NCBI GenBank assembly: GCA_005862225.1
Contig: SZXV01000010.1
Coordinates: forward strand, 1-64,000
DNA: 64,000 nt
Reading direction: 5' to 3'
From: Chlorobium sp.
Lineage (GTDB): Bacteria; Bacteroidota; Chlorobiia; Chlorobiales; Chlorobiaceae
The notes under the pieces are model-generated. The model saw only the letters and a program-made list of their open reading frames with translations. It did not search any database and was not told the origin of the DNA. The position numbers were made by a program, and so were the translations under genes. Of this stretch, positions 1 to 64,000 are shown piece after piece. Numbering within the stretch: the stretch's first letter is position 1; each line of letters opens with the position of its first letter.

Positions 1-28
1 GCTGATAATTTCATTTGATAAAGCCTGA

Positions 29-1009
29 TTATATGCCAAGAAAAGCACTAAGACACGCCTTGTAGCGTAACAAGGCGTCGTGGCCTTTCTCCGTTATACG
101 ATAAATGGATTGCGGCTTGCTTTCACGCACATCCTTATCGCAACTGATATACTCCGCAGACTCAAGCATCCGAAGGTGAACGCTTAAATTACCGTCTGTC
201 GTCCTGATCTGCTTTTTGATTTCCACAAAACTTGCCTGTTCAACAGCAAAAAGGTAAGAAAGAGCAGCAAATCGTATTCTTGCATGAATAACTTTATCCA
301 GCAACTGATGGTTAAAGTTGCGAAGAGCACTGTCACTGGATGCCCCGATGGACTCTGCCCTTCTGGCCTGAATCAATCGGTCAAGAAGCGCTTTATTCTC
401 GCGCTCAATCTGCTTTTGCATACTGATGTCAGAAAGGACTACATGACACTCCTGTCCATCATTGCTGACGACAGCATCAATGCGAACCGTATGGCTGTGC
501 AACACTGAGATATTGCTGGATAAGAAAGGATCTTCAGATGATGATGACACTCCATCACGCTGGAGCATCGCCTCGCAGGCGCCATGCTCTCTGGTGCTGA
601 ACGCTCGCTCCAGCATCGCATTAAACCCTGCAAGAGATTCTACCGATATAAACCGGCCTAATCGATCGCCCTTCAAGCGGGATCTATTGACACCAAGAAG
701 CTTTGAACCGGCCAGATTTGCTTTGCGTATCGTTCCCTCACGGTCAAGCGTCAGGTAACCAAGTGGTGCAAAATCATAAAGCTCGGTGTAGCAATCAAGA
801 CTCTCCTCCAGCTCAGCCCTTGCCTGAAGCAGCTCATCCTGCTGCATCTCAAGTTCAATCTGGTAAACCGCCAGCTCATGAAGAATCCGTTGCACGTCAG
901 CAGGAGAGGAGGAAAATGCTGGATTGTTCTGCTGTGTTACACTGAGATGCTCTTCAGCCTGGTGGCGAAGAAAGGCGAAATCGGCTGAAGATGTTCTTTT
1001 CTTTATCAT
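29..1009 (-). CDS. PAS-domain protein with C-terminal winged-helix DNA-binding domain
   Basis: Predicted cytoplasmic one-component regulator of 326 residues. Residues 40-72 form an amphipathic linker (ELAVYQIELEMQQDEL) typical of PAS proteins. A PAS fold follows at about 74-197, from YDFAPLGYLTLDREG to the VVLSDIS strand. A short coiled coil (199-218) leads to a winged helix at about 236-326, which starts with KVIHARIRFAAL and contains the recognition-helix stretch TTDGNLSVHLRMLE. The wing resembles the HTH_34/MarR-ArsR-like family. There is no kinase or cyclase domain, so the sensed ligand probably acts directly on DNA binding. The target is unknown. It lies alone at the window edge and is convergent with nothing recognisable. 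Domain calls are from visual motif recognition. The PAS part is confident, the wHTH family less so. Confidence 0.75.
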   Translation of the reverse strand: MIKKRTSSADFAFLRHQAEEHLSVTQQNNPAFSSSPADVQRILHELAVYQIELEMQQDELLQARAELEESLDCYTELYDFAPLGYLTLDREGTIRKANLAGSKLLGVNRSRLKGDRLGRFISVESLAGFNAMLERAFSTREHGACEAMLQRDGVSSSSEDPFLSSNISVLHSHTVRIDAVVSNDGQECHVVLSDISMQKQIERENKALLDRLIQARRAESIGASSDSALRNFNHQLLDKVIHARIRFAALSYLFAVEQASFVEIKKQIRTTDGNLSVHLRMLESAEYISCDKDVRESKPQSIYRITEKGHDALLRYKACLSAFLGI

Positions 1010-1108
1010 GAAGGTTTCTTCTGGGTTATATAAGTACCTGAATAAGCAGGTAAAGATTTGCTTTCAACAAAGGTCATGCAAAGCTGAGACGGTGTAGCCA
1101 TTTCTTGC

Positions 1109-1414
1109 CTAAACCATTGCAGCACCATAATAAAACTCTAATATATTGCCATGCTTTGCTGACATTCCGCTGTGCATCAGGTAGTCGGCATGAAATTGAA
1201 ACGGATTATTATCGGAAAGCGAAAATGCCAGCGCAGCATCAATCGCAGTGGTATTATCCACCCAATATTTCATACTTGCACCAGTTGGTTCACCAACAAT
1301 AATTCCAAGCCCAACCCCATCCCTTGCGTGTGCATCAGGTATGGCACACAAGCATAACACAGACAAACCACTAACGATGGTTTTGAGTTTGGCAAAACTT
1401 CTTTTGCTGTCCAT
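1109..1414 (-). pseudogene. Truncated exported/outer-membrane-like protein
   Basis: 101-residue ORF. It begins with a signal peptide: basic MDSKRSFAKLK, then hydrophobic TIVSGLSVLCLCAI, then a likely cut after DAHA. The mature part (GVGLGIIVGEPTGASMKYW...AIDAALAFS) resembles the first strands of a small outer-membrane beta-barrel. It stops abruptly after FYYGAAMV, where related barrels would continue with more strands. No continuation is visible in the 100 bases downstream. I infer a 3'-truncated gene rather than a functional porin, although a short periplasmic protein cannot be excluded. A strong A/T-rich leader precedes the start. Confidence 0.5.
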
Positions 1415-1988
1415 AATACTCCTTTTTTATCTATTAAAATCAAAAATGCTTATCAAAAAATACAGCGTAATTCGAACAGAAACCTCTTTTTACTTCAATA
1501 AACTTTCCTTCCCTTTAATTATCAATTTATCAAATAACTTTAAAATATAAAGCAATAAAAAAGAAATCTTATTAGTCAAGATATTTTTTAGGGGAAAATC
1601 ACATTTATTCTTATTTCCTTTCTAATAAGGCAACAAAAAATTATTTCTTTAAAAAATAAAGCTTATATTCAATAAAGGCTATTATTTCTTTTTGATTCTC
1701 ATCAATTCAGAAACAATATTGAGGGGGAAATGAAGCTTGATTATATCATTCATTCTGGAATGGATCAAATCCGCCTGCAAGTTGTCAGTTATGGTGAGGA
1801 AAGACCATTTGCCACCGGCAGCACTTAGGAGGCATGGGTTCAGAACAGAAGAGCTCTCTTTGTTGCGGAATAAAAAGGATGATTTGTTGAAAGCAAAGTG
1901 AGGAGGTCTTATTTTTCAACCCTTTCCTCAGGAAGACACTGCCCCGGCACTCCCCCGGGGCTTTGTGCATTATGACGCTTTTTAACAG
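1415..1988. other. AT-rich intergenic region, one possible 32-codon ORF
   Basis: No convincing gene. The stretch 1430-1720 is very AT-rich. One small plus-strand ORF, 1730-1828 (starts MKLDYIIHSGMD, 32 residues), follows the purine-rich GAGGGGGAA but with only 2 bases of spacing. I cannot confirm that it is coding. A GC hairpin (GCCCCGG ... CCGGGGC) lies at about 1940-1962 and is followed by a short T-rich run; it may be a weak terminator. Confidence 0.3.
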
Positions 1989-2084
1989 CTACTGGCGGCT
2001 TGCGTATAGTATACCACCTTTAAATGTTCTATTGAAACCGACGAGTGCCGCAAGTATCAGAAAAATAAACACATAAATGTTCAT
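1989..2084 (-). CDS. Small single-pass membrane peptide (31 aa)
   Basis: Very short ORF starting at ATG 2084, preceded by GGGAGCAG at good Shine-Dalgarno spacing. The peptide begins MNIYVFIFLILAALVGF, one hydrophobic helix long enough to span a membrane, and ends in a basic tail (RTFKGGILYASRQ). Its size and composition suit a small membrane protein of unknown function, loosely like the DUF1328 type. Because the frame ends neatly with a TAG and has a ribosome-binding site, I favour a real gene, but no homologue can be named. Confidence 0.4.
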   Translation of the reverse strand: MNIYVFIFLILAALVGFNRTFKGGILYASRQ

Positions 2085-2120
2085 AATCTGCTCCCATTTT
2101 GTTCATTGATAAAAAAGCGG

Positions 2121-2753
2121 TCAATCTCTTTTTCCACTATTTTTCTGGTTATCGTTGCTTTTCGCATTCTTTTTCGACTTTTCCTCAACTTTCTGATTGT
2201 GCACATTCCTTGTCTGCTGATCTTCGACTCGCCTGAAGTTAGTATCCCTTGTCTGCTGATCGTGGACTCTTCTGGTGTTAGCGTCACTCTTCTGCTGAGC
2301 CTCGCCTTTTTTGTTGTGAGGCTCATTACGCTGATCCAGGAGGCGTCGTCTGTTATCGTCATTACGCTGATATCGGTTATTCTCGTGGTCAGATCTGCGA
2401 GCCTCAACGTCACGGTATTTTCTGATATCTTCGAAGCGATGCCTTCTTATTTGATAAGGAAGCCTCTTGTTCAAAATGACCATCCACGGACCGTGATAGT
2501 TCGAAGAACGATACCAGTTACCGTTGTTAATTATGTAATAATAATTCCGGTAGTAAATAATATCATAAGGGCTACCGACAGATACCGAAAAACCCTGGGT
2601 ACGCAGATAGACAAAACTTGGTGCGGAATTAATCACAAAAGAGGGTCGGCTCCCTGTGCTGATTTGCACACTGATTTCCGCTCGCGTATCTGCAGTTGGG
2701 TTGCCTAACAGCATTCCTGCAAGTCCGGCAGTCAGCCAGATATTTTTATTCAT
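2121..2753 (-). CDS. Exported, highly basic/polar hypothetical protein
   Basis: 210-residue protein with an N-terminal signal peptide (MNKNIWLTAGLAGMLLG, probable cleavage after TRA). An aromatic, tyrosine-rich region follows at about residues 40-95: SPYDIIYYRNYYYIINNG, with NWYRSSNYHGPW. This resembles the YXWXXW repeats of small exported beta proteins. From about residue 105 to the end the chain is almost entirely Arg, Asn, Gln, Lys and Asp with repeated RRVxDQQTR blocks, so it is likely disordered. Such tails often bind polyanions or act as spacers, but no function can be assigned. The next gene upstream (coiled-coil protein at 2878) points the same way, 125 bases apart. Confidence 0.65.
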   Translation of the reverse strand: MNKNIWLTAGLAGMLLGNPTADTRAEISVQISTGSRPSFVINSAPSFVYLRTQGFSVSVGSPYDIIYYRNYYYIINNGNWYRSSNYHGPWMVILNKRLPYQIRRHRFEDIRKYRDVEARRSDHENNRYQRNDDNRRRLLDQRNEPHNKKGEAQQKSDANTRRVHDQQTRDTNFRRVEDQQTRNVHNQKVEEKSKKNAKSNDNQKNSGKRD

Positions 2754-2877
2754 TGTATTTTTCCCTTGTTTAAGTTATTCACAGCGGGAAGGAGTGAACA
2801 ATGCTCTGCCTTCCCTGTTTTTTGAGCCCCTCACGCTCATCAGCATCCGTTTTACCTGGGGTTATCGCCAGAAAACA

Positions 2878-3168
2878 TTAATCTTTAAGCTTTTCCGCAA
2901 TCTCATGCAGAGTCTTACTTGATGAGCGCAACGCACTCTCCACACCATCTTTAAGCTTCTCCCAGGCATCTTCGCCAGCCTCACCCAGCTCCTTCAGCTT
3001 GCCCTTCGCGGTAGTAATTCCATGCTCAAAATCATCAAGACGTTTAGCATAGTGGAGATTTGCTTCTGCACTAAAATTCTTTGACTTAGCCCTGAACTCA
3101 ACTAATCTGGCCTGTGCCAGCTCCAGCTCAGCTTCTGCTTTCTTTTTGTAGGCTTCTCTTAAATTCAT
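2878..3168 (-). CDS. Small coiled-coil protein (sll1863-like stress protein)
   Basis: 96 residues from the chosen ATG at 3168, which is preceded by AGGAG at 8 bases; an ORF start seven codons further upstream has no such site. The sequence is almost wholly helical and charged: MNLREAYKKKAEAELELAQARL, then heptads through KRLDDFEHGITTAKGKLKEL, ending in SSSKTLHEIAEKLKD. Composition and length match the small sll1863-type coiled-coil proteins seen in cyanobacteria and Chlorobi, annotated as stress-related mainly by expression. No catalytic residues are expected. The function is unknown and the family assignment is tentative. Confidence 0.6.
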   Translation of the reverse strand: MNLREAYKKKAEAELELAQARLVEFRAKSKNFSAEANLHYAKRLDDFEHGITTAKGKLKELGEAGEDAWEKLKDGVESALRSSSKTLHEIAEKLKD

Positions 3169-3474
3169 AGCGAATCTCCTATTGTGCATGAAATGCTAAA
3201 TTGCCACTCTATTGGTGGAAAACCTTCGAACTTTAACAGGAATAGAATCTGAGTATACAAGCTTTTCTTTATAATAAGATAGCAAAAAAATTCCCCATGT
3301 CTGATAACGCTTTAAAAAACAATGCTATATAATTAAAAGAAATTAATCCAATAGCTTTTTTATATAAAAAGCACATCTGCAACACTTATAATAATACAAT
3401 AATATTTAATAGCTTTAACAAATAAAGTTATTAAACACAAAGAAGTATTTACAGAAACAGCGATTTAGTGGAAC
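3169..3474. other. AT-rich intergenic, no gene seen
   Basis: About 300 bases of A/T-rich sequence between the coiled-coil gene and the metallopeptidase. No ORF, repeat or clear terminator was recognised. It may hold the promoter of the gene at 3168. Confidence 0.4.
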
Positions 3475-3804
3475 TCAGTTCGCCGTGGGAAGTTTCAGCA
3501 CACTTTTCTTTAACGCAGCTTCGCAAACCTCATACTCTCCCAGATGGAGGCGCATCAGGCTTTTCCAGAGCTTGCCGTGGTTGGGCACAAAGAAATGCAG
3601 CAGTTCATGGACAATCACGTAATCCCAGACCTTTTCGTCCATCTCCATCAATTCCACATTGAAATTCAGGTGTCCCTCTGTGGAGCAGGATGCCCACTTG
3701 TTCTGCATGGGTCGAACGCCGAGCCACACAACCTGCACGTCAAGTTTAGCGGCCCAATCGCGAACGCGCTGTTTGAATCGAATCTTTGAGCTCGTGTCGG
3801 TCAT
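3475..3804 (-). CDS. YgjP/DUF45-type (SprT-like) metallopeptidase domain protein
   Basis: 109 residues with a zinc-metallopeptidase signature: the HELLHF motif in VIVHELLHFFVPNHGKLW, with a third metal ligand His a few residues on (NHGKLW). The preceding W-ASCS-x-G-LNFN strand is typical of the DUF45/WLM clan. Family members are usually more than 200 residues, so this is a short form or an N-terminally reduced copy. It is the last gene of a decayed type I restriction operon, directly after hsdR, a common location for this family. Substrate and role there are unknown. The fold call is confident, the activity uncertain. Confidence 0.7.
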   Translation of the reverse strand: MTDTSSKIRFKQRVRDWAAKLDVQVVWLGVRPMQNKWASCSTEGHLNFNVELMEMDEKVWDYVIVHELLHFFVPNHGKLWKSLMRLHLGEYEVCEAALKKSVLKLPTAN

Positions 3805-3807
3805 GGC

Positions 3808-4631
3808 TTACATCCGGCTTGCTTTTTGCAGCAGGTGGAACAGATAGTCCACGATGCCCGTGATCCGGTCGAGCTCCTCTGATTGGGCGTAGAGGGCAAA
3901 GGTGATCTTTTTGCGAAGCTCCCGCAGTGCGGCATCGCTCTTCTGCCAGTTTGGAAACTCCAGGAACGCCCCCTTGATCTGGCGGCTAACCTCTTCAGCA
4001 TTACCGATCTTCTCGTCGAGCAGTGTGCGGTAGACGAAGAATGTCAGTCCGTCGAACCCCTTTTCGGCTTGCTCTCTTTTTCGTGCTTCGTTGGCTTCGA
4101 CCTCCTGCATCAGCTTTTCAAGGGCTTCGGCGGTGGTCGTCTGGCGGCTTTCAAAACTCTCCTGCACCGCTTGCGCTCTTTCGGCCATGGCGATGAGAAA
4201 CGGATCGTCACTCTCGTCCGCAGCGATTTTTTCAATGCTTTTTATGAGATTAATCACCTTTGTTGCCTCGCCTCCGGTCTGGGCATTGATGATGTCGATA
4301 GCCTCTGCGTCTATCCTGACCACGCGCTCCACCTCACCGATGCCGTAGCTGCCGATCTGATCCTGCACCAGCTTGTTGGTCTTTCGCTGGAACTCGCGAT
4401 CGACCTGGATGCGCCTTGTATAGGCCTTGCGGACGACAACGTAGATGCATACTCCTCAATGAAGGGGCGCAGAAAGGCATCCGGCGAGATGATTTCGTAG
4501 AGCATCTCGATCTTGCTTGTGATCCAAGGAATCTCTCCCTTCCAGTAATCAGCCCGTGAGGTAGTTGGAGTTCCTCCACTGAGAAATCCTGTGGCAACCT
4601 TACCAAATGTGGTTTTCTGCCAATCGCTCAT
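3808..4631 (-). pseudogene. hsdS'-hsdR' deletion fusion of a type I restriction system
   Basis: The first about 40 codons (MSDWQKTTFGKVATGF...PWITSKI) are the N-terminus of a specificity subunit HsdS. The frame then continues directly into the C-terminal part of an HsdR motor/nuclease subunit (EMLYEIISPDAFLRPFIEEY). All of the HsdS target-recognition domains and the HsdR nuclease and helicase domains are absent. A one-base frameshift near 4440 moves the remaining HsdR sequence (VVVRKAYTRRIQVD onward, ending LLQKASRM) to another frame. This is a deletion fusion plus frameshift, so no functional product is expected. Its start overlaps the end of the upstream ATPase gene by four bases (ATGA), showing the original operon spacing. 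Confidence 0.85.
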
Positions 4632-6157
4632 ACCCTATCTCCTTCCTTGTCCAATTGCTCCAGCAATCTGCGGCCTTTTTCCGTGAGCAGGTATTTCTGG
4701 AGGCGACTGGTGGGTTTTTCCGGGATGGTGCGCTCCACCAGTCCATCGCTGATGATCTGATCGAGGTAGTTGCGCTGGAAGGTTTCTCGGTGGCGGAGGC
4801 CGGTCGATTCCTGGATTTCCCGACTGCTGAGTGGTTTGACCGAACAGGCGGTCAAGGCTCGGATGAGCCAGGGATCGACTTGTCCGGTGACTTGTCCGGT
4901 GACTTGTCCGGTGACTTGTCCCAGACTTGGTTCCGACTGCCCCCCCGACTCAGACTTTTTTCTTCTGATCGTCAACACAAAACAGCCGCCATCAAGCCGG
5001 ATTTCAGGTTCAGGGAGCCCGGCATTTTTGCATCGCCGGATCATATCGCGGATACCGGTTCCCATGCGTTCGATGTACTTGGTCAGATACATGGGCTCGG
5101 CAATAAGCGGATTATGAGGAACGGAGGCATGCGGTCCGCGCAGTTTTTCAAGAGTCAGGGTTGGAGGCAGAGTGCCGGGATTCCAGACCTCAAGCCGATC
5201 TTTGAAGAGCATGACCTGTACGCTGGCATTGCTGGTGTAGTCGCGATGCACAACGGCATTGACGATGGCTTCAGCGACAACTTCCTGCGGGATTTCGTAT
5301 TTCGTCGGCACCTGGGTGCTTTCCGCTCTTGTTCCTACCCAGAGGTCTATCTTGGAGAGCACGAAATCTTTGGCCTGATCCACGAGTTGAAAGACCGTCC
5401 CTTTGTACACCTGATAAGAGGGAATGGGTTTTTCAACTTCATAGCCGTGGAAATGGGCGCATTTCACCTCGGAGGTGATCAAAAAACGCTGCGGCTGTTT
5501 GCCGAATAACAATATAGCCGCATTGGTCGGCCGTCCTTTGTCGAGCAGGTTGAGATGCTCCAGTACCTCATGCGGTGGCGTATCCCCTGCCAATGGGAAA
5601 TTGCGGCCGCGCCGGGCAAGCACAAGAAAACGGGTGATCTTCTCTTCGTCAAGGTTGTCGAGCGAAGCGCTTCGACAGAACGTGGCGTCAAAGGGTCCAA
5701 AACGGAGCAGTTCGCGCTCTTCGAGAATTCTGACGAGACTTGCATAGACTGCGGTGACGAGCTCCTCGGAGGAGTTGATCCGACGACGGATAAGGGTGCT
5801 TGCGGCATCATGTATCAGGGCTCTCATTTTCGGATGCCGAGCGTTGTCATCGGTTCCCTTGACATAGATCAGACGGCTCTTGCCTTTTTCGTTGGCCCGA
5901 TTGAACTCTCTGTGTGTCGGTGAAAGCCCCTCGGCATCTTCCCAACCATAATCATTGCCGAAAATACCGAGATAGATATCACAACTATCCACCTCATCAA
6001 GATAGCACTGGTCAGGCCGCTGATCGGCCGCTGGCTGATCTTCGAACAGAAAGTATTCAAAAAAACGGTGCAGCATCGGGTCGCCGGAAAGGTACTCGGC
6101 CAGAGCTTTGCGCTCCATGGCAAACTCCTTCTGCACGCAGCTGATAAAGATCTTCAT
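4628..6157 (-). CDS. DUF4062 + AlbA-like/GHKL ATP-binding DNA-associated protein
   Basis: 509 residues. The N-terminus (MKIFISCVQKEFAMERKALA...GIFGNDYGWE) is a DUF4062-type, TIR-like alpha/beta domain to about residue 100. A Schlafen AlbA_2/divergent AAA-4 region follows, then a GHKL-like ATPase segment with EAIVNAVVHRDYT and RMGTGIRDMI. A winged helix follows near the C-terminus (RALTACSVKPLSSREIQE). Linking them is a run of VTGQ repeats encoded by 12-bp tandem repeats (4877-4920). Proteins of this layout are frequent accessory genes inside type I restriction operons, and this is the intact one here: it overlaps the hsdM remnant and the hsdS' start by ATGA. Its role is unknown but probably defence-related. 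The start choice is supported by the ATGA overlap. Confidence 0.75.
   Translation of the reverse strand: MKIFISCVQKEFAMERKALAEYLSGDPMLHRFFEYFLFEDQPAADQRPDQCYLDEVDSCDIYLGIFGNDYGWEDAEGLSPTHREFNRANEKGKSRLIYVKGTDDNARHPKMRALIHDAASTLIRRRINSSEELVTAVYASLVRILEERELLRFGPFDATFCRSASLDNLDEEKITRFLVLARRGRNFPLAGDTPPHEVLEHLNLLDKGRPTNAAILLFGKQPQRFLITSEVKCAHFHGYEVEKPIPSYQVYKGTVFQLVDQAKDFVLSKIDLWVGTRAESTQVPTKYEIPQEVVAEAIVNAVVHRDYTSNASVQVMLFKDRLEVWNPGTLPPTLTLEKLRGPHASVPHNPLIAEPMYLTKYIERMGTGIRDMIRRCKNAGLPEPEIRLDGGCFVLTIRRKKSESGGQSEPSLGQVTGQVTGQVTGQVDPWLIRALTACSVKPLSSREIQESTGLRHRETFQRNYLDQIISDGLVERTIPEKPTSRLQKYLLTEKGRRLLEQLDKEGDRV
4877..4920 (-). repeat. 12-bp in-frame tandem repeat inside the ATPase gene
   Basis: The unit GACTTGTCCGGT is repeated just over three times without interruption, encoding repeated VTGQ/TGQV in the linker before the C-terminal winged helix. 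As the unit is a multiple of three, slippage would change linker length and not frame. Confidence 0.85.
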
Positions 6158-6283
6158 ACCCCCACTCCCAGTTGCTTGAGAATTCTCCGCAGGGCTTCGT
6201 CGGTCTCCCTGGCCTCCAGCTCAATCGCGTTCAGCTCCTCGACAATCTCGGCAATGGGCCGGTAGGTTTCGGCATCGCTGGTG
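6154..6283 (-). pseudogene. 130-bp second copy of the hsdM 3' end
   Basis: Nearly identical to 7140-7269, the last about 43 codons of hsdM (from SDAETYRPIAEIVEEL to the stop). The copy still ends in a TGA that overlaps the ATG of the downstream ATPase gene (6157), so this is the original junction of the operon. The other copy now ends against a different ORF. Homology stops sharply at 6283, where hicB-linked sequence begins. Confidence 0.85.
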
Positions 6284-6629
6284 CGGCTTGTGAATTTGTA
6301 TGGGTTGCTTGTCGCAGCACCTGCTCAGCCCATCGATTAAGACTTTGTCCGGTATGTGCGGCTGCTTTGAGCGCTGCAGCATGAACGACAGGATTAACGC
6401 GCAGCATGAGACGTCCGGATGCGGGCTTTTCAGGAGCCTGACCCAATTTTTTACAGGCTGATACGTAATCATCCACCGCTTCATGGAATGCCTCGGTAAA
6501 CTCAGCCACCGAATCTCCATGAAAGCTTATCAGGTCGTCTATGCCGAGCACGCGCCCGACCAGAATATTATCATCAGGATCAAATTCAAGGCTGGCCGTA
6601 TAACCAGCATAGGTCATCGTGTTTTTCAT
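6231..6629 (-). CDS. hicB: HicB-type antitoxin
   Basis: 132 residues. The N-terminal part (YTASLEFDPDDNILVGRVLGI, then F-GDSVAEFTEAFHEAVDDY) is the partly degraded RNase-H-like HicB fold. The C-terminal part (GRLMLRVNPVVHAAALKAA...SLNRWAEQVL) is a ribbon-helix-helix DNA-binding domain, which would repress the operon. HicB binds and neutralises HicA. Its start overlaps the end of hicA by four bases, and hicA is transcribed first. The last about 20 residues (AMPKPTGPLPRLSRS) are read out of frame from the duplicated hsdM 3' end, so the natural C-terminus was replaced during insertion. Confidence 0.88.
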   Translation of the reverse strand: MKNTMTYAGYTASLEFDPDDNILVGRVLGIDDLISFHGDSVAEFTEAFHEAVDDYVSACKKLGQAPEKPASGRLMLRVNPVVHAAALKAAAHTGQSLNRWAEQVLRQATHTNSQAAPAMPKPTGPLPRLSRS

Positions 6630-6880
6630 GGGATAATCTGCAATTTTATCAAGAACTCACGTGCCACCTTGACGCGGTATTTAAGCGCCTCGCGTTGCGG
6701 ATGCGGCCGATGAAAATAGGCACGGCGGCCATTTTTCTCAAAAGTCACCGACGAGCCACTTCCTTCCACAACATTGCAACCAACAGCTACTAGTAGCGCT
6801 TCGATATCAGACCACGGCAGATTGCCACCTATCGGATCCGAGAATATCTTATCGAGAGTTTTACGATGTTTATTATTCAC
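6626..6880 (-). CDS. hicA: HicA-type mRNA interferase toxin
   Basis: 84 residues with the double-stranded-RNA-binding-like HicA fold. The key features are IEALLVAVGCNVVEGSGSSV, then a strand with the catalytic His context GRRAYFHRPHP, and a C-terminal helix (KYRVKVAREFLIKLQ). HicA cleaves mRNA when not bound by HicB. It is somewhat longer than the minimal about 60-residue family members because of an N-terminal extension (MNNKHRKTLDKIFSDP). It is translated just ahead of hicB with ATGA coupling. The pair lies inside the broken restriction operon, probably as a recent insertion. Confidence 0.88.
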   Translation of the reverse strand: MNNKHRKTLDKIFSDPIGGNLPWSDIEALLVAVGCNVVEGSGSSVTFEKNGRRAYFHRPHPQREALKYRVKVAREFLIKLQIIP

Positions 6881-6927
6881 AACAGTAATGAAAGCAATTT
6901 ACAATAAATGTGCAAGCACTTCATATC

Positions 6928-7143
6928 TCATTGGTTGGTCTGACTTGCTTGTGTCATCCTCGCGAGTACCGTAGTTGCCGTTGTGAGAGGCCCACTCTTC
7001 TTGGCTTGTTCCAGCGGGATCAATCGATCCAATTGTCGCCGCAGTAAGGCGACAATCCGTTGACCGTCTGCCTGCTTTTTATGCCCGTCGAATTCGACGG
7101 GATTATAACCGCAATAATACAGATGCGCACGGTCGTCCTTCAT
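6928..7143 (-). CDS. Unrecognised 71-aa protein following hsdM fragment
   Basis: The ATG overlaps the hsdM stop codon (ATGA), the usual coupling of a restriction operon, so it may be translated. The sequence (MKDDRAHLYYCGYNPVEF, then a basic helix RIVALLRRQLDRLIPLEQAK) belongs to no family I recognise. The position is where an accessory subunit or hsdS would begin. It may be the 5' end of a gene truncated when the hicBA segment arrived. Confidence 0.4.
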   Translation of the reverse strand: MKDDRAHLYYCGYNPVEFDGHKKQADGQRIVALLRRQLDRLIPLEQAKKSGPLTTATTVLARMTQASQTNQ

Positions 7144-7616
7144 CCCCCCACTCCCAGTTGCCTGAGAATGCTCCGCAGAGCTTCGTCGGCCTCCCTGGCC
7201 TCCAGCTCAATTGCATTCAGCTCCTCGACGATCTCGGCAATAGGCCGGTAGGTTTCGGCATCGCTGGTGTGGATATAGCGGCTGGGGGAGATGTTGTAGT
7301 CGTTCTTTTTCAGCTCGGCGTGATCGATGATGCGGCTTAGTTTCTCCTCCTCCTTCCAGCACGTGAGGGTCTCGGCAATGCGCTGGATGCCTTCGTCCGG
7401 GATGAAGTTTTTGGGGTCGCCCTTTGCGAAAATCTGGCTGGCGTTGACGAGCAGCACGCGGCGCTCCCTCTCTTTTGCCTTCGCCTTGTTCAGGAACAAC
7501 ACAATGCCCGGGGCGGTGCTGTTGTAAAAGAGGTTTTCGGGCAGATAGAGCACCATGAGTTCAGAAGAAATCAAGCTGATCAACATTGTGGCTGATACTT
7601 TTTTGATAGCCGCCAT
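7140..7616 (-). pseudogene. hsdM: hsdM 3' fragment (type I DNA methyltransferase subunit)
   Basis: Only the C-terminal about 140 codons of the HsdM methyltransferase remain, from LPENLFYNSTAPGIVLFLNK through RERRVLLVNASQIF to EADEALRSILRQLGVGG. The SAM-binding and NPPY motifs of the catalytic N-terminal half are missing. The first about 20 residues of the open frame (MAAIKKVSATMLISLISSEL) are unrelated and come from sequence beyond the junction near 7555. Without motifs I and IV it cannot methylate. Together with the hsdS'-hsdR' fusion this means that the whole restriction system is dead. Confidence 0.85.
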
Positions 7617-7847
7617 TCAATCGTGACCGGGATAGGCCAGCGCCCATACCAGCGCAACGATCCAACCAATACCGCTCCATCCCAGCAGGATATTCAGGGT
7701 AAGTATCGCCACCTTGCTGTGATGTGCTCTCCAGAAAGCCAATGCGGATGGAATGAAATACACTATCGAGAACAATACCATTACCAGAAAGGATACTACC
7801 GGTGAGGAGTCGGACCAATACCAGGAATAACATTGATTCATCATCAT
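7617..7847 (-). CDS. Superinfection-immunity family small membrane protein
   Basis: 76 residues with two hydrophobic helices (about 18-38, VVSFLVMVLFSIVYFIPSAL, and about 47-72, VAILTLNILLGWSGIGWIVA). The loop FWRAHHSKVAILTLNILLGW followed by GIGWIVALVWAL matches the Imm_superinfect (T4 Imm-like) family. These proteins sit in the inner membrane. The phage T4 member blocks DNA entry of superinfecting phage, but chromosomal members are largely uncharacterised. Three successive Met codons make the exact start ambiguous. It lies directly upstream of the hsdM fragment and probably arrived with the rearrangement. Confidence 0.75.
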   Translation of the reverse strand: MMMNQCYSWYWSDSSPVVSFLVMVLFSIVYFIPSALAFWRAHHSKVAILTLNILLGWSGIGWIVALVWALAYPGHD

Positions 7848-8157
7848 AAAGCGTTTTAATTTTTACAACATCTTGAAATTCAATCGTCTGCCTGCAACAT
7901 TACAGAATCGCTTCAGCATTATCAATCATTTTTTCATCCAGATAAGTTGCCATTCTTCATGATATTTTGTATTATATACCCTTACCCGGTATAGGTATAT
8001 TGCTGATTTATTTATTTCAACTCATAATAAACGGGTAGTCCTTTTTAATCCAACATGTTATCAAATAAACCTTTGGAAGTTGATAACGATGGCCTATGCA
8101 AAGACAGGGATCTGAACAGGATAAACTGAAAGCCTTAAACACACGGATAAAAATATT
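7848..8157. other. Intergenic, divergent promoter region
   Basis: About 310 bases between divergent genes. The only structure noticed is an inverted repeat ATATACC (7974-7980) / GGTATAT (7994-8000), which could be an operator. No ORF or RNA gene was recognised. Confidence 0.3.
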
Positions 8158-8532
8158 ATGAACAATACTCAAGAAGTCAGCCCAATGACGGCCTTTTCCA
8201 TGATTCAAAAAGGGGCAATGCTTGTCGATGTCCGTGAAGCAAATGAAGTTGCAAGAAAATCATTTGATGTTTCGGATGTCATGCTGATTCCTTTAAGCGA
8301 AATAAAAAAACGCTTTCAGGAAATACCTGTAGACCGTGAGGTAATTATTGCCTGTAACCTTGGTAATCGCAGCATGATGGCCCTCCGTTTTCTGATGAGC
8401 CAGGGATATAGTAAGGCTGTCAATATGCAGCACGGAATTGTGCGTTGGGAAAAGGATGGGCTTCCGCTCAAAAAACAGCCGAAACAAAATGCTGGTTCAT
8501 GGCTGTTGCAGAAGTTGCAGAGACAGGGTTAA
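8158..8532 (+). CDS. Single-domain rhodanese-like sulfurtransferase
   Basis: 124 residues, one rhodanese domain. The CH2A-like motif LVDVREANEV lies at about 22-31. The active-site loop is CNLGNRS in VIIACNLGNRSMMALRFL, so the catalytic Cys that carries the persulfide is present. The domain ends with the GIVRWEKDGLP strand and helix typical of small cytoplasmic rhodaneses, followed by a basic tail. It would move sulfane sulfur between donors and thiol acceptors. Such genes are common in sulfur oxidisers. It is the only plus-strand gene in this part and stands alone. Confidence 0.88.
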   Translation: MNNTQEVSPMTAFSMIQKGAMLVDVREANEVARKSFDVSDVMLIPLSEIKKRFQEIPVDREVIIACNLGNRSMMALRFLMSQGYSKAVNMQHGIVRWEKDGLPLKKQPKQNAGSWLLQKLQRQG

Positions 8533-8552
8533 TACTATTTTTTTCGGGAGCT

Positions 8553-8593
8553 GGTCAGTCGGAAAGCAACCCTCTTCGACTGACCGAAGAGGG
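8553..8593. terminator. Two mutually exclusive stem-loops between convergent genes
   Basis: GGTCAGTCG (8553-8561) pairs perfectly with CGACTGACC (8577-8585). Alternatively, CCCTCTTCG (8570-8578) pairs with CGAAGAGGG (8585-8593). The two stems share bases and cannot form together. It sits between the convergent rhodanese and SRPBCC genes, where a bidirectional terminator is expected, but neither strand has a good downstream U-run. Confidence 0.45.
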
Positions 8594-8594
8594 C

Positions 8595-9041
8595 TTATGC
8601 TGTCTTATTGAGATCAGCCTCTGCCCGAGCTTTCAACGCCTCATTCATCGTCTGATATCCCTCTCTGAACCTCCCTTCAAGCAGAAAAAGAACTGGCGAA
8701 GTCAGTATTCCGCTGAACGTTTCTGAATGAAGAAAGCGACATTGCCCAAGATTCACCACTTCGATAGCAAAGGAGTGATAAGCCTCAAAAATACCTTTGA
8801 TGAATATGGCCTGCCATCCAAGCGTCAGTGGGGGTTCGCATCGCATGACAGTCGCATGAAAAATAATTTCAGGAAAACCATCAAGCTTGGCCGTCAATTT
8901 TAGCCGCTCACCTGCTGAAACTTTGCCAATAATCGAACGGATAAATGGGTTCCACTCTGGATAAAAAGGAAATGCTGCCAAAACAGCCCAAACCTTTTCT
9001 GCCGGTGCGTTAATGATGATCTCATGCTGAAAAGTTTTCAT
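8595..9041 (-). CDS. SRPBCC (START-like) domain protein
   Basis: 148 residues of a single helix-grip SRPBCC domain. Visible features are an opening strand FQHEIIINAPAEKVWAVLA, the WNPFIRSI turn, and a final long helix (GRFREGYQTMNEALKARAEA) that closes the hydrophobic pocket. Members bind lipids or polyketide-like ligands. This one resembles the group annotated SRPBCC domain-containing or polyketide cyclase/dehydrase. No catalytic residues are conserved across the family, so the ligand is unknown. It stands alone between the rhodanese and patatin genes. Confidence 0.75.
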   Translation of the reverse strand: MKTFQHEIIINAPAEKVWAVLAAFPFYPEWNPFIRSIIGKVSAGERLKLTAKLDGFPEIIFHATVMRCEPPLTLGWQAIFIKGIFEAYHSFAIEVVNLGQCRFLHSETFSGILTSPVLFLLEGRFREGYQTMNEALKARAEADLNKTA

Positions 9042-9176
9042 TGTACTGTTTTCCGCAGAATTTAAACCATCCTCAAGAGAACCAACAGCGAGAGGCCAAT
9101 AACTCGCACCGCCCCAACCAGTGGGGCATTCAACCCGGAGAGATTCAATCGATATAACGAAACAACCTTTTTGGCT
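9042..9176. repeat. Chlorobium-type dispersed repeat (copy 1)
   Basis: Contains GCCCCA/TGGGGC (stem, about 9110-9126), then ATTCAACCCGGAGAGATT. The latter resembles AATTCAAGCCTGAGAGATT at about 14160-14178, after GGTGGGG. The shared arrangement suggests a short dispersed repeat family. The two copies are imperfect. Confidence 0.4.
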
Positions 9177-12100
9177 TTAGTTGAAAAATATAACTCCCTC
9201 CTTGTAGGCATTCCACAACCTGGACACAAACCCGCTCCAATGATGCATGAAAATGTTATAAAAAGGGATAAGCCCCAATAACAGGACTAATAACAAAAGA
9301 ACGAGCAGAAGACGAAAAGCCCACTCAAGCCGTGGATTGCCAGTTATTTTATGGATATGAGTTTCAAGAAGTCTCCTGACCACCAACACGACAATATCAA
9401 TCGCCAGCAATGTACCGCCAAAGAACGTGACATTCTCAATATTGAAGAAAAAGCCTAATCCAATCATGGCTATTGATGCCAGCATAATGAGCTGTAACCA
9501 GTATCCTGACAGGGCTCCAACAATGGTTTTTGGTGTTGAAAAATCGAGCATGCCGAGCAAAATCCAGTTCAGTGTTTTCAGGTAACCACCAACTTTATTG
9601 AGCATCCCTTTGCCAGAATCAAGCCGTTCAACCATAGACGAAAACACTCCCGCTCCCCGTCCAAGACGCCTTAACCCTTGCTCAGGTTCAAGCTCTCTCT
9701 CAACATCATAGTTTTCCAGAAACGTTTTTTTCCATAATGGTTCATCGTTTCCATTAACGGTTGAGGTTGAGGCCGATGTCATGCTTGACTTGATTTTACA
9801 GAGAACTTTGCATTGTTGCTGATCTTTCTCCGAAGAAAATCGAGGAGATTCCAGCTCAGCAATCCACTCATCCAGAGTCTCGCTGATAATGATTTCCTGG
9901 ACTTCAGTAATAAATTCTTTTCTCTTTTTCCTTCTCTCTTCGGTGCGTAACAGAGTCTGGCGTTCTTCTTCGCTGGTGAGCTGCTTGTCTTTTTCAACAA
10001 GCAAATCAGGAAGCAATGCGTTGATAATTATTTCAGCGGCATCAAGCCTTCCCCACATGATATCATTTCGACGCCACTTCCTGTCGAGAAAGCCTCCAAA
10101 TCCGCCAAGCGCAATTCCGGCAAGTTTCGGCTTCTGTGTTTCAGCTTCATTCCAGAGCGTGGTGGCATCCGCAGAGCTGATCCTGTAAATATCAACAACG
10201 TTGCCTTCACCATAATCATTGCCCGCAAAAAGCTGAAACGTGGTTGCATCATAAAGATCGTAACCGTAGTCATACATTAATCGCAGCCGTCCGGCTATTT
10301 CAGGATAATCATTGCTGAGCTTGCTGATTGCCAAAGCTATTGATTCACTGGCCTTAAGTGTCGCATGGTGAAGAACATTGTTCCCGTCTTTGATAAACGT
10401 CCCCAGACGCTCCATAAGCCTTTTAAAGGCAATTCCGGATTCACTGTTACTCTTATATTCCTGTGCAAAAAAACTTGTTATCTTTTCTTTTGAAAAATCT
10501 CCTGACAAGAGAGGCCATTCAGAAAAAAGATAATTCTCATCTCCAGAAGCAAGAAGTCTCTCTTTAAGAATGTAGTACGACTTCAGGTTTTCTTTGACAA
10601 TGTCATCATAAAATATCCTGATTGAACGAATAAAATTATCGTTCCAATCGAATTCAGTAGCATAATCCGTCTGATTATTTTTATCGAAACAGAGATAAAC
10701 TATTTTTTGTTCTGATATTGCTTTTTCAAGATTTTTCCTGAAAAAGCTTAATCTGCGAATTCTGAAATCGATATCAAACTCTCGAAAAAAGTTCTTTTCT
10801 GCCATCATCATCGTGGATTTTGGATTACTGCTCATAAAAGCATTGCAATAATCTATTCTCCACATCTTGACATACTCACGAATAGTATTGAAAATGTCGA
10901 AATCTTCATCAACCATACATGCTTTGGCAATCATCAAGGCCAACTGGTCAGTCAAGAGATTTAATCGGGTATAATGATAGGCCGTATATGCTCCTCCCAA
11001 CTCATTGAGCATACTGTTAAAATCTTTCTTCTCTTCTCTTTTTTCATTTATTGGATTGGCGATATATCGCCAGAAATCTTTTATTGCTTCATATTTTTCA
11101 TCCCGCACAAATGAAAAAAGATTTTTTGACAGCTCTTCCTTGTTGTATGCGGAATTTTTTAATGCAAAAATTTTAAACTCATTTTTTATATGTTTTTCAA
11201 GCTCATCTTTATTCTGATCGAACATCTTTTCATCAAGAATATGCTGAACTTTTTTTATCCAGTCATTTCTTTGCTTTAAAGAATTCAGCTCCTCCCTGAT
11301 GGTCTCATATCTCGGCATTGAGAATGCCAGCAAGCCGTTTTTTACAAATGAAATCTCTTTATTGGTCTCCTGGCCATCTTTCATTTCGGGAGATGGATCA
11401 ATAAAAAGAAGCTTTCGTTCAATCGGGCAGGATGCCTGACGTGCATGAATCGCATTAATGGCGTGACCAAAAGGCTTGTTGTCGAGGTATCCTCCATCAG
11501 AAAACTCCCTTTCCTCAAGCTCCACAACATCTTTTTCAGCTTCAGTCCCGGCATCAATATGTTCGTATTTTTTGAAAAACAGAGGCCTCCAGTCACTTTT
11601 AATGGATTTGAGCGTTTCATTGATCTTTACCGGTTCAAAGGCTGGCGGAATAGAGGAGGTACAGCGTGAAGCAAAGGCCAGCATGGGATCGAACTCTTTG
11701 GTAAAATGATTGGGCGTTTTTGCCCAACCGGATGATTTTTCGCGATACCTGAAGGGGAAAACATGCTTGTAAATATGCTCATAAGCAGTTCCACCACTTA
11801 ATGACAGGGGTACCTGGATGCCACGCAGATCGGTTGCCGTAACAAAAAGATCCATTGATTCGATATGGGGAAAATCTGTTCCCTTTTCCTCCATTTTTGT
11901 GAATGCTTCGAACAATTTCGCAAACATTCTCTGGCTGTTAAACAGAGATGTTTTCGGCTCTTTTGATGGAAAAAGATGGGGTTGTGACAGTGAGTCGTTG
12001 AGAAGTTTATCGATATCCCCTTCGTCAAGCCAGATATTTTCAAGAGCATCCAGATTATCAAGCCCTCGAACAAGACTTTTTGCCAGAAAAACACCGTTTA

Positions 12101-12434
12101 TGCCCCCTGCAGAAGTGCCGGAAATAATATCAACGACAAATTTATGTCTGAATGCGGAGGGAATTTCATTCGAGAGATAGTCTGCAATCTTCCTATACAC
12201 TGAAGAGGTCTCTTTCTTGCCGGATAATGCTTGCTGTTCTGTTCGTGATGCCTGGCCGGTTGCCTCTTTCCCGGCATGTGGTGCTGTAGCCTTGACCATA
12301 CCCAGCAGCTCCTGAGCAATACCATTCATATAAATGGCAAGCGAGATGCCTCCATACATCACTACAGCAAAACGAATCTCTTTGGTAATTTCTTTATTGC
12401 TGTCTGTGGAAGAGCATGAAACTGGATTGTTCAT
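9177..12434 (-). CDS. Large patatin-like protein with C-terminal membrane domain
   Basis: 1085 residues. The N-terminal patatin phospholipase domain has the oxyanion segment VVMYGGISLAIYMNG (24-38), the nucleophile elbow GTSAGG (Ser108) and the dyad Asp in DGG (Asp313). The active site of a lipid acyl hydrolase is therefore complete. A long, mostly helical middle region (about 330-900) matches the layout of the TIGR03607-type patatin-related proteins. Four or so hydrophobic segments at about 975-1065 (WLQLIMLASIAMIGLGFFF, LLLVLLLLVLLLGLIPF) would anchor it in the inner membrane. It stands alone. Its role in the cell is unknown; lipid remodelling or a defence effector are both possible. Confidence 0.85.
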   Translation of the reverse strand: MNNPVSCSSTDSNKEITKEIRFAVVMYGGISLAIYMNGIAQELLGMVKATAPHAGKEATGQASRTEQQALSGKKETSSVYRKIADYLSNEIPSAFRHKFVVDIISGTSAGGINGVFLAKSLVRGLDNLDALENIWLDEGDIDKLLNDSLSQPHLFPSKEPKTSLFNSQRMFAKLFEAFTKMEEKGTDFPHIESMDLFVTATDLRGIQVPLSLSGGTAYEHIYKHVFPFRYREKSSGWAKTPNHFTKEFDPMLAFASRCTSSIPPAFEPVKINETLKSIKSDWRPLFFKKYEHIDAGTEAEKDVVELEEREFSDGGYLDNKPFGHAINAIHARQASCPIERKLLFIDPSPEMKDGQETNKEISFVKNGLLAFSMPRYETIREELNSLKQRNDWIKKVQHILDEKMFDQNKDELEKHIKNEFKIFALKNSAYNKEELSKNLFSFVRDEKYEAIKDFWRYIANPINEKREEKKDFNSMLNELGGAYTAYHYTRLNLLTDQLALMIAKACMVDEDFDIFNTIREYVKMWRIDYCNAFMSSNPKSTMMMAEKNFFREFDIDFRIRRLSFFRKNLEKAISEQKIVYLCFDKNNQTDYATEFDWNDNFIRSIRIFYDDIVKENLKSYYILKERLLASGDENYLFSEWPLLSGDFSKEKITSFFAQEYKSNSESGIAFKRLMERLGTFIKDGNNVLHHATLKASESIALAISKLSNDYPEIAGRLRLMYDYGYDLYDATTFQLFAGNDYGEGNVVDIYRISSADATTLWNEAETQKPKLAGIALGGFGGFLDRKWRRNDIMWGRLDAAEIIINALLPDLLVEKDKQLTSEEERQTLLRTEERRKKRKEFITEVQEIIISETLDEWIAELESPRFSSEKDQQQCKVLCKIKSSMTSASTSTVNGNDEPLWKKTFLENYDVERELEPEQGLRRLGRGAGVFSSMVERLDSGKGMLNKVGGYLKTLNWILLGMLDFSTPKTIVGALSGYWLQLIMLASIAMIGLGFFFNIENVTFFGGTLLAIDIVVLVVRRLLETHIHKITGNPRLEWAFRLLLVLLLLVLLLGLIPFYNIFMHHWSGFVSRLWNAYKEGVIFFN

Positions 12435-12511
12435 AATTCGTGAAATTCAGGAGTTAAAAAATAGATATCCAGAGAGTGCTTTTTGCATTATCGCTAAAAT
12501 ATCAAGAACAG

Positions 12512-12823
12512 TCACTGACCGACAAGCTCTGGCAAAGTCCTCTCCCCAATGATCTGATCGAAATCGACCGGAAACGATGGCTCAATATTGTTATGGCGAT
12601 CCACTCCTTCCGGCATGGCATGAATGCCCGTCGGAAACGACCCTTCGGCAAGAAGGTATTCAAGCAGATAGTTTGAGAGACGGTAATACCCGCTTGGCTT
12701 TCCTGTTGATGCAAGGGGTGGTTTTCCAATGGCCCAACCCTCAACAATCTCCTTGATGACTGGCAGATACAGCGCTTTTTTCAGTTCCTGTATCTGTTGC
12801 TGTTCTTGTGACATCAGATTCAC
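12512..12823 (-). CDS. Conserved-looking hypothetical protein, 103 aa
   Basis: The frame runs from MNLMSQEQQQIQELKK to PELVGQ; a second Met at codon 4 (12814) may be the true start. It has a predicted helical N-terminus, a central KPSGYYRLSNYLLEYLLAEG and an acidic end. No motif I recognise. Codon use looks genuine and no better ORF overlaps it. It is upstream of the patatin gene on the same strand, with an 80-base gap, so it may share its transcript. Confidence 0.45.
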   Translation of the reverse strand: MNLMSQEQQQIQELKKALYLPVIKEIVEGWAIGKPPLASTGKPSGYYRLSNYLLEYLLAEGSFPTGIHAMPEGVDRHNNIEPSFPVDFDQIIGERTLPELVGQ

Positions 12824-13011
12824 GCGTTATCGTTGAAAATGCCAATTGTTATCTTCCTGAATGCTTCAGGTTGTTCTATAATGACATTTTTTCAAGAGAA
12901 ACATACCCTATTTCTTGTCATTTTATGGAAAAAGAAGCTTTTCTAAAAACTTTTGCAGAGTCCTCCTGCAACCTTTCAAAATTTGCTATACTCTTTTAAA
13001 CATTTTTCCTT

Positions 13012-13728
13012 ATGCAGAAACCACTTCTGATTGTAAAAAATATCACCCATGAAGGGCCGGGACTTCTTGAGGAGCTGCTTCAGAATGAAGGTATTGCATC
13101 GCGAATTGAGGATCTTTCACGGGGTGGAACATTTCCTGACCCGCGCGATTATCGGGCTGTCATAGTGCTTGGTGGGCCCCAGAGTGCGAACGATGAAACA
13201 CCAGCCATGCAACTTCAGCTTCAGCAAATCAACACCGCATTGAACGAAAACATTCCTTACCTCGGAATTTGCCTTGGAATGCAGACACTTGTCAAAGCTG
13301 GAGGGGGAAGAGTCATGAAATGCCCTGAGAAAGAGATTGGATTTACGGACAACAATGGCAATCCTTATGGCATTGAACTGACCGCAGCCGGGCAACACGA
13401 TCCTCTTTTTGCCGGGCTGAAAAATAGGCTCACTGTCTTTCAGCTTCATGGAGAAACTGTAGAACTTGCTCCATCCGGCATGGAACTCCTTGCTTCAGGC
13501 CATCTCTGCCACAATCAGGCAGTGAAAGTGGGCACAAACGCCTACGGGCTGCAATGCCATTTTGAAATGACCTCATCTATGTTTCTGAAGTGGATGACCA
13601 TTGACGGTGATCTGAAAAGAATGAACCATAAGACACTCATTGATCAGTTCGAGGCTTGCCGTGAGGAATACACTGCAACAGGAACAAAACTGATGAATAA
13701 CTTTCTGGGCATTGCCTCCTTTATCTGA
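13012..13728 (+). CDS. Class I glutamine amidotransferase (GuaA-N/YfeJ-like)
   Basis: 238 residues with the full class I glutaminase fold. The catalytic cysteine is in YLGICLGMQTLVKA (about residue 90). The His-x-Glu partner region is read as LQCHFEM near residue 180, after the FQLHGETVEL strand. Length and lack of a synthetase domain match stand-alone GMP-synthase-like amidotransferases, which supply ammonia or act as gamma-glutamyl hydrolases. The partner enzyme is not visible nearby. A hairpin with a T-run follows (13765-13800). The upstream region is AT-rich and gives it its own promoter. Confidence 0.85.
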   Translation: MQKPLLIVKNITHEGPGLLEELLQNEGIASRIEDLSRGGTFPDPRDYRAVIVLGGPQSANDETPAMQLQLQQINTALNENIPYLGICLGMQTLVKAGGGRVMKCPEKEIGFTDNNGNPYGIELTAAGQHDPLFAGLKNRLTVFQLHGETVELAPSGMELLASGHLCHNQAVKVGTNAYGLQCHFEMTSSMFLKWMTIDGDLKRMNHKTLIDQFEACREEYTATGTKLMNNFLGIASFI

Positions 13729-13764
13729 AGAAAATTATCTGGCAGCAAACAAAGTTCCTCCATC

Positions 13765-13800
13765 ACCGCTTTATGAGAAGAAGCGGTCACAATGTTTTTT
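13765..13800 (+). terminator. Probable rho-independent terminator of the amidotransferase gene
   Basis: ACCGCTT (13765-13771) pairs with AAGCGGT (13781-13787) around a 9-base loop, followed after a few bases by TTTTTT. It lies 37 bases past the stop codon. The stem is short. Confidence 0.5.
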
Positions 13801-13859
13801 CCTGAAAAGTGTACTCCATCACCTACTGTGGCTCAACAAAATAACCTCTTGCCTTGACA

Positions 13860-14063
13860 CTATTTGAATGCTTCACCAGGCTGAAGACCTGCCGCCTTCA
13901 GAATTTTGGCAAGAGGGCAAAACCCTGTAAATGCCGCCTGAAAAAGGTTTGCTCCCACAAAACCGGTAAACCAGAGCCAGTTCGGGTTATGGTAGACTGA
14001 GAGTAAAACACTTGAAAGCACAAAACAACCGGCAACAGCAAACACGACGCGATCGATATTCAT
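13860..14063 (-). CDS. DUF2892 (YgaP-like) two-helix membrane protein
   Basis: 67 residues from ATG 14063; a GTG twelve codons upstream is possible but would add residues not seen in the family. Features are [21 protein letters not shown], a second hydrophobic helix from [17 protein letters not shown], and the signature [16 protein letters not shown]2892 domains dimerise in the inner membrane and are often linked to rhodaneses or to sulfur and cyanide handling. Near it on the same strand lie a methyltransferase, a DUF134 regulator and an OsmC protein, a set often found together in anaerobic sulfur bacteria. Confidence 0.85.
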
Positions 14064-14286
14064 TGTCAAAGCATTTAAATGATAAATGAAGCTCCCCACA
14101 GCAAGCAGCGGGGTATCTGGTTATAAAAGAAGATTAACAAACTTCACCGCAAAAGGTGGGGAATTCAAGCCTGAGAGATTAACAAACGCTACCCCGCTGC
14201 AGTGTTACAGTCTATGAGTTCATATTTAATCGATTCGTTCACAAAACAAAGCTTGGGGAAACAGAGCCCTTCGTGATTAAACTTGC
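14064..14286. repeat. Dispersed repeat copy 2 in intergenic region
   Basis: Two hairpin-like GC blocks: CCCCACAGCAAGCAGCGGGG near 14094, and GGTGGGGAATTCAAGCCTGAGAGATTAAC near 14154. The second resembles the repeat near 9115. Nothing else coding is visible here. Confidence 0.35.
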
Positions 14287-14946
14287 TCAAGACATTGCTC
14301 TGGTGGCTGTCACTAAAAAAACCGGATAAGAAGCACTGACACCAGGACTATTAACTTTTTCAAGCGTGTAAATAGTTTCAAACGAGATGTGATCCAAACC
14401 CGCTGCTTGCAGTTGAACGGCAAGGGCTGTTCGATCAAACCCGTGATGCACCTTTTCAAGCGGGTCATCATGAAAAGAGCCATCTTCCTGATCAAGATCC
14501 GCCAGGGCAATCAAACCACCTGGAGAAAGCAAATTCGATATTTTGTCCAGAAATCCTGCGGTATCATCAATATGATGCAAAGTCATGCTGCTGTAAATCA
14601 GCTCAAAGCTTCTCTCATGTTGTGCAGTAAAATTGGGCGACTGTGAAAGATCAAGACAGGTTGTCTCAATCGTTGCTCCTGGGGCATTGTGAATTTTTTG
14701 ACTGAGCACCGCAAGCATCTCCGAAGAGGTATCAATTGCTGACACACTCTTTACCAGTGGAGCAACTTCAAGAGTGACAAGGCCGGTACCACATCCAAAT
14801 TCCAGGGCTCGCATGGTTTTTGCAGGCTGTACCGCAGCAATAATTGCTTGTGCAACCGCCTGCGCAAGAGCCCTGCGTCGAGGGTTCTCATCCCACTGCA
14901 AAGCCTCTCGATTAAATTTTTCTGGACTGTTCCAGGTATCAGTCAT
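14287..14946 (-). CDS. Class I SAM-dependent methyltransferase
   Basis: 219 residues. The glycine-rich SAM motif ALEFGCGTGLVTLEV is at about 47-61, followed by the acidic end of beta2 (VSAIDTSSEML). Motif IV-like YSSMTLHHIDDT lies near 117, then SPGGLIALADLD. This is the UbiE/Methyltransf_11-12 type acting on small molecules. The substrate is not evident. It may be co-regulated with the DUF2892 gene downstream and the DUF134 and OsmC genes upstream on the same strand, where arsenic, sulfur or redox functions are common. Confidence 0.85.
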   Translation of the reverse strand: MTDTWNSPEKFNREALQWDENPRRRALAQAVAQAIIAAVQPAKTMRALEFGCGTGLVTLEVAPLVKSVSAIDTSSEMLAVLSQKIHNAPGATIETTCLDLSQSPNFTAQHERSFELIYSSMTLHHIDDTAGFLDKISNLLSPGGLIALADLDQEDGSFHDDPLEKVHHGFDRTALAVQLQAAGLDHISFETIYTLEKVNSPGVSASYPVFLVTATRAMS

Positions 14947-14982
14947 GATATCAATAAGTAAAAATGAGAATATTATGACACA

Positions 14983-15450
14983 TCAGGCTTGCGGTTCAGA
15001 AAGACACCCTCCCTTGCGGTGTAACCCTGCGCCACAAGAAGGACAGACATTTTCCCTGCATGGCTCACCCTTACGATGCGGAAGCTCAAGGCCACATTCA
15101 GGACACACGCATATATCGGGACAATTAGAGGCAATACTATCACAAACAGCTCTGAACACTCCCCCCTGGATACAAAGCTGCTTGCCGTCAACAAGAGCTT
15201 CAGCCACTTTTTTTCGGGCAGTTTCGAGAATACGACCAAAGGTAGGACGGGATACATTCATCTGCATTGCCGCATCCGCCTGATACAAACCCTCCTTGTC
15301 CGCAAGCCTGATCGCTTCCAGCTCGTCAATGGTTAACTGAACACTTTTTAACACTTCAGAGTTTACTCCATCCGGCTTGAAACAGGTAACCTTGGGAAGA
15401 TCCTGAATACTGCGGCAGTGTAAAGGCCTGCCAGCCCTCATTTTTTTCAT
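14983..15450 (-). CDS. DUF134 helix-turn-helix protein with C-terminal cysteine cluster
   Basis: 155 residues. The first about 95 are a DUF134 regulator: RPLHCRSIQDLPKVTCFKP, then LTIDELEAIRLADKEGL, and the HTH NVSRPTFGRILETARKK. From about residue 108 a second part has three CxxC-type pairs (CPDICVCPECG, ENVCPSCGAG) and a final GGC. This could bind zinc or an iron-sulfur cluster and would let the protein sense metal or redox state. DUF134 proteins often lie by dinitrogenase-iron-molybdenum-like genes. Here the neighbours are OsmC (upstream) and a methyltransferase. Confidence 0.82.
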   Translation of the reverse strand: MKKMRAGRPLHCRSIQDLPKVTCFKPDGVNSEVLKSVQLTIDELEAIRLADKEGLYQADAAMQMNVSRPTFGRILETARKKVAEALVDGKQLCIQGGVFRAVCDSIASNCPDICVCPECGLELPHRKGEPCRENVCPSCGAGLHRKGGCLSEPQA

Positions 15451-15476
15451 CCGTTACCCATCAGGAATCTGTGTAT

Positions 15477-15878
15477 TTACCGGGTAACTGTTTTAACAAC
15501 AAATTCCGGCGGTTCCATGATATGACGTTTCACCGCACAGAGATTGGCCGCACTGATAACAGCATCTTTGTATTTTTCAGGAAAACTCTCCGGCAGTTCA
15601 ATGGCAATCTCAATCTTTCCTATACCACGCCCACTCTCTTTGGCATAATGAGTCTGAACAATTCTGATATCATCGGTCGGGATACCCCTGCTCTGGCAAA
15701 ATGACAAAACAAAAACTCCCGCGCATGTGCCTATTGAGGCAAGAAACAGGGAAAAAGGCTCAGGAGCAGAATCTTCCCCCCCGGCATAGGAGGATTGATC
15801 GGTTTCAATCGTAAACCCATTAAAATCGGCATTAACCTTCTTTCCGCCAGCAAACGTTACAATCATTTCGCTTTTCAT
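15477..15878 (-). CDS. OsmC/YhfA-family thiol-dependent peroxidase-like protein
   Basis: 133 residues from ATG 15878, which has a purine-rich AGAGAG upstream. The open frame extends 65 codons further 5' but with unlikely sequence. The family's two redox cysteines are present: GTCAGVFVLSFCQSRG (peroxidatic region) and NLCAVKRHI. The sequence starts MKSEMIVTFAGGKKVNADF. OsmC proteins form domain-swapped dimers that reduce organic hydroperoxides, and YhfA-type members are less well defined. Immediately upstream of the DUF134 regulator on the same strand. Confidence 0.85.
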   Translation of the reverse strand: MKSEMIVTFAGGKKVNADFNGFTIETDQSSYAGGEDSAPEPFSLFLASIGTCAGVFVLSFCQSRGIPTDDIRIVQTHYAKESGRGIGKIEIAIELPESFPEKYKDAVISAANLCAVKRHIMEPPEFVVKTVTR

Positions 15879-16093
15879 GATAAACAACTCTCTAAATTGT
15901 ATAAAAGATTTTGAGTTAATTATAATCATAGGCTCATAATAAAGCAAGCAGTTTCTGCTCAAATAAATTTGGCGCTCAGTTTCAAGCCTGCAAAGAAAAG
16001 CCTCATCAACAGTTGTCAGCATTATTGCTCTTGGATATCCTTTTTGAAGACTTATTTTCGAGCTACTGAACATTTCAGGGAGATAATATCCTT

Positions 16094-16549
16094 ATGGAGA
16101 CCAACCTCATCATCATCATGTCGCTTGTGCTGGCTGCCGGAATTGGCGCTGGTATGGTGATTGGTATCTTCGTTGCAAAAGGAGTGTTGGGTAAAATAAA
16201 CAAACGTGTAAAGATCGGGGCTTCAACGGTCAGCGGACGTGGCGCTTTTGCCCTGAAAAAATTTCGGGAAGGTGATATTATCGAGCAATGCCCTGCTCTT
16301 GAAGTGACCGATCAGGACATTGGTGGTGAATTGCTGAATTACGTTTTTTACGGCAGCAGTGAATCTGCCCGTCTGGTGGTTATGGGTAACGGGATGCTCT
16401 TTAACCACTCATCAACCCCCAATGTTGCCTATTATCGCGAGAACACAGCTCTTGGGCCGGAGCTTATTCTTTATGCCTTGCGCAATATCCAAAAAGGTGA
16501 GGAGCTTTTCTACAGTTACGGAGATGAGTGGTGGTCAACCCGGCAATGA
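16094..16549 (+). CDS. Membrane-anchored SET-domain protein
   Basis: 151 residues. Residues 5-32 (LIIIMSLVLAAGIGAGMVIGIFVA) form one transmembrane helix. A compact SET domain follows: VSGRGAFALKKFREGDII, then MLFNHSSTPNVAYYRE (the N-H-S/pseudoknot motif with the SAM-contacting Asn-His) and LFYSYGDEWW (catalytic Tyr). The post-SET cysteine cluster is absent. SET enzymes are lysine methyltransferases that act on proteins. Bacterial, membrane-tethered, minimal versions are not well studied and the substrate is unknown. The domain would lie in the cytoplasm if the N-terminus is outside. Confidence 0.82.
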   Translation: METNLIIIMSLVLAAGIGAGMVIGIFVAKGVLGKINKRVKIGASTVSGRGAFALKKFREGDIIEQCPALEVTDQDIGGELLNYVFYGSSESARLVVMGNGMLFNHSSTPNVAYYRENTALGPELILYALRNIQKGEELFYSYGDEWWSTRQ

Positions 16550-16566
16550 TCTGCACATCTCTGAAA

Positions 16567-17742
16567 TTACCTGCGACTGGATAAAATCCGCTGCATGGCT
16601 GCATCATCCAGTTGAACCGCGTTGCTTTTGCTGCGAGTAACCGAAACAATATGGCCAATATCTTCAGAGCGCAGACCGAACTGTTGCAGCCGGGGAAAAC
16701 AAAGTCGTTCCTGCCAGTTATTGAGTGTTTCAAGCAACAGATCACATCCTGCAGCATTATCGCTTGTGCAAGCCCCGGAAAGTATTGAACCTGCCCTTGC
16801 ATATTTTTTCAACAAAGGATGATCACCGTCAACGAAACGCAAACAGGCGATATTCTCCCTTGTCGCTTCGACAAGCAGAGTGGCGCAGAGCGTTCCGTGG
16901 GGGATATCGATGAATCCTCCAACCGAAGAGGCGAAACCGTGGACAATACCAAGACCGGCGTTGGCAAGCGCTATCCCCGACAGCAGTGCCGCGTATGCAA
17001 TATCAGCCCGAACAGCGCTGTTATCACCCCTGTCGGTGCAGGCCGCAAGAAAGGAACGGCTGAAATATTCAAGCCCGCTGCAGGAAAGTGCGTCGGTATA
17101 AGGCGAGGCATAAGGTGAGGTATATGCCTCAAGAAGCTGAGTACAGGCATCCATCCCTGATGCTGCCGTCATTTCCGGCGAAACGGTTATCATGAGTTCT
17201 GGATCGATCAAGGCAATATCTGGCAAAAAGGCGACATGCCGCAGTGAGCGTTTATAACCATTCTCCCCAACCCGACTGATCACCGCATTATTGGTTACTT
17301 CGCTTCCGGTACCAGAGGTTGTCGGCACAGCAATAAACGGCACCTTGCGCCCATCATGCTGCATGACATCTTTCTGACCCTCAATAAATCGCTCAACCGG
17401 AAGATCATAACGCAGCATCGCTGAAATTGCCTTTCCGGCATCGAGTACACTTCCGCCGCCAACCGCAAGAACTACATCAATGGATTGATCACGATACATT
17501 GAGACCGCATTGTCCACAATTTCAGGAGAAGGCTCACGATCAACAGCACAATGAAACGCTTGCATTCCGACACCTTGCAGGGAAGCCATCAAAGCAGAAA
17601 GACGTCCAGAGTGTTGAAGGGCATGGCTCCCTGTCACGACAAGAACCGTCCTGCCAAAAGTGCCGGCAACATCTGCAAGAGAAGAAAACCGGCCAACTCC
17701 GAAATGAATCACCGGCAGCGGAAGAAGGGAAAAAGCATCCAT
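16567..17742 (-). CDS. Iron-containing alcohol dehydrogenase
   Basis: 391 residues of the group III (Fe-dependent) ADH fold. The N-terminal NAD(P)-binding part includes VVLAVGGGSVLDAGKAIS and PTTSGTGSEVTNNAVIS. The C-terminal part has metal-ligand segments AASGMDACTQLLEAYTS and GLGIVHGFASSVGGFIDIPHG. The enzyme oxidises or reduces an alcohol/aldehyde with NAD(P)H. It is the last gene of a four-gene operon, five bases after cobU, so I infer a link to corrinoid nucleotide-loop or aminopropanol/aldehyde chemistry, but no ADH of this type is established there. Confidence 0.85.
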   Translation of the reverse strand: MDAFSLLPLPVIHFGVGRFSSLADVAGTFGRTVLVVTGSHALQHSGRLSALMASLQGVGMQAFHCAVDREPSPEIVDNAVSMYRDQSIDVVLAVGGGSVLDAGKAISAMLRYDLPVERFIEGQKDVMQHDGRKVPFIAVPTTSGTGSEVTNNAVISRVGENGYKRSLRHVAFLPDIALIDPELMITVSPEMTAASGMDACTQLLEAYTSPYASPYTDALSCSGLEYFSRSFLAACTDRGDNSAVRADIAYAALLSGIALANAGLGIVHGFASSVGGFIDIPHGTLCATLLVEATRENIACLRFVDGDHPLLKKYARAGSILSGACTSDNAAGCDLLLETLNNWQERLCFPRLQQFGLRSEDIGHIVSVTRSKSNAVQLDDAAMQRILSSRR

Positions 17743-17747
17743 CGCAG

Positions 17748-18269
17748 TTACTTTAATTTGAGTGGCAAGCCACTGCAGAGCAGCCAGGCCTCGGTGGCTA
17801 TAGAGGCAACCTTCTGGTTGATGATGCCTGCCCTGTCACGAAACCTTCTTGCCATGGCATTTTCCGGCACAATACCCATACCCACTTCGTTGGAAACGAG
17901 AATAATATCACACGGAGGATGACGCAACACATCAAGAAAACATTCAATCACCCTGTCAATCTCCCCCTCGCCCTTCTCCTCAAAATAATGCATAAGGTTA
18001 CCGGCCCAGACCGTCAGACAGTCGAGCAGCACCACCCCGGTTCCTGTTGGTAGTTTACGCAACGCCTGATCAAGATAGAGCGGCTCCTCAACCGTTGTAA
18101 ACTGCTCACCCCGCTCCTCCTGGTGCTTTCCGATACGCCACTGCATTTCGTTGTCAAACGGCTCTGCCGTCGCTAAAAACACCCTTTTATCATAGCGGGC
18201 AGAAAGCTGCAAGGCAAACGTGCTTTTGCCACTTCGCGCGCCACCGGTTACATAGATAACGTTAGGCAT
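17748..18269 (-). CDS. cobU: Adenosylcobinamide kinase / adenosylcobinamide-phosphate guanylyltransferase
   Basis: 173 residues of CobU/CobP. The P-loop GGARSGKS is at 9-16, and the RIGKHQEERG segment (about 46) carries the histidine that is guanylylated. DCLTVWAGNL and ILVSNEVGMGIVPENAMAR are the other signatures. The enzyme phosphorylates the aminopropanol side chain of adenosylcobinamide and transfers GMP to it, the first steps of nucleotide-loop assembly, and serves corrinoid salvage as well. Full length. It is preceded by a methyltransferase gene (28 bases) and followed by the Fe-ADH (5 bases). Cofactor made here would serve methylmalonyl-CoA mutase. Confidence 0.95.
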   Translation of the reverse strand: MPNVIYVTGGARSGKSTFALQLSARYDKRVFLATAEPFDNEMQWRIGKHQEERGEQFTTVEEPLYLDQALRKLPTGTGVVLLDCLTVWAGNLMHYFEEKGEGEIDRVIECFLDVLRHPPCDIILVSNEVGMGIVPENAMARRFRDRAGIINQKVASIATEAWLLCSGLPLKLK

Positions 18270-18297
18270 AACATCTCTTTTCCAATCAACACACCCC

Positions 18298-19011
18298 TTA
18301 AACTTTCTTAAACACCATCACAAGACCGGAATCACGCTCCCGGTTGAACGGTGATTTATCAAAACCGGCATACAAGCCTGCCAGAGAAAATCCGGCTTCG
18401 CTATGTCGTTGAATAAAACTGTCTGCGGTAAGCGGGTAAAGGGTTACCTGCTCATGAAAAACTTTCTGACCACCTGAAACCAGCTCAACGTCAAAAACAA
18501 CCCGTTCCTGAGAAATAAGCGGATAGCGGCGATAAAAGGAAACCGAACCATCACCAACGGTTTTGACGGGAAAACTGTACTCCTTCAGTCCAAGAATATA
18601 GTCCCAGTTCACCACCTGAAAGATCCAGCACCCCCCTAGCTCAAGAGAAGTATAGACATCCTGAAGAAATGCTGAAAACCGGGCTGGTGAAAGATGGGCC
18701 ACAACATTGCCGGTGGAATAGATCAAACGGAACGAACGATGCAGAGAGGCAAGCTCGCCAATATCCATGCAGTGGAAATTCGACTCGGGAGAAGAGGCCG
18801 CTGCCTCATCAATCATTTTCGAATCAAGATCAATACCTGTTGAGGGAAAACCATCCCGTTGAAACCTCCTGCAATAGTGACCCGGCCCGCATCCGGCATC
18901 AAGAACACAACTTCCCTGAGTACCGGCGTATGCACGAAGAAAAAAATAAACCTCTTCGCGGAAAGGAAAAAGCTGCTCATACCAGGGGGCAAATTCAGAA
19001 TACAATGACAT
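18298..19011 (-). CDS. Class I SAM-dependent methyltransferase
   Basis: 237 residues. It starts SLYSEFAPWYEQLFPFREEVY, with the SAM motif VLDAGCGPGHYCRRF at about 36-50, an acidic second strand (STGIDLDSKMIDEA) and LIYSTGNVVAHLS near motif IV. It resembles the Methyltransf_25 group. The substrate is unknown. Seven bases separate it from the SDR gene upstream and 28 from cobU downstream, so the three are co-transcribed. A role in corrin methylation is unlikely because those enzymes have a different fold. Confidence 0.82.
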   Translation of the reverse strand: MSLYSEFAPWYEQLFPFREEVYFFLRAYAGTQGSCVLDAGCGPGHYCRRFQRDGFPSTGIDLDSKMIDEAAASSPESNFHCMDIGELASLHRSFRLIYSTGNVVAHLSPARFSAFLQDVYTSLELGGCWIFQVVNWDYILGLKEYSFPVKTVGDGSVSFYRRYPLISQERVVFDVELVSGGQKVFHEQVTLYPLTADSFIQRHSEAGFSLAGLYAGFDKSPFNRERDSGLVMVFKKV

Positions 19012-19017
19012 GGCTTT

Positions 19018-19779
19018 TTAAGGATAATCCTGACGGGTAGGACGCACAACAATATCGCTGATATGCACATGAGGGGGCTGACTGACGACGAAGTGGATGG
19101 CATTTGCCACATCTTCCCCAATCAGCAACGGCCCGAAACGCTCCTCAAAGTTATGCACCAGCTCGTCGCTGTAGCCAGCCACCGACTGAAATCCGCTGAG
19201 AACAATGCCCGGCTCAACCAGTGACACACGAACCCCTTTTGTGCCAACTTCACGACGCAAACCCTCAGCCAGAGAATGCACTGCAAATTTTGTGGCGCCA
19301 TAAACAGCACTGAAGGGTGATATATGACGCCCAACCACCGACCCGACAATCACAATATCGGCAGCGGAACAGGGGAAAGCATTCTCCTGCATATCCACCA
19401 TCTTGCGGGCAGCTTTCTGCAACAGTGCAAGCGCACCGGTGACATTGATTTTCAGAACATCCTCAAACTCTGACAAATCGGCATCTTTCACCGAACCGCC
19501 CAGCCCCCTGCCAGCATTGGCGACAACAATATCCGCCTGCCTGCCAAAACGCTCTTCTGCCACAGCAAAAAGCCTGTCAAGCACCATCTCGTCTGAGGCA
19601 TCACCCTCAACACCGGCAAAAGCCTCCCCAAGCTCCTGTTCAAGCGCCGCAAGCTTCTCACCATTGCGACCATTGCCAACCACACCAAATCCGGCTTCAG
19701 CAAATTTTTTTGCCGTTGCCTCACCAATACCGGAGGTCGCTCCGGTGACAATTGCTATGCGTGTATATCGTTCACTCAT
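19018..19779 (-). CDS. Short-chain dehydrogenase/reductase
   Basis: 253 residues of a classical SDR. The dinucleotide-binding TGATSGIGEATAKKF lies at about 13-27, NAGRGLGG at about 89, the catalytic Ser region VIVGSVVGRHISP, and the active-site YGATKFAVHSLAEGL with Tyr and Lys four residues apart. The first residues after beta1 (GNGRNGEKLAAL) suggest NADP preference. The substrate is unknown. First gene of the SDR-methyltransferase-cobU-FeADH operon. Confidence 0.9.
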   Translation of the reverse strand: MSERYTRIAIVTGATSGIGEATAKKFAEAGFGVVGNGRNGEKLAALEQELGEAFAGVEGDASDEMVLDRLFAVAEERFGRQADIVVANAGRGLGGSVKDADLSEFEDVLKINVTGALALLQKAARKMVDMQENAFPCSAADIVIVGSVVGRHISPFSAVYGATKFAVHSLAEGLRREVGTKGVRVSLVEPGIVLSGFQSVAGYSDELVHNFEERFGPLLIGEDVANAIHFVVSQPPHVHISDIVVRPTRQDYP

Positions 19780-19890
19780 GGTACTTCAATTATTGTTATA
19801 TCTTTTATTGTAGTACTGTACAAGATCCCGCAAAATGTAATGAGAAACAAAAGAATTAAAAAATTACTCACGAACAACCTGCTCAGATAG

Positions 19891-20208
19891 TTTCAGCTCC
19901 GAAGGTGCCCTCATGCCCGAGCGGAGCCTGGCTACTGGATCGGTGTCGAAAACCGGGGAAAGGGATTGTGCACAGAAGCGGTTTTGCGCCTGATTCAGTT
20001 TGCATCCGAGAAGCTTGGGATCACCCGCTTCACCGCACTATGCCTGGCCCGAAATCCCGCCTCCGCAAGAGTTATGGAAAAGGCCGGCATGAAACGCGAA
20101 GGGTATCTGGTTAAGTACATTTTCAAAAACGGCCAGTATGAGGATCTGCTGCTTTATGGGCTGGTGCTGCAGGGAAGGCAGGAATCAGTACCGCCATTAA
20201 TAACGTGA
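19891..20208 (+). pseudogene. GNAT acetyltransferase, 5'-truncated
   Basis: C-terminal half of a RimJ/RimL-like GNAT protein. Recognisable parts are GYWIGVENRGKGLCTEAV (the acetyl-CoA binding Q/RxxGxG/A region), FTALCLARNPASARVMEKAG and YLVKYIFKNGQYEDLLLYG. The frame is open upstream only to a stop at about 19890 and has no plausible start, so the first half of the gene is absent. The codons around it do not belong to the neighbouring SDR gene. Non-functional in this form. Confidence 0.75.
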
Positions 20209-20270
20209 ACTACACCTTATAGTGATGAAATAAAACAGAATCGTTCTATAGCGCTTGCTTTTTCCAATTT

Positions 20271-20663
20271 TCAATTCGTAAACCAGGAATTTTTTCCAAA
20301 ATGGCGTTCATTGTTTGTAGCAAGAGTCATATCATTCTCAATCGCTATACCTGCAATCAATAAATCAATATCATCAACTATATTACCATTTTGTCTCAAC
20401 GAGGAATACAATTCAGCAGATATCTTTGCGGATATATCAGTAAGTGGCACTACAATATTTTCAGCCACGAAATCCTCAAATATAACTAATTGCTTTAAAG
20501 CACTTTTTACCAATAAGCCACCGATAATCGCGTAATAGGTTATCAAACTTATCTCAAGCAAATCATAGTTTTTCAAATATTTCTCAAAATGCCCAATAAC
20601 GTCTTCATCACCTTTGAAATAGTAAGACAATATATCAGTATCAATAAGAACCCTGCTCATCAA
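20271..20663 (-). CDS. PIN-domain toxin (VapC-like)
   Basis: 130 residues. PIN RNase fold with the first acidic residue in VLIDTDILSYYFKG (Asp8), central DDIDLLIAGIAIEND with the acidic cluster, and TLATNNERHFGK at the end. It would cleave tRNA or mRNA when freed from its antitoxin. Overlaps the antitoxin gene at 20641-20663 by 23 bases, the normal coupling of such pairs. Confidence 0.85.
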   Translation of the reverse strand: MMSRVLIDTDILSYYFKGDEDVIGHFEKYLKNYDLLEISLITYYAIIGGLLVKSALKQLVIFEDFVAENIVVPLTDISAKISAELYSSLRQNGNIVDDIDLLIAGIAIENDMTLATNNERHFGKNSWFTN

Positions 20664-20889
20664 TTCTCCGTCTGTTTTTCTGGCGATTGTTAATCAAGTC
20701 ATTCGTGAAGTCATTAAATACAACATCGTCAATATCTCGCCATGCTCCAGCAAATGACAGGTTTTTTGAAGTATGAATAACACCTTGCTCAAGTGAAGAA
20801 ACAAAGTCATCCAACTCCTTTAATTTATCAGCAGGAATACGATTGATTTTCATTAAAATCAGATTTTTTCTCTGTATATCAGTAATCAT
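20641..20889 (-). CDS. Antitoxin partner of the PIN toxin at 20271
   Basis: 82 residues, located directly before and overlapping a PIN toxin gene. A basic N-terminal section (QRKNLILMKINRIPADKLKE) is followed by ELDDFVSSLEQG and an acidic, aromatic tail (FAGAWRDIDDVVFNDF) of the kind that threads over a VapC active site. No SpoVT/AbrB or Phd motif is evident. The assignment rests on position, size and overlap. Confidence 0.7.
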   Translation of the reverse strand: MITDIQRKNLILMKINRIPADKLKELDDFVSSLEQGVIHTSKNLSFAGAWRDIDDVVFNDFTNDLINNRQKNRRRIDEQGSY

Positions 20890-21063
20890 ATCACATGAAT
20901 TTTCTCAATATTGGTTCTCAGGTCAGAATGGACTTCACCTTCAGAGTGTCTTTTTTATAAACAACCTTGAAGTATAGTCAAATGTAATATTTTGATAAGA
21001 GTAAAAAAATCACCTCTCTCGCCTTTCGAATTCTTGCTGAAGCACTTCACTCATCTCCTCATA

Positions 21064-21933
21064 TTAAAAAACTCTTCTATACGGGTCATGCAACTTACCA
21101 AAAACCTCATCAACCTTTGTAACCGTTGGTGACACAAACCTCTCCATCACCCCGCACGACGAATCAAAATCAGCTTTAGAAAAGATCTCCATGGTAAAGA
21201 CACGACTGGCCAATGGCTGAAGCGCAAGTTCACTCATAAGCAGCTCAAGCGCCTCGGGTTTCAGATAGCTCAGGGAGTTGTGATCCTTCCCGTCAACAGT
21301 GCCGTGAACATGCAGCACTTTGGCTTTGGACAGGTAACGCTTGAGATAGTCGGCTGTCGGGAATCCGTAGTATTCGAGGTGGCCCACATCAAGCGTTAAG
21401 GAGAGGCCAAACTCCTCCACTACCGGCCAGACAAGCTCAAAGGGGTAGTTGAGATTTTCGGCACAGAAGAATGACGCAGGTTCATCGGTACCTTTCAGCA
21501 ACATCGCCAGAGAATCGCGCAGGGCATCGGTAAAGCGTTGCAGCTCATTCGCAGAAAATGCGTTGATATCAACACCCGGCCCTGCCTCAAAGTGCATCAC
21601 GTAGGCTGATTTCGGCAGTTCACGGGTCAGCTCAATAATCCGCAGGCATTTGCCGACAGAGCGCTCCCGCTCTGCGCGGTCGGGATTACCAAGATAGACG
21701 TCAAGCGGCAGGTGAACGGAATAGGTGAGCGACCACTCATTGGCCAACTCCTTGAGCCTCTGAATGTCCGCTTGTGAGGGCAAGTTGCTGAATTCATCGG
21801 ACTCAAACAGCACCAGCTCAATGTCATCAACCTTGTCCTTGAGATACTCTGCATTGGGAATGATGTCGGCAGGGATGATGTAGGAACTTGTCCCGAAGCG
21901 AAAAGGAAAGCGCTGCTTGAGGATGGTTGTCAT
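21064..21933 (-). CDS. cbiR: CbiR-like cobamide hydrolase/remodelling phosphodiesterase (AP-endonuclease fold)
   Basis: About 289 residues from the chosen Met at 21933; the open frame extends 25 codons further into the toxin gene. It has a TIM-barrel of the AP_endonuc_2 clan, opening with [17 protein letters not shown], then [26 protein letters not shown]-like [15 protein letters not shown], and [13 protein letters not shown] with metal ligands. This opening block resembles CbiR enzymes, which cut the nucleotide loop of cobamides so that the lower ligand can be exchanged. Gene clusters for corrinoid synthesis lie in the same window (cobU, cobO, btuCD). The general fold is confident, the CbiR identity moderately so. 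Confidence 0.7.
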
Positions 21934-22360
21934 TGGAATGGTTGTTGTGAAAATCCTGTAAAATTTCAAGCAAAGTAAAAAGCTCAGAGTTTGCTGCTTT
22001 CTTGTCAAAAGTCAAAACCTTGTCACACCCTGACAAGGCTGCATCACTGGCAATCAAAAGATCCGACAGATCAAGGTTATTATTTCGAGCCTCAGCAATA
22101 AACCTCCTTACAGCGGGCTGGCCATCAAAGCTTATTATTGGCAGAAGCAAAAACTCTTCAATGGAATTAAGGATATCGTGCCGCGCTATTCCGTACACCG
22201 AATCAAGCACCCATGTCAGTTCAAGAAGAACAGGAATTGAGACAAAAAAGAGAGTTTTCTCTGCTTCTGCTGCTTTAAAAAGACGATAAACACGATCTGC
22301 CTGTTCCTGATCGTCACGAACAAGAAAGCGAACAAGTATATTGGTATCAAGCGCCTTCAC
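21827..22360 (-). CDS. PIN-domain toxin (VapC-like) with C-terminal read-through tail
   Basis: 177 residues. Residues 1-132 are a standard PIN domain: [40 protein letters not shown] and [17 protein letters not shown]. VapC proteins normally end about there. The last about 45 residues ([13 protein letters not shown]... QGQG) are unusual and are translated from sequence overlapping the start of the CbiR-like gene in another frame. The normal stop may have been lost. It overlaps the AbrB-type antitoxin gene by four bases (ATGA). Confidence 0.85.
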
Positions 22361-22605
22361 TGCCCGTCATGTTGAAATTTTTGGCGAAGAGCGTCATTGA
22401 TTGCTTCGATAGAGAGCGCAGCCCTGTCGGGCTTAAACAGTCTGCCAAAAAGATCGTCAACGTTTTTTTTTACTGGCGTAACAACAAGTCGTCCCCCTTT
22501 TTCAAAAGTAAACTCAAGCCTGTCGCCGGAATGCAATTCAAGAATATCACGAATCTCTTTCGGAATGGTGACCTGTCCTTTGCTTGTCATGGTTGAAATG
22601 GGCAT
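22357..22605 (-). CDS. AbrB/SpoVT-type antitoxin (VapB-like)
   Basis: 82 residues. The SpoVT/AbrB swapped-hairpin barrel is evident: [38 protein letters not shown]. The C-terminal helical extension ([17 protein letters not shown]) would cover the PIN toxin encoded next. It binds DNA and represses the pair. A palindrome, CTTAC-CATAA-GTAAG (22635-22649), 30 bases upstream of the start, is the likely operator. Confidence 0.9.
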
Positions 22606-22634
22606 CTGCGGCTTCCTTACGTTATTGATGAAAT

Positions 22635-22649
22635 CTTACCATAAGTAAG
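22635..22649. promoter_or_regulatory. Candidate operator of the AbrB/PIN operon
   Basis: Palindrome CTTAC (22635-22639), CATAA, GTAAG (22645-22649). A further half-site CCTTAC is at 22615-22620. This is the expected place for a VapB autoregulatory site. Confidence 0.45.
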
Positions 22650-22890
22650 GAAAAATAGAAAAAATTTTTACCATATTAAAAAAGGAGTCACACATAAATC
22701 ATCAATAATGCTTGCAGATCACTTTAAAAAAGTCAGTTATAGAAATAGCAAAAAAGATTGGCAACTGAGAAACTGGTCTCAAAGCTCTACGGCTTAATTT
22801 GGTTCGCACCTTCAAACTACGAACTATGGGTGTTTTTTACGCTAACCCTGGGTGATTCTTATTTTCCGATCACATCCGTCGCCAAGGTAG

Positions 22891-23325
22891 CAACTGTTCG
22901 ATATGCTCCTGATGCAATGCTGAAAGAGGAACCATCTCTGCGGCGGCGTTGAGCAGATCCTCCGTTTCCAGTTCCCTTCGGTTGTCGCGAAATGCGGGAA
23001 ACATGGCATCGTTGACCAGCGCCTGCAGTTCGGCACCGACGAACCCCTCGGTTGCCGATGCGACACCGCCAAGGTTGAACCGTTGCGAGAGCATGGTATA
23101 GCCGCGCTCTCTGAGATCAACTTCAAGTATTTTTATCCGCTCGCCGTGGGTGGGAAGATCGAGGAAAAAGACGTCATCAAACCGGCCTTTGCGCAGAAGT
23201 TCGGGGAGAAGGCGCCGGACGTTGTTGGCCGTGGCAAAGACCCGGCTTGCCGTGCCGCTGTCGCCCATGGAGCCGGCAAAGGCTTTTTCGATCTCGTCAA
23301 CCCAGAGCACGCAGGGCGCGATAAC
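22891..23325 (-). pseudogene. Partial duplicate of the AAA ATPase gene at 41438
   Basis: About 435 bases nearly identical to 41522-42007, running from Walker B ([12 protein letters not shown]) to the C-terminal helices (LLNAAAEMVP). The N-terminus and Walker A are absent. A 51-bp in-frame deletion removed 17 residues (starts FLTWMQEKTAPV) between two copies of GTGGCGAA-like sequence. Both boundaries are sharp. On the right the copy joins TGATGGG heptamer repeats (23340-23370). The open frame of 182 residues is read out of context at both ends, so it should not be taken as a gene. Confidence 0.9.
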
Positions 23326-23338
23326 GCAATGGTGAAAA

Positions 23339-23371
23339 GTGATGGGTGATGGGTGATGGGTGATGGGTGAA
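23339..23371. repeat. Heptamer tandem repeat TGATGGG
   Basis: Four uninterrupted copies at the right edge of the duplicated AAA fragment. Confidence 0.85.
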
Positions 23372-23468
23372 AAAATAAATTTTGATGTGGCTGTATTATG
23401 GAAAAACTGAAAATGCACTCTTTGAATTATCGATGAACTGGAATGAGGGCTTCATCCCGCAGCCATTG

Positions 23469-23885
23469 CTATTCTTGCGGAGTTGATTCAGGTGGCCTCA
23501 AAACGGACAAGCCCAGAAAGGTAACCATTGGATCGAAATCCCTGTCGTCATGTAATAACAGGAGGTGATGATGAATGCAAAAAGTTCCAATAATGACATC
23601 TATGGTCTTTCTCACCGTCACACCTTTTTTCCGGAGGAATCGATAGTTCATGGCGCTTTCCAACGCCAATTCCCGCCCTCCCATTAGCATAAATGGGAGC
23701 CCTAAAAGAAGTTCCCTTGCTGTTTTGAAGTCTTTATCGCTTTGAAACCCCTGTAGCACTTCGGTCAGGATCAGATCGCCCATGATGATGGGTGTACTGC
23801 CAAATGAAGCATCCAGCAAGTCCGTCTGTGCTGTTTTGTTTCCGTTGAAGTAGTCAATCCAGACTGATGAATCAACAAGAATCAC
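23469..23885 (-). CDS. PIN-domain toxin (VapC)
   Basis: 138 residues. PIN domain with VDSSVWIDYFNG (first Asp), ILTEVLQGFQSD, RKTIDVIIGTFCIHHHLLLLHDDRDFD and the C-terminal acidic pair. It is the classical VapC ribonuclease layout. The start overlaps the antitoxin stop (ATGA). Confidence 0.92.
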   Translation of the reverse strand: MILVDSSVWIDYFNGNKTAQTDLLDASFGSTPIIMGDLILTEVLQGFQSDKDFKTARELLLGLPFMLMGGRELALESAMNYRFLRKKGVTVRKTIDVIIGTFCIHHHLLLLHDDRDFDPMVTFLGLSVLRPPESTPQE

Positions 23886-24076
23886 TTGTCCAACCTCATC
23901 TCATCAAGATTACCGGACCATTTCAGTTTTCCTCGAAATTTCCTGATTTCTTTTTGGCTGTGCACTTGCACCAACAGTTTCAGCCCCTCTTCAATGGCAT
24001 CTTTTTTTGTCCTGAGTTCGGATACCTTGAGAGCGGCTTCCATCAGAGCGTCATCTATCACGACATTCGTTCTCAT
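23882..24076 (-). CDS. VapB-type antitoxin (ribbon-helix-helix, DUF2191-like)
   Basis: 64 residues from ATG 24076, which has a perfect AGGAGG 8 bases upstream. The frame is open further 5' but lacks a site. The motif MRTNVVIDDALMEAALKVSELRTKKDAIEEG is an RHH-type DNA-binding N-terminus, and the C-terminal tail (KFRGKLKWSGNLDEMR) contacts the toxin. Overlaps vapC by four bases. Confidence 0.9.
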   Translation of the reverse strand: MRTNVVIDDALMEAALKVSELRTKKDAIEEGLKLLVQVHSQKEIRKFRGKLKWSGNLDEMRLDK

Positions 24077-24218
24077 TTCTTGCCTCCTGTGTGTATGTTT
24101 TTCGATATTATACACATTAATTGGACTCTGTAAAAGATTTATTATTTCTGGCACATAACGAGTTCGTGCCACAGCTTGTAAAGGTTTTCTTGTAACTTCT
24201 TTTTGGATTGTTTCAGCT

Positions 24219-25060
24219 CACTCAAAGTACCTTCAAAAGTCAATACCAATATGGTCACGGCTTATTGGCTGATTGGCCGGGAAATCGTTGTTGAGATACA
24301 GGGCGGCGAAGAGCGTGCAAATATTTCAGAAAGTTTTATCAAACATGGCCGGGTAGGCTCTCAATTCAGCACCTGGCGGGTGCTGAATTGGACGAAAAGC
24401 CAATTCCCCACCTGCCGGGTGGAGAATTGGGAGAGCAACCAAAATGCCACCAGACGGGTGACCAATTCTTTTCAGGTTTTTCCCCACAACTTTCATGGTC
24501 GCATTATCGAGCTTTGATGAGAGTATCGAGACCTGTGGCTCGGGAATTTTATGAGCGTGAAGCCATTGAGTGTGGCTGGCGTAAAACGCAACTGGAACGG
24601 CAGATACAGACATCATACTATGAGCGGATTATTGCTCATCATGGAGAAGAAGGGCTGCTGACGACTAATCATGAACGGTTGGCTGGTGAAAAACTCACTC
24701 CGATTGACGTGCTGAAATCACCCATGGTGCTTGAGTTTCTTAATCTGCCTGATGATCCAAATCTGCATGAAAACAAACAGATATTTGCCTCGAAATATCT
24801 CAAATTCCTCCCGACGGAAGAGGAACTCCGACTGGAAATTTAAAAAGAACGGAGAATGATTGAGGCGAATCTGGCTGACCGGAAAGGGCTCTTGTCATTC
24901 GATGAAAACAGTACGCCGAATGCAGAATAAATGCAGAAAGAACTTCAAAGCTAAAGGGAAATCGCAGCTTGTGACATATCTTTCTGGCGTGGAAGCTACT
25001 TGTGAGTCATACCTGCAAGTGAAGCGGAGAGGGCTAATCTTCTTTTGCTACTTTTGAGAT
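24219..25060 (+). pseudogene. YhcG/DUF1016 PDDEXK nuclease-like gene, multiply frameshifted
   Basis: Parts of a DUF1016 protein are spread over different frames. The N-terminal piece is MVTAYWLIGREIVVEIQGGEE. The core piece begins at LSWSHYRALMRVSRPVAREF, with CGWRKTQLERQIQTSYYERI and PMVLEFLNLPDD. A remnant KERRMIEANLADRKG is in the next frame. These proteins are normally about 330-380 residues; frameshifts, nonsense codons and lost pieces leave no complete product. Between the N-terminal and core parts is a repeat-rich section (24362-24468). Confidence 0.8.
24362..24468. repeat. Three imperfect palindromic units inside the yhcG remnant
   Basis: Unit 1 at 24362-24390: CAATTCAGCACC with loop TGGCG and the exact complement. 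Unit 2 at 24400-24430: CCAATTCCCCACC / GGTGGAGAATTGG with one mismatch. Unit 3, about 24439-24468, is weaker and keeps only CACC...GGGTG. The units are spaced by about 38 bases and end in CAATT. They fall in the variable region of DUF1016 genes. Confidence 0.75.
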
Positions 25061-25122
25061 AATTTGTTATCACTCTTTATGTGAACCGGACGCGACGGTT
25101 TATGAATATCAATACTCTCGTC

Positions 25123-26103
25123 ATGATGAAAAGAATAGCGGTGATACTGGTTGCCCATGGAGAAGCTGAAACTGACAGCTTTTTTGAGAATTTCTCCATG
25201 ATCCGCCACACCCTCGCCCATGCGGCTGAGGTGATGAAGCTGCCCCGTCCATTGCAGCTCGTGGCATCGCTGGTTGGAGGGGTGAGAAACAGAGTGACCT
25301 TTCGTGCACAACAATACTGTTCACCACAGAACAGGATCACCAGACAACAGGCCTCGCTCCTCCAGGAGAAGCTCAACAGGATTATGATACCTCGCCAAAA
25401 TAACGTTGAGGTCTATTCGGCATTCCATGCAACACCACCATTTGTCAGCGATATCGTCAAACAGACAAGTGGTCACGACCTGCAGCTCCTGGTCTCCATG
25501 TCCCCCATCGACAATCGGCTCACCTCCGGAAACCTGCAGCAGCTCTCCGCCCGATGCTCGCCTGTCAACGGTCAGCGATGCCCTGTCGTGGTACACGGTT
25601 TCTGGAAAGATGCGAAACTCCGAAAAGTCTATCTCGACTACCTTTTTGGCCGGGAAAAAAATAGCAACGGATCGGCTTTGGTTCTGACGTTTCATGGCAC
25701 TCTGGTCAAGGATACGAAAGGAGGAATACCGACGTTTCATACGGGTTTGAAAGAGATGCAAGAGATGGGTAGTACTCTTCGTCATGCTATCCTTATGGAT
25801 CCTCGCAACAGTTATGAAGCTGTCGAAATAGCATACCTCAACCATGATGTGGGAGGAACCTGGACAAAGCCATCCCTTGCCGAGTCCTTAAAAGCACTCT
25901 CGTCCCGGGAAATCGGAGATGTCGATATTTTCAGTTGTGGTTATTTTTCTGATGGAACAGAAACAATTCTGCACGCACAGAAAGAGGCCGCTGCAAGTTC
26001 TGTCAAAACGATCCGGGTTCTCCCGTGTATCAATGATTCGGAGGCTTTCGCCGACTTTCTTGCCGAAAAGGTTGCTGCAGTTGTAGCTTCCGAATCTCTA
26101 TAA
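25123..26103 (+). CDS. Ferrochelatase-like class II chelatase
   Basis: About 326 residues from [17 protein letters not shown] (25123 or the next ATG, 25126; the 14 codons before lack a clear site). The two-domain ferrochelatase fold is suggested by [10 protein letters not shown] at the start, [29 protein letters not shown] (His in the position of the metal-binding His) and [16 protein letters not shown] (Glu in the partner position). It would insert a metal into a tetrapyrrole. Chlorobi also need BChl, haem and corrinoid; the metal and substrate cannot be told from sequence. It is oriented away from the AbiE operon. Confidence 0.65.
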
Positions 26104-26176
26104 AGTCACTGAACCCTGAATATCTTTTTCAGGTGATAATTGATAGTCCGCACGTCCACGTCATAGAGCACCCCCA
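26104..26176 (+). pseudogene. Short fragment of the rhuM-like gene, second copy
   Basis: Bases 26112-26176 are nearly identical to about 28395-28460 (from GAATATCTTTTTCAGGTGAT to CATAGAGCACCCCCAT), a piece of the rhuM-type gene. Homology ends at the IS3 remnant, which is joined to it. Confidence 0.8.
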
Positions 26177-26363
26177 TACTGAACACTATCGAACGCGAGA
26201 AGAGGCACGACACAGCCTTTTTGAATACATTGAAGTATTTTACAATCGGAAACGCAAACATTCAACATTAGGGTATAAATCGCCCGTTCAATTTTTACGT
26301 TATAAACAACAATCAATCGCTATGGCTTCTTAGGGTGTCCATTTTTTTGTTGCAAGTTCAGAT
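26177..26363 (+). mobile_element. 3' remnant of an IS3-family insertion sequence
   Basis: Codons for the end of an IS3 transposase integrase domain: [18 protein letters not shown], then [16 protein letters not shown] and SPVQFLRY. It is followed by GTGTCCATTTTTTTGTTGCA, an IS3-like terminal inverted repeat. The rest of the element is missing. The left side abuts the duplicated rhuM fragment, suggesting that the IS arrival and that duplication were linked. Confidence 0.8.
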
Positions 26364-26417
26364 GACGGCACTCACGTATTATGCAGTTGTGGAAAAGCAG
26401 GGCCAGTCATGGGAGGA

Positions 26418-27260
26418 TTAGTCATCAACCCCTTTTTGCAGAATAATAATCTTTTCTTTTGTCTTCTGCCATGCATCCCCCGGTATTAAAGGTGCGAGAG
26501 AATCCAGAACATACCGTGCCGCAGCCTTGGGATCCCATGATCTCCCTATTGTCAGCAGTGGTGAGATATCATCAAGGAAACGAGAGTCATCAAGCTTTTC
26601 GAACAGATTCATCTCAAATTCAGCCCTGGATATCTGATGTTCTTCATACTCCATGTACTGCAAAAAACAGGAGACAACCGTTTCAGGATTAACAGCAAGG
26701 GTTTTGGCTGTTTGCCACAAGTCGAACAAATCCCGCCCTTTTTTTCGCTGATAGAGCGCCCGCAGTTTGGTACCGAGCAATTCATCGATGCGATAGCTTG
26801 AGATTAATGCTGAGCCAGTATACCAGCGGGATGCCATTCTGAATTCAAACTGCTGATATCCAAGTACCGTGAAGTGTTCCCTTGAGTTTATTTCCACTTT
26901 GAGACGTAACGGCAATCCTTCTTCTGATTCCACACGCCAGATCAGCGTTACCCTTCCTTCTGACTGTTTCCGCTTAGGAATACCCAACCAGGGATTGATC
27001 TTTTCTTGTACAGCATCTATGATCGGACCGATTGGCCCCGCTTGCATTTGCACCAGATCAATATTCTCTGAATATCTTGCAGGCAGAAGATGAAGCTTGA
27101 ACAACGCAGTTCCACCACGAAAAGCCAGATTTTTCGCTACAACCGAATGGGAGTAAAGTTCGACCAGGGCACGACAGATAATCAGATCCTGTTCAATCTG
27201 AGATAACTGTGGCCATGGAGCATTGACCCGCCATGCGGTTATATAATCAAGAGGTATCAT
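26418..27260 (-). CDS. AbiEii/AbiGii nucleotidyltransferase-like toxin
   Basis: 280 residues of the DUF1814/AbiEii family: LAFRGGTALFKLHLLPARY, SENIDLVQM and the RIDELLGTKLRALYQRKKGRDLFDL block. AbiEii toxins stop phage growth by nucleotidyltransfer, probably to tRNA. The normal first acidic ligand of the SxDID motif reads Asn here (SENID), so one catalytic acid is lost, which may mean an inactive or altered enzyme. It overlaps the AbiEi gene by ATGA, the usual toxin-antitoxin coupling. Confidence 0.85.
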   Translation of the reverse strand: MIPLDYITAWRVNAPWPQLSQIEQDLIICRALVELYSHSVVAKNLAFRGGTALFKLHLLPARYSENIDLVQMQAGPIGPIIDAVQEKINPWLGIPKRKQSEGRVTLIWRVESEEGLPLRLKVEINSREHFTVLGYQQFEFRMASRWYTGSALISSYRIDELLGTKLRALYQRKKGRDLFDLWQTAKTLAVNPETVVSCFLQYMEYEEHQISRAEFEMNLFEKLDDSRFLDDISPLLTIGRSWDPKAAARYVLDSLAPLIPGDAWQKTKEKIIILQKGVDD

Positions 27261-28039
27261 ATTTCCGGTTCGACCTTTTCATTTGGCAGCAGCCTCCAGC
27301 GGGCCACCATTCGAACGCCGCTATAAGGTTGTGACGGCGAGAGCGGGGTCGGCACAGGATTGCGACTTGCAACATATTCAGCCAATCCATCTACTAATCC
27401 GGCTTCACCAATCACATCAAGCAAATAACCCAATCGCTGAGACCACGCTATGGGAGAGAGTGCAGCTATTTCAGCCAACTTCCCGCCGTCAATATATTCT
27501 GCAAGTTCAGATAAAACAGTCGCCGTATTGTCCAGACCCCCTGCATGATGCGGATAGCCAGTTAAATCAAATGCTGTGACCTCAGGGGTCGATACCTTTA
27601 CATAACCGCGAGGCGTCTTGAAATCCTTTACAGGCATAAGCGCTGCGTTCTTACGTATGATAAAATCAATCCTCACATCCCCACAAATAATAGCTGGTCG
27701 AGCATGTTGCAACAGAACCTGAAACGCCTGAGGGCGTTGATGAGCTGCACCGTAGTGTTCGGCTGCGGTAAGCATGCCTGCATAATAGGGCTCTTTCAGG
27801 TGATCCATCAGTAAAGGAATAAACTGGTTTGCGGGCAAGCATCCCATCTTCCGGTATTCCGGAGGAACGATAACATAAAATCCCCGGTACGGCATGGCAA
27901 CTTCACCCTTATGCCGCAGACGACGCAAGGCCGCACGGGTGGCGATAACGCCTGATCCAAGCGCGTCAGAAGCTTCAGCACCTCTGAAACAGAAGACGCC
28001 TTTGGCTAGCAAAGCATCAATGTAGTCCGAAATAAACAT
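27257..28039 (-). CDS. AbiEi-type antitoxin / transcriptional regulator
   Basis: 260 residues from MFISDYIDALLAKGVF (28039); a TTG seven codons upstream is possible. The N-terminal winged helix (FRGAEASDALGSGVIATRAALRRL RHKGEVA region) would bind the operon promoter. The middle matches AbiEi_4 with YYAGMLTAAEHYGAAHQRPQ and VSTPEVTAFDLTGYPHHAGG. The C-terminal lobe ends in EKVEPEI. It represses and neutralises AbiEii. Complete length. Confidence 0.88.
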   Translation of the reverse strand: MFISDYIDALLAKGVFCFRGAEASDALGSGVIATRAALRRLRHKGEVAMPYRGFYVIVPPEYRKMGCLPANQFIPLLMDHLKEPYYAGMLTAAEHYGAAHQRPQAFQVLLQHARPAIICGDVRIDFIIRKNAALMPVKDFKTPRGYVKVSTPEVTAFDLTGYPHHAGGLDNTATVLSELAEYIDGGKLAEIAALSPIAWSQRLGYLLDVIGEAGLVDGLAEYVASRNPVPTPLSPSQPYSGVRMVARWRLLPNEKVEPEI

Positions 28040-28337
28040 ACCGGTAATTATATGAATCAATCGAATAAAGCAACATAATTCGTTACTTAATACAATTATA
28101 GAATTGGATTATCGTGAATCGTATCGCGAAAGGATGGAGAATGTTCTTGCTGCTTTTGGTTACAACCTAAATTCCCGGAAAATTATAACGATGCCTGTTC
28201 AACCAGTCAGCTCAACTTTCCGGTAAAATCCTCAGTGGTTGCCAAGCTAATGCCCGGCAATTTCCCTTTTCGCAAACCGTCCGGTAACGATGGCCGGAGG
28301 GGTTTGACAGGTACCTCCCTCCTACTCATCGGCCCGG
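28040..28337. other. Intergenic, remnant-like sequence
   Basis: About 300 bases. A short open stretch reads like a gene remnant (RESYRERMENVLAAFGYNL near 28110-28170) but has no start, and I cannot name a family. Confidence 0.3.
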
Positions 28338-28604
28338 TTATTCGGCGGCAGTTATCCAAAAATTTCGGATAACTGAATCTTCCTGCAATTCACTGTCACT
28401 GAATATCTTTTTCAGGTGATAGTTGATAGTGCGCACGTCCACGTCATAGAGCACCCCCATCATCTTCTGGGTAAGCCAGATATTCTCATCGGCATAAACC
28501 GCATCGATGCCGCCAGTGCCGCTGGCAGAGATAAAGGTCAGGTATTCAGCCGCCGAGGAGCGGATAAGAGAGACCTTCTTACCTGATTTTTTTCTCCCGC
28601 TCAT
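28338..28604 (-). pseudogene. N-terminal fragment of a RhuM-family protein
   Basis: 88 residues. [52 protein letters not shown] is the N-terminal part of RhuM-type proteins, normally about 330 residues. The frame ends in IRNFWITAAE, directly after EDSVIRNFxITAxx, a point well inside the family's N-terminal region. The rest of the gene is missing. Another piece of the same sequence is at 26104-26176. Confidence 0.75.
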
Positions 28605-28681
28605 ACTTTCACCCCAAGACTTATTTTCACTGTATGGTCATTATTTCCGGAATGCCCCAAAACTTTTTTTACCGTCTTTCA

Positions 28682-29563
28682 TTAGACATTTTCTTCATAG
28701 TAATATGAGTAGTCGATACCTTTCATAAACATTTCGCGGTCGTTTATTTTGGTGGTAAGCGCTTTTTCCAAAAGTGTTTTTAAAACACTACTTTTGGTTG
28801 GACTTAACATCATCGCATTCATGTAATCTCGTTTGCTTATTTTACTCCAATCAACGCATTTTTTAAGGCGTTTTTTAAGTATCAAATCCAACCATATTCT
28901 GGTGCTTCTTCCATTACCTTCCATAAAAGGGTGGGCAATGTTCATTTCTACATATTTGTTTACGATTTCGTCAAATGTAGTTTCGGGCATTGCTTCGATT
29001 TGCTTTAATGTGCTACCTAAAAAACGTGATACGGCAAATTGAAACCCGCCTTTTGAAATGTTTTTTTTTCTGATCTGCCCTGCAAAATCATATAATCCGC
29101 CAAATAAATAAGCATGTATTTGTTGTAAACCTTTGGTTGAACCAATTTCCAGGCTATTGATAAAAGTACTTTCAAACAATGCATACGCTTTTGTCTTGCT
29201 TTTTCCGTCTATGCTTTCATCACTATAGGTAAACCATTCAATAAACCGATTTGCCTTTTTGCCCGGAAATTCTTTGCCTAAGGCAATAATGCCGCTGTAA
29301 TCCAACATATCAGCAAAACGTCTTTTTCCGTCTGGAGCAAGAAACTTCAACTGGGTAGTAGCACTAACCACTTGGCTATTTTCTTTCTTTAACTTTGCTT
29401 TAAGGTATTTCCAATAATTGCGATTTTTTGAATAGTCATCTTGGTCGGTAAGCACTGCAACAATATCCAACACAGAAAACCACCACTTGGCATTTTCTTC
29501 ATCCCAAATAGCGCGTACTTCGCGGTCGTCAAAGAAACGAATGGATATTTTTGCGTTACGCAT
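28682..29563 (-). CDS. BRO-N / Fic fusion protein (putative AMPylating enzyme)
   Basis: 293 residues with two parts. About 1-95 ([44 protein letters not shown]) is the BRO-N domain also seen in the 57417 protein. About 128-290 is a Fic domain with the catalytic [12 protein letters not shown] and helix [17 protein letters not shown]; it ends [10 protein letters not shown]. Fic enzymes transfer AMP to hydroxyl groups of target proteins. Bacteroidetes homologues are often Fic alone, about 200 residues, so the BRO-N part is extra. No clear inhibitory (S/T)xxxE(G/N) motif was found in the usual place. AT-rich and foreign-looking; it is the last gene of the cassette array. Confidence 0.85.
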
Positions 29564-29650
29564 AGTTAAATTTCTTTTATTTCGATGTTATTTTTTTGAA
29601 GTTATGATATTTTTTTTGAAGCAGAAGTCTGCGGTCTTTTTACAATGAGA

Positions 29651-29780
29651 CATAACGGTTGAGGCTATGGCAAGTGCGGGATTAGATTGCTGCTCAACTG
29701 TCAGCCAGCACAAATGCATGTAAAGATTTCAAATGTTTCAACGTAGAAGCAAACCCGCATTTGCTATAGCGTTTGTTATG
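29651..29780. other. attC-like cassette recombination site 2
   Basis: Long imperfect inverted repeat. The left arm CATAACGGTTGAGGCTATGG continues to GCAAGTGCGGG. The right arm, read on the minus strand, is CATAACAAACGCTATAGCAA and then ATGCGGG. The outer CATAAC boxes are complementary and the inner arms pair with a few extrahelical bases. A stop codon (29776-29778, antitoxin gene) lies inside the outer box, as in integron gene cassettes. The CATAACAAACGC side is close to the outer arm of Vibrio repeats. No experimental support is available here. Confidence 0.6.
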
Positions 29781-29931
29781 CACTGGGCTTTGTTGAATTC
29801 TCCAGTTTCTTCTTCCTGAAATACTCAACAATCTCTTCTTTTGTCATTTTGGAGAGCTTTTCACTCAATTTCTCTCGCTGATCACGCATGAATTTTACTG
29901 CGTCAAATGTTTTCTTAGCTGTTGTCTTCAT
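29776..29931 (-). CDS. Small antitoxin-like protein downstream of the PIN gene
   Basis: 51 residues (begins MKTTAKKTFDAVKFMRDQRE). It is a charged helix-rich protein with KLSEKLSKMTKEEIVEYFRK, typical of short antitoxins paired with PIN genes. Before the IS630 insertion the PIN frame would have read through KELEIRSPRDFMTYEDNS and stopped 17 bases inside this gene, so the two were overlapping partners. Its own stop codon lies inside the attC-like site. It was too short to be found by a length cut-off. Confidence 0.6.
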   Translation of the reverse strand: MKTTAKKTFDAVKFMRDQREKLSEKLSKMTKEEIVEYFRKKKLENSTKPSA

Positions 29932-29973
29932 AGGTCATAAAGTCTCTGGGTGAACGAATTTCTAATTCTTTGT

Positions 29974-31192
29974 AGTGTCATGTCATGCTTCAATTGTCGA
30001 ATAAAGGCGTAACAACTTGATTCTTGCTTTTTCGGTAGTAAAACGCCAATTTATCTTGGCATCAATATTGTTCCGTTCCTTCTCCCATGCTTCAACTTCC
30101 GACCTAACTTCTGTAATCGTATCAATGCGACGGTCCAAGCACTGAGTCGTCAAAACGTTCAATTCTATCTCTGCCATATTCAGCCAGCTTCCATGTTTAG
30201 GGGTATACACAAATTCAAACCTATCCAATAACTCCTTTGCTTTCTGTGGATTAAATGCATGATATAATGATCCTGGTTCATGAGTATTAAGATTGTCCAT
30301 CACCAGTGTAATCCGCTCTGCATGCTGGTACTGATTGGCTATTTCTTCAAGGAATCTGGCCCAATCAACTCTTTTTCTGTTGGTGGTTATTCGAACCATC
30401 CGTTTTCCGACCAACGGCTCATTGGCCATGAAAATATTACAGGTACCTTTCCTGCTGTACTCATAATCATATCTGCCCAACTGTCCAGCAGTTGCAGGTA
30501 TTGGTGTTCTTGTTTCAGCAATCAACTGCTTTGGTGATTCATCCATGCAAACAACCGGGTATAGTGGGTCGTAGGGTTGCTTATAAACGTCAAGCACCAT
30601 CTCCATGTGTGCCACAAAATTCCCATCACTGAGCGGCGGAATTATCCATCCCTTCCTCTTCCAAGGCTTAATGACGTTTTTTTTAAAACCCTTCGGACGG
30701 TCTCATAGGAAATATTGTCCACATAGTTCAGTTCGACTACCTTATCTGCCAATAATCTAAGGGTCCAGCGTTTATGCCCTTCAGGTGCGGCTGAGCAGCT
30801 CAGGGCGACCAAATGAGCTTCAAAGTCCCCATCCGCTTTGCGGCGATACACTCGTGTTGAAGGTTTACCGGTGAGAGCCACATCAAAACCCTCTTCTACA
30901 AATCGCTTTTTTACTCTATCTATTGTCTTCATGCTGATATTCAGAATGCAAGCAATGGTCTCATTTATTGAGCGTTTGGTCTGGTATTCCCCTTCATCAC
31001 AGGCCAGTAAAATCAAGGCATTCATGATGGTTTGAGCGGCGTGCTTTCCTTTGCTGCTGAGTGCATCCAGTTCCTTTCGCTCTTCTTGGGTCAGGGTCAC
31101 TTTGTACTTCTTCATAGTCAAATCTTGGTTGGTTGATTATGAAGAATAAGTTAACGTTTTTAGTGCGATTTTTAATGCATGACACGACAGTA
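29974..31192 (-). mobile_element. IS630-family insertion sequence
   Basis: About 1.2 kb with terminal inverted repeats TAGTGTCATGTCATGC (left) and TACTGTCGTGTCATGC (right end, complement), two mismatches. TA is at both ends, the IS630 target and duplication. The single transposase occupies almost all of the element. It is inserted in the 3' end of the PIN gene at 31172, whose last codons continue on the other side of the element (29973 downward). Confidence 0.88.
29983..31121 (-). CDS. IS630 transposase, in two frames joined by likely -1 frameshift
   Basis: The first frame (31121-30642, 159 residues) holds an HTH region: RSINETIACILNISMKTIDR, then RRVLKKTSLS. The second frame (to 29983) holds the DDE catalytic domain with VVCMDESPKQL (Asp), LVMDNLNTHEPGSLY (Asp) and SWLNMAEIELNV (Glu). 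The frames meet at TTTTAAAAAAAACG, where eight A's follow four T's. A one-base backward slip joins R-V-L-K-K to N-V-I-K-P-W in register, giving a normal about 340-residue transposase. This could be programmed frameshifting, known in some IS elements, or a single-base mutation. Confidence 0.82.
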
Positions 31193-31600
31193 GCCATTCT
31201 TGATGTTAATTGCATTATAGCCGCGAATTCTCTGGACATTCACAATATGTTTGAAATTCCAGCTAATCAAATAGTCCGCACGGTTTATTGTTGCCAGGGC
31301 AATGTGTAGGCAGTCTGCAAAACTGGTCTGGCCGACAACTTTCTCTGCAATGTACTGAGTTGCTAATTCAACCGCTTCGTCGTTGGTTTCCATAAATTCG
31401 GTGTTCTCAGCCCTTAAACTTGTAACAAGTTTCTTAACTCTCTCAGGAGCAGAACTTAGCTCGTCTTGAGTAACAGCAGAGAATAAAAGTCTAAATTCTC
31501 CATTCTGAAGTCTCTCAAAAAGCGGTCTCGTGAATTCGGAAAATTCCTCGTCGAAATAGCCGCCAAAAACTGAAGTGTCGATATAAAGTCTTTGTTTCAT
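31172..31600 (-). pseudogene. PIN-domain toxin gene interrupted at its 3' end by IS630
   Basis: The PIN domain is nearly intact: MKQRLYIDTSVFGGYFDEEF (first Asp), QTSFADCLHIALATINRADYL (central acidic) and ISWNFKHIVNV. It ends INIKNGYCRVMH, where the last four residues come from the IS630 left part of the reading. The original tail (YKELEIRSPRDFMTYEDNS) can be read across the IS from 29973 on. The loss of about 18 residues may or may not spoil activity. Confidence 0.8.
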
Positions 31601-31671
31601 GCTATAAAGGTAGTAAAAATCTCTGAAATTTTGTCTGATTTTCGAGGCCGAGCATTTTTTTTAGCCTTGTT

Positions 31672-31768
31672 GTTAACGAATAGCAACAGCCGCCGTGCCA
31701 GCCCTTGTGCGTCAGCGTGTGCGTTGGGAAAAAAGGGCTGGCATGGTCGGTCTGTTGCATGTTAGCGG
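31672..31768. other. attC-like cassette recombination site 1
   Basis: Inverted repeat of about 24 paired bases: GCAACAGCCGCCGTGCCAGC on the left, and CTGTTGC...GGGCTGGC on the right (AAGGGCTGGCATGGTCGGTC). Outer boxes are GTTAAC (left) and GTTAGCGG (right, 31761). The minus strand reads CCGCTAAC...GTTAAC, the layout of an attC with R'' and R' boxes and a few extrahelical bases. It is immediately past the last gene of the 7-kb cassette. The 10-mer GTTAGCGGTT occurs here and, inverted, at 38862-38871. Confidence 0.6.
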
Positions 31769-31792
31769 TTTTATTCATTTATTATCAATATC

Positions 31793-32884
31793 TTAATTCA
31801 TGTGTTTGCATGGTAAAGTAAATGAGTAATTTTTACACAATTCTTTGCAAAAACGACAACCATTATCAAAATTAGTAAGTAAACTATTTGAATTGCAAGT
31901 AGATAAAGCCTCTTCTACCAATAAATTTGAAGTATAATTTAAGTTACTATCGTGATGATATAGGTCAATTGCAAATAATTTTGAAATATAATGCTCTAAT
32001 GCCAATTGAATCATATTATCGTTTTCAAACTTTTCCTGATGTATAATATTTCTGTCTATCTGAATTTCAAACTTACTGTTTAATAACTCTTTATTGTTCG
32101 GATAATCTATAATGATGTTTCTATTATTAGTGTCAATAATAAAAATTTTACGAATACAAATATCTGAAAATAAACAAGAAAAATGATATGAATTAACACT
32201 ATTATTATGGTTTAAATTTATAAAACCAAATCCATGATCTTTGTAGATATTATGTCCAATAACCATATTTTGAGTATAAGTAGATACTAACTTTGCAGAA
32301 CCTAATAACTCTGTTGCCAAATATAATTGATGCGGTATTTCAATCGTGAAAATATGTGGCGGTATAGTTTCTGTAAAACCTCTCATTTCAAGTGTATCTT
32401 GTGTTCTATTTTTACAAAAGAAACTAAACATCAGTTTTGGAATTATTTCATTTTGCCTAATTAATTCAATCATTTTCTTTGTGGCTTGGGAAAATAAGTA
32501 ATTTTGCATTACCTCAATATAGATATTTAAAGATTTTAACCATTCAATATCTTTGAGTTTGGTAACTAATGGCTTTTCTACTATGAAATATTTGAAACCT
32601 CTACTCACCATTTCTTGAATAACGTTTTTATGTGTTTCTGTTGGTGTGCAAATATCTATTAATGAACAAGATACATGGTTGTATTTTAAGTCATAAATCG
32701 TGATAAAAGAAATAAATTGCGAATATTGCATTACAAGTTCCTTTATTTCTTTTTCAACAAAATTTCCTGTAATAATTAATATATTAAACAACTGCTTATT
32801 TCTTATTTCTAAATAAGCATTCAGATGTAATAAAGTGGCTTTCCCAGAACCAACTATTATAATGTTTTGTAAATGGTTTTTCAT
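31793..32884 (-). CDS. Gfo/Idh/MocA-like NAD(P)-dependent oxidoreductase
   Basis: 363 residues. The N-terminal Rossmann segment (IIIVGSGKATLLHLNAYLEI, then SLIDICTPTETHKNVIQEM) and the Gfo/Idh EKP-type motif IVEKPLVTKLKDIEWL are clear. A C-terminal alpha/beta domain is less conserved. The last 30 residues hold CRFCKELCKNYSFTLPC, an unusual cysteine-rich end that might bind metal. It would oxidise or reduce a hydroxyl of a sugar-like molecule. It overlaps the radical SAM gene upstream by ATGA. AT-rich (about 30% GC by eye), like its neighbours. Confidence 0.8.
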   Translation of the reverse strand: MKNHLQNIIIVGSGKATLLHLNAYLEIRNKQLFNILIITGNFVEKEIKELVMQYSQFISFITIYDLKYNHVSCSLIDICTPTETHKNVIQEMVSRGFKYFIVEKPLVTKLKDIEWLKSLNIYIEVMQNYLFSQATKKMIELIRQNEIIPKLMFSFFCKNRTQDTLEMRGFTETIPPHIFTIEIPHQLYLATELLGSAKLVSTYTQNMVIGHNIYKDHGFGFINLNHNNSVNSYHFSCLFSDICIRKIFIIDTNNRNIIIDYPNNKELLNSKFEIQIDRNIIHQEKFENDNMIQLALEHYISKLFAIDLYHHDSNLNYTSNLLVEEALSTCNSNSLLTNFDNGCRFCKELCKNYSFTLPCKHMN

Positions 32885-34224
32885 ACAAATTGCTTAAATG
32901 ACAACGAAAGTCCATTTTCCATAACTAACATCGGATAATGTATTTTCCCGTCTGGTGCAACTAATTGTATATAGCCCTCTTTATTATCATAAAATTTTAT
33001 TGTGTCATAAATACTATTTGTTAGTTCTTGTATCCATCGTTCAATTATTGCCATAAAATACTGACAACGCAAATTATCCCATTCATTTAAAGCATCATTA
33101 GAAATAAATAAGTAACGTTGTACACTTCCTCTACATATGGTTCTTGCAAAACAATCTTTACATTGCATTTGATAATTATCTAAATATCTTTTGCTTAATA
33201 ATTCATTTTTGTTTTTATTAAAAAGAATGTTATCGTTATCTAAATGACCAATTTGTAAATTATCAAAATCCTGATGTAAATGATGAATTATTGCATTTGA
33301 TACAACAATCTCACCATTGGACAAAATATTAAGAAAATTCATTTTGTTGTTAGGTCCCCCTGCCCTTAAATGATCCAAAGGCAATACTTTAACATGAATT
33401 CCTTTTGCCTCTGCTATTGGTATTAAGTTAAATACAAGATTTACATAATCTTCTACTGATGGTGCAACATCTTTTAAAGAAACCGCTCTTCCATTAAAAG
33501 TATGTAGATGTTCTAACATTAAACGATTTGTATATTGACTTACAGTTGGTAATAAGCAAGTATTTAATTCGTGAACATTATTCTTGGTTACAGTTGCACG
33601 TAACGCAACTCTCCGTGAAACCAAAGAAATTGTTTCCATAGAATTAAGCATACTGCTTAGTGAGTTAGATTCTGTTAATAATGGCTTTTGTTTGTTGTGG
33701 TTTATTAGACCATCAAATGAAATCTGAAATACTAAATTCTTAAATTTAAGTAATTTATTAAGCAAAGTGGAATCCATTACACCATTAGTAACTAAACATA
33801 CTTTAATATAAGGGTACTTTTGAGCCTCTTCAAGCATTGCAATTAAAGCCACTGGATTTTGTGTAGGTTCGCCACCCCACCCGAAAATTATTAATTCTTT
33901 TTCCGTTTGTTTAGCAAGTGCTTTAACAGCATTACGTACCATTTCGACACTCATAACACCCAAACCACCAGCCGGTTTTACATAACAATATGGACACTCC
34001 ATATTACATTTAGTAGTCAGAGTAACTGCAGCTGCATTTGCCTCGCATATAAAATCTGGTTCAGGAATTATATTTATTGCTTTTAATTTTGATTCAATTA
34101 TTTTATCTAAATTTTCCTGTGGTTTGAAAACAGCAAATTCTTTATCTACTGCATTGTAGAAATAATAAATTCCTTGTCTTTCAGTACCAAGCCATCCATT
34201 TTTAACATGAAAATTATTAATCAT
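32881..34224 (-). CDS. Radical SAM enzyme with SPASM-like C-terminal cysteine region
   Basis: 447 residues. CxxxCxxC at C73, C77 and C80 (TKCNMECPYCY) binds the [4Fe-4S] cluster that cleaves SAM, and the GGEP motif (GWGGEPTQNP) contacts the methionine. A second cysteine group (QCKDCFARTICRG about 345, LRCQYF about 378) resembles a SPASM auxiliary cluster site. The N-terminal about 60 residues may be a small binding domain. SPASM enzymes modify peptides or sulfatase-type proteins. Here no precursor peptide or sulfatase is close, so the substrate is unknown. It overlaps the following Gfo gene and is ten bases after the fusion gene. Confidence 0.88.
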   Translation of the reverse strand: MINNFHVKNGWLGTERQGIYYFYNAVDKEFAVFKPQENLDKIIESKLKAINIIPEPDFICEANAAAVTLTTKCNMECPYCYVKPAGGLGVMSVEMVRNAVKALAKQTEKELIIFGWGGEPTQNPVALIAMLEEAQKYPYIKVCLVTNGVMDSTLLNKLLKFKNLVFQISFDGLINHNKQKPLLTESNSLSSMLNSMETISLVSRRVALRATVTKNNVHELNTCLLPTVSQYTNRLMLEHLHTFNGRAVSLKDVAPSVEDYVNLVFNLIPIAEAKGIHVKVLPLDHLRAGGPNNKMNFLNILSNGEIVVSNAIIHHLHQDFDNLQIGHLDNDNILFNKNKNELLSKRYLDNYQMQCKDCFARTICRGSVQRYLFISNDALNEWDNLRCQYFMAIIERWIQELTNSIYDTIKFYDNKEGYIQLVAPDGKIHYPMLVMENGLSLSFKQFV

Positions 34225-34234
34225 AAATCACAGA

Positions 34235-37200
34235 TTATCTTGTTTTTTGCAAATACAATTCATTGAATTGATTGGCTACATCTTGCCAATTATAATATTT
34301 TGCACGCTCAAATGCGTTTTGTCCCATCTGTTTTGTTTCGTTGGGATTGTTTAACATCCATTCAATGGCTGATGCTATCGATTCTGGTGTTGAATCTACA
34401 ATAAAACCAAAATCATTTATACCAATCTTGTTAGTTTGTAAAATATCCTTAGCACCATCTGTTAAAGTTGTAATAATTGGTTTGGCTCGTGCCATTATTT
34501 CGGGTATCACCATTCCAAAAGGTTCGTACAAAGATGGTATTACACCAAATAATGATTTGTCAATCATTTTTAGTTTTTCAATTCCTGTAATACCCTCATT
34601 TGTGGCAAGAATTTCTATATTAGGAAGTTCGTTAATACTACTCAATAATCGTTGCACATAAATTCGCCTTGATTCAATTGTAATATCAGTATTACCAAAT
34701 ATTATGAATTTTAATAATTCGTTTTCATCAAAATTCTTCTTTTTATAGAGTATTTTTATTGCTGATAATAATAAATCAAATCCTTTCTCATTAGAAATAC
34801 GTCCGTACGAAATTATTATTCTTTGGTTTGAATCTATTGAATGAAATGGGATTGTAAAATGTTCATTTCCAATTCCATTTTTAACACAATGAATAATCCC
34901 TTTATAATCTGGTGCTATTGCAAGTAACTCATCTTTCATACTTAAAGATGGAACTGTGATTATTGAGTTTTCATTTATTGCTGCTTTTTCTAATTCCGTT
35001 AAATTATTGACATTATCATGGGGATTTATTGATTTACTTCTTGTGGAAAGTAACATATGAAAAGTTGAAATAACATGAAACCCTAAATTTCTCAAACCTA
35101 TTGAACGTCTTGGTATTTCAATAAAACCATGAAGATGAATTACACTGTTTTCAGGACTGAAATTATTTTTAATAAAATCAACAACATCGTCTCCAAACTT
35201 TATTCTTTGCTTATGAACCTCAAAATCATTTGCAAAAAGAGTATTTACAGTTTCATCTGTAAATTTAATTTTGATAACTCTTAATAATCCATTTTCATAT
35301 AGGTATTCACCATTTTGTTCGTTTTTGATACATGGTGAAATCCAATATACAACTTCGTCTTGCTTTATCTGTTCTTTGCACAAATTATAAACAGCCCAAC
35401 CTATTCCCCCTATTAAATGTTCAGGGTCTTGATACGAAACATGTACAATTGTTTTACTTATACTATTTTTTTGAGTAATTGAAGAAATGTTTAATTTCTT
35501 TTGCTCAAAATGAATTTCTTTTGATTTCAGTCCATAAAATACAGAACTCGGACGACAACCATTTTTACAATTTAGCGGTGGGAATGAAAATATATTTTCT
35601 CTACTTTTCTGTAATTCCTTCTTTGACAAATTTATATGTCCAATTTGTGTTGTATTGAAGTTAGAGCAAGTTGTAAAACAAGGATATATTTTGCGATCTG
35701 CTCCAATAAGTAAATAATTAGTTACATTCCAGCATTTATCTGCAAAACAAATACTTAAATCATCATTAAATATATTCACTAAATTTGTATTCTTTTCTAA
35801 AAAATGATAAAATTCTGGTATTTCTTTTTCAATCGCTATTAATTTTTTGAACCAAGTTTCTTTTTGTGAAGTACTTATATAAGATAAAGTATAAGGTGAA
35901 TGAACATTTTTGTCATTCGCCATTGGAAAAATCGAAAATTTGAAAAACCTTTTTTTTGCATAATAATTTGGTATAACATTCCAAAGTGAAAACAGATTTT
36001 CTGCTAAACTAATGCTTTTAAAAATATTCTGATTATTGTATATCATGGTAACTCGCAAAAATGATACGGAACTTTCATAAAGGTATATTTTTATGTTATT
36101 CAAAACATTATCAAATAGGTTTGCACCTTTATCAATGTTAAAAGAATCTGAACATTCACTGTCTAACGAAATACTAATTTCATCTATTTTGCTTATCCAA
36201 TCACCGTTTGGAATTATAGTACCATTAGTTATTAATCTGATTCTTGTTCCACTAAGGTTATATCGTAAATAATCAATAACTTCGTTAAATTCAAATTGAT
36301 TTTCTTTGAATAGTGTTGGTTCTCCACCTCCTGCAATAAGAATTTCCATTGGTTTAATTTCAACAATATATTTCAAATCATCAAATTGAATTGATTGATT
36401 ATTATGAATTGAATCATAAGTACACCATTTACAATTCAAATTACATTTATTAGTAAGATGCAATTCAAGAAGAGTAATATTTTCTGAATGAAACAAACCA
36501 GAATTAAGTATTTGTTCACAAGCCTGTTTTGCTATAATAACAGGTTGTTCAGGTTCAAGAGTACTGCAATGAAAGAATTTTTTTACTCTATCAAAATAGG
36601 TTTCATAAAATATTTCCAAATTAGGATATTTATTAGACTTATATAAATCAAAAAAACTATTTTGAACGGCATACCTTATTAAATCAGGCTTATTAATGTT
36701 ACCTTCTAAAATTTTTTCTAAATATTCGAAAACTTTGTCAGTCATCCATAAACTTTCTAATTCTACTTTTTTGTGTTCTTGTGCAGAATATTGTAGTTTC
36801 TCTTCATTTGCAAAATTTAACATAAACAGCATTTCATCAAGCATAGTATGGGGGCTATGTTTTTGACGCTCTAATATTTTATTTCTTAATTCATACTTTA
36901 TTTCAATTGGAATATCTCTCCGTAATGCAATATTTTTCCATAATTCCAATTTGTTTGTTTCAATTAGTGGGATTAATTCGGAAGATTTTTTTAAGACTCG
37001 TGAAAGTACTCCTTCATGGTTAGGATAATCATGAAGCATTGCATTTTGTGCTTTATAAAACAATGATTGTATTTTGTTTATGTGATTATCGTAATTGATT
37101 GTTATTTCTTTCGCTGTTTGTTCCCATAACTCTACTATTTTATTGATATTCGTAGAATATAGCATATTATTACCTTCCAAACATATATCTTTGGCGGTAA

Positions 37201-37936
37201 GTAAAAAATCAAGTGCGCTATTTAATATTTCAATATCATCTGACGAATAAATATTTTTTTCTACCAAAACATTAATATCTGTATCCGATAAAAATCTTTT
37301 ATTAGAATACAACATTGCTATTGCTATTATTTGCTGTATCCATCTCAAACCTCCTGTAAAATATTTTACATCTCCATAACTGATTCCGATTGGAAATTCT
37401 TTTGTCGGATGATATGTTCTCACAAGTGGCGAAAAATAATCAGATGCCATAAATTCTAAATGCAAATCAACACCAGCAAGTGTTGAAATTAAAATGTGTC
37501 CATTATTTGTGTTAATAATAAACGGATCATTAAGAACTTGTTCTTCAAATATTTTTCGATTTCCACAAACAAAACGAATACTTAACAAATCCATTGGATT
37601 TACTCTTACTCTTTTCCATGATTTTATCGCAATAGTCCAAGTATATTTTGAGAAAACATTATAAATTATCTCTTGAAAATCCAATAATTTATCCAAAGGT
37701 AAATTGCCATCGTCAATTATAGTAAAATCAGTATCAGATATACTTACCATAGTTCTTCCGCCAGCACTACCATAAGTTAAAATAGCAACATTATCTTGTA
37801 AACCAGATTCTTTTAAGATTGATTCTGAAAGATTTACAAGCAGGTCAAAATTATTTTTCGCAATTTCTCTTCCTTGTATTGATTTTTGCAGAATTTTACT
37901 ATTTTTTATATTTTCCTTTTCAGTAATATTTTCCAT
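34235..37936 (-). CDS. Tri-functional nucleotidyltransferase - radical SAM - GT4 glycosyltransferase fusion
   Basis: 1233 residues in three parts. (1) About 1-260: a nucleotidyltransferase-like fold with GSAGG (56-60) and SDTDF (67-71, acidic pair D68/D70), followed by helices. (2) About 480-800: radical SAM with C498, C502 and C505 (TNKCNLNCKWCTY), GGGEP (536-540), and auxiliary cysteines C730, C735, C753, C757, C790 and C794. (3) About 828-1233: a GT4-type glycosyltransferase with LIGGIGWAVYNL (841-852), GRISNEKGFDLLLSA and the E-x7-E motif in EPFGMVIPEIMARAKP. The linker 270-480 is helical. I know of no characterised enzyme with this order. It shares an operon with an AKR, a second radical SAM and a Gfo protein. 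Confidence 0.85.
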   Translation of the reverse strand: MENITEKENIKNSKILQKSIQGREIAKNNFDLLVNLSESILKESGLQDNVAILTYGSAGGRTMVSISDTDFTIIDDGNLPLDKLLDFQEIIYNVFSKYTWTIAIKSWKRVRVNPMDLLSIRFVCGNRKIFEEQVLNDPFIINTNNGHILISTLAGVDLHLEFMASDYFSPLVRTYHPTKEFPIGISYGDVKYFTGGLRWIQQIIAIAMLYSNKRFLSDTDINVLVEKNIYSSDDIEILNSALDFLLTAKDICLEGNNMLYSTNINKIVELWEQTAKEITINYDNHINKIQSLFYKAQNAMLHDYPNHEGVLSRVLKKSSELIPLIETNKLELWKNIALRRDIPIEIKYELRNKILERQKHSPHTMLDEMLFMLNFANEEKLQYSAQEHKKVELESLWMTDKVFEYLEKILEGNINKPDLIRYAVQNSFFDLYKSNKYPNLEIFYETYFDRVKKFFHCSTLEPEQPVIIAKQACEQILNSGLFHSENITLLELHLTNKCNLNCKWCTYDSIHNNQSIQFDDLKYIVEIKPMEILIAGGGEPTLFKENQFEFNEVIDYLRYNLSGTRIRLITNGTIIPNGDWISKIDEISISLDSECSDSFNIDKGANLFDNVLNNIKIYLYESSVSFLRVTMIYNNQNIFKSISLAENLFSLWNVIPNYYAKKRFFKFSIFPMANDKNVHSPYTLSYISTSQKETWFKKLIAIEKEIPEFYHFLEKNTNLVNIFNDDLSICFADKCWNVTNYLLIGADRKIYPCFTTCSNFNTTQIGHINLSKKELQKSRENIFSFPPLNCKNGCRPSSVFYGLKSKEIHFEQKKLNISSITQKNSISKTIVHVSYQDPEHLIGGIGWAVYNLCKEQIKQDEVVYWISPCIKNEQNGEYLYENGLLRVIKIKFTDETVNTLFANDFEVHKQRIKFGDDVVDFIKNNFSPENSVIHLHGFIEIPRRSIGLRNLGFHVISTFHMLLSTRSKSINPHDNVNNLTELEKAAINENSIITVPSLSMKDELLAIAPDYKGIIHCVKNGIGNEHFTIPFHSIDSNQRIIISYGRISNEKGFDLLLSAIKILYKKKNFDENELLKFIIFGNTDITIESRRIYVQRLLSSINELPNIEILATNEGITGIEKLKMIDKSLFGVIPSLYEPFGMVIPEIMARAKPIITTLTDGAKDILQTNKIGINDFGFIVDSTPESIASAIEWMLNNPNETKQMGQNAFERAKYYNWQDVANQFNELYLQKTR

Positions 37937-37976
37937 ATTATCAATTAGTTATAATTATAAAACTGTATTTGGGCAT

Positions 37977-38813
37977 TTAATCAAAATTAAAATTATCAGG
38001 ATTTGCACCAATACGATAGTTGCAATTTAATTGGTCAATAGTTATTATTTCTTCACAGTCCAATTCAAAATCAAAAATATTTGCATTACTCTCAATTCGA
38101 CTTTTATTAATTGATTTTGGAATTGTGACAATGTTTTTTTGTAAATTCCAACGTAATACAATTTGAGCAACATCTTTGTTATATTTTAAACAAATGGATT
38201 GTAATTCATTAATATTGAATATTTTACCCTTCATCAATGGACTCCATGATTCTAATTGTATTTTATTATCAATGCAAAATTCAAGTAACGGTTGCTGCAC
38301 TAAATATGGATGAAATTCTATTTGATTTACCATCGGTATAATTTCAGTACTATAAATCAAATCTTTCAAGTGGTGAATTAAAAAATTGCTAACTCCAATA
38401 GCCCTAATACATTTTTGTTTATAAAGAGTTTCTAATGCTCGCCAAGTATCTTTATACTTGTCTTTAACAGCCCAATGGATTAAATATAAATCAAGGTAAT
38501 CTAATTTCAAATTTTTCATTGTCATTTCAAATGCTCTTAGAGTAGAATCATATCCCTGAAAAGAATTACTAACTTTGCTTGTTATAAAAATTTCTGTTCT
38601 GGGTATATTACTTATTCTAACCGCATTGCCAATGCTTTTTTCATTTCCATATACATATGCTGTATCTATAAGTCGATAACCATATTGCAGTGCAAAAATT
38701 ACTGCATTAAAAACTTCATATCCCTCTTTGGCATTAGATGTTCCAAGTCCAAAATAAGGCATTGCAATTCCATTATGCAATTTGACAGTTCCATTTAAAT
38801 CTGTGATATTCAT
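37977..38813 (-). CDS. Aldo/keto reductase
   Basis: 278 residues of the AKR TIM barrel. The catalytic tetrad is seen in RLIDTAYVYGNEKSIG (Asp and Tyr), IFITSKVSNSF (Lys) and LYLIHWAVKDKYK (His). NADPH-binding segment RWNLQKNIVTIPKSINKSRI is present near the C-terminus. It reduces carbonyl groups of sugars or aldehydes. It is the first gene after the att-like site at 38862, only about 50 bases from it, and is followed by the fusion gene (40-base gap). Confidence 0.9.
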   Translation of the reverse strand: MNITDLNGTVKLHNGIAMPYFGLGTSNAKEGYEVFNAVIFALQYGYRLIDTAYVYGNEKSIGNAVRISNIPRTEIFITSKVSNSFQGYDSTLRAFEMTMKNLKLDYLDLYLIHWAVKDKYKDTWRALETLYKQKCIRAIGVSNFLIHHLKDLIYSTEIIPMVNQIEFHPYLVQQPLLEFCIDNKIQLESWSPLMKGKIFNINELQSICLKYNKDVAQIVLRWNLQKNIVTIPKSINKSRIESNANIFDFELDCEEIITIDQLNCNYRIGANPDNFNFD

Positions 38814-40416
38814 TAAAAATGATTGTATTAAAAAATCTAATTGTGTATTGCGATTTTTGATAACCGCTAACTCCTTTATATATGCACCGCATCACACTCA
38901 AAGGTGCATAAAGCCAGCTATTCTGGCATGCTTTATACACTTTTAGGTGTACATAATATTTTTGCAAATTGTCAAATGGACTGGAAATTTTTAGTAAACT
39001 CTGTTCGCATACGTGGGTATAGATTTCCGTCGTCTTACTGCTCTTATGCCCTAAGAGCTCTTGTATGTATCGTAGATCCGTTCCTGCTTCCAGTAAATGT
39101 GTTGCATAAGAGTGCCGCAACCAATGAAGCGTTACTGGTTTTTTGATTTTTACATGATCGAGTGCATGTTTTAAGACTTTTTGCAAGCTGGTTTCGCTGT
39201 ACTGTGTACCAGGTCCCTGACCCTCAAACAACCAAATCCTGGGGCGATATATTTTATAATATTCCCGCAACATTACAATCACTTTGTCCGATATGGGAAT
39301 GACTCTGTCTTTCTTTCCTTTTGCATTGACTATTATCAGTAAATGCCTTTTTGCATCAACATTCTCAGGTTTGAGATTCAACAACTCTCCCCGTCGAAGA
39401 CCACAGGCATAAATCAAGCTCAACATCGTACGGTGTTTGAGGTTCTGTGATGCCTGAAGTATAGCTGCAACGTCCTCCTTGCTCAGCACGTTGGGCAGCT
39501 TATGTTCTGGTCTTGGCCGATCGATCTGTTCTGTTATGAACATTGAACCTTGAACTGTCTCGAAAAACAATTTTGCTGCGTTAACAGCCTGATTTTGATA
39601 TGATTGGCTTAGCTTCTTCGGTAGCATATACTGGTGAACGAACCGCACCATATCATCATTGGTCGCTTCAGTACTCCTTTTGGGTTTAATAAACCTCAAA
39701 AAAGTTGTAATGGCTTGTATATAGGTCTTTATCGTAGATTCACTGTATCGCTTGTGCTCCATCCACTGTTTGAAGGCGGCAATTTCATCATCGTTGACTT
39801 CGTCCAACGACGGCAAAACGGTAATAAATTCAGTTGCCGCGTAGTTCAATGCAGGATTTGGCGATAACGCAATTATGGTTTTTATATTTGTGATACGTTG
39901 ACCAAAGTAATTCTTTAACAAGTCAATGTTTTTGCCGTAATTAGGTATGGCCCAGCAAAATTTATTGCTGTTCCACCTCACATATTTGAAGGTACGGATG
40001 AACTGTATATCCGTCTCATTCTTAGGCATTTTAACGGTAATTTGTTTCGGGGATATTTCGATAGCGATTCCGTTGTGTTGCGTTACATTTTGCAGATCTG
40101 CTTTTGCTGCAATTTTCCCTTCAGGTCGTGTCATTGCTGAAGGTGGTGGCACCGGTGGTTCATTGGTAGCTTTCGTTAGCTCTTCGGTACCTGACATGGT
40201 TTCTGAACCTGCAGGGTCTGGTACGACTATATCCGGAAACAGCTTCTTAAATTCGCCCAAAGCTTCCTAGGTGAACGGGATATGCCATGCTCTGAGTGTC
40301 TTACTCCAAGCAGCACCTTCAATATGCTTTATCTTATTTATAATAAAATCATTATAGGCGAAAACGAGTTTCAGCCTATCCTCGCCCAGTTGATTTATTT
40401 TGCTGGTCTGAATCAT
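38773..40416 (-). pseudogene. XerC/D-like tyrosine recombinase with amber codon 50
   Basis: The gene begins at ATG 40416 (MIQTSKINQLGEDRL), with AAGGAG 10 bases upstream. Codon 50 (40269-40267) is TAG, in frame with the remaining 497 codons; a TTG at 40260 could restart translation. Two small Rad52-like/arm-binding repeats follow one another (WSKTLRAWHIPF and WNSNKFCWAIPNY). A SAM-like core domain (DEIAAFKQWMEHKRYSEST) and the catalytic domain come next, with ACGLRRGELLNL (Arg), LHWLRHSYATHLLEAG (His/Arg) and LLGHKSSKTTEIYTHV (His, Tyr). The last about 60 residues are read from the att-like region; homologues end near ISSPFDNL. The large IntI insertion before H-L-R-H is absent. Confidence 0.85.
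38862..38960. other. att-like site next to the recombinase gene
   Basis: On the minus strand, after the recombinase core ends, comes a palindrome TAAAGCATGCCAG-AATAG-CTGGCTTTA (38909-38935) and then GTTAGCGGTT (38871-38862). The cassette genes start about 50 bases further on. The same 10-mer, inverted, closes the cassette at 31761-31770. This is the position expected for an attI-type primary site. Confidence 0.55.
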
Positions 40417-40580
40417 AGTTTTACAACTCCTTCCAACGAAAAAAAACCCTTCAAAACAGCGTCGCTTCGTCAGTCACAGTACAGGGTGAACGGCGCCAAC
40501 TTTTCAAGCTGTAAAGTACAGATTTATTTCAAAAATATTTATCTCAATCTTTTGCTTATGCACGCTCAGGTGGCGCAGAA

Positions 40581-41429
40581 TCACGATCCGTTTCGCCTGG
40601 CATGTACGAAAGTCTCCTGCACGGGAACAGGGAAATGCGCTGGCCACACCGGCAACACAAGCCTGAATCCCCGGAAATCGTTAACAGCTTTCGAAACCAC
40701 AAACGAGCGCTGCGAACAGCGAAAAGCGAACTTGTCGGGATAACGCCAGCAGCCGCCCCGCTCCTGTCGGAGAGCATCTTCACCGGATGACGCGTTACCC
40801 GAATCTGTTTCTTCGAGCCAGACGGAACACCACTCCATAACGTTGCCGCTCTGGTTCCAGGTGCCATAGCCCGAAACGCCTTCGGGATAAGCGTAAACCG
40901 GAGCGACCGAGTCCGCGCCCCGGTTGTTCCGGTTCCGGCAGTTGTTTTCATCCCAACGATCTCCCCAAGGGTAGATCAATCCTTCCGGACCGCGTGCCGC
41001 CTTTTCCCACTCAGCTTCCGTGGGCAAACGGCATCCCGCCCACCGGGCGTAGGCCTCCGCATCGTCCCAGTTGATCAGCACGACCGGGTAATCGTTGAAC
41101 TCTTCGGGACAGCCGTCTTCGTGCCAGACCGAAAGCGAGTCTATCCGTGCGCCGATGTTGGGAGGCCGATGGCCCGTTGCCTGCACAAAAGCCCGGTACT
41201 GGCGATTGGTGACGGCATAGACCGAAATATAAAACGCATCGAGAGTGACGGTGCGCTGCGGGCTCTCCTTGTCGAGGTCGTCTCCCATCGTGAAACTGCC
41301 TGCGGGAACAAGCACCATAGGGGAGCCGTCCTGCTCGTTGACGACGACCGGAGAAAGCTCGCTGCCGGATGGACGGAGCGCGAGAGTTCTGAGGCCGGTA
41401 AGGATTTCGTTATGTGTTGGCGTATTCAT
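40581..41429 (-). CDS. FGE/SUMF1-domain protein
   Basis: 282 residues of the formylglycine-generating-enzyme-sulfatase fold: MVLVPAGSFTMGDDLD, then DAFYISVYAVTNRQYRAFV, WDDAEAYARWAGCRLPTEAEW, YPWGDRWDENNCRN, GNVMEWCSVW, and RGGCWRYPDKFAFRC with DFRGFRLVLP at the end. Two Cys are in the C-terminal block (RGGCW and FRC). It is not clear that they form the FGE catalytic pair, and many proteins with this fold are non-enzymatic. Last gene of the Hsp70/AAA operon, eight bases after the AAA gene. No sulfatase is nearby. Confidence 0.85.
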   Translation of the reverse strand: MNTPTHNEILTGLRTLALRPSGSELSPVVVNEQDGSPMVLVPAGSFTMGDDLDKESPQRTVTLDAFYISVYAVTNRQYRAFVQATGHRPPNIGARIDSLSVWHEDGCPEEFNDYPVVLINWDDAEAYARWAGCRLPTEAEWEKAARGPEGLIYPWGDRWDENNCRNRNNRGADSVAPVYAYPEGVSGYGTWNQSGNVMEWCSVWLEETDSGNASSGEDALRQERGGCWRYPDKFAFRCSQRSFVVSKAVNDFRGFRLVLPVWPAHFPVPVQETFVHARRNGS

Positions 41430-41437
41430 AGTGCCCT

Positions 41438-42985
41438 TTAATCTTCGGTTTTGTTTGACGTGGCCAAAGCATTCCGGTCGTCGGAGGCGTTGCGCGCCTG
41501 TCCGTTTGTGACCATCGTCCTCAACTGTTCGATATGCTCCTGATGCGATGCCGAGAGGGGAACCATCTCTCCGGCTGCGTTGAGCAGATCCTCCGTTTCC
41601 AGTTCCCGTCGGTTGTCGCGGAATGCGGGAAACATGGCATCGTTGACCAGCGCCTGAAGTTCGGCGCCGACGAACCCCTCGGTTGCCGATGCGACGGCAC
41701 CAAGGTTGAACCGTTGCGAGAGCATGGTATAGCCGCGCTCTCTGAGATGGACTTCAAGTATCTTTATCCGCTCGCTATGGGTAGGAAGATCGAGAAAAAA
41801 GACCTCATCAAACCGGCCTTTGCGCAGAAGTTCGGGAGGAAGGCGGCGAACGTTGTTGGCCGTGGCGAAAACGAATACCGGTGCGGTTTTTTCCTGCATC
41901 CAGGTAAGAAAGGTGGCAAACACCCGGCTTGCCGTGCCGCTGTCGCCCATTGATCCGGCAAAGGCTTTTTCAATCTCGTCAACCCAGAGCACGCAGGGCG
42001 CGATAACCTCGGCAATCCGGATGGCTTCGCGAATATTCTGTTCGCTGGAACCGAGCAGACCGCTGAAGATGGCGCCGACATCCATTCTCAGCAGCGTCAT
42101 CCCCCAGTGGCCTGCGGTTACTTTTGCACAGAGGCTTTTTCCGGTTCCGGGAATCCCGATGAGACCCACCCCTTTGGGCATGCTGAGGCCATACTCGCGT
42201 GCATCCTGGCTGAACGCCTCATGGCGCTCGTCGAGCCACGCTTTCAGTGCCCCAAGTCCGCCGACGTTGTTCATGGATCCCGTATAGGGGTAGAGTTCGA
42301 GAGCGCCGCTTTCACGGATGATGTGCCGTTTTTCGTTCAGCACCTGCCGGACGCTCCGTTCGTCGAGCCCATGGCCTCCGGCAACGACGATGGCTTTGCG
42401 AAACGCCCTTCCCGCTTCGACGATGGAAAGACCGAGTGCGCTTTCGACCAGACGTTCGCGCAAGCCATGCGTGGCGTTGTCGAGTGCCCGCGTCGAGCGG
42501 GTTTCCCGATCGAGCAGTTCCAGCATCTGTTTGCCGTCGGGCTTGCCGACATCGATGGTTGGAATGTCGTGACGAAGTTCGACGGGAAGCGCAAACTGGG
42601 GGCTGGTGATGATAATGTTCACCGTTTCGCTGCGGAAAGGAAGACGCGATGCGAGGTTCCGCAACATGCGTGAAACCTTGCGGCTATGTTCCCAGAAATG
42701 GTGAAAGTCTTTGAGCACGAATGTTGCGGAGCCCTTGTAGTCGTCGATAATGTCAAGCACCGTTTCCGGGGTGGCCGCGAGTTTACTGAAGGTTGCCGCA
42801 GGTTCGCGCAGATGGCGGAACTGGTCGCCGATATCCCAGGTGATGAGCCCCATGCCTTCAGGCCACTCGCTTGATTGCGACCAGCCGGCAAGCGTGCGCA
42901 TGGCCTCCTCTTCATCGATGGTTGCGAGGTGTATGACGGCTACCCGCGCGTCAATATTCAGTTTGAGTTCGTCGAGCCAGGCCAT
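41438..42985 (-). CDS. Ycf46-like AAA ATPase
   Basis: 515 residues. The N-terminal half (about 1-240) has the degenerate domain of Ycf46-like proteins. The AAA module has Walker A GIPGTGKS (about 281), Walker [12 protein letters not shown], sensor [14 protein letters not shown] and the arginine-finger segment RKGRFDEVFF, then a C-terminal helical lid. All catalytic residues are intact, unlike the copy at 22.9 kb. It should be a remodelling ATPase, with the partner probably the adjacent Hsp70-like protein or the helical 44654 product. It lies 27 bases after the Hsp70 gene. Confidence 0.88.
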   Translation of the reverse strand: MAWLDELKLNIDARVAVIHLATIDEEEAMRTLAGWSQSSEWPEGMGLITWDIGDQFRHLREPAATFSKLAATPETVLDIIDDYKGSATFVLKDFHHFWEHSRKVSRMLRNLASRLPFRSETVNIIITSPQFALPVELRHDIPTIDVGKPDGKQMLELLDRETRSTRALDNATHGLRERLVESALGLSIVEAGRAFRKAIVVAGGHGLDERSVRQVLNEKRHIIRESGALELYPYTGSMNNVGGLGALKAWLDERHEAFSQDAREYGLSMPKGVGLIGIPGTGKSLCAKVTAGHWGMTLLRMDVGAIFSGLLGSSEQNIREAIRIAEVIAPCVLWVDEIEKAFAGSMGDSGTASRVFATFLTWMQEKTAPVFVFATANNVRRLPPELLRKGRFDEVFFLDLPTHSERIKILEVHLRERGYTMLSQRFNLGAVASATEGFVGAELQALVNDAMFPAFRDNRRELETEDLLNAAGEMVPLSASHQEHIEQLRTMVTNGQARNASDDRNALATSNKTED

Positions 42986-43012
42986 ACTGCATTAAGTTAT
43001 TGGGTTGTAACG

Positions 43013-44632
43013 TTACAGTTTCACTACCGGAAGATCGGTCACAGGCAACGGGAGTCGCGAGCCGTCGCGTAACAGGATATAGGAACTATTGTTCTCCTCC
43101 GTATCCCGCAGCCAGAGCGTGAGACGGCGGTTGCCGTCGACCCCGAATCCTGCGATAAAGCGCCGCTCTCCCGAACGGCAGGGCGGCACCGCATGGATGA
43201 ACTCGCTGTCTTCGGGATTGAGGGGCTTTTGCCGAGACTCCTGCCGCTCCCCTTCCCGTACCGGACGCAAGCCGTCTGCCCCGTTGACATAGGCAATCAG
43301 TGGGCGACTCATTGAGGAACGCTCATAAATGACCAGTCCGAGCGTCTCCTGGTTGTCCGAAGCGGCCTTGATATATTTGCTGCATACCGGTTTCCCGGTC
43401 GGGTAAGGGGTCCCGCGTGGAACGACGGGAACCAGTTCGAAATCCCGAAGTTCCCGGTTCCAGCTCCGCAGACAGTAATCGTGGGTAAGCGTCTGGTCGA
43501 AAATACCGCCGGAGTATCGGCATGCCCCTCTGGCGATAGCTTCGAAGGGATTACCGGCATGAACGTCGCTGAGGGGAAAGAACTCACGGATTTTCTCCTC
43601 AATGCCCGGCAGCAGGCTGCTTCCCCCGACAAGAAAAATCCCCTTGAGTTCCTCCTTGCGGATGCCCGCCCTGTCGCGTGCCTGATCGAGCGCACGGTCG
43701 AGCGTGCGGATGATGTGCTGATAGAGGTTGTTGCGGCCCGGTTCCCGTTTTTTTTCAAGCGCCTCCTTCAGGGTGGCGGAGGTGAGCGTGACCTGGATGA
43801 GGCGACCGGTAACATCGTTATACCGGGTGAAGGATGCTTTCTCGCTGCCGTTCGAGATGGCAATTTTCGCCCCCTCAATCGCTTCGAGCAGTGATGGGCC
43901 GATCGAGGCAATATCGTCATCTGTGAGCCCCTCCTCTTCCTGAATATGTTCCAGCAGCCAGTTATCAATCATAATCCCGCCGATCTCCTCGCCAGCCCGG
44001 CCCAGTATTCTGCATTTCGCATGTCCGGCACGCAGCAGATCGGTACGAACGACCGAAACATCGAGGGTGCCTCCTCCGAAATCCACGATGCAGTATGCTT
44101 CGCGGTCGAGAACATGATCGATGTAACCGAGCATACAGGCGGTTGCTTCGTCGATGAAGGTGATCCCGCCCGGAAAGCGTTTTATCGCCGCTTCGCGAAG
44201 CCAGTCGATATAGTGATCGAAGGCTTCCACAGGAACAGTCAGCACAATCTCCTCGTCGATGTCGCCAAAATATCCGCGCACAAACATCAGGATGCGATCG
44301 ACGAGTTCGTCTGCTGCATGGCGGGGGTAAATAACCCTGCCATTGACGCGCCGTCCGCGATTGGCCCCGCCATTGCGAAGCATATCCATTTTCAGCCACC
44401 TGAATGTTCCCGGATGATTGACAACTCCTGCTGCGTCAACCTGGCTGCCGACAAGCAGGGCGCTCTCTTCCGCGAAATGAATGACGGACGGAATGACCCG
44501 CGCAGGCTCAGATCCCGGTTGCGGATAGAAGATTCCAAGATTGGGCAGGTCGGGAGTCTCTATGTCGTTCAGGGCTTCGTTCCAGCGTGCGACCACGCTG
44601 TTGCAAGTCCCGAAATCAAAAGCGAGAGCCAT
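43013..44632 (-). CDS. Hsp70-family (DnaK-like) ATPase
   Basis: 539 residues. The actin-like ATPase motifs are visible: phosphate-1 MALAFDFGTCNSVVARW, phosphate-2 YCIVDFGGGTLDVSVV, adenosine motif GIFLVGGSSLLPGIEEKI. The substrate-binding beta-domain is short and unlike DnaK, and there is no C-terminal EEVD lid. It is therefore an Hsp70-like ATPase, possibly acting on a specific client. It is the second gene of the operon, 21 bases after the helical protein. With the AAA protein it may form a two-ATPase system. Confidence 0.88.
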   Translation of the reverse strand: MALAFDFGTCNSVVARWNEALNDIETPDLPNLGIFYPQPGSEPARVIPSVIHFAEESALLVGSQVDAAGVVNHPGTFRWLKMDMLRNGGANRGRRVNGRVIYPRHAADELVDRILMFVRGYFGDIDEEIVLTVPVEAFDHYIDWLREAAIKRFPGGITFIDEATACMLGYIDHVLDREAYCIVDFGGGTLDVSVVRTDLLRAGHAKCRILGRAGEEIGGIMIDNWLLEHIQEEEGLTDDDIASIGPSLLEAIEGAKIAISNGSEKASFTRYNDVTGRLIQVTLTSATLKEALEKKREPGRNNLYQHIIRTLDRALDQARDRAGIRKEELKGIFLVGGSSLLPGIEEKIREFFPLSDVHAGNPFEAIARGACRYSGGIFDQTLTHDYCLRSWNRELRDFELVPVVPRGTPYPTGKPVCSKYIKAASDNQETLGLVIYERSSMSRPLIAYVNGADGLRPVREGERQESRQKPLNPEDSEFIHAVPPCRSGERRFIAGFGVDGNRRLTLWLRDTEENNSSYILLRDGSRLPLPVTDLPVVKL

Positions 44633-44653
44633 TTCTCAAACGGTTATCCTGGT

Positions 44654-46009
44654 TTACCACTCCACACCCATCAGCTCTTCGGTCTCCACGGCATTTTTTT
44701 CTGTTGCGTCGTCATTACTGTCAACGGTGATCAGACCGCGAAGAAAATAGCCCTGCAGGAGTCTGAGCAACTGCAGAAGTTTACGCTGGAGCTCTGCCGA
44801 CTGATCAGCCGCTCCGGCACCAGCATAAACTCTCTCGTCCAACAAACTGCTCTCTTCAAGCGAACCGGGCAGGCGTGTCGTCAGTATGGCGGCCACAATA
44901 TTCTCCTGTGGCTGGAGCCAGCAGACGTGCTCCTGCCGGGAGCTTGCGTCCGGCACGGTAAAGAGGTACTGCAGCGCGAGTTTTTCAGGCCACGTACCGT
45001 TCAGGGAGATCTCCTGCATCCTGTTGCGGGGAACCAGCCCTCGCTGCGCCGCTGAAAAGAGCGCACCAGCCCGCCTGAAAGGGTCCGGGCTTGAGAGATC
45101 CTGCTGCAGCAGTTCGTCAGATCGATGCCGCTGCGTCCAGAAAGAGAAAATATCCCTCGTGCCGGGCGTAGCGGAAGATCGGGACTGCGGAAGAAGTTCG
45201 GCCAGTTCACGATAGAGAGCCACAGACTGCTCGACAACGGCTTTTTTTGAGGGACTTTTTGGCCTTCCGCCGCTCTCTTCCCAGAAGGCGACAACCTCGA
45301 GCGCAGAGGTGAAGGGCAAACCATGCAGCCTGTCGAGCAATGCGTCGTGATCTGCGCAGAGTTTCAACGCCTCGATGACCAGTTGCGGGTCATGCCCCTC
45401 CTTGACGGCATGATCGTAAGCTGCGACAAGCCGGGGATCCTGACTTTTGAGAACTGTTGTGCTGATACGCTGCCTCTGGGCGCCGGAAGCGGCAAGCCAG
45501 GCTTTTTCAAAGATGGAGTAATCAGGATCTTCAAGATCGAGGTAGCGCCCCGGATTGCCTCGCACAAGCCCGAAAAGGGCATCCATTTCAAGAGCGGGGG
45601 CATGGCGACCGCTCGCTTCGATCTTTTCGGCGATGTCGTCCCGGTCAAGGAGAGTCCAGAGCATGAAAAGCAGGCCGTTGCCCCAGTCGTTTTCCGGCAT
45701 GGCCTCAAGCGCCTGGAGCAGATCCGGCTGAAGCGTTGCAGAGGCGTGCATCCTCTTCAGCAGCTCTTCGAAGCGGGATGCTTTCCAGTAGTTCCATACT
45801 GCGCTGTGCATGACAGGCTGGCTGCTGTGCCGCAAAAGCAGAAGACGGTGGAATATTGCATCGGCTTCTGGATGACCCTCTTCTACCGCGCCCGCCAGCT
45901 TAACCGCAGCTTCCCGGCTATTGCTCGAAAAAAGGCGCTCCACCGCCCTCTTCCTGAGGATGCTGCCGAGGAGGGGGGTTGTGGCGAAAAGATGTTTTTC
46001 AGCTTGCAT
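44654..46009 (-). CDS. Helical-repeat hypothetical protein
   Basis: 451 residues with no recognised catalytic motif. It is rich in leucine-containing helices repeated along its length (RKRAVERLFSSNSREAAVKLA, FEELLKRMHASATL, LQLLRLLQGYFLRGLI). This suggests an alpha-solenoid like HEAT or TPR, although no repeat register can be seen clearly. First gene of the four-gene operon that contains Hsp70, AAA and FGE proteins. It probably acts as an adaptor or client for them. A 13-bp inverted repeat lies just upstream of its start. Confidence 0.65.
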   Translation of the reverse strand: MQAEKHLFATTPLLGSILRKRAVERLFSSNSREAAVKLAGAVEEGHPEADAIFHRLLLLRHSSQPVMHSAVWNYWKASRFEELLKRMHASATLQPDLLQALEAMPENDWGNGLLFMLWTLLDRDDIAEKIEASGRHAPALEMDALFGLVRGNPGRYLDLEDPDYSIFEKAWLAASGAQRQRISTTVLKSQDPRLVAAYDHAVKEGHDPQLVIEALKLCADHDALLDRLHGLPFTSALEVVAFWEESGGRPKSPSKKAVVEQSVALYRELAELLPQSRSSATPGTRDIFSFWTQRHRSDELLQQDLSSPDPFRRAGALFSAAQRGLVPRNRMQEISLNGTWPEKLALQYLFTVPDASSRQEHVCWLQPQENIVAAILTTRLPGSLEESSLLDERVYAGAGAADQSAELQRKLLQLLRLLQGYFLRGLITVDSNDDATEKNAVETEELMGVEW

Positions 46010-46050
46010 CAGGATCCGGCATCAATGAATGATCGATTCACAGGAGTATA

Positions 46051-46090
46051 CATATATCACTCTTAATTAAGCAAATCAGAGTGATATATG
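46051..46090. promoter_or_regulatory. 13-bp perfect inverted repeat upstream of the Hsp70/AAA operon
   Basis: CATATATCACTCT (46051-46063) and AGAGTGATATATG (46078-46090) with a 14-base AT-rich spacer. It is 42-81 bases before the first gene's start. It would suit an operator for a dimeric regulator. Confidence 0.55.
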
Positions 46091-46157
46091 TTGACAGGCT
46101 TCCCAACGGAATCTGTTTGCATGAACTTCATTCTATCATCATCTTTACCCTCCTGGC

Positions 46158-46337
46158 TCAGATCGCTCTCAACTCTCCGTTTTTTTCAAGCAGCTTTCCT
46201 TCAACACTCTCAATAACTTCACCAAGAGATTCCTGCCCATTGACAATTTTCATGAGAGCAAAGACCTCACGTGACTCCCATTCACTGTGCGCACTGCGAC
46301 CAATCCCTTTTGCGCTTTTAAATCGTTCACAGAGTGC
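46158..46337 (-). pseudogene. Possible C-terminal gene remnant
   Basis: An open frame of about 59 codons ends with a normal stop and has protein-like composition (SEWESREVFALMKIVNGQES...LLEKNGELRAI) but no start except an internal Met at about codon 29. I cannot name a family; it may be the end of a lost gene. Low confidence. Confidence 0.25.
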
Positions 46338-46791
46338 CTAAAATCTCTTCTACTTTTTTTCTTCTGAACAGAAAAACCTCTTCAAGCCTGCGGCTGACAA
46401 TCAGGAAATCAACAAGGTCGCCGAAAATCGCCATCGGCATGACATAGTCAATCCGGTCGGTCATTTCAACACCCCCCGGAATTTCACAAAACTGATGACG
46501 ATGATGCCAGCTCTCGTAAGGCCCCGATTTCTGGCGATCCTCAAACAAAAATGGTTTGTCAACTTTTGTGATTTCAGTCTCCCAATGCACCGGCAGCATC
46601 ATGAAGGGATAGATCGTATAACTGATCAGCATTCCCTCATAAATCTTCTGCCCGCTGATGCCATTGGTGATCCTGAACATCATTTCAGGAGGAGTTATCC
46701 GTGCCAGGTTCGTCGGAGAAGAAAAAAAATCCCACGCCTCCACGATTGACACTGGAATGTGTTGTTTGTAGGTCAGGGAGTGTGATCCCAT
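46327..46791 (-). CDS. SRPBCC ligand-binding domain protein
   Basis: 154 residues. MGSHSLTYKQHIPVSIVEAWDFFSSPTNLARITPPEM is the opening of the SRPBCC/START-like family that often accompanies cell-division inhibitor or SDR proteins. IYPFMMLPVHWETEITKV and WHHRHQFCEIPGGVEMTDRI are also typical. It probably carries a hydrophobic ligand. It is convergent with the helical-operon upstream region and has no clear partner. Confidence 0.78.
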   Translation of the reverse strand: MGSHSLTYKQHIPVSIVEAWDFFSSPTNLARITPPEMMFRITNGISGQKIYEGMLISYTIYPFMMLPVHWETEITKVDKPFLFEDRQKSGPYESWHHRHQFCEIPGGVEMTDRIDYVMPMAIFGDLVDFLIVSRRLEEVFLFRRKKVEEILGTL

Positions 46792-47277
46792 GATGCCAGG
46801 CGGTTTACATCTTTTTCGGGAATACTTTCAATCTGTAACGATTTTTTTGGTTAAAACGTATCCGCAACCATACCTGTATACCATCTTTTTTTGCCATCTT
46901 CTCCAGACGAATCCGTTTCAACAAACCAAGCAAGGGGACAGCATGACAAAAACTACCGTTGCAGCGATCATCACACCGGATGAAGATAGAGGCGATATCA
47001 TCCGGCTGATGAAGCCAGAGCGTGATCAATGCAATAAATTTTTTTTGGATTTGTATTGGCACGGGCCAGTGAAGCATCGAAAATGCGGACAGTGAAAAAG
47101 AGATAAGCATCCACTATAGTAATCATATTTCAGTTATATTGATGTGGAAGTCTGTTCGATTGAGTGCGGATGGGAATGTGCTGGTTTATGGAAATGCTCC
47201 TGTCCGAAAATGCGTCAATGAAAAATGGTACAACTCATCCACTTATTTTCAGTAAAGATACAGGAGGTCTGGAAAAC
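46792..47277. other. Intergenic with Nudix N-terminal remnant
   Basis: About 490 bases. An ATG at 46943 starts MTKTTVAAIITPDEDR, which looks like the first strand of a Nudix hydrolase, but the remaining 35 codons before the stop (47095) do not match the family. Probably a truncated gene. Confidence 0.35.
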
Positions 47278-47460
47278 ATGGCTCATAAAGAAACAGCAAA
47301 ACAAGTGATTGATTCGTTGCCGAATGATGTTTCAATGGATGAAATTATTCATGCCCTTTATGTGAATATCAAGTTTTCACACGGAGAACAAGAGATTCGG
47401 GAAGGTAAGGGAATATCCCAGGTCGAAGCGAAGAAGAAATTGGAAAAATGGCTGAAATGA
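47278..47460 (+). CDS. Small antitoxin of the ParE-type pair
   Basis: 60 residues from ATG 47278, with AGGAGG 8 bases upstream; the ORF is open 38 codons further but without a site. It starts MAHKETAKQVIDSLPNDVSM and has DEIIHALYVNIKFSHGEQEI, ending EAKKKLEKWLK. This sequence type is common as the antitoxin preceding RelE/ParE-family toxins. It overlaps the toxin gene by 13 bases. Confidence 0.8.
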   Translation: MAHKETAKQVIDSLPNDVSMDEIIHALYVNIKFSHGEQEIREGKGISQVEAKKKLEKWLK

Positions 47461-47741
47461 CTGTGATGTGGGCTCCATCTGCTTTGGATGATGTTGAGTC
47501 GATAGCGGAGTATATTGCCAAAGATTCCGTTGAGATTGCCTCTGTGTTTGTTGGCAAAATATTTGATGCAACAGATCGTTTACAGAAATTCCCTTTTTCT
47601 GGCAGGGTAATTCCCGAAATAATGGATTCTGATCGTCGTGAAGTCATATATGGCGCTTATCGCATTATGTATCGTATCGAACATGAGGAGGTGTGGATCA
47701 CAGGGATTATGCATGGTGCTCGTGATTGGAATACAAAGTAG
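47448..47741 (+). CDS. ParE/RelE-superfamily toxin
   Basis: 97 residues of the RelE/ParE fold: VMWAPSALDDVESIAEYIAKD, DATDRLQKFPFSGRVIPE, REVIYGAYRIMYRIEHEEVWITGIMHGARDW. The strand order and the terminal RxxYR-like element (GAYRIMYRI) match ParE toxins. ParE members inhibit gyrase, RelE members cleave mRNA; the family alone does not settle which. Confidence 0.88.
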   Translation: MAEMTVMWAPSALDDVESIAEYIAKDSVEIASVFVGKIFDATDRLQKFPFSGRVIPEIMDSDRREVIYGAYRIMYRIEHEEVWITGIMHGARDWNTK

Positions 47742-47979
47742 CTCACAAGGCCCCCCATTTCTCGAATCAAAATATTAGTGGCATTCTCATTCACAAAAGG
47801 CATAGGTTTAATTTCGACCTTCATAAGACAACCTCCATTATTCGCTCAAGCGGGGTGTTTCTCTGCTTGCCTGATAAAAAAACTTCTTGATGGAGCATAC
47901 CCGTTGCGGCATGCAAGAATACCGGAACGCACTCCATGAGCTTGCCAAATGAGTTGGCGCTGGCTTCTTGATGAGGTAG
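47742..47979 (-). pseudogene. Remnants of two short linked genes
   Basis: A start at 47824, with AGGTTG-type upstream sequence (GGAGGTTGTCTT), encodes MKVEIKPMPFVNENATNILI REMGG before the frame loses likeness. Immediately upstream another short frame ends LERIMEVVL with its TGA overlapping the ATG. The layout is that of a two-gene cassette eroded by the ParE pair next door. Families uncertain. Confidence 0.4.
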
Positions 47980-49386
47980 TCATTGCCACCCGCCTCCGAG
48001 GGCTTTGTACAGATCAATCAGGTTGGCAAGAGTCTGTTGATGGATAAGAATTTCGTTCTGCTGAGCCTCGAAGAGGGAGCGTTGGGCATCCAGCAGGGCG
48101 AAATGGCTGTCGATGCCATAGTCGTAACGCGCTTTTGTGATGGTGAAGGCTTGATCGCTCTCTTTGACCAGAGCACGCTGGGCATGCAATTGTTCGGTGT
48201 ACGTTGCACGGGCGACCAGTGCATCGGCGACCTCCCGGAACGCAGTCTGGACAGCTTTTTCGTATCGGGTAACGGCAATATCCCGGTTGGTTTCAGCCAG
48301 TTTGAGGTTGGAGCGCAACCGGCCTCCCTGGAAGATCGGGAGCGTTACCTGTGGGGCGAAGCTCCAGACACCGCTCGACCCGGTCACGAAGAGATCCGAC
48401 AAGCTGGCGCTGGCAAACCCGGCAGAACCGGTAAGGCTTATGCTGGGGAAAAATGAAGCCCGTGCTGCTCCGATGTTGGCGTTTTCTGCCTTCAGTGCGT
48501 ATTCCGCCTGCCGTATGTCGGGACGATCGAGCAGAACGACGGAGGGAATGCCCACGGGGAGCGTGTCGAGCATCTCAACATTGGCCAGAGGTTGGGGTTC
48601 GAGGAGCTTCGGATCGATCTCTTTTCCGACCAGCAAGGTCAGGGAGTTCTTGTTCTGTTCCACCCGACGTTGATATTGCGCCCGGTTGGCCCGGGCCGAT
48701 TCGACCAGCATTGCGGACTGAGCAACATCAAGTCGGGACTTTGCCCCGAGATCGAAGCTGCGTTTGATAAGATCATACGACTCCTGCCTCGTTTTGAGCG
48801 TGCTTTCGGTCAGTCGCAGGAGCTCGATATCGGCAAGGCAGGTGAGATAGGCGTTGGCAACTGCAGCGACAAGGCTTGTCTGGGCGGCTTTGCGTCCCTC
48901 TTCGGTAGCGAGATACTTGTTTATGGCGCTATTGTTGAGACTGCGTACTCTACCGAAAAGATCCAGTTCATAAGCCGTCGTGCCGATCCCTGCGGTATAG
49001 GTCGAGGTGATTTCCGCTTGTCCGGTGCCGCTCCTGCTTTTTGACACCTCCTGGCGAGTGAAGCTTCCCGAGGCGTTTATCGATGGAAGAAGAGCCGAAC
49101 GCTGGATGCGCCAGGTGTTGCGGGCCGCCTCGATGTTGAGGGTGGCAATCCTCAGGTCGCGGTTGTTGGCAAGGGATGCTTCGATAAGGCTTTGCAATTT
49201 TGGCGACCTGAACATGCTCCGCCATCCGATATCGGTAGTACGAGGCTGTTCCCCCTCCTTTGCAGTGGAAGCGACCGGCCATTGCGAGGAGACGGGTGCG
49301 GTCGGGCGTACATAAGCTGGCGCAAGCGAACAGGCCGTCAGGGTGGTTGCCGCCAGGCATAAAGGAAGCAGAAGCTTAGTGTTCAT
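47980..49386 (-). CDS. RND efflux outer-membrane lipoprotein (OprM/NodT family)
   Basis: 468 residues. The signal peptide ends in a lipobox (ATTLTAC), so the mature protein is lipid-anchored at Cys19. The repeated helical hairpins of TolC-type channels are seen: [20 protein letters not shown] and [20 protein letters not shown], and again near the C-terminus. The fold is a trimeric outer-membrane tunnel for the MexA/MexB-type pump. It overlaps the permease by 11 bases, so it is the last gene of the operon. Confidence 0.92.
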
Positions 49387-52300
49387 GGTTCAATCCCTTA
49401 TCATTTTGGTTTATTGCGGTGTCGGTTACCGTTTTTCGGGCAAACCGGGATTGCACGAGGATGAAGAAGAGCGGCACAAAGAAGATCGTCAGCACCGTAC
49501 CGGACAACATTCCTCCAATCACGCCGATGCCGATGGCGTGCTGGCTTGCCGATCCTGCTCCTGATGAGAACGCGAGCGGCGTGACGCCGAGGATGAATGC
49601 CATGGAGGTCATGATAATCGGTCGAAGTCGCTGACTTGCGGCAGAGAGGACTGCCTCCTTCAGGGTCATACCGTTTTCGTAGAGGGTTTTGGCGAACTCC
49701 ACAATAAGGATGGCGTTTTTCGCCGTCAGGCCAACGGTTGTCAACAGGCCAACCTTGAAATAGACGTCGTTTGAAAGACCAGAGAAGAATGTCGCCAGAA
49801 CTGTGCCCAAGACACCAAGCGGAACAACCAGAATGACAGCCATCGGCACGCTCCAGCTTTCGTAAAGGGCGGCCAGGCAAAGAAAAACGAAAAGCAGGGA
49901 GAGCGTGTAGAGCAGCAACGTTTGCTGGCCTGCGGCACGCTCTTCATAGGAGAGGCCAGTCCATTCGACACCAAAACCTTCAGGGAGTTTTCCTGCCAGT
50001 TTCGCCATGATGGCCATGGCATCGCCCGAGCTTACGCCAGGCGCCGGGGCTCCCTGGATATTGACCGAGGATATGCCGTTGAACCGTTCGAGTTTGGGCG
50101 AACCGAAGCTCCACCGCCCAGAGGAAAACGATGAGAAGGGAACCATGTCGCCATTCGAGTTTCGGACGTGCCAGATATCTATGTCCGCCGGGTTCATGCG
50201 GTACGGTGCGTCTCCCTGCATGAACACTTTCTTGATGCGGCCCTCATGCACGAAGTCGTTCACATAGCTCGAACCCCAGGCGGTCTGCAGCGTTGCGTTG
50301 ATATCAGCAATCGATACCCCAAAGGCGCTTGCCTTTTCGTGGTCGATATCGATTTTGAATTGTGGCACATCTTCAAGACCATTGGGACGCACGCCGATCA
50401 GGGAGGGATTTTGCGCAGCCATTCCCAGCAGTTGGTTTCGAGCGGCCATGAGCGCTTCATGACCTTTGCCGGTCCGGTCTAAAAGCTGAAGGTCAAAACC
50501 GGAGGCGTTGCCGAGTTCCATGACGGCCGGCGGGTAAAACGCAAAGATCATGGCGTCCTTCACGCTCGACAGGGCGCCCATGGTTCTTCCGGCGATTGAG
50601 GCAACATCCTGACCCTTTTTCGTGCGTTTTGACCAGTCCTTGAGCTGGACGAACCCCATGGCCGAGTTCTGCCCCTGCCCCGCAAAGCTGAAACCGGTCA
50701 CGCTGAAGATGCTTTCGATGTTCTCTTTTTCCTGAGTGAGGAAATAACGTTCCATCCTCTTCACGCTTTCGAGCGTCCGCTCCTTGGTTGCTCCGGATGG
50801 GGTGGAAAGCTGAACAAAGAGGAACCCCTGATCTTCGTCCGGCAGGAACGAAGTAGGAATGCGCGTCAGGACGATGCCAAGCAGCACCACGACCAGCATG
50901 AAGCCCAGCAGCGATCGCCTGACATTACCCGTCATGAAACGGGCTCCGCCGACATAGCGTTCCCGGTTGCTGTTGAACATGCCGTTGAACCAGGCGAAAA
51001 AGCGCCCGAGGGGACCGGAGCCATACAAATGTCCATCCGCTCTGACCGGCCTGAGGAGGCTGGCGCAGAGAGCCGGGGTCAGGATCAGCGCAACCAGAAC
51101 CGAGAGCAGCATCGCTGAGACAATGGTGATCGAGAACTGACGGTAGATCGTCCCCGTGGAGCCTTTGAAAAAAGCCATCGGCACGAAGACGGCCGAGAGC
51201 ACAAGGGCGATGCCGATCAGCGCGCTGGAGATTTGCTTCATTGATTTCCTGGTCGCCTCCAGCGGAGAGAGTCGCTCCTCTTCCATGATGCGTTCGACGT
51301 TCTCGACCACGACAATGGCATCATCAACAAGCAAACCGATGGCGAGCACCATGGCGAACATGCTGAGAGTGTTGATGGAAAAGCCGAAGACCGACATTAC
51401 CCCAAAAGTACCGAGAAGCACGACAGGAACCGCGATGGTGGGAATCAGTGTGGCCCGGAAGTTCTGGAGAAACAGAAACATGACAAAGAAGACAAGAATG
51501 ACCGCCTCAATCAGGGTATGGACAACCCCCTCGATTGAGGTCTTGACAAATGGTGTCGTGTCGAATGGGTAAACGACCTGCACTCCCGGTGGGAGCAGCG
51601 GCTTAAGGGCACTCATTTTCGCTTTGACCAGATTGGCGGTGTTCAGGGCGTTTGCCCCGGTGGCCAGGGTGATGGCCATGCCGGCAGCCGGTTTGCCTTT
51701 GAAGCGCGTGGTCATGTCGTAATTCTGCACGCCAAGTTCAATGCGGGCGACATCCCTGAGGCGAACCTGCGAGCCGTCGGTATTGACCTTCAGCATGATC
51801 TTTTCGAAATCCCCAATGCTTTTCAGGCGTGACTGTGCTGTAATGGTGGCGTTCAGTTGCTGGCCCGGAACCGACGGCGTTCCTCCCAACTGGCCGGCAG
51901 AGATGTCGGCATTCTGTGCCATGATAGCGGCCTGCACCTCGGTGGTGGTGAGGTTGAAGCTCGCCATGCGGTGGGGATCAAGCCAGATACGCATCGAATA
52001 GGGCTGCCCGAACACCTGGATGTTCCCGACACCGGGTACACGGCTCAGTGGATCGAGGAGCTTCGAGTTGATGAAATCGTTCATTGCATAGTCATCGACC
52101 CGGGCATCATCCGAATAGACGCCCACGACCATCAGAAACCCGGTATCTCCCTTGGTGACCTTTATGCCCTGCTGCTGAACCTGTTGGGGCAGGTTCGACA
52201 TGATTGACTGCAACTTGTTCTGCACCTGCACCTGGGCAATATCGGGGTTGGCTTCGGGTTCGAAGGTCACCGTGATGGTGACGTTGCCGTTCGAATCGCT

Positions 52301-52543
52301 CCCGGCGCTGAAGTAGCGGAGATGGTCGATACCGGTGAGAGCCTGTTCGATGACCTGCGTCACGCTGTTTTCAACCGCTTCAGCAGATGCGCCGGGATAA
52401 GTGGCGCTGATGTTGATGGTCGGCGCCGCTATGCGCGGATATTGCTCGACCGGCAGGGTATTGATGGCGATGATTCCGCCGAGCATGATGCAGATGGAGA
52501 TCACCCATGCAAAAACTGGTCGCTCAATAAAAAATCCGGACAT
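49376..52543 (-). CDS. RND multidrug efflux permease (AcrB/MexB, HAE1)
   Basis: 1055 residues, the normal size for HAE1 pumps. The start [20 protein letters not shown] is the first of 12 TM helices. The proton-relay acids lie in [16 protein letters not shown] (TM4), and [15 protein letters not shown] precedes them. Periplasmic porter segments include the [18 protein letters not shown] docking region. It exports drugs, detergents or bile-like compounds with proton influx. Upstream is the adaptor (27 bases), downstream the outer-membrane channel. Confidence 0.95.
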
Positions 52544-52570
52544 GGTAGTGGTGCGTTGAAATGTAATGGA

Positions 52571-53722
52571 TTATTTTGCCGGAACGGGTGACAGTGCAGC
52601 CTCGACGGTTTTGACCGCCATCCCGGGCTGGATTTTCATGATGCCTTCGTACACGACCTTCTCGCCTGCTTTAAGTCCGCTGCTGACGAGCCACTTGTCT
52701 CCGACTACCTCCGTAACAATGATCGGTCGAGGGTTTACTTTGCCGTCCTGTCCGACAACCCAGACAGAAACCGACCCGTCCGCATTCCTGCTGACCGATT
52801 TTTGCGGCACGAGGATGGCATGGTCGTCTCTCCACTGTTCAAGACGTGCATGGACGAACATGCCGGGGAGGATCTCATTGCCGGGGTTGGCGAACAATAT
52901 TCGCAACAGGACCGTCCCGGTGCTCGGATTGACCGTTACATCGGAGAACTTCAAGGTACCAGGCTGTCCTTTGGGTTTTCCATCCAGCAGAAGCTGGACA
53001 GGAGTGCTCCGGGCACCGGAATCGCCCACCTGACCTTGATGGCGCTGCCGCAGTTGTATCAACTCCTCGCTCGACTGGGAAACATCCACATAGATATGGT
53101 CGAGCTGTTGTACCACAGCAAGGGGTGTAGCCTGATTGGCATTGACCAGAGCCCCCTCAGTCACCTTCGATTGGCCGATTCGCCCGGAAATCGGAGACAT
53201 CACCCTGGTGTAGTCGAGGTTGATACCAGCCGTGGAAACTTCGGATCTGGCGATGGCAACATCTGCCGCAGCCTGGGCAAGGCTCGCTTTCGCATCGTCA
53301 TACTCCTGCTGGCTGACGCCACCGATTTTGACCAGCTCTTCGTAGCGGCCTGCTTTGGCCTGGAGCGATTTCAGGTTGGCCTCGGCTTTGCTGAGGTTGG
53401 CTTTTGCGCTGTTACAGGCGGCTTGATAGGTCGCGGGATCAATCTGGTAGAGTTGCTGACCCTGTTGAACAAGGCTTCCTTCCACGAAAAAGCGCTTCGT
53501 CACAATGCCGCTGACCTGCGGACGGATCTCGGCCATACGTAGTGCCGAAGTCCGGCCCGGCAGATCTTTCGTCAATATAAGGGGTTCCGGTTGCATGGTC
53601 ACGACACTGACCTCCGGTTTCAAGTTCGAACCCTGAAGGTGGTCTGACGATCCCTTCTGCCACAGGTACCAGCCGGCAATCAGGGTGACAAGCAAACCGG
53701 CGATGATATAAGACCTTTTCAT
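52571..53722 (-). CDS. RND efflux periplasmic adaptor (MexA/AcrA)
   Basis: 383 residues from ATG 53722 (MKRSYIIAGLLVTLIAGWYL, one TM/signal anchor; the ORF continues 22 codons upstream without a site). The adaptor layout is present: beta barrel EVSVVTMQPEPLILTKDLPG, lipoyl domain, long coiled-coil SAKANLSKAEANLKSLQAKAG, then the VGDSG and LRILFANPGNEILPGMFV regions and a C-terminal membrane-proximal domain. It bridges the permease and outer-membrane channel. First gene of the operon. Confidence 0.94.
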   Translation of the reverse strand: MKRSYIIAGLLVTLIAGWYLWQKGSSDHLQGSNLKPEVSVVTMQPEPLILTKDLPGRTSALRMAEIRPQVSGIVTKRFFVEGSLVQQGQQLYQIDPATYQAACNSAKANLSKAEANLKSLQAKAGRYEELVKIGGVSQQEYDDAKASLAQAAADVAIARSEVSTAGINLDYTRVMSPISGRIGQSKVTEGALVNANQATPLAVVQQLDHIYVDVSQSSEELIQLRQRHQGQVGDSGARSTPVQLLLDGKPKGQPGTLKFSDVTVNPSTGTVLLRILFANPGNEILPGMFVHARLEQWRDDHAILVPQKSVSRNADGSVSVWVVGQDGKVNPRPIIVTEVVGDKWLVSSGLKAGEKVVYEGIMKIQPGMAVKTVEAALSPVPAK

Positions 53723-53846
53723 GATTGATAATTTATCCTTTTTGTGGGTTTGGTCTGGTTGTCGGAACGCTTTCAGGATAACCGACATACATTTTCCGGA
53801 TCTGTTCCAGGAATACCACGGCCCATGCCAACATTTGAGTGAGATA

Positions 53847-55124
53847 TCATCGGCGTGGTTGTTGTTGAAGATTAGTCATCAGCTCTGGAATGGAGTGCCA
53901 CGCTTCGGCGCCACTCTGCATCAGGCGGGTAATGAATGCAAGGGCCGCTTTGCCGTCGGTGTAATCACGAGTGGCAATACCATCGGCAAGAAAAACCGGT
54001 ATGCCACGCTTGAGCGCCGCTTCGGCAAGCGTCAGGTTGACAAGGTTGCCTGAGCCAAACGGCACCTGACTGAGAATGACAGCATCTGCCTCCCCTACCA
54101 TCTTCAGTACCTGTGCTATAACGTCAGAACCGACCGGCGAAAAGGGCTGCTCCAGCACCGCCGGAATGTTGAGCGCCCTTGCCGCTTCAGCATCAGAGTC
54201 AAGACGATTGAGGACGCCGGTGGTCACCTCATACCCCTCAATCAGGAGTCTGCGATAGAGTTCAATCCCGCTTCCACCTCCGGCAATGACATGCACACTC
54301 CGGTTCAGCTTCTGGCGTCGCCGCAGGCTGTCAATCGCCCCTGTCACCTGCAAATAGCCAGTATAGGGATCCTGCTGTACATGAAGATCGCAGTTATAGA
54401 CGCGGCTCAGCACCTCTGGCTCCAGCACTTCAACCGGCGTTCCCGCCTTTACCAGTGTACCCGCCTCCATCAGCAAAAAACGGTCGGAGATACCTGCCGA
54501 GAGGGTGAGGTCGTGGCTCACCAGCAGAATGGTCATCTGTTTTTCGCGGTTGAGGTTCATCAGAATCTGAAGCACCTCCTGGCGGTGGTTGATATCAAGA
54601 TGGGAAATCGATTCGTCGAGCATGATGATTTTCGGATCCTGCGCAAGCACCATCGCAAGGGCAACCCGCTGCTGCTCGCCGCCGCTCAACTCCGTAAAAA
54701 ATCGCTCCCGCAAATCGAGCACATCAGTGTAGATCATGGAGCGTTCAACAAGATCGTGGTCAACCGAAGAGGGTGTTCCCCAACGCCCCATCGAGCTTAT
54801 TCGGCCATTCATCACAATCTGATCGACGGTAAAAGCCATCGGCGACTCGATTTTCTGCGGCACCACGCCCAGCAGAGATGCACGCAGAGCCGGTTTGATA
54901 TGCTGCACATCCTGACCAAAAAGCTCCACTGTGCCGGAGAGTGGCTTCAGAAGAGCGGCGGCAGTTTTCAGCAAAGTGCTTTTTCCGCAGCCATTCGGAC
55001 CAATAAGGGAGACAAACTCCCCCTCTTTGACGGTAAAGCTGACGTTGTCGAGCACCTTTCGCTGCTTGTACCCGGCAGAGACGTTCCTGAAGGTCATTGC
55101 ATCGTGCTGCATCATGCTATCCAT
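53847..55124 (-). CDS. btuD: Corrinoid ABC transporter ATPase (BtuD/FecE-like) with C-terminal extension
   Basis: 425 residues. About 1-260 is an ABC ATPase: Walker A GPNGCGKST (42-50), signature ELSGGEQQRVALAM, Walker B IIMLDESISHLD. The usual FecE/BtuD subunit is about 260 residues. Here about 160 residues follow: a Rossmann-like domain with VHVIAGGGSGIELYRRLLIEG and a region SQVPFGSGNLVNLTLAEAAL. This part resembles the C-terminal domain of some corrinoid-cluster ATPases, but its function is not known. It overlaps the permease gene by 13 bases and completes a CobO-BtuC-BtuD operon. Corrinoid uptake is inferred from that context. Confidence 0.85.
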   Translation of the reverse strand: MDSMMQHDAMTFRNVSAGYKQRKVLDNVSFTVKEGEFVSLIGPNGCGKSTLLKTAAALLKPLSGTVELFGQDVQHIKPALRASLLGVVPQKIESPMAFTVDQIVMNGRISSMGRWGTPSSVDHDLVERSMIYTDVLDLRERFFTELSGGEQQRVALAMVLAQDPKIIMLDESISHLDINHRQEVLQILMNLNREKQMTILLVSHDLTLSAGISDRFLLMEAGTLVKAGTPVEVLEPEVLSRVYNCDLHVQQDPYTGYLQVTGAIDSLRRRQKLNRSVHVIAGGGSGIELYRRLLIEGYEVTTGVLNRLDSDAEAARALNIPAVLEQPFSPVGSDVIAQVLKMVGEADAVILSQVPFGSGNLVNLTLAEAALKRGIPVFLADGIATRDYTDGKAALAFITRLMQSGAEAWHSIPELMTNLQQQPRR

Positions 55125-56161
55125 GCCTGTTTCATTCTCCGCTGAAGAATAATGAGAAAAAATGGCCCGCCAGCAAGGGCGGTCACCACACCGACCGGTA
55201 TCTCAACCGGCGCAAGCAGGGTTCTGGCCACAGCATCACAGACAACAAGAAAAACACCCCCTCCAAGCGCGGCAAGAGGGACAAGCTTTCTATGGTCAGG
55301 CCCAAAGATGGCACGCATGACGTGAGGCACAATGAGCCCGACAAAGCCGATCATCCCTGAAAGGGAGACCGCGATGGCGGCAAGAAGCGTCGCAAAAAGC
55401 AGCCCGACAACAATCACCAGATCGGCATGAAGCCCCTGATAATGGGCCATCTCACGCCCAAGCGCCAGCGCATTGAGACGTGGAGAGAGAAGCCATATTC
55501 CGGCAAGCGCCCCGAAGAGCAGCGCAGCAGAGAGGAGCTGCTGGCCTGCCGAGACTGGCTGAAGACTGCCAAGCATCCACCAAATCACATTATGCATCCC
55601 CTCAACACTGGCGGTCGAGACCAGAAACATAATAATGCTTGAGCAGATTGAGCTGACAATAACGCCGCTGAGAATAAGACTATAGACGGATGGCTGACCA
55701 CTTGACCCCTGACTGGCGATGCCATACACCACCATCAACGTCACCACCGCCGAAAGAAAGGCCACAACCGGCAGGCTGAACGAGGCAAGCACTCCCGTCC
55801 CGGCAAGTATCGTCAGGGTAGCACCAAGACCGGCCCCGCCACTCACTCCGAGCACATAAGGTTCAGCCAGCGGATTACGCAGCAGCGCCTGAAAAACCAC
55901 CCCGGACGCAGAAAGCGCCGCACCGGTCATCATCCCCATCAGGAGACGACTGAACCGAAGCGAGAGAATGGCGCTGCCCGAAGGCGATTCCATATCAGGA
56001 ATACCGATTCCCGAAGGGCCAAGAAGCATCGAGAGAGCAAGCAGCGCCATAAGGGCCACAAAAAAGAGCAGCATCCTCATCGCCGCCCTGCTGCGGCTTT
56101 GCATGGTAAAACTGTTATCGGCACAAACCGCTGAACGCTTGACAGGCTTCATACTCATCAA
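55112..56161 (-). CDS. btuC: Corrinoid/iron ABC permease (BtuC/FecCD family)
   Basis: 349 residues with about ten hydrophobic segments of the FecCD fold: LLFFVALMALLALSMLLGPSG, MGMMTGAALSASGVVFQALLRNPLAEPYVLGVS, and MIGFVGLIVPHVMRAIFGPDHRKLVPLAALGG near the coupling helix. FecCD permeases carry siderophores, haem or B12. Placement between cobO and an ATPase favours corrinoid. A periplasmic binding protein was not found in the window. It overlaps cobO by four bases. Confidence 0.88.
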   Translation of the reverse strand: MMSMKPVKRSAVCADNSFTMQSRSRAAMRMLLFFVALMALLALSMLLGPSGIGIPDMESPSGSAILSLRFSRLLMGMMTGAALSASGVVFQALLRNPLAEPYVLGVSGGAGLGATLTILAGTGVLASFSLPVVAFLSAVVTLMVVYGIASQGSSGQPSVYSLILSGVIVSSICSSIIMFLVSTASVEGMHNVIWWMLGSLQPVSAGQQLLSAALLFGALAGIWLLSPRLNALALGREMAHYQGLHADLVIVVGLLFATLLAAIAVSLSGMIGFVGLIVPHVMRAIFGPDHRKLVPLAALGGGVFLVVCDAVARTLLAPVEIPVGVVTALAGGPFFLIILQRRMKQAWIA

Positions 56162-56706
56162 TCCTCAACACCCTTCTGCGCAGGAATCCCCTGCTGATAA
56201 CCATGTTTAATCATCGTCATCTCCGTCACCGTATCAGCAACAGCCACAAGTGCTTCGGGCGCATTGCGGCCCGTCATTACCACAATCTTGCCATCCTCAG
56301 CCGAGCGAAGCGCTTCAAGCAGCGGCTCGATTGGGACAAGATTCTGGCCAAGCGCAAAACAGAGCTCATCAAGCAGCACAACGTCGTAATCAGGAGAGGC
56401 AAGGGCAGCAAGCGCCGCAGCAAGCCCTGCCCGTGCCGCAGCTCTATGCTCCTCCATCTTCAAGCTCTCGCGATCGCGAGGCAGAAATCCCTTGCCGAAC
56501 TGCTCCCACTCAACCCCATCGAGCTGACTGAAAAAGCGCTGTTCGCCAACGGCATCATCAGATTTTACAAACTGGATCACTCTGGCTTTCATGCCGTGAC
56601 CCAGTGCTCTTGCCAGCATTCCGAAGGCCGCTGTGCTTTTGCCTTTACCGTTGCCGGTGAAGAGGAGGATACGTCGTTGAGTTTTGATGGTTGTGTTCAA
56701 GTTCAT
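56158..56706 (-). CDS. cobO: Cob(I)yrinic acid a,c-diamide adenosyltransferase
   Basis: 182 residues of the CobA/CobO (BtuR) family. P-loop GNGKGKSTAAFGMLARALGHG lies at 18-38, the VIQFVKSD strand follows, and DYDVVLLDELCFAL is the second acidic motif. The enzyme attaches the 5'-deoxyadenosyl group to the cobalt. First gene of the cobO-btuC-btuD operon, overlapping btuC by ATGA. Confidence 0.95.
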   Translation of the reverse strand: MNLNTTIKTQRRILLFTGNGKGKSTAAFGMLARALGHGMKARVIQFVKSDDAVGEQRFFSQLDGVEWEQFGKGFLPRDRESLKMEEHRAAARAGLAAALAALASPDYDVVLLDELCFALGQNLVPIEPLLEALRSAEDGKIVVMTGRNAPEALVAVADTVTEMTMIKHGYQQGIPAQKGVED

Positions 56707-56802
56707 ATCAATTGTGAAGAGAATTAAGGAGTTGAATCGTATTCAAATTAGCAATATCCCAACCAGATATTCTATCAATGAGCATCAATACACCACCACT
56801 GC

Positions 56803-56888
56803 CGGTCACTGAGTAGCGCGAAGCGCGTATCGAAGTGGCCCATCGCCAGTTTGCGCCTCGATACGGCCTTTGGCCTACTCGGCGACCG
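56803..56888. repeat. Palindromic repeat pair (cluster a)
   Basis: CGGTCACTGAGTAGCGCGAA, then GCGCGTATCGAAGTG, spacer, then CCTCGATACGGCC-TTTGGCC-TACTCGGCGACCG. Each unit has a small hairpin flanked by GAGTAG and TATCGA, and the two units face each other. Same family as clusters b-e. Confidence 0.85.
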
Positions 56889-56895
56889 AAAATAG

Positions 56896-57195
56896 CTAAT
56901 TAACAACAGGTTCTTTCTTCCATATCTTTTTCGAAAGCTCCGGCAAATCAGAATATTTACCTTCAATCAATGCTTCTTTCTTTTTCCTGCTCCAATGCTG
57001 CACCTGCTTTTCTCTGTAAAAAGCTTCATCTATTCGCGAATACTCTTCAAAATAAATCAACTCTACCGGCAGTCTCTTTTTCGTATAATGTGCACCCTCG
57101 CCATGCTGATGTTGATGGAAACGGACCTCCAAATTGACGGTACTGCCGGTATAATAGCTTCCATCAGAACATTTTAAGATATACATAAAACCCAT
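56896..57195 (-). CDS. GIY-YIG nuclease-domain protein
   Basis: 99 residues: MGFMYILKCSDGSYYTGST has the GIY-YIG motif (MYILKC...YYTGST), then RFHQHQHGEGAHYTKKRLPV and the catalytic-loop Glu and Tyr segment IYFEEYSRIDEAFYREKQVQHW. Single-domain nucleases of this type are common and mostly uncharacterised. This one is flanked on both sides by clusters of palindromic repeats, and a shortened copy of the gene lies at 58.5 kb. It may move or maintain them. Confidence 0.88.
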   Translation of the reverse strand: MGFMYILKCSDGSYYTGSTVNLEVRFHQHQHGEGAHYTKKRLPVELIYFEEYSRIDEAFYREKQVQHWSRKKKEALIEGKYSDLPELSKKIWKKEPVVN

Positions 57196-57228
57196 TACTG
57201 CCTTAGATCACTGGTTGCTGATAAGGTC

Positions 57229-57398
57229 ATTTCGATACGCCTTGGACACTGAGTAGGCCGCAGGCCGTATCGAAGTGTACTCAATTACCGGCCGCCGAGT
57301 AGGGCACAGCCCGTATCGAGGCGCAACTCTGCGACAGGACGACAATTACTCAAGCCGTCGGTCACTGAGTAGCGCGAAGCGCGTATCGAGGTGACCAG
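57229..57398. repeat. Palindromic repeat array (cluster b)
   Basis: At least four units: TTTCGATACGCC (partial), CTGAGTAGGCCGCAGGCCGTATCGAAG, GCCGAGTAGGGCACAGCCCG with TATCGAGG, and CTGAGTAGCGCGAAGCGCGT with ATCGAGG. They lie just 5' of the GIY-YIG gene (minus-strand orientation). Confidence 0.85.
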
Positions 57399-57416
57399 CT
57401 CGCAAGATGAACATAT

Positions 57417-58250
57417 TCACTCTTTTCTCTGAGGCAATTGCCCTTTTTCAGAAGGAGGCAGAAAATTCTCACCTGTGATAACCGATTTTCCGGTTTTTGC
57501 TTCCAATTCTTTGCGGGCATTCTTGGCTACAGAACCACCTTTTTTACTTGCCTTTGCATTCTGGGTTAAGCCCTTTGCCTTTTCACTATCTGCAATTTGA
57601 CGGGTCGAAAGCTCTGCCAAAGCAGTAAAAATCAATTCCGCTTCACTCATGTGGTCACGAAGATTCTGACTTTCCAACCCTTTTAACTGTTTATGCTCCT
57701 TTACCGTTAAATCAGTCCATTCTTTATGGATGATGTTGGTAAGCATTGCGAACTCATCCTGTTCTGTTATACCGGCATCCTTCCAATAATCAGTAAGTTT
57801 ATTTCTGGTTTCCTGGCCAGTCATGCGTTGCTGAATCCATTTTTCGCTACGCCCCATTTTTTGCCAGTTTGTACGAGCTCTATCCATACCTAATGATGGA
57901 TCATGTATCTCCTGCATCCGCTCATAACCTACCTTCGCCAGCCATTGTTTAAAGGGTTCTGCTTTTGGCGAAGGAATGGATTGTATGATCCGAAGCAATG
58001 TCGCAGTATCAGCTACATCTGTTTCCCGCATTTTTCCGTCTTCTGCCTGCATTTTCAACTGTCCCAATTTTTGGGACGTTTCATTTCCTTCTGCTTTTAG
58101 TTTAGTTTTCAGAGCATTCCAATATTTTCTTGGTCTGGGACTGTCAGTTAATATTTCAACAACATCAATTACGGAAAAGTACCAAACCTCTGTTTCGGCA
58201 TCCCAATGGCTTCGCACTTTTTTTTCTTCAAACAGTTTGATAGTGCTCAT
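57417..58250 (-). CDS. BRO-N domain protein (DinD-like antirepressor family)
   Basis: 277 residues from ATG 58250 (MSTIKLFEEKKVRSHWDAE); the ORF runs 24 codons further 5' without support. BRO-N at about 5-100 (VWYFSVIDVVEILTDSPRPRKYW). The C-terminal half includes GMDRARTNWQKMGRSEKWIQQRM and a basic tail ARKELEAKTGKSVIT. The same layout is found in DNA-damage-inducible protein D. DNA binding is expected. A short copy of its 3' end lies at 58942-58997, past a repeat cluster. Confidence 0.82.
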   Translation of the reverse strand: MSTIKLFEEKKVRSHWDAETEVWYFSVIDVVEILTDSPRPRKYWNALKTKLKAEGNETSQKLGQLKMQAEDGKMRETDVADTATLLRIIQSIPSPKAEPFKQWLAKVGYERMQEIHDPSLGMDRARTNWQKMGRSEKWIQQRMTGQETRNKLTDYWKDAGITEQDEFAMLTNIIHKEWTDLTVKEHKQLKGLESQNLRDHMSEAELIFTALAELSTRQIADSEKAKGLTQNAKASKKGGSVAKNARKELEAKTGKSVITGENFLPPSEKGQLPQRKE

Positions 58251-58322
58251 TCTAAAATATGTTAAGAAAGTACAACTGGTGTCCCATGAAGCATTTCTGT
58301 TTATAATCTTTGGTAGATACAA

Positions 58323-58470
58323 GTCGTTTCGATACGGGCTTCGCCCTACTCAACGACCGATCTAAACCTACCTAAGCCATCTCCGGTCACTGAGTAGCGC
58401 GAAGCGCGTATCGAAGTGACCATCGCCAACCTGCGCCTCGATACGGCCTCCGGCCTACTCGGCGACCGGG
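58323..58470. repeat. Palindromic repeat array (cluster c)
   Basis: Units: TTTCGATACGGGC-TTCGCCCTACTCAACGACCG, CGGTCACTGAGTAGCGCGAA (with GCGCGTATCGAAG), and CCTCGATACGGCCTCCGGCC with TACTCGGCGACCG. Confidence 0.85.
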
Positions 58471-58494
58471 GATAGTTACTCAACGTCCGGTTCG

Positions 58495-58645
58495 TGCTTC
58501 CCTCTTCCATATCTTTTTCGCATAATGTGCTCCCTCGCCATGCTGATGTTGATGGAAACGGATTTCCACATTGACGGTACTGCCGGTATAATAGCTTCCA
58601 TCATAACATCTTAAGATATACATAAAACTATACATAAAACCCATT
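58495..58645 (-). pseudogene. Shortened GIY-YIG gene copy
   Basis: Matches the GIY-YIG gene at its start (ATAATGTGCTCCCTCGCCAT, TTGACGGTACTGCCGG, then the start region) and its end (CTTCCATATCTTTTTCG). About 150 bases are missing. The break lies between two TCTTTTTCG copies present in the full gene (56927 and 57078), so an illegitimate deletion is likely. A duplicated AACTATACATAAAACCC is at its right edge. Confidence 0.8.
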
Positions 58646-58674
58646 ATTACCTTGGATCACTGGTTGTTGATAGG

Positions 58675-58925
58675 GTCATTTCGATACGCGCTACGCGCTA
58701 CTCAATGACCGGTCGCCGAGTAGGGCAAAACCCGTATCGAGACGCATTCAACGACCGGTCGCCGAGTAGGGCAAAGCCCGTATCGAGGCGCATTCAATGA
58801 CCGGTCGCCGAATAGGGCAAAACCCGTATCGAGACGCATTCAACGACTGGTCGAAAATTACCCATGCCATCGGTCATTGAGTACACTTCGATACGGCCTT
58901 CGGCCTACTCAGTGTCCGGTTTGAA
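58675..58925. repeat. Palindromic repeat array (cluster d), tandem units
   Basis: Three near-identical units of about 55 bases: CGCCGAGTAGGGCAAAACCC, then GTATCGAGACGCATTCAACG, each preceded by GACCGGT. TTTCGATACGCGCTACGCGC flanks them on the left, and CTTCGATACGGCCTTCGGCC with TACTCAGTGTCCGG on the right. Confidence 0.85.
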
Positions 58926-58941
58926 AAATGAACATAATTCA

Positions 58942-58997
58942 ATCTTTTATCAGAGGCAATTTCCCCTCTTGAGAAGGTGGCAGAAAATTCTCACCTG
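58942..58997 (-). pseudogene. Copy of the 3' end of the BRO-N gene
   Basis: TCTTTTATCAGAGGCAATTT and the following GGCAGAAAATTCTCACCTGT resemble 57420-57478, the last about 20 codons of the BRO-N gene. Shares the palindrome cluster next to it. Confidence 0.75.
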
Positions 58998-59485
58998 TTA
59001 TTGTAATGATTCTGAAAATATCTTTTACGTATCCCGCGAATGTTTTACGCTTCTTGCCATGAGTAAGCATTTCTTCCTGGGGACAATCTTGTCCCTATGC
59101 ATAGGCCTAACTCAGTAGATTGCACAAGCAGCCTCAACCCTGGTCAAGACGCAGCAGAAGGAGGAGTCTGAATGAGTAAACCTATGGAGCTTGCAAATTG
59201 ACGCTGATAATGCAACTCGCCCAACCCCGGCCAAGGGTAAAATTGCGGAAAAAATCAAATAGAACACATTATTCTCATCCTGATTCATTATATTCGCCAA
59301 TTCATCGAGGCCTATTTTTAAGGCCCTAAAAAAAAAGGGATTTACCGGAAAAGTTAACGTCGATTTAACAGAATTTTTAAATAAACTTGTTGAATTCGTA
59401 ATGGCTGAATCTACCTGATTTATAAGGTTGAGCCACCTGTATTCCGAAACCAGAACTAATTGTACATCAAACATCATCAAAAAGA
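58998..59485. other. Intergenic leader of the carboxyltransferase operon
   Basis: About 490 bases. GGGACAATCTTGTCCC (59080-59095) is a perfect palindrome, followed by CCTATGCATAGG (59094-59105). A short plus-strand frame from 59061 (MSKHFFLGTILSLCIGLTQ) looks like a signal peptide but stops after 19 codons; possibly a remnant. No terminator is obvious. Confidence 0.35.
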
Positions 59486-60991
59486 GTGACCACAAATAGA
59501 ATTATTGATATTACCGAGCTAGCCCTCCGGGACGCTCACCAGAGTCTGATTGCCACCAGGCTTGGAATTGAAGATATGACCGGAGCTTGCAGAGACCTCG
59601 ACAATGCTGGCTACTGGTCAATTGAGTGCTGGGGTGGCGCCACCTACGACTCATGCATCCGCTTTCTGAACGAGGATCCGTGGGAGCGGTTACGCACTTT
59701 CAAAAGGCTTATGCCAAAAACACCGCTGCAGATGCTGTTGCGCGGTCAGAATCTGCTGGGGTATCGTCACTACCAGGACGAGGTGGTAGAGCGCTTCTGC
59801 AACAAGTCGGCAGAGAACGGTATGGACGTCTTCCGCATTTTTGACGCACTCAATGACCTTAGAAATATAGAGACCTCGGTTCGGGCAGTCAAAAAGGCGG
59901 GCGGGCACGCTCAGGGCACAATCTGCTACACGGTCAGTCCCATCCACACCACGTCACTCTTTGTTGACCAGGCCAAGAGATTGCAGGATATGGGCGTAGA
60001 TTCACTCTGCATCAAGGATATGGCGGCTCTCATCAAGCCTCAGGCTGCTTATGACATTGTAAAAGGGATAAAAGAGGCCTGCGGCAACGATCTGCGGGTT
60101 CATATCCATGCCCATGCCACCACCGGCGTGACGCTGGTAAGCCTGATGAAGGCTGTTGAAGCAGGTGCTGATTGCGTTGATACCGCCATCAGTTCAATGA
60201 GTCTGGGACCAGGGCACAACCCGACGGAAAGCTTCATCGAAATGCTTGAAGGCACAGGGTACACCACCCGTGTTGATCCTGAAAAAGTGTATAAGGTCAA
60301 AAATCATTTCATGACGATGCTTGGCCGATACAGTGAGTTCCTCTCCAAGGTAACCGGAGTGGAGACTGAGATCTTCAAGAGCCAGATTCCCGGCGGTATG
60401 CTCTCGAACATGGAGAGCCAGCTCAAGCAACAGGGCGCTGGCGATCGGATGAAAGAGGTTCTCGAAGAGATCCCCCGTGTCCGCAAGGATACCGGCTATG
60501 TTCCCCTCGTTACCCCAAGCAGCCAGATTGTGGGCACCCAGGCCGTTTTGAATGTGCTCATGGGAAGATACAAGGTTCTGACCGGTGAATTTGCCGACCT
60601 CATGCTTGGATACTACGGCGCCGTATCAGGCGAGAAAAATCCCGATGTGGTGAAAATGGCGCAAGAACATGCCCACAAGAAGCCCATCCATTGCAGACCG
60701 GCAAATCTGCTGAAGCCAGAGTGGGACAAGCTCCGCCGGGAGGCCCTTGCTTTGACCGGATGCAACGGTACAGATGAAGATGTGCTGACCTACGCCATGT
60801 TCCCTCAGGTTGCGGCAAAGTTTTTTGCCGAACGCCACGAAGGGCCTCGCAACCTTGGGCGGGATCCTGAAACCGGAGAGTCGGAAACTCAACCAGCAGA
60901 GGGCCATCAGGGTGCAATCACTGGCCCCATCACCTACTCTGTGACCCTGAGCGGGCGGCAGCATAAGGTGACGGTAACGCCATACCAATAA
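59486..60991 (+). CDS. Carboxyltransferase subunit (5S/PycB/OadA-like)
   Basis: 501 residues starting at GTG 59486. The carboxyltransferase TIM barrel has LALRDAHQSLIATRLGI (metal-binding Asp), the ECWGGATYDSCIRFL and DVFRIFDALND segments, IKDMAALIKPQAAYD with the metal-ligand Lys/Asp, and HIHAHATTGVTLVS with two His. It transfers a carboxyl group from oxaloacetate or methylmalonyl-CoA via biotin. No biotin domain is fused, unlike OadA, so it uses the separate 131-residue carrier. The absence of a beta subunit (sodium pump) in the operon favours transcarboxylase or pyruvate-carboxylase type over decarboxylase. Confidence 0.9.
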   Translation: MTTNRIIDITELALRDAHQSLIATRLGIEDMTGACRDLDNAGYWSIECWGGATYDSCIRFLNEDPWERLRTFKRLMPKTPLQMLLRGQNLLGYRHYQDEVVERFCNKSAENGMDVFRIFDALNDLRNIETSVRAVKKAGGHAQGTICYTVSPIHTTSLFVDQAKRLQDMGVDSLCIKDMAALIKPQAAYDIVKGIKEACGNDLRVHIHAHATTGVTLVSLMKAVEAGADCVDTAISSMSLGPGHNPTESFIEMLEGTGYTTRVDPEKVYKVKNHFMTMLGRYSEFLSKVTGVETEIFKSQIPGGMLSNMESQLKQQGAGDRMKEVLEEIPRVRKDTGYVPLVTPSSQIVGTQAVLNVLMGRYKVLTGEFADLMLGYYGAVSGEKNPDVVKMAQEHAHKKPIHCRPANLLKPEWDKLRREALALTGCNGTDEDVLTYAMFPQVAAKFFAERHEGPRNLGRDPETGESETQPAEGHQGAITGPITYSVTLSGRQHKVTVTPYQ

Positions 60992-61028
60992 TTATATATA
61001 ACGATAATCAGTGCATAGTCAGGACACC

Positions 61029-62573
61029 ATGAATATTGATGAGATAATACAGGATCTTAACCAACGAAAAGAGACGTTACAATTGGGTGGCGGCCAGGAG
61101 AAGCTCGACCGCCAGCACGAGGCAGGCAGTCTCACCGCACGTGAACGCATCAGCGCCCTCCTCGATCAGGACAGTTTTCAGGAAACTGGACTTTTTGCCA
61201 AACACCGCTGCACCAATTTTGGCATGACGGACAAGGAGATGCCTGCCGATGGCGTTGTGACAGGAGCTGGCAGCATCAACGGCCGGCTGGTTCATATTGC
61301 AAGCCAGGATTTCACCGTGGTCGGTGGATCAGCCGGTGAAGCCCATTGCACCAAAATCGTGCAGATGATGCAGTCGTCACTGAAGACCGGCTCACCCTTT
61401 GTCATGATCAACGACTCCGGCGGCGCCCGTATTCAGGAGGGTATTGACAGCCTCTCAGGCTACGGCAAGGTCTTCTACAACAACGTCATGCTCTCCGGAG
61501 TGGTGCCGCAGGTCTCCATCATCTGTGGCCCTTGTGCCGGTGGAGCCGCCTACAGTCCGGCTTTGACCGACTTCATCATCCAGACCAGAGCGGCACGGAT
61601 GTTTATTACCGGCCCATCGGTCATCAAGGCCGTCACCGGCGAAGTTGTTACCGCCGAAGAGCTTGGAGGACCGATCGCCCAGATGAATAACTCGGGGGTC
61701 GTACACTTTATCGCCGAGGATGATCTGGACGCTGTGGCTATATGCAAACGCCTCTTGTCATTCCTTCCCTCCAACAATCTGGAAGACTCGCCCCAGGGAG
61801 AGGCCGACGATGTTATTATTCCGAACAAACATCTCAACACTATCATCCCTCTGGATCCGAAGCAACGATACGACATTCGTGAGGTCATCGGCAATATTGT
61901 TGACAACGCCGATTTCATGGAGGTGCAATCCTCTTTTGCGCCCAACATTGTCATAGGTTTTGCCCGGCTTCAGGGCCGTGCGATAGGGATTGTCGCAAAC
62001 CAGCCCAATGTTCTTGCTGGCGTGCTTGATATCAACGCATCAGACAAGGCTGCCCGATTCATAAGGTTCTGCAATGCCTTCAACATACCACTCGTCACCT
62101 TTGTCGATGTTCCAGGCTTTTTGCCCGGTGTCGAGCAGGAGTATGGCGGGATCATCCGGCATGGCGCCAAGATGCTTTTTGCCTATTCCGCTGCCACGGT
62201 TCCAAAAATTACGGTGGTACTTCGCAAAGCGTATGGCGGAGCCTATCTGGCCATGTGCAGCAAGGATCTTGATGCCGACAGAGTCGTCTCATGGCCTTCG
62301 GCAGAAATTGCCGTCATGGGAGCTGATGGAGCCGTTGACATTATTTTCAGGAACGAGCTTAAAAACGCTGACGACCCCGCAGAGCGCCGCCAGGAGCTGG
62401 TCAAGGAGTACCGTGAAACCTTTGCCACCCCTTACGCAGCGGCCGCACATTTTCAGGTTGATGACATCATTGAACCGTCTGAAACTCGCCGCTATCTGGC
62501 CATGTCACTCGATTTTCTCCATTCAAAACGGGAATTCAGGCCCCAGAAAAAACATGGCCTGATTCCACTTTAA
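61029..62573 (+). CDS. Methylmalonyl-CoA carboxyltransferase 12S-type subunit
   Basis: 514 residues from ATG 61029 (MNIDEIIQDLNQRKETLQ); the ORF is open six codons before. Crotonase-fold twin domains of acyl-CoA carboxylase beta chains: GVVTGAGSINGRLVHIASQD and GGSAGEAHCTKIVQMM in the first, FVDVPGFLPGVEQEYGGI and MCSKDLDADRVVSWPSAEIAVMG in the second. It moves the carboxyl between biotin and propionyl-CoA. Follows the 5S gene by 37 bases. Together they can link oxaloacetate/pyruvate to propionyl-CoA/methylmalonyl-CoA. Confidence 0.92.
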   Translation: MNIDEIIQDLNQRKETLQLGGGQEKLDRQHEAGSLTARERISALLDQDSFQETGLFAKHRCTNFGMTDKEMPADGVVTGAGSINGRLVHIASQDFTVVGGSAGEAHCTKIVQMMQSSLKTGSPFVMINDSGGARIQEGIDSLSGYGKVFYNNVMLSGVVPQVSIICGPCAGGAAYSPALTDFIIQTRAARMFITGPSVIKAVTGEVVTAEELGGPIAQMNNSGVVHFIAEDDLDAVAICKRLLSFLPSNNLEDSPQGEADDVIIPNKHLNTIIPLDPKQRYDIREVIGNIVDNADFMEVQSSFAPNIVIGFARLQGRAIGIVANQPNVLAGVLDINASDKAARFIRFCNAFNIPLVTFVDVPGFLPGVEQEYGGIIRHGAKMLFAYSAATVPKITVVLRKAYGGAYLAMCSKDLDADRVVSWPSAEIAVMGADGAVDIIFRNELKNADDPAERRQELVKEYRETFATPYAAAAHFQVDDIIEPSETRRYLAMSLDFLHSKREFRPQKKHGLIPL

Positions 62574-62583
62574 CCGTATTCCA

Positions 62584-62793
62584 ATGGAAGCAACCATACC
62601 TGAGCCCATACAGAGTGAGCCACAAATAACCGAAGAGCTGCTGGTCATTATGTCGTCGGCCATCGCCGCATATCTCGGAAAAAACGTCAGGATACGCAGA
62701 GCCCGCTTCATCAGCAACCAGGGGCCAAGCTCCTGGTCTCAACAGGGGCGCGTCTCCATACAGTCATCCCATACCTTCAGCACCACAAAATAA
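62584..62793 (+). CDS. Soluble OadG-like small subunit
   Basis: 69 residues starting MEATIPEPIQSEPQITEELL. The stretch ELLVIMSSAIAAYLGKNVRIRRARFI, SSWSQQGRVSI matches the cytoplasmic part of OadG/methylmalonyl-CoA decarboxylase gamma-type chains, but no transmembrane helix is present. In decarboxylases the chain joins subunits and binds zinc. Here it may join the carboxyltransferase halves. Ten bases after the 12S gene. Confidence 0.75.
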   Translation: MEATIPEPIQSEPQITEELLVIMSSAIAAYLGKNVRIRRARFISNQGPSSWSQQGRVSIQSSHTFSTTK

Positions 62794-62804
62794 GGAATAT
62801 TACC

Positions 62805-63200
62805 GTGCAGTTGATTTTAACCATAGACGGAAAAAAATATGTAGTTGACGTTGATGTCCTGGAAGGAGAGGAGATCCGTACCCCGGACTCTTTCCAGGAA
62901 CAGACCTCAACCATTCAGTCGAGACAGATCGTCGCGCCATCGCCTCAACCTCTTGCAATGCAGCCCGTTGCGGACGGTTTGCCGGACGAAAAAGTTTGCC
63001 GGAGTCCTATCGCCGGGATTGTGCAGCGAGTCAATGTTCAGGTGGGTCAAAAGCTCCAGATAGATGACCTGCTGGTCGTGCTGGAGGCCATGAAGATGGA
63101 GACAAATATCACAGCCCATTCGGCTGGTACCGTCAAAAAGATCATGGCATCACCGGGAGAGGCAGTAAAAAGCGGTCAGGCTTTGATAGAATTCGAGTAA
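62805..63200 (+). CDS. Biotin carboxyl carrier protein (1.3S-type)
   Basis: 131 residues. The C-terminal biotinyl domain has VVLEAMKMETNITAHSAG, so Lys97 is the biotin site, with the flanking GEAVKSGQALIEFE end. The N-terminal part (QLILTIDGKKYVVDVDVL) and a Pro/Gln-rich linker (about 30-60) are typical of PycB/OadA/1.3S carriers. It shuttles CO2 between the 5S and 12S subunits. Last gene of the operon, 12 bases after the small subunit. Confidence 0.92.
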   Translation: MQLILTIDGKKYVVDVDVLEGEEIRTPDSFQEQTSTIQSRQIVAPSPQPLAMQPVADGLPDEKVCRSPIAGIVQRVNVQVGQKLQIDDLLVVLEAMKMETNITAHSAGTVKKIMASPGEAVKSGQALIEFE

Positions 63201-63326
63201 AAATTTTCATCCCAACTCATCGAAAGGCGCTTGTTATCAAGCGCCTCCGTGCCGAAATTGATGCACGCACCAGCATACTGATGATAAAAAAGCGAGTTCA
63301 GAAGGGCAAATAAGAAAAACGGTGAC

Positions 63327-63358
63327 GCTTCGATACGCGCTCCCGGGCTACTCAACGT
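63327..63358. repeat. Single palindromic unit (cluster e) at the end of cobQ
   Basis: CTTCGATACGCGCTCCCGGG followed by CTACTCAACG, one unit of the family in clusters a-d. Its CTACTC strand supplies the final GAG TAG of cobQ, read on the minus strand. Confidence 0.8.
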
Positions 63359-64000
63359 CCTTAATCACGCCAACAAGTTGAAACAGGGTTTTGAGATCGA
63401 GGTGCTGACGAAAGTGATCGGCAAGCAGTTCATAGCTCTCCTGACGCCCCTTTTCTGCTCTTTGGGGCTTCCATGATGGCTCCAACAGATTGAGAAACCA
63501 CGCTTTGACCGCAGGCTCATCGAAAATGCCGTGAAAGTAGGTGCCAATCACCTTTCCGTCACTGCTCACCACACCATCCGCATCACACTCTGCGCGATTA
63601 TTCCTGGCGGAGACGCTGATAAAGGGATGGCAATCAGCGCCGACGCTGCTTCGTCCGTTATGAATTTCGTAGCCATAAGCCTCAACAGTGGTGCCGTGGA
63701 TGGTGCCCACAGTATTGGCAAGGCACTTCTCCGGCTCCAGCGCCGTCTCAATATCAAGCATCCCAAGCGTCTCTGTAACGCCCGCTTCCCCCTCAATACC
63801 ATGCGGGTCAGAAATAGAGCGTCCCAGAATCTGATAGCCTCCACAGATACCCATGATGATGCCACCCTGCTCCCTGAAGGCCCGTATTTCATCCTCCCAG
63901 CCAAGCTTCTGCATCCAATCAAAATCACCCCGCACATTTTTTGAACCCGGCAGAATGAGCGCCTTGTACCCTTTCAGCGACTTTGGATGATGAAGATAGT
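63348..64000 (-). CDS. cobQ: Cobyric acid synthase, C-terminal part (5' end outside window)
   Basis: Glutamine-dependent cobyric acid synthase. It amidates four carboxyls of adenosylcobyrinic a,c-diamide. The reading frame is open to the window edge (LPGSKNVRGDFDWMQKLG), then the glutaminase motif GGIIMGICGGYQILGRSISDP with the catalytic Cys, TVGTIHGTTVEAYGYEIHNG and VIGTYFHGIFDEPA with the His dyad. The synthetase half lies outside. The frame ends KDVE-stop inside a palindromic repeat unit. Part of the B12 set of this window. Confidence 0.92.
   Translation of the reverse strand, partial: YLHHPKSLKGYKALILPGSKNVRGDFDWMQKLGWEDEIRAFREQGGIIMGICGGYQILGRSISDPHGIEGEAGVTETLGMLDIETALEPEKCLANTVGTIHGTTVEAYGYEIHNGRSSVGADCHPFISVSARNNRAECDADGVVSSDGKVIGTYFHGIFDEPAVKAWFLNLLEPSWKPQRAEKGRQESYELLADHFRQHLDLKTLFQLVGVIKDVE

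Follow-up and report, generated by a model that had tools for sequence, protein, structure and literature searches.

A predicted nucleotidyltransferase–radical SAM–GT4 fusion in a four-gene, integron-type cassette of a Chlorobium sp.

Known members of the GlnD/GlnE superfamily of nucleotidyltransferases (NTases) transfer NMP onto protein tyrosine. Among integrons, those of the sedentary chromosomal type have a median CDS length of 362 bp, and most cassettes hold one CDS (PMC5371416). In the reverse chromosomal integrons described from Treponema and Chlorobium phaeobacteroides, the recombinase is transcribed toward the cassettes, attI lies past its 3′ end, and attC-like hairpins carry matching cores (PMC3607928, PMC6557892). 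Here we describe a locus in a Chlorobium sp. at which a GlnD/GlnE-like module occurs within a three-enzyme fusion protein, P0001, and in which the fusion gene lies in an integron-type array. The window analyzed is a stretch of 64,000 nucleotides, and every feature whose coordinates are given below lies on its minus strand.

P0001 (34235..37936) reads from position 37936 down to 34235 in one uninterrupted frame with zero internal stops. An earlier note on this DNA had reported a single 1233-residue ORF at 34235-37936; the coordinates are exact and the frame is open, and the note omitted the strand. Based on the open frame, Pfam and hhalign, the 1233-aa protein is predicted to comprise a GlnD/GlnE-like NTase, a helical region, a radical SAM module and a GT4 glycosyltransferase.

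The N-terminal module (residues 1-255; 37172..37936) had zero Pfam matches above the cut-off, with sub-threshold matches to Polbeta (residues 50-94, E 0.05) and GlnD_UR_UTase (residues 189-247, E 0.024). Comparison with 22 GlnD/GlnE sequences using hhalign yielded a probability of 96.5% (E 7e-10) over residues 44-250, compared with ≤0.6% for reversed, shuffled and unrelated controls. Nine positions of the module (G56, G59, S67, D68, D70, G125, K191, G195 and R198) are invariant in our alignment, A2. The motif G56-S-A-G-G-x6-S-D68-T-D70 (37727..37771) contains GSAGG from residue 56 and SDTDF from residue 67, and VKYFTGGLR (residues 190-198; 37343..37369) matches the GlnD/GlnE hallmark K..GGLRDI except for a W in place of D199. 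An AF2 model of the module (pLDDT 68) had GlnE (1V4A) as its top PDB match in Foldseek (prob 1.00, E 1.8e-4), although this match is not fully independent of the hhalign result, as the model used GlnD/GlnE rows. Lower-ranked matches included the antibiotic nucleotidyltransferases ANT(4'), AAD(9) and AadA. Modeling residues 1-480 without an alignment gave a pLDDT of 37. Collectively, the profile comparison, the invariant residues and the Foldseek match show a predicted nucleotidyltransferase of the GlnD/GlnE superfamily that, judged by its sequence, is neither GlnD nor GlnE. The nucleotidyltransferase-like fold that the earlier note read from GSAGG and SDTDF can thus be assigned to the GlnD/GlnE type. 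The helical region that follows (residues 256-470; 36527..37171) had zero Pfam matches and is assigned to no family.

The radical SAM module (residues 471-830; 35447..36526) matched PF04055 (E 1.8e-9; 38.4 bits versus a cut-off of 29.5). It contains the cluster motif C498-x3-C502-x2-C505 (36422..36445), GGGEP starting at residue 536, and six auxiliary cysteines (C730, C735, C753, C757, C790 and C794; 35555..35749) in a Twitch/SPASM-like region. SPASM (PF13186, seven cysteines) had no match in P0001 at E 0.01, and the spacing of the six cysteines is unlike SPASM; the region appears to be at most Twitch-like. The module clusters with a set of radical SAM proteins that we call family A (support 97/98), but on a long branch, which makes this grouping uncertain. 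Family A often occurs in three- or four-gene operons made up mostly of radical SAM genes, with sugar genes absent. One relative of the module (L062) adjoins a DegT-type aminotransferase, a GT2, an MFS transporter and a Polysacc_synt_2 NDP-sugar enzyme, and another (L068) adjoins a DegT-type aminotransferase and a B12-radical SAM enzyme. Another radical SAM protein of the genus adjoins a GT9-type glycosyltransferase.

The C-terminal GT4 module (residues 831-1233; 34235..35446) matched PF00534 (GT group 1; E 2.5e-22; 79.7 bits versus a cut-off of 26.4) and carries the E-x7-E motif at E1138 and E1146 (EPFGMVIPE; 34499..34525). PF13439 matched residues 842-1022 below its cut-off. The radical SAM core with its six auxiliary cysteines and the GT4 domain with E-x7-E, both proposed in the earlier note, are borne out by these matches, and none of the three segments lacks a family. 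The note's further statement that all key residues are present was correct for D68/D70, CxxxCxxC and E-x7-E, but not for the NTase as a whole, which has T62 and W199 where GlnD/GlnE have nearly invariant Glu and Asp (alignment A2). Lacking Glu62 and Asp199, the NTase could be inactive or structural. Since P0001 has no close relative, conservation provides no argument for any single residue.

The order of the three modules and its apparent rarity, also remarked on previously, held up in broader searches. The fusion was detected in none of 98 genomes of the class or 394 of the phylum, nor in plasmids, phages or IMG/VR, and a motif-limited scan of ~85,000 species contained no close copy. A peptide-pattern scan of genome contigs found no close relative of full-length P0001, and neither did a search of phages and viral contigs; plasmids gave partial matches only, and zero matches to the NTase part alone at E up to 10. 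When the phylum was searched with residues 1-815, the best matches fell in the radical SAM part and, among the matches listed, none covers the NTase. No radical SAM/GT or NTase/radical SAM fusion was found in the open-licence literature. The architecture of P0001 is new, while its parts are known.

P0001 is the second of four genes in a block of ~7,194 bp (31677..38870; 26-31% GC) that is delimited by a drop in GC, a junction and an attC-like site. The block averages ~27% GC, compared with 45-58% GC in the window, and low GC3 is common to all four genes. The first gene encodes a DkgA-like aldo/keto reductase (P0004; 37977..38813; PF00248, E 1.2e-44; DkgA model 270 bits, cut-off 425). Downstream of P0001 are a second radical SAM protein (P0002, 447 aa; 32881..34224; PF04055, E 2.1e-13) with CxxxCxxC and C-x2-C-x5-C, whose best NCBIfam match is PapB (71 bits versus a cut-off of 340), and a Gfo/Idh/MocA-like protein with a Cys-rich tail (P0003; 31793..32884; PF01408, E 3.1e-10), with a 4-bp overlap between its start and the P0002 stop. 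Gaps within the cassette are 58, 40, 10 and 28 bp, leaving no room for a peptide precursor gene; the only two small ORFs outside the four genes both overlap attC. This four-gene, integron-type context was not mentioned in the earlier note, and it is more informative about function than the fusion by itself.

The block is the first cassette of the array. At one end, an attI-like junction region (38861..38950) adjoins a XerA-like tyrosine recombinase (38773..40260); the homology shared with six relatives stops in this region, at 38868-38869 in 5/6, within G^TTAGCGGTT. Relatives of the recombinase stop after ~413 aa, whereas the copy here reads on into the cassette. At the other end lies an attC-like hairpin (31671..31771), with R'' AACCGCTAAC at 31770-31761 and R' GTTAA at 31677-31673. 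A strict RYYYAAC...GTTRRRY pattern missed this site, which was detected with a looser pattern. Homology breaks exactly at the G^TT junction in the seven array copies of the genus, the start of the cassette is complementary to the base of its own attC (10/10), and this start/R'' complementarity is present in 7/7 arrays. By its G^TT homology break and the complementarity of its attC R'' to its start, the 7.2-kb block has the sequence hallmarks of an integron gene cassette. The other six first cassettes are ~0.9-2.6 kb. IntI was considered and rejected as the identity of the recombinase: TIGR02249 scored 197.8 bits versus a cut-off of 265, and the protein has ~40 aa fewer than IntI4 (2A3V), corresponding to the IntI-specific insert. 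Rfam had zero matches over the window. The array also carries a PIN protein, AbiE and a Fic/Bro-N protein matching PADLOC PDC-S04.

We tentatively favor, at somewhat below even likelihood, a trifunctional P0001 acting in a four-gene biosynthetic operon, captured as one integron-type cassette, that would make a sugar- or cyclitol-like small molecule. A Chlorobiaceae bacterium may have captured the operon as a single cassette from an AT-rich donor. The reductase and the Gfo/Idh/MocA protein would oxidize or reduce hydroxyl or keto groups, and these two families are what suggest sugar-type chemistry. The two radical SAM proteins could abstract hydrogen at unactivated carbons (dehydrogenation, epimerisation or deoxygenation), and the GT4 domain would glycosylate the product, with an NDP-sugar as donor. 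The NTase might place a nucleotide on a hydroxyl of the metabolite, for activation or self-protection, or alternatively regulate the pathway by nucleotidylating a protein tyrosine, in the manner of GlnE and GlnD; given the activity of known members, the substrate activation suggested in the earlier note is only one reading of this module. With the modules joined, a reactive intermediate would stay on a single protein. The sugar-type reading also draws on the neighbors of L062 and L068 and on the lower-ranked Foldseek matches, and we infer that the cassette product is most likely a modified, glycosylated sugar-like metabolite. Several observations count against this explanation: known GlnD/GlnE enzymes modify proteins rather than sugars, Glu62 and Asp199 are missing from the NTase, family-A operons often have no sugar gene, and the best score of P0002, far below cut-off, is to a peptide maturase. 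It is doubtful that all three reactions of P0001, namely nucleotidyl transfer, radical C-H chemistry and glycosyl transfer, take place on one shared intermediate, within a complete four-gene pathway to a metabolite bearing a nucleotide or a sugar, with the pathway passed between species as one integron-type cassette.

Other explanations fit parts of these data. The radical SAM domains could cross-link a peptide that GT4 glycosylates and the NTase nucleotidylates, as in a RiPP-like pathway whose substrate is encoded elsewhere in the host. The top P0002 score is to the ranthipeptide maturase PapB, numerous peptide maturase models give matches to both radical SAM proteins, such maturases commonly carry auxiliary cysteines, and protein tyrosines are the targets of GlnD/GlnE-type NTases. 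However, every NCBIfam match is far below its cut-off, a peptidase and an exporter are absent from the four cassette genes, and a portable cassette would need its substrate in every new host. We consider this explanation unlikely and down-weighted it because the cassette has no space for a precursor ORF. It is rather unlikely that P0001 works mainly as a GT and radical SAM pair on storage glycans or glycans of the cell surface, with a dead regulatory remnant as its NTase. GT4 is the strongest domain of P0001, the NTase deviates at two nearly invariant positions, and a radical SAM gene of the genus has the GT9-type neighbor described above; yet the GSAGG...SDTDF motif is preserved in full, including the metal-binding pair D68/D70, and an operon with two reductases exceeds the needs of a glycan GT.

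Defense or conflict functions are found in many integron cassettes, and the cassette enzymes could make an effector (a modified nucleotide or sugar) or alter a target in the host upon infection. The PIN, AbiE and Fic/Bro-N proteins of the same array, weak similarity to prokaryotic viperin models and a solved viperin-like enzyme, and a sub-cut-off GT4-conflict match point in this direction. The viperin score is superfamily-level and covers only the radical SAM core (36.8 bits versus an NCBIfam cut-off of 180), so that we down-weighted prokaryotic viperin as an identity; the GT4-conflict match also scores below plain GT family matches, and neither the reductase nor the Gfo/Idh protein has a PADLOC match. 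An anti-phage role is decidedly unlikely. The absence of a second P0001 copy from every collection searched would also suit an artefact, either misassembly or a gene fusion that arose recently by accident. We consider this very improbable: the locus lies within a contig of 332 kb, the assembly (13 contigs) is 99.96% complete, and P0001 has no stop, frameshift or internal intergenic gap. Its spacing from the upstream gene (40 bp) and to the downstream gene (10 bp) is that of a tight operon, and GC3 is alike in its three parts (0.18, 0.165 and 0.186), which argues against two joined genes of differing source. The possibility of two genes merged in assembly, which the earlier note named as a refutation, finds no indication here.

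Compared with described systems, P0001 shares with GlnD/GlnE the NTase core G-x2-G-G/R-x6-S-D-x-D, the LL..RF..GN segment, K...GGLR and the helical lid, and its top Foldseek matches are 1V4A and 3K7D. It differs in lacking HD/ACT domains and a second NTase, in its E62-to-T and D199-to-W changes, and in the fusion of the NTase to radical SAM and GT4. With GT4 enzymes of the glycogen synthase GlgA and MshA type it has in common PF00534, E-x7-E, the GGIGW loop and GRISNEKG, but it reaches no GT4 subfamily model (best GlgA-type, 66 bits; cut-off 302), and its GT4 is fused to two further enzymes. Family-A proteins (P0011, P0012 and L061-L067; Chlorobiaceae, Nitrospirae, Prevotellaceae and others) cluster with its radical SAM module at 25-29% identity and are encoded in multi-radical-SAM operons or beside sugar genes; unlike P0001, they are stand-alone proteins of 390-480 aa with another N-terminus and no fused NTase or GT. 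If the three parts share one substrate, P0001 would be a compact assembly line combining GlnE-like nucleotidyl transfer, radical chemistry and glycosylation. The array resembles reverse chromosomal integrons in recombinase orientation, attI position and attC-like hairpins, whereas its recombinase is XerA-like without the IntI-specific insert and its first cassette has four genes in 7.2 kb. A cassette of this kind would imply that arrays of the integron type are able to take up and mobilize entire small pathways, beyond single short genes.

The fusion ORF, P0001, runs from 37936 to 34235 on the minus strand and encodes 1233 aa, with an ATG start and no internal stop. Every motif claimed for it in the earlier note was located in the protein sequence: GSAGG at residue 56 and SDTDF at 67 in the nucleotidyltransferase (NTase) part; C498/C502/C505 and auxiliary cysteines at 730, 735, 753, 757, 790, and 794 in the radical SAM part; and E1138-x7-E1146 in the GT4 part. 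The protein also has GGGEP at 536 in the radical SAM part, and GGIGW at 843 and GRISNEKG at 1045 in the GT4 part. The metal, cluster, and sugar-nucleotide motifs are intact. Pfam searches supported the radical SAM segment (PF04055, residues 494-590, 38.4 bits) and the GT4 segment (PF00534, residues 1032-1210, 79.7 bits), with PF13439 falling slightly under its cut-off over residues 842-1022. The earlier observation of three modules is confirmed, and we regard this architecture as nearly certain.

The NTase segment had no Pfam match above threshold, yet profile comparison placed it with GlnD and GlnE. Residues 1-457 gave three sub-threshold Pfam matches, two of which are NTase-related and in the correct order: Polbeta at 50-94 (E 0.06, or 0.05 with residues 1-181 as the query) and GlnD_UR_UTase at 189-247 (E 0.024). 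Using hhalign, we compared the single P0001 sequence with 22 GlnD- and GlnE-like proteins from Bacteroidota genomes, which yielded a probability of 96.5% (E 7e-10) over residues 44-250. The GlnD-like set alone gave 90.7% and the GlnE-like set only 4.1%; reversed, shuffled (n = 5), and unrelated (n = 3) control sequences gave ≤0.6%. In the alignment, G56, G59, S67, D68, D70, G125, K191, G195, and R198 are invariant in both families and P0001. In contrast, a Glu and an Asp that are nearly invariant in GlnD/GlnE are replaced by T at 62 and W at 199. An AF2 model built with the GlnD/GlnE alignment (pLDDT 68, pTM 0.63) best matched the two halves of Escherichia coli GlnE (1V4A and 3K7D) in a Foldseek search of the PDB, followed by MNT antitoxins and aminoglycoside nucleotidyltransferases. 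Because GlnD/GlnE rows were used to build the model, this result supports the NTase identity but does not prove it independently. For residues 256-470, a helical structure is predicted at low confidence, and no family matched.

GC3 is nearly uniform across the three modules (0.18, 0.165, and 0.186) and similar in the three neighboring genes (0.18-0.22). By comparison, the recombinase has a GC3 of 0.43 and the next gene of the chromosome one of 0.66. The assembly has 13 contigs and is 99.96% complete, and the ORF is internal to a contig of 332 kb. None of these measures showed signs of misassembly.

Searches of 100 related genomes, plasmids, phages, and viral contigs did not find full-length P0001, and the matches listed for residues 1-815 across 394 genomes of the phylum were all of radical SAM type. 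When 98 genomes of the class were searched with the radical SAM family profile, 3 matched; of these copies, the one in the window alone lies in a long frame (1237 aa, versus 441 and 443). A peptide scan covering genomes from about 85,000 species found no close copies, the only kind it rules out since it requires exact 8-residue peptides. The radical SAM module, on a long branch, groups with stand-alone proteins (support 97/98) from Chlorobiaceae, Nitrospirae, Prevotellaceae, Margulisbacteria, and a Lachnospiraceae. At several loci, these genes come first in three- or four-gene operons that consist mostly of radical SAM genes. A recurrent operon of this size, in which most genes encode distinct radical SAM proteins, is spread over Chlorobiaceae, Nitrospirae, and Prevotellaceae (L051 571-6108, L052 8737-12604, L061 9713-14771, L063 9632-13386, and L067 276-6003); no precursor peptide or sugar gene was found in it. 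The Lachnospiraceae copy neighbors a DegT-type aminotransferase, a GT2, an MFS transporter, and a Polysacc_synt_2 NDP-sugar enzyme, and a more distant Bacteroidetes relative neighbors a DegT-type aminotransferase and a B12-radical SAM enzyme. At one locus in the genus (L053 2099-5308), a GT9-type glycosyltransferase lies after a further radical SAM gene, and next comes a third gene, judged by eye a possible FkbM-type methyltransferase; this is perhaps a glycan-modifying cluster.

On the minus strand, a XerA-like recombinase is followed by a DkgA-like aldo/keto reductase, P0001, a second radical SAM protein (P0002), and a Gfo/Idh/MocA-like protein (P0003). The last four genes form a block of 26-31% GC within surroundings of 45-58%. 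Gaps are 58, 40, 10, and 28 bp, with no room for a precursor peptide, and the last two genes overlap by 4 bp. P0003 has a Cys-rich C-terminal tail (31793-31870, GCRFCKELCKNYSFTLPCKH) that is unusual for its family and is perhaps a metal site. The earlier interpretation is supported in part: the sequence establishes the domain identities, the intact motifs, and the four-gene unit, and P0001 may, as proposed, activate, radically modify, and glycosylate one substrate. We infer the pathway steps and substrate class. Tentatively, the four genes may encode a small-molecule pathway on a sugar- or cyclitol-like substrate, in which P0001 and P0002 would carry out the radical step, the two oxidoreductases redox steps, and the GT4 domain glycosylation, with nucleotidylation of the metabolite or of a pathway protein.

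Four genomes of the genus carry full-length copies of the recombinase (88-93% identical), at six loci in total. DNA homology to five of the six stops at 38868-38869, at G^TTAGCGG, and to the sixth, which shares the core, a few bases later; beyond the break, each locus carries different DNA. In all seven arrays, the first ten bases of the cassette recur downstream as their reverse complement. In the window all 10 bases match, at +7101; in the other six arrays 9 or 10 of them match, at +870, +888, +1067, +1703, +1833, and +2600. In the window and most other arrays, this complementary stretch lies at the base of an attC-like hairpin (93 nt and -54.7 kcal/mol in the window). The homology break and this complementarity indicate that the four genes very probably constitute one integron-type cassette of about 7,194 bp.

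Further along the array (26418-31600) are a PIN protein, an IS630-type transposase, a second attC-like site (about 29645-29783), a Fic/Bro-N protein that matches PADLOC PDC-S04, and an AbiE pair. Parts of an AAA ATPase gene are duplicated on both sides of the array (22891-23325 and 41522-42007, 93-96% identical), the copy at 22.9-23.3 kb being truncated. The window recombinase has lost the stop that its relatives have after about 413 aa, and its frame runs into the cassette (38773-38953); a TAG at about 40267-40269 breaks its N-terminal repeat region. This copy is perhaps inactive, or its translation may begin at a later start.

We rejected the recombinase as an IntI (TIGR02249, 197.8 bits versus a cut-off of 265); compared with IntI (2A3V), it is missing about 40 residues in the part specific to IntI. 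True IntI genes are present in 13 of 65 genomes of the genus, with none found at E 1e-40 in the window's genome. The recombinase (38773-40260), without this insert, adjoins an integron-type array with an attI-like site and attC-like hairpin cassettes, and the same junction recurs at the six further copies; together they may represent a second kind of integron platform. Reverse integrons are known in Treponema and Chlorobium phaeobacteroides (PMC3607928, PMC6557892). P0001 combines known parts in an order that our searches met nowhere else, and the cassette that holds it is unusually large: the window's first cassette is several times longer than those of the other arrays, and in sedentary chromosomal integrons the median CDS is 362 bp and most cassettes carry a single CDS (PMC5371416).
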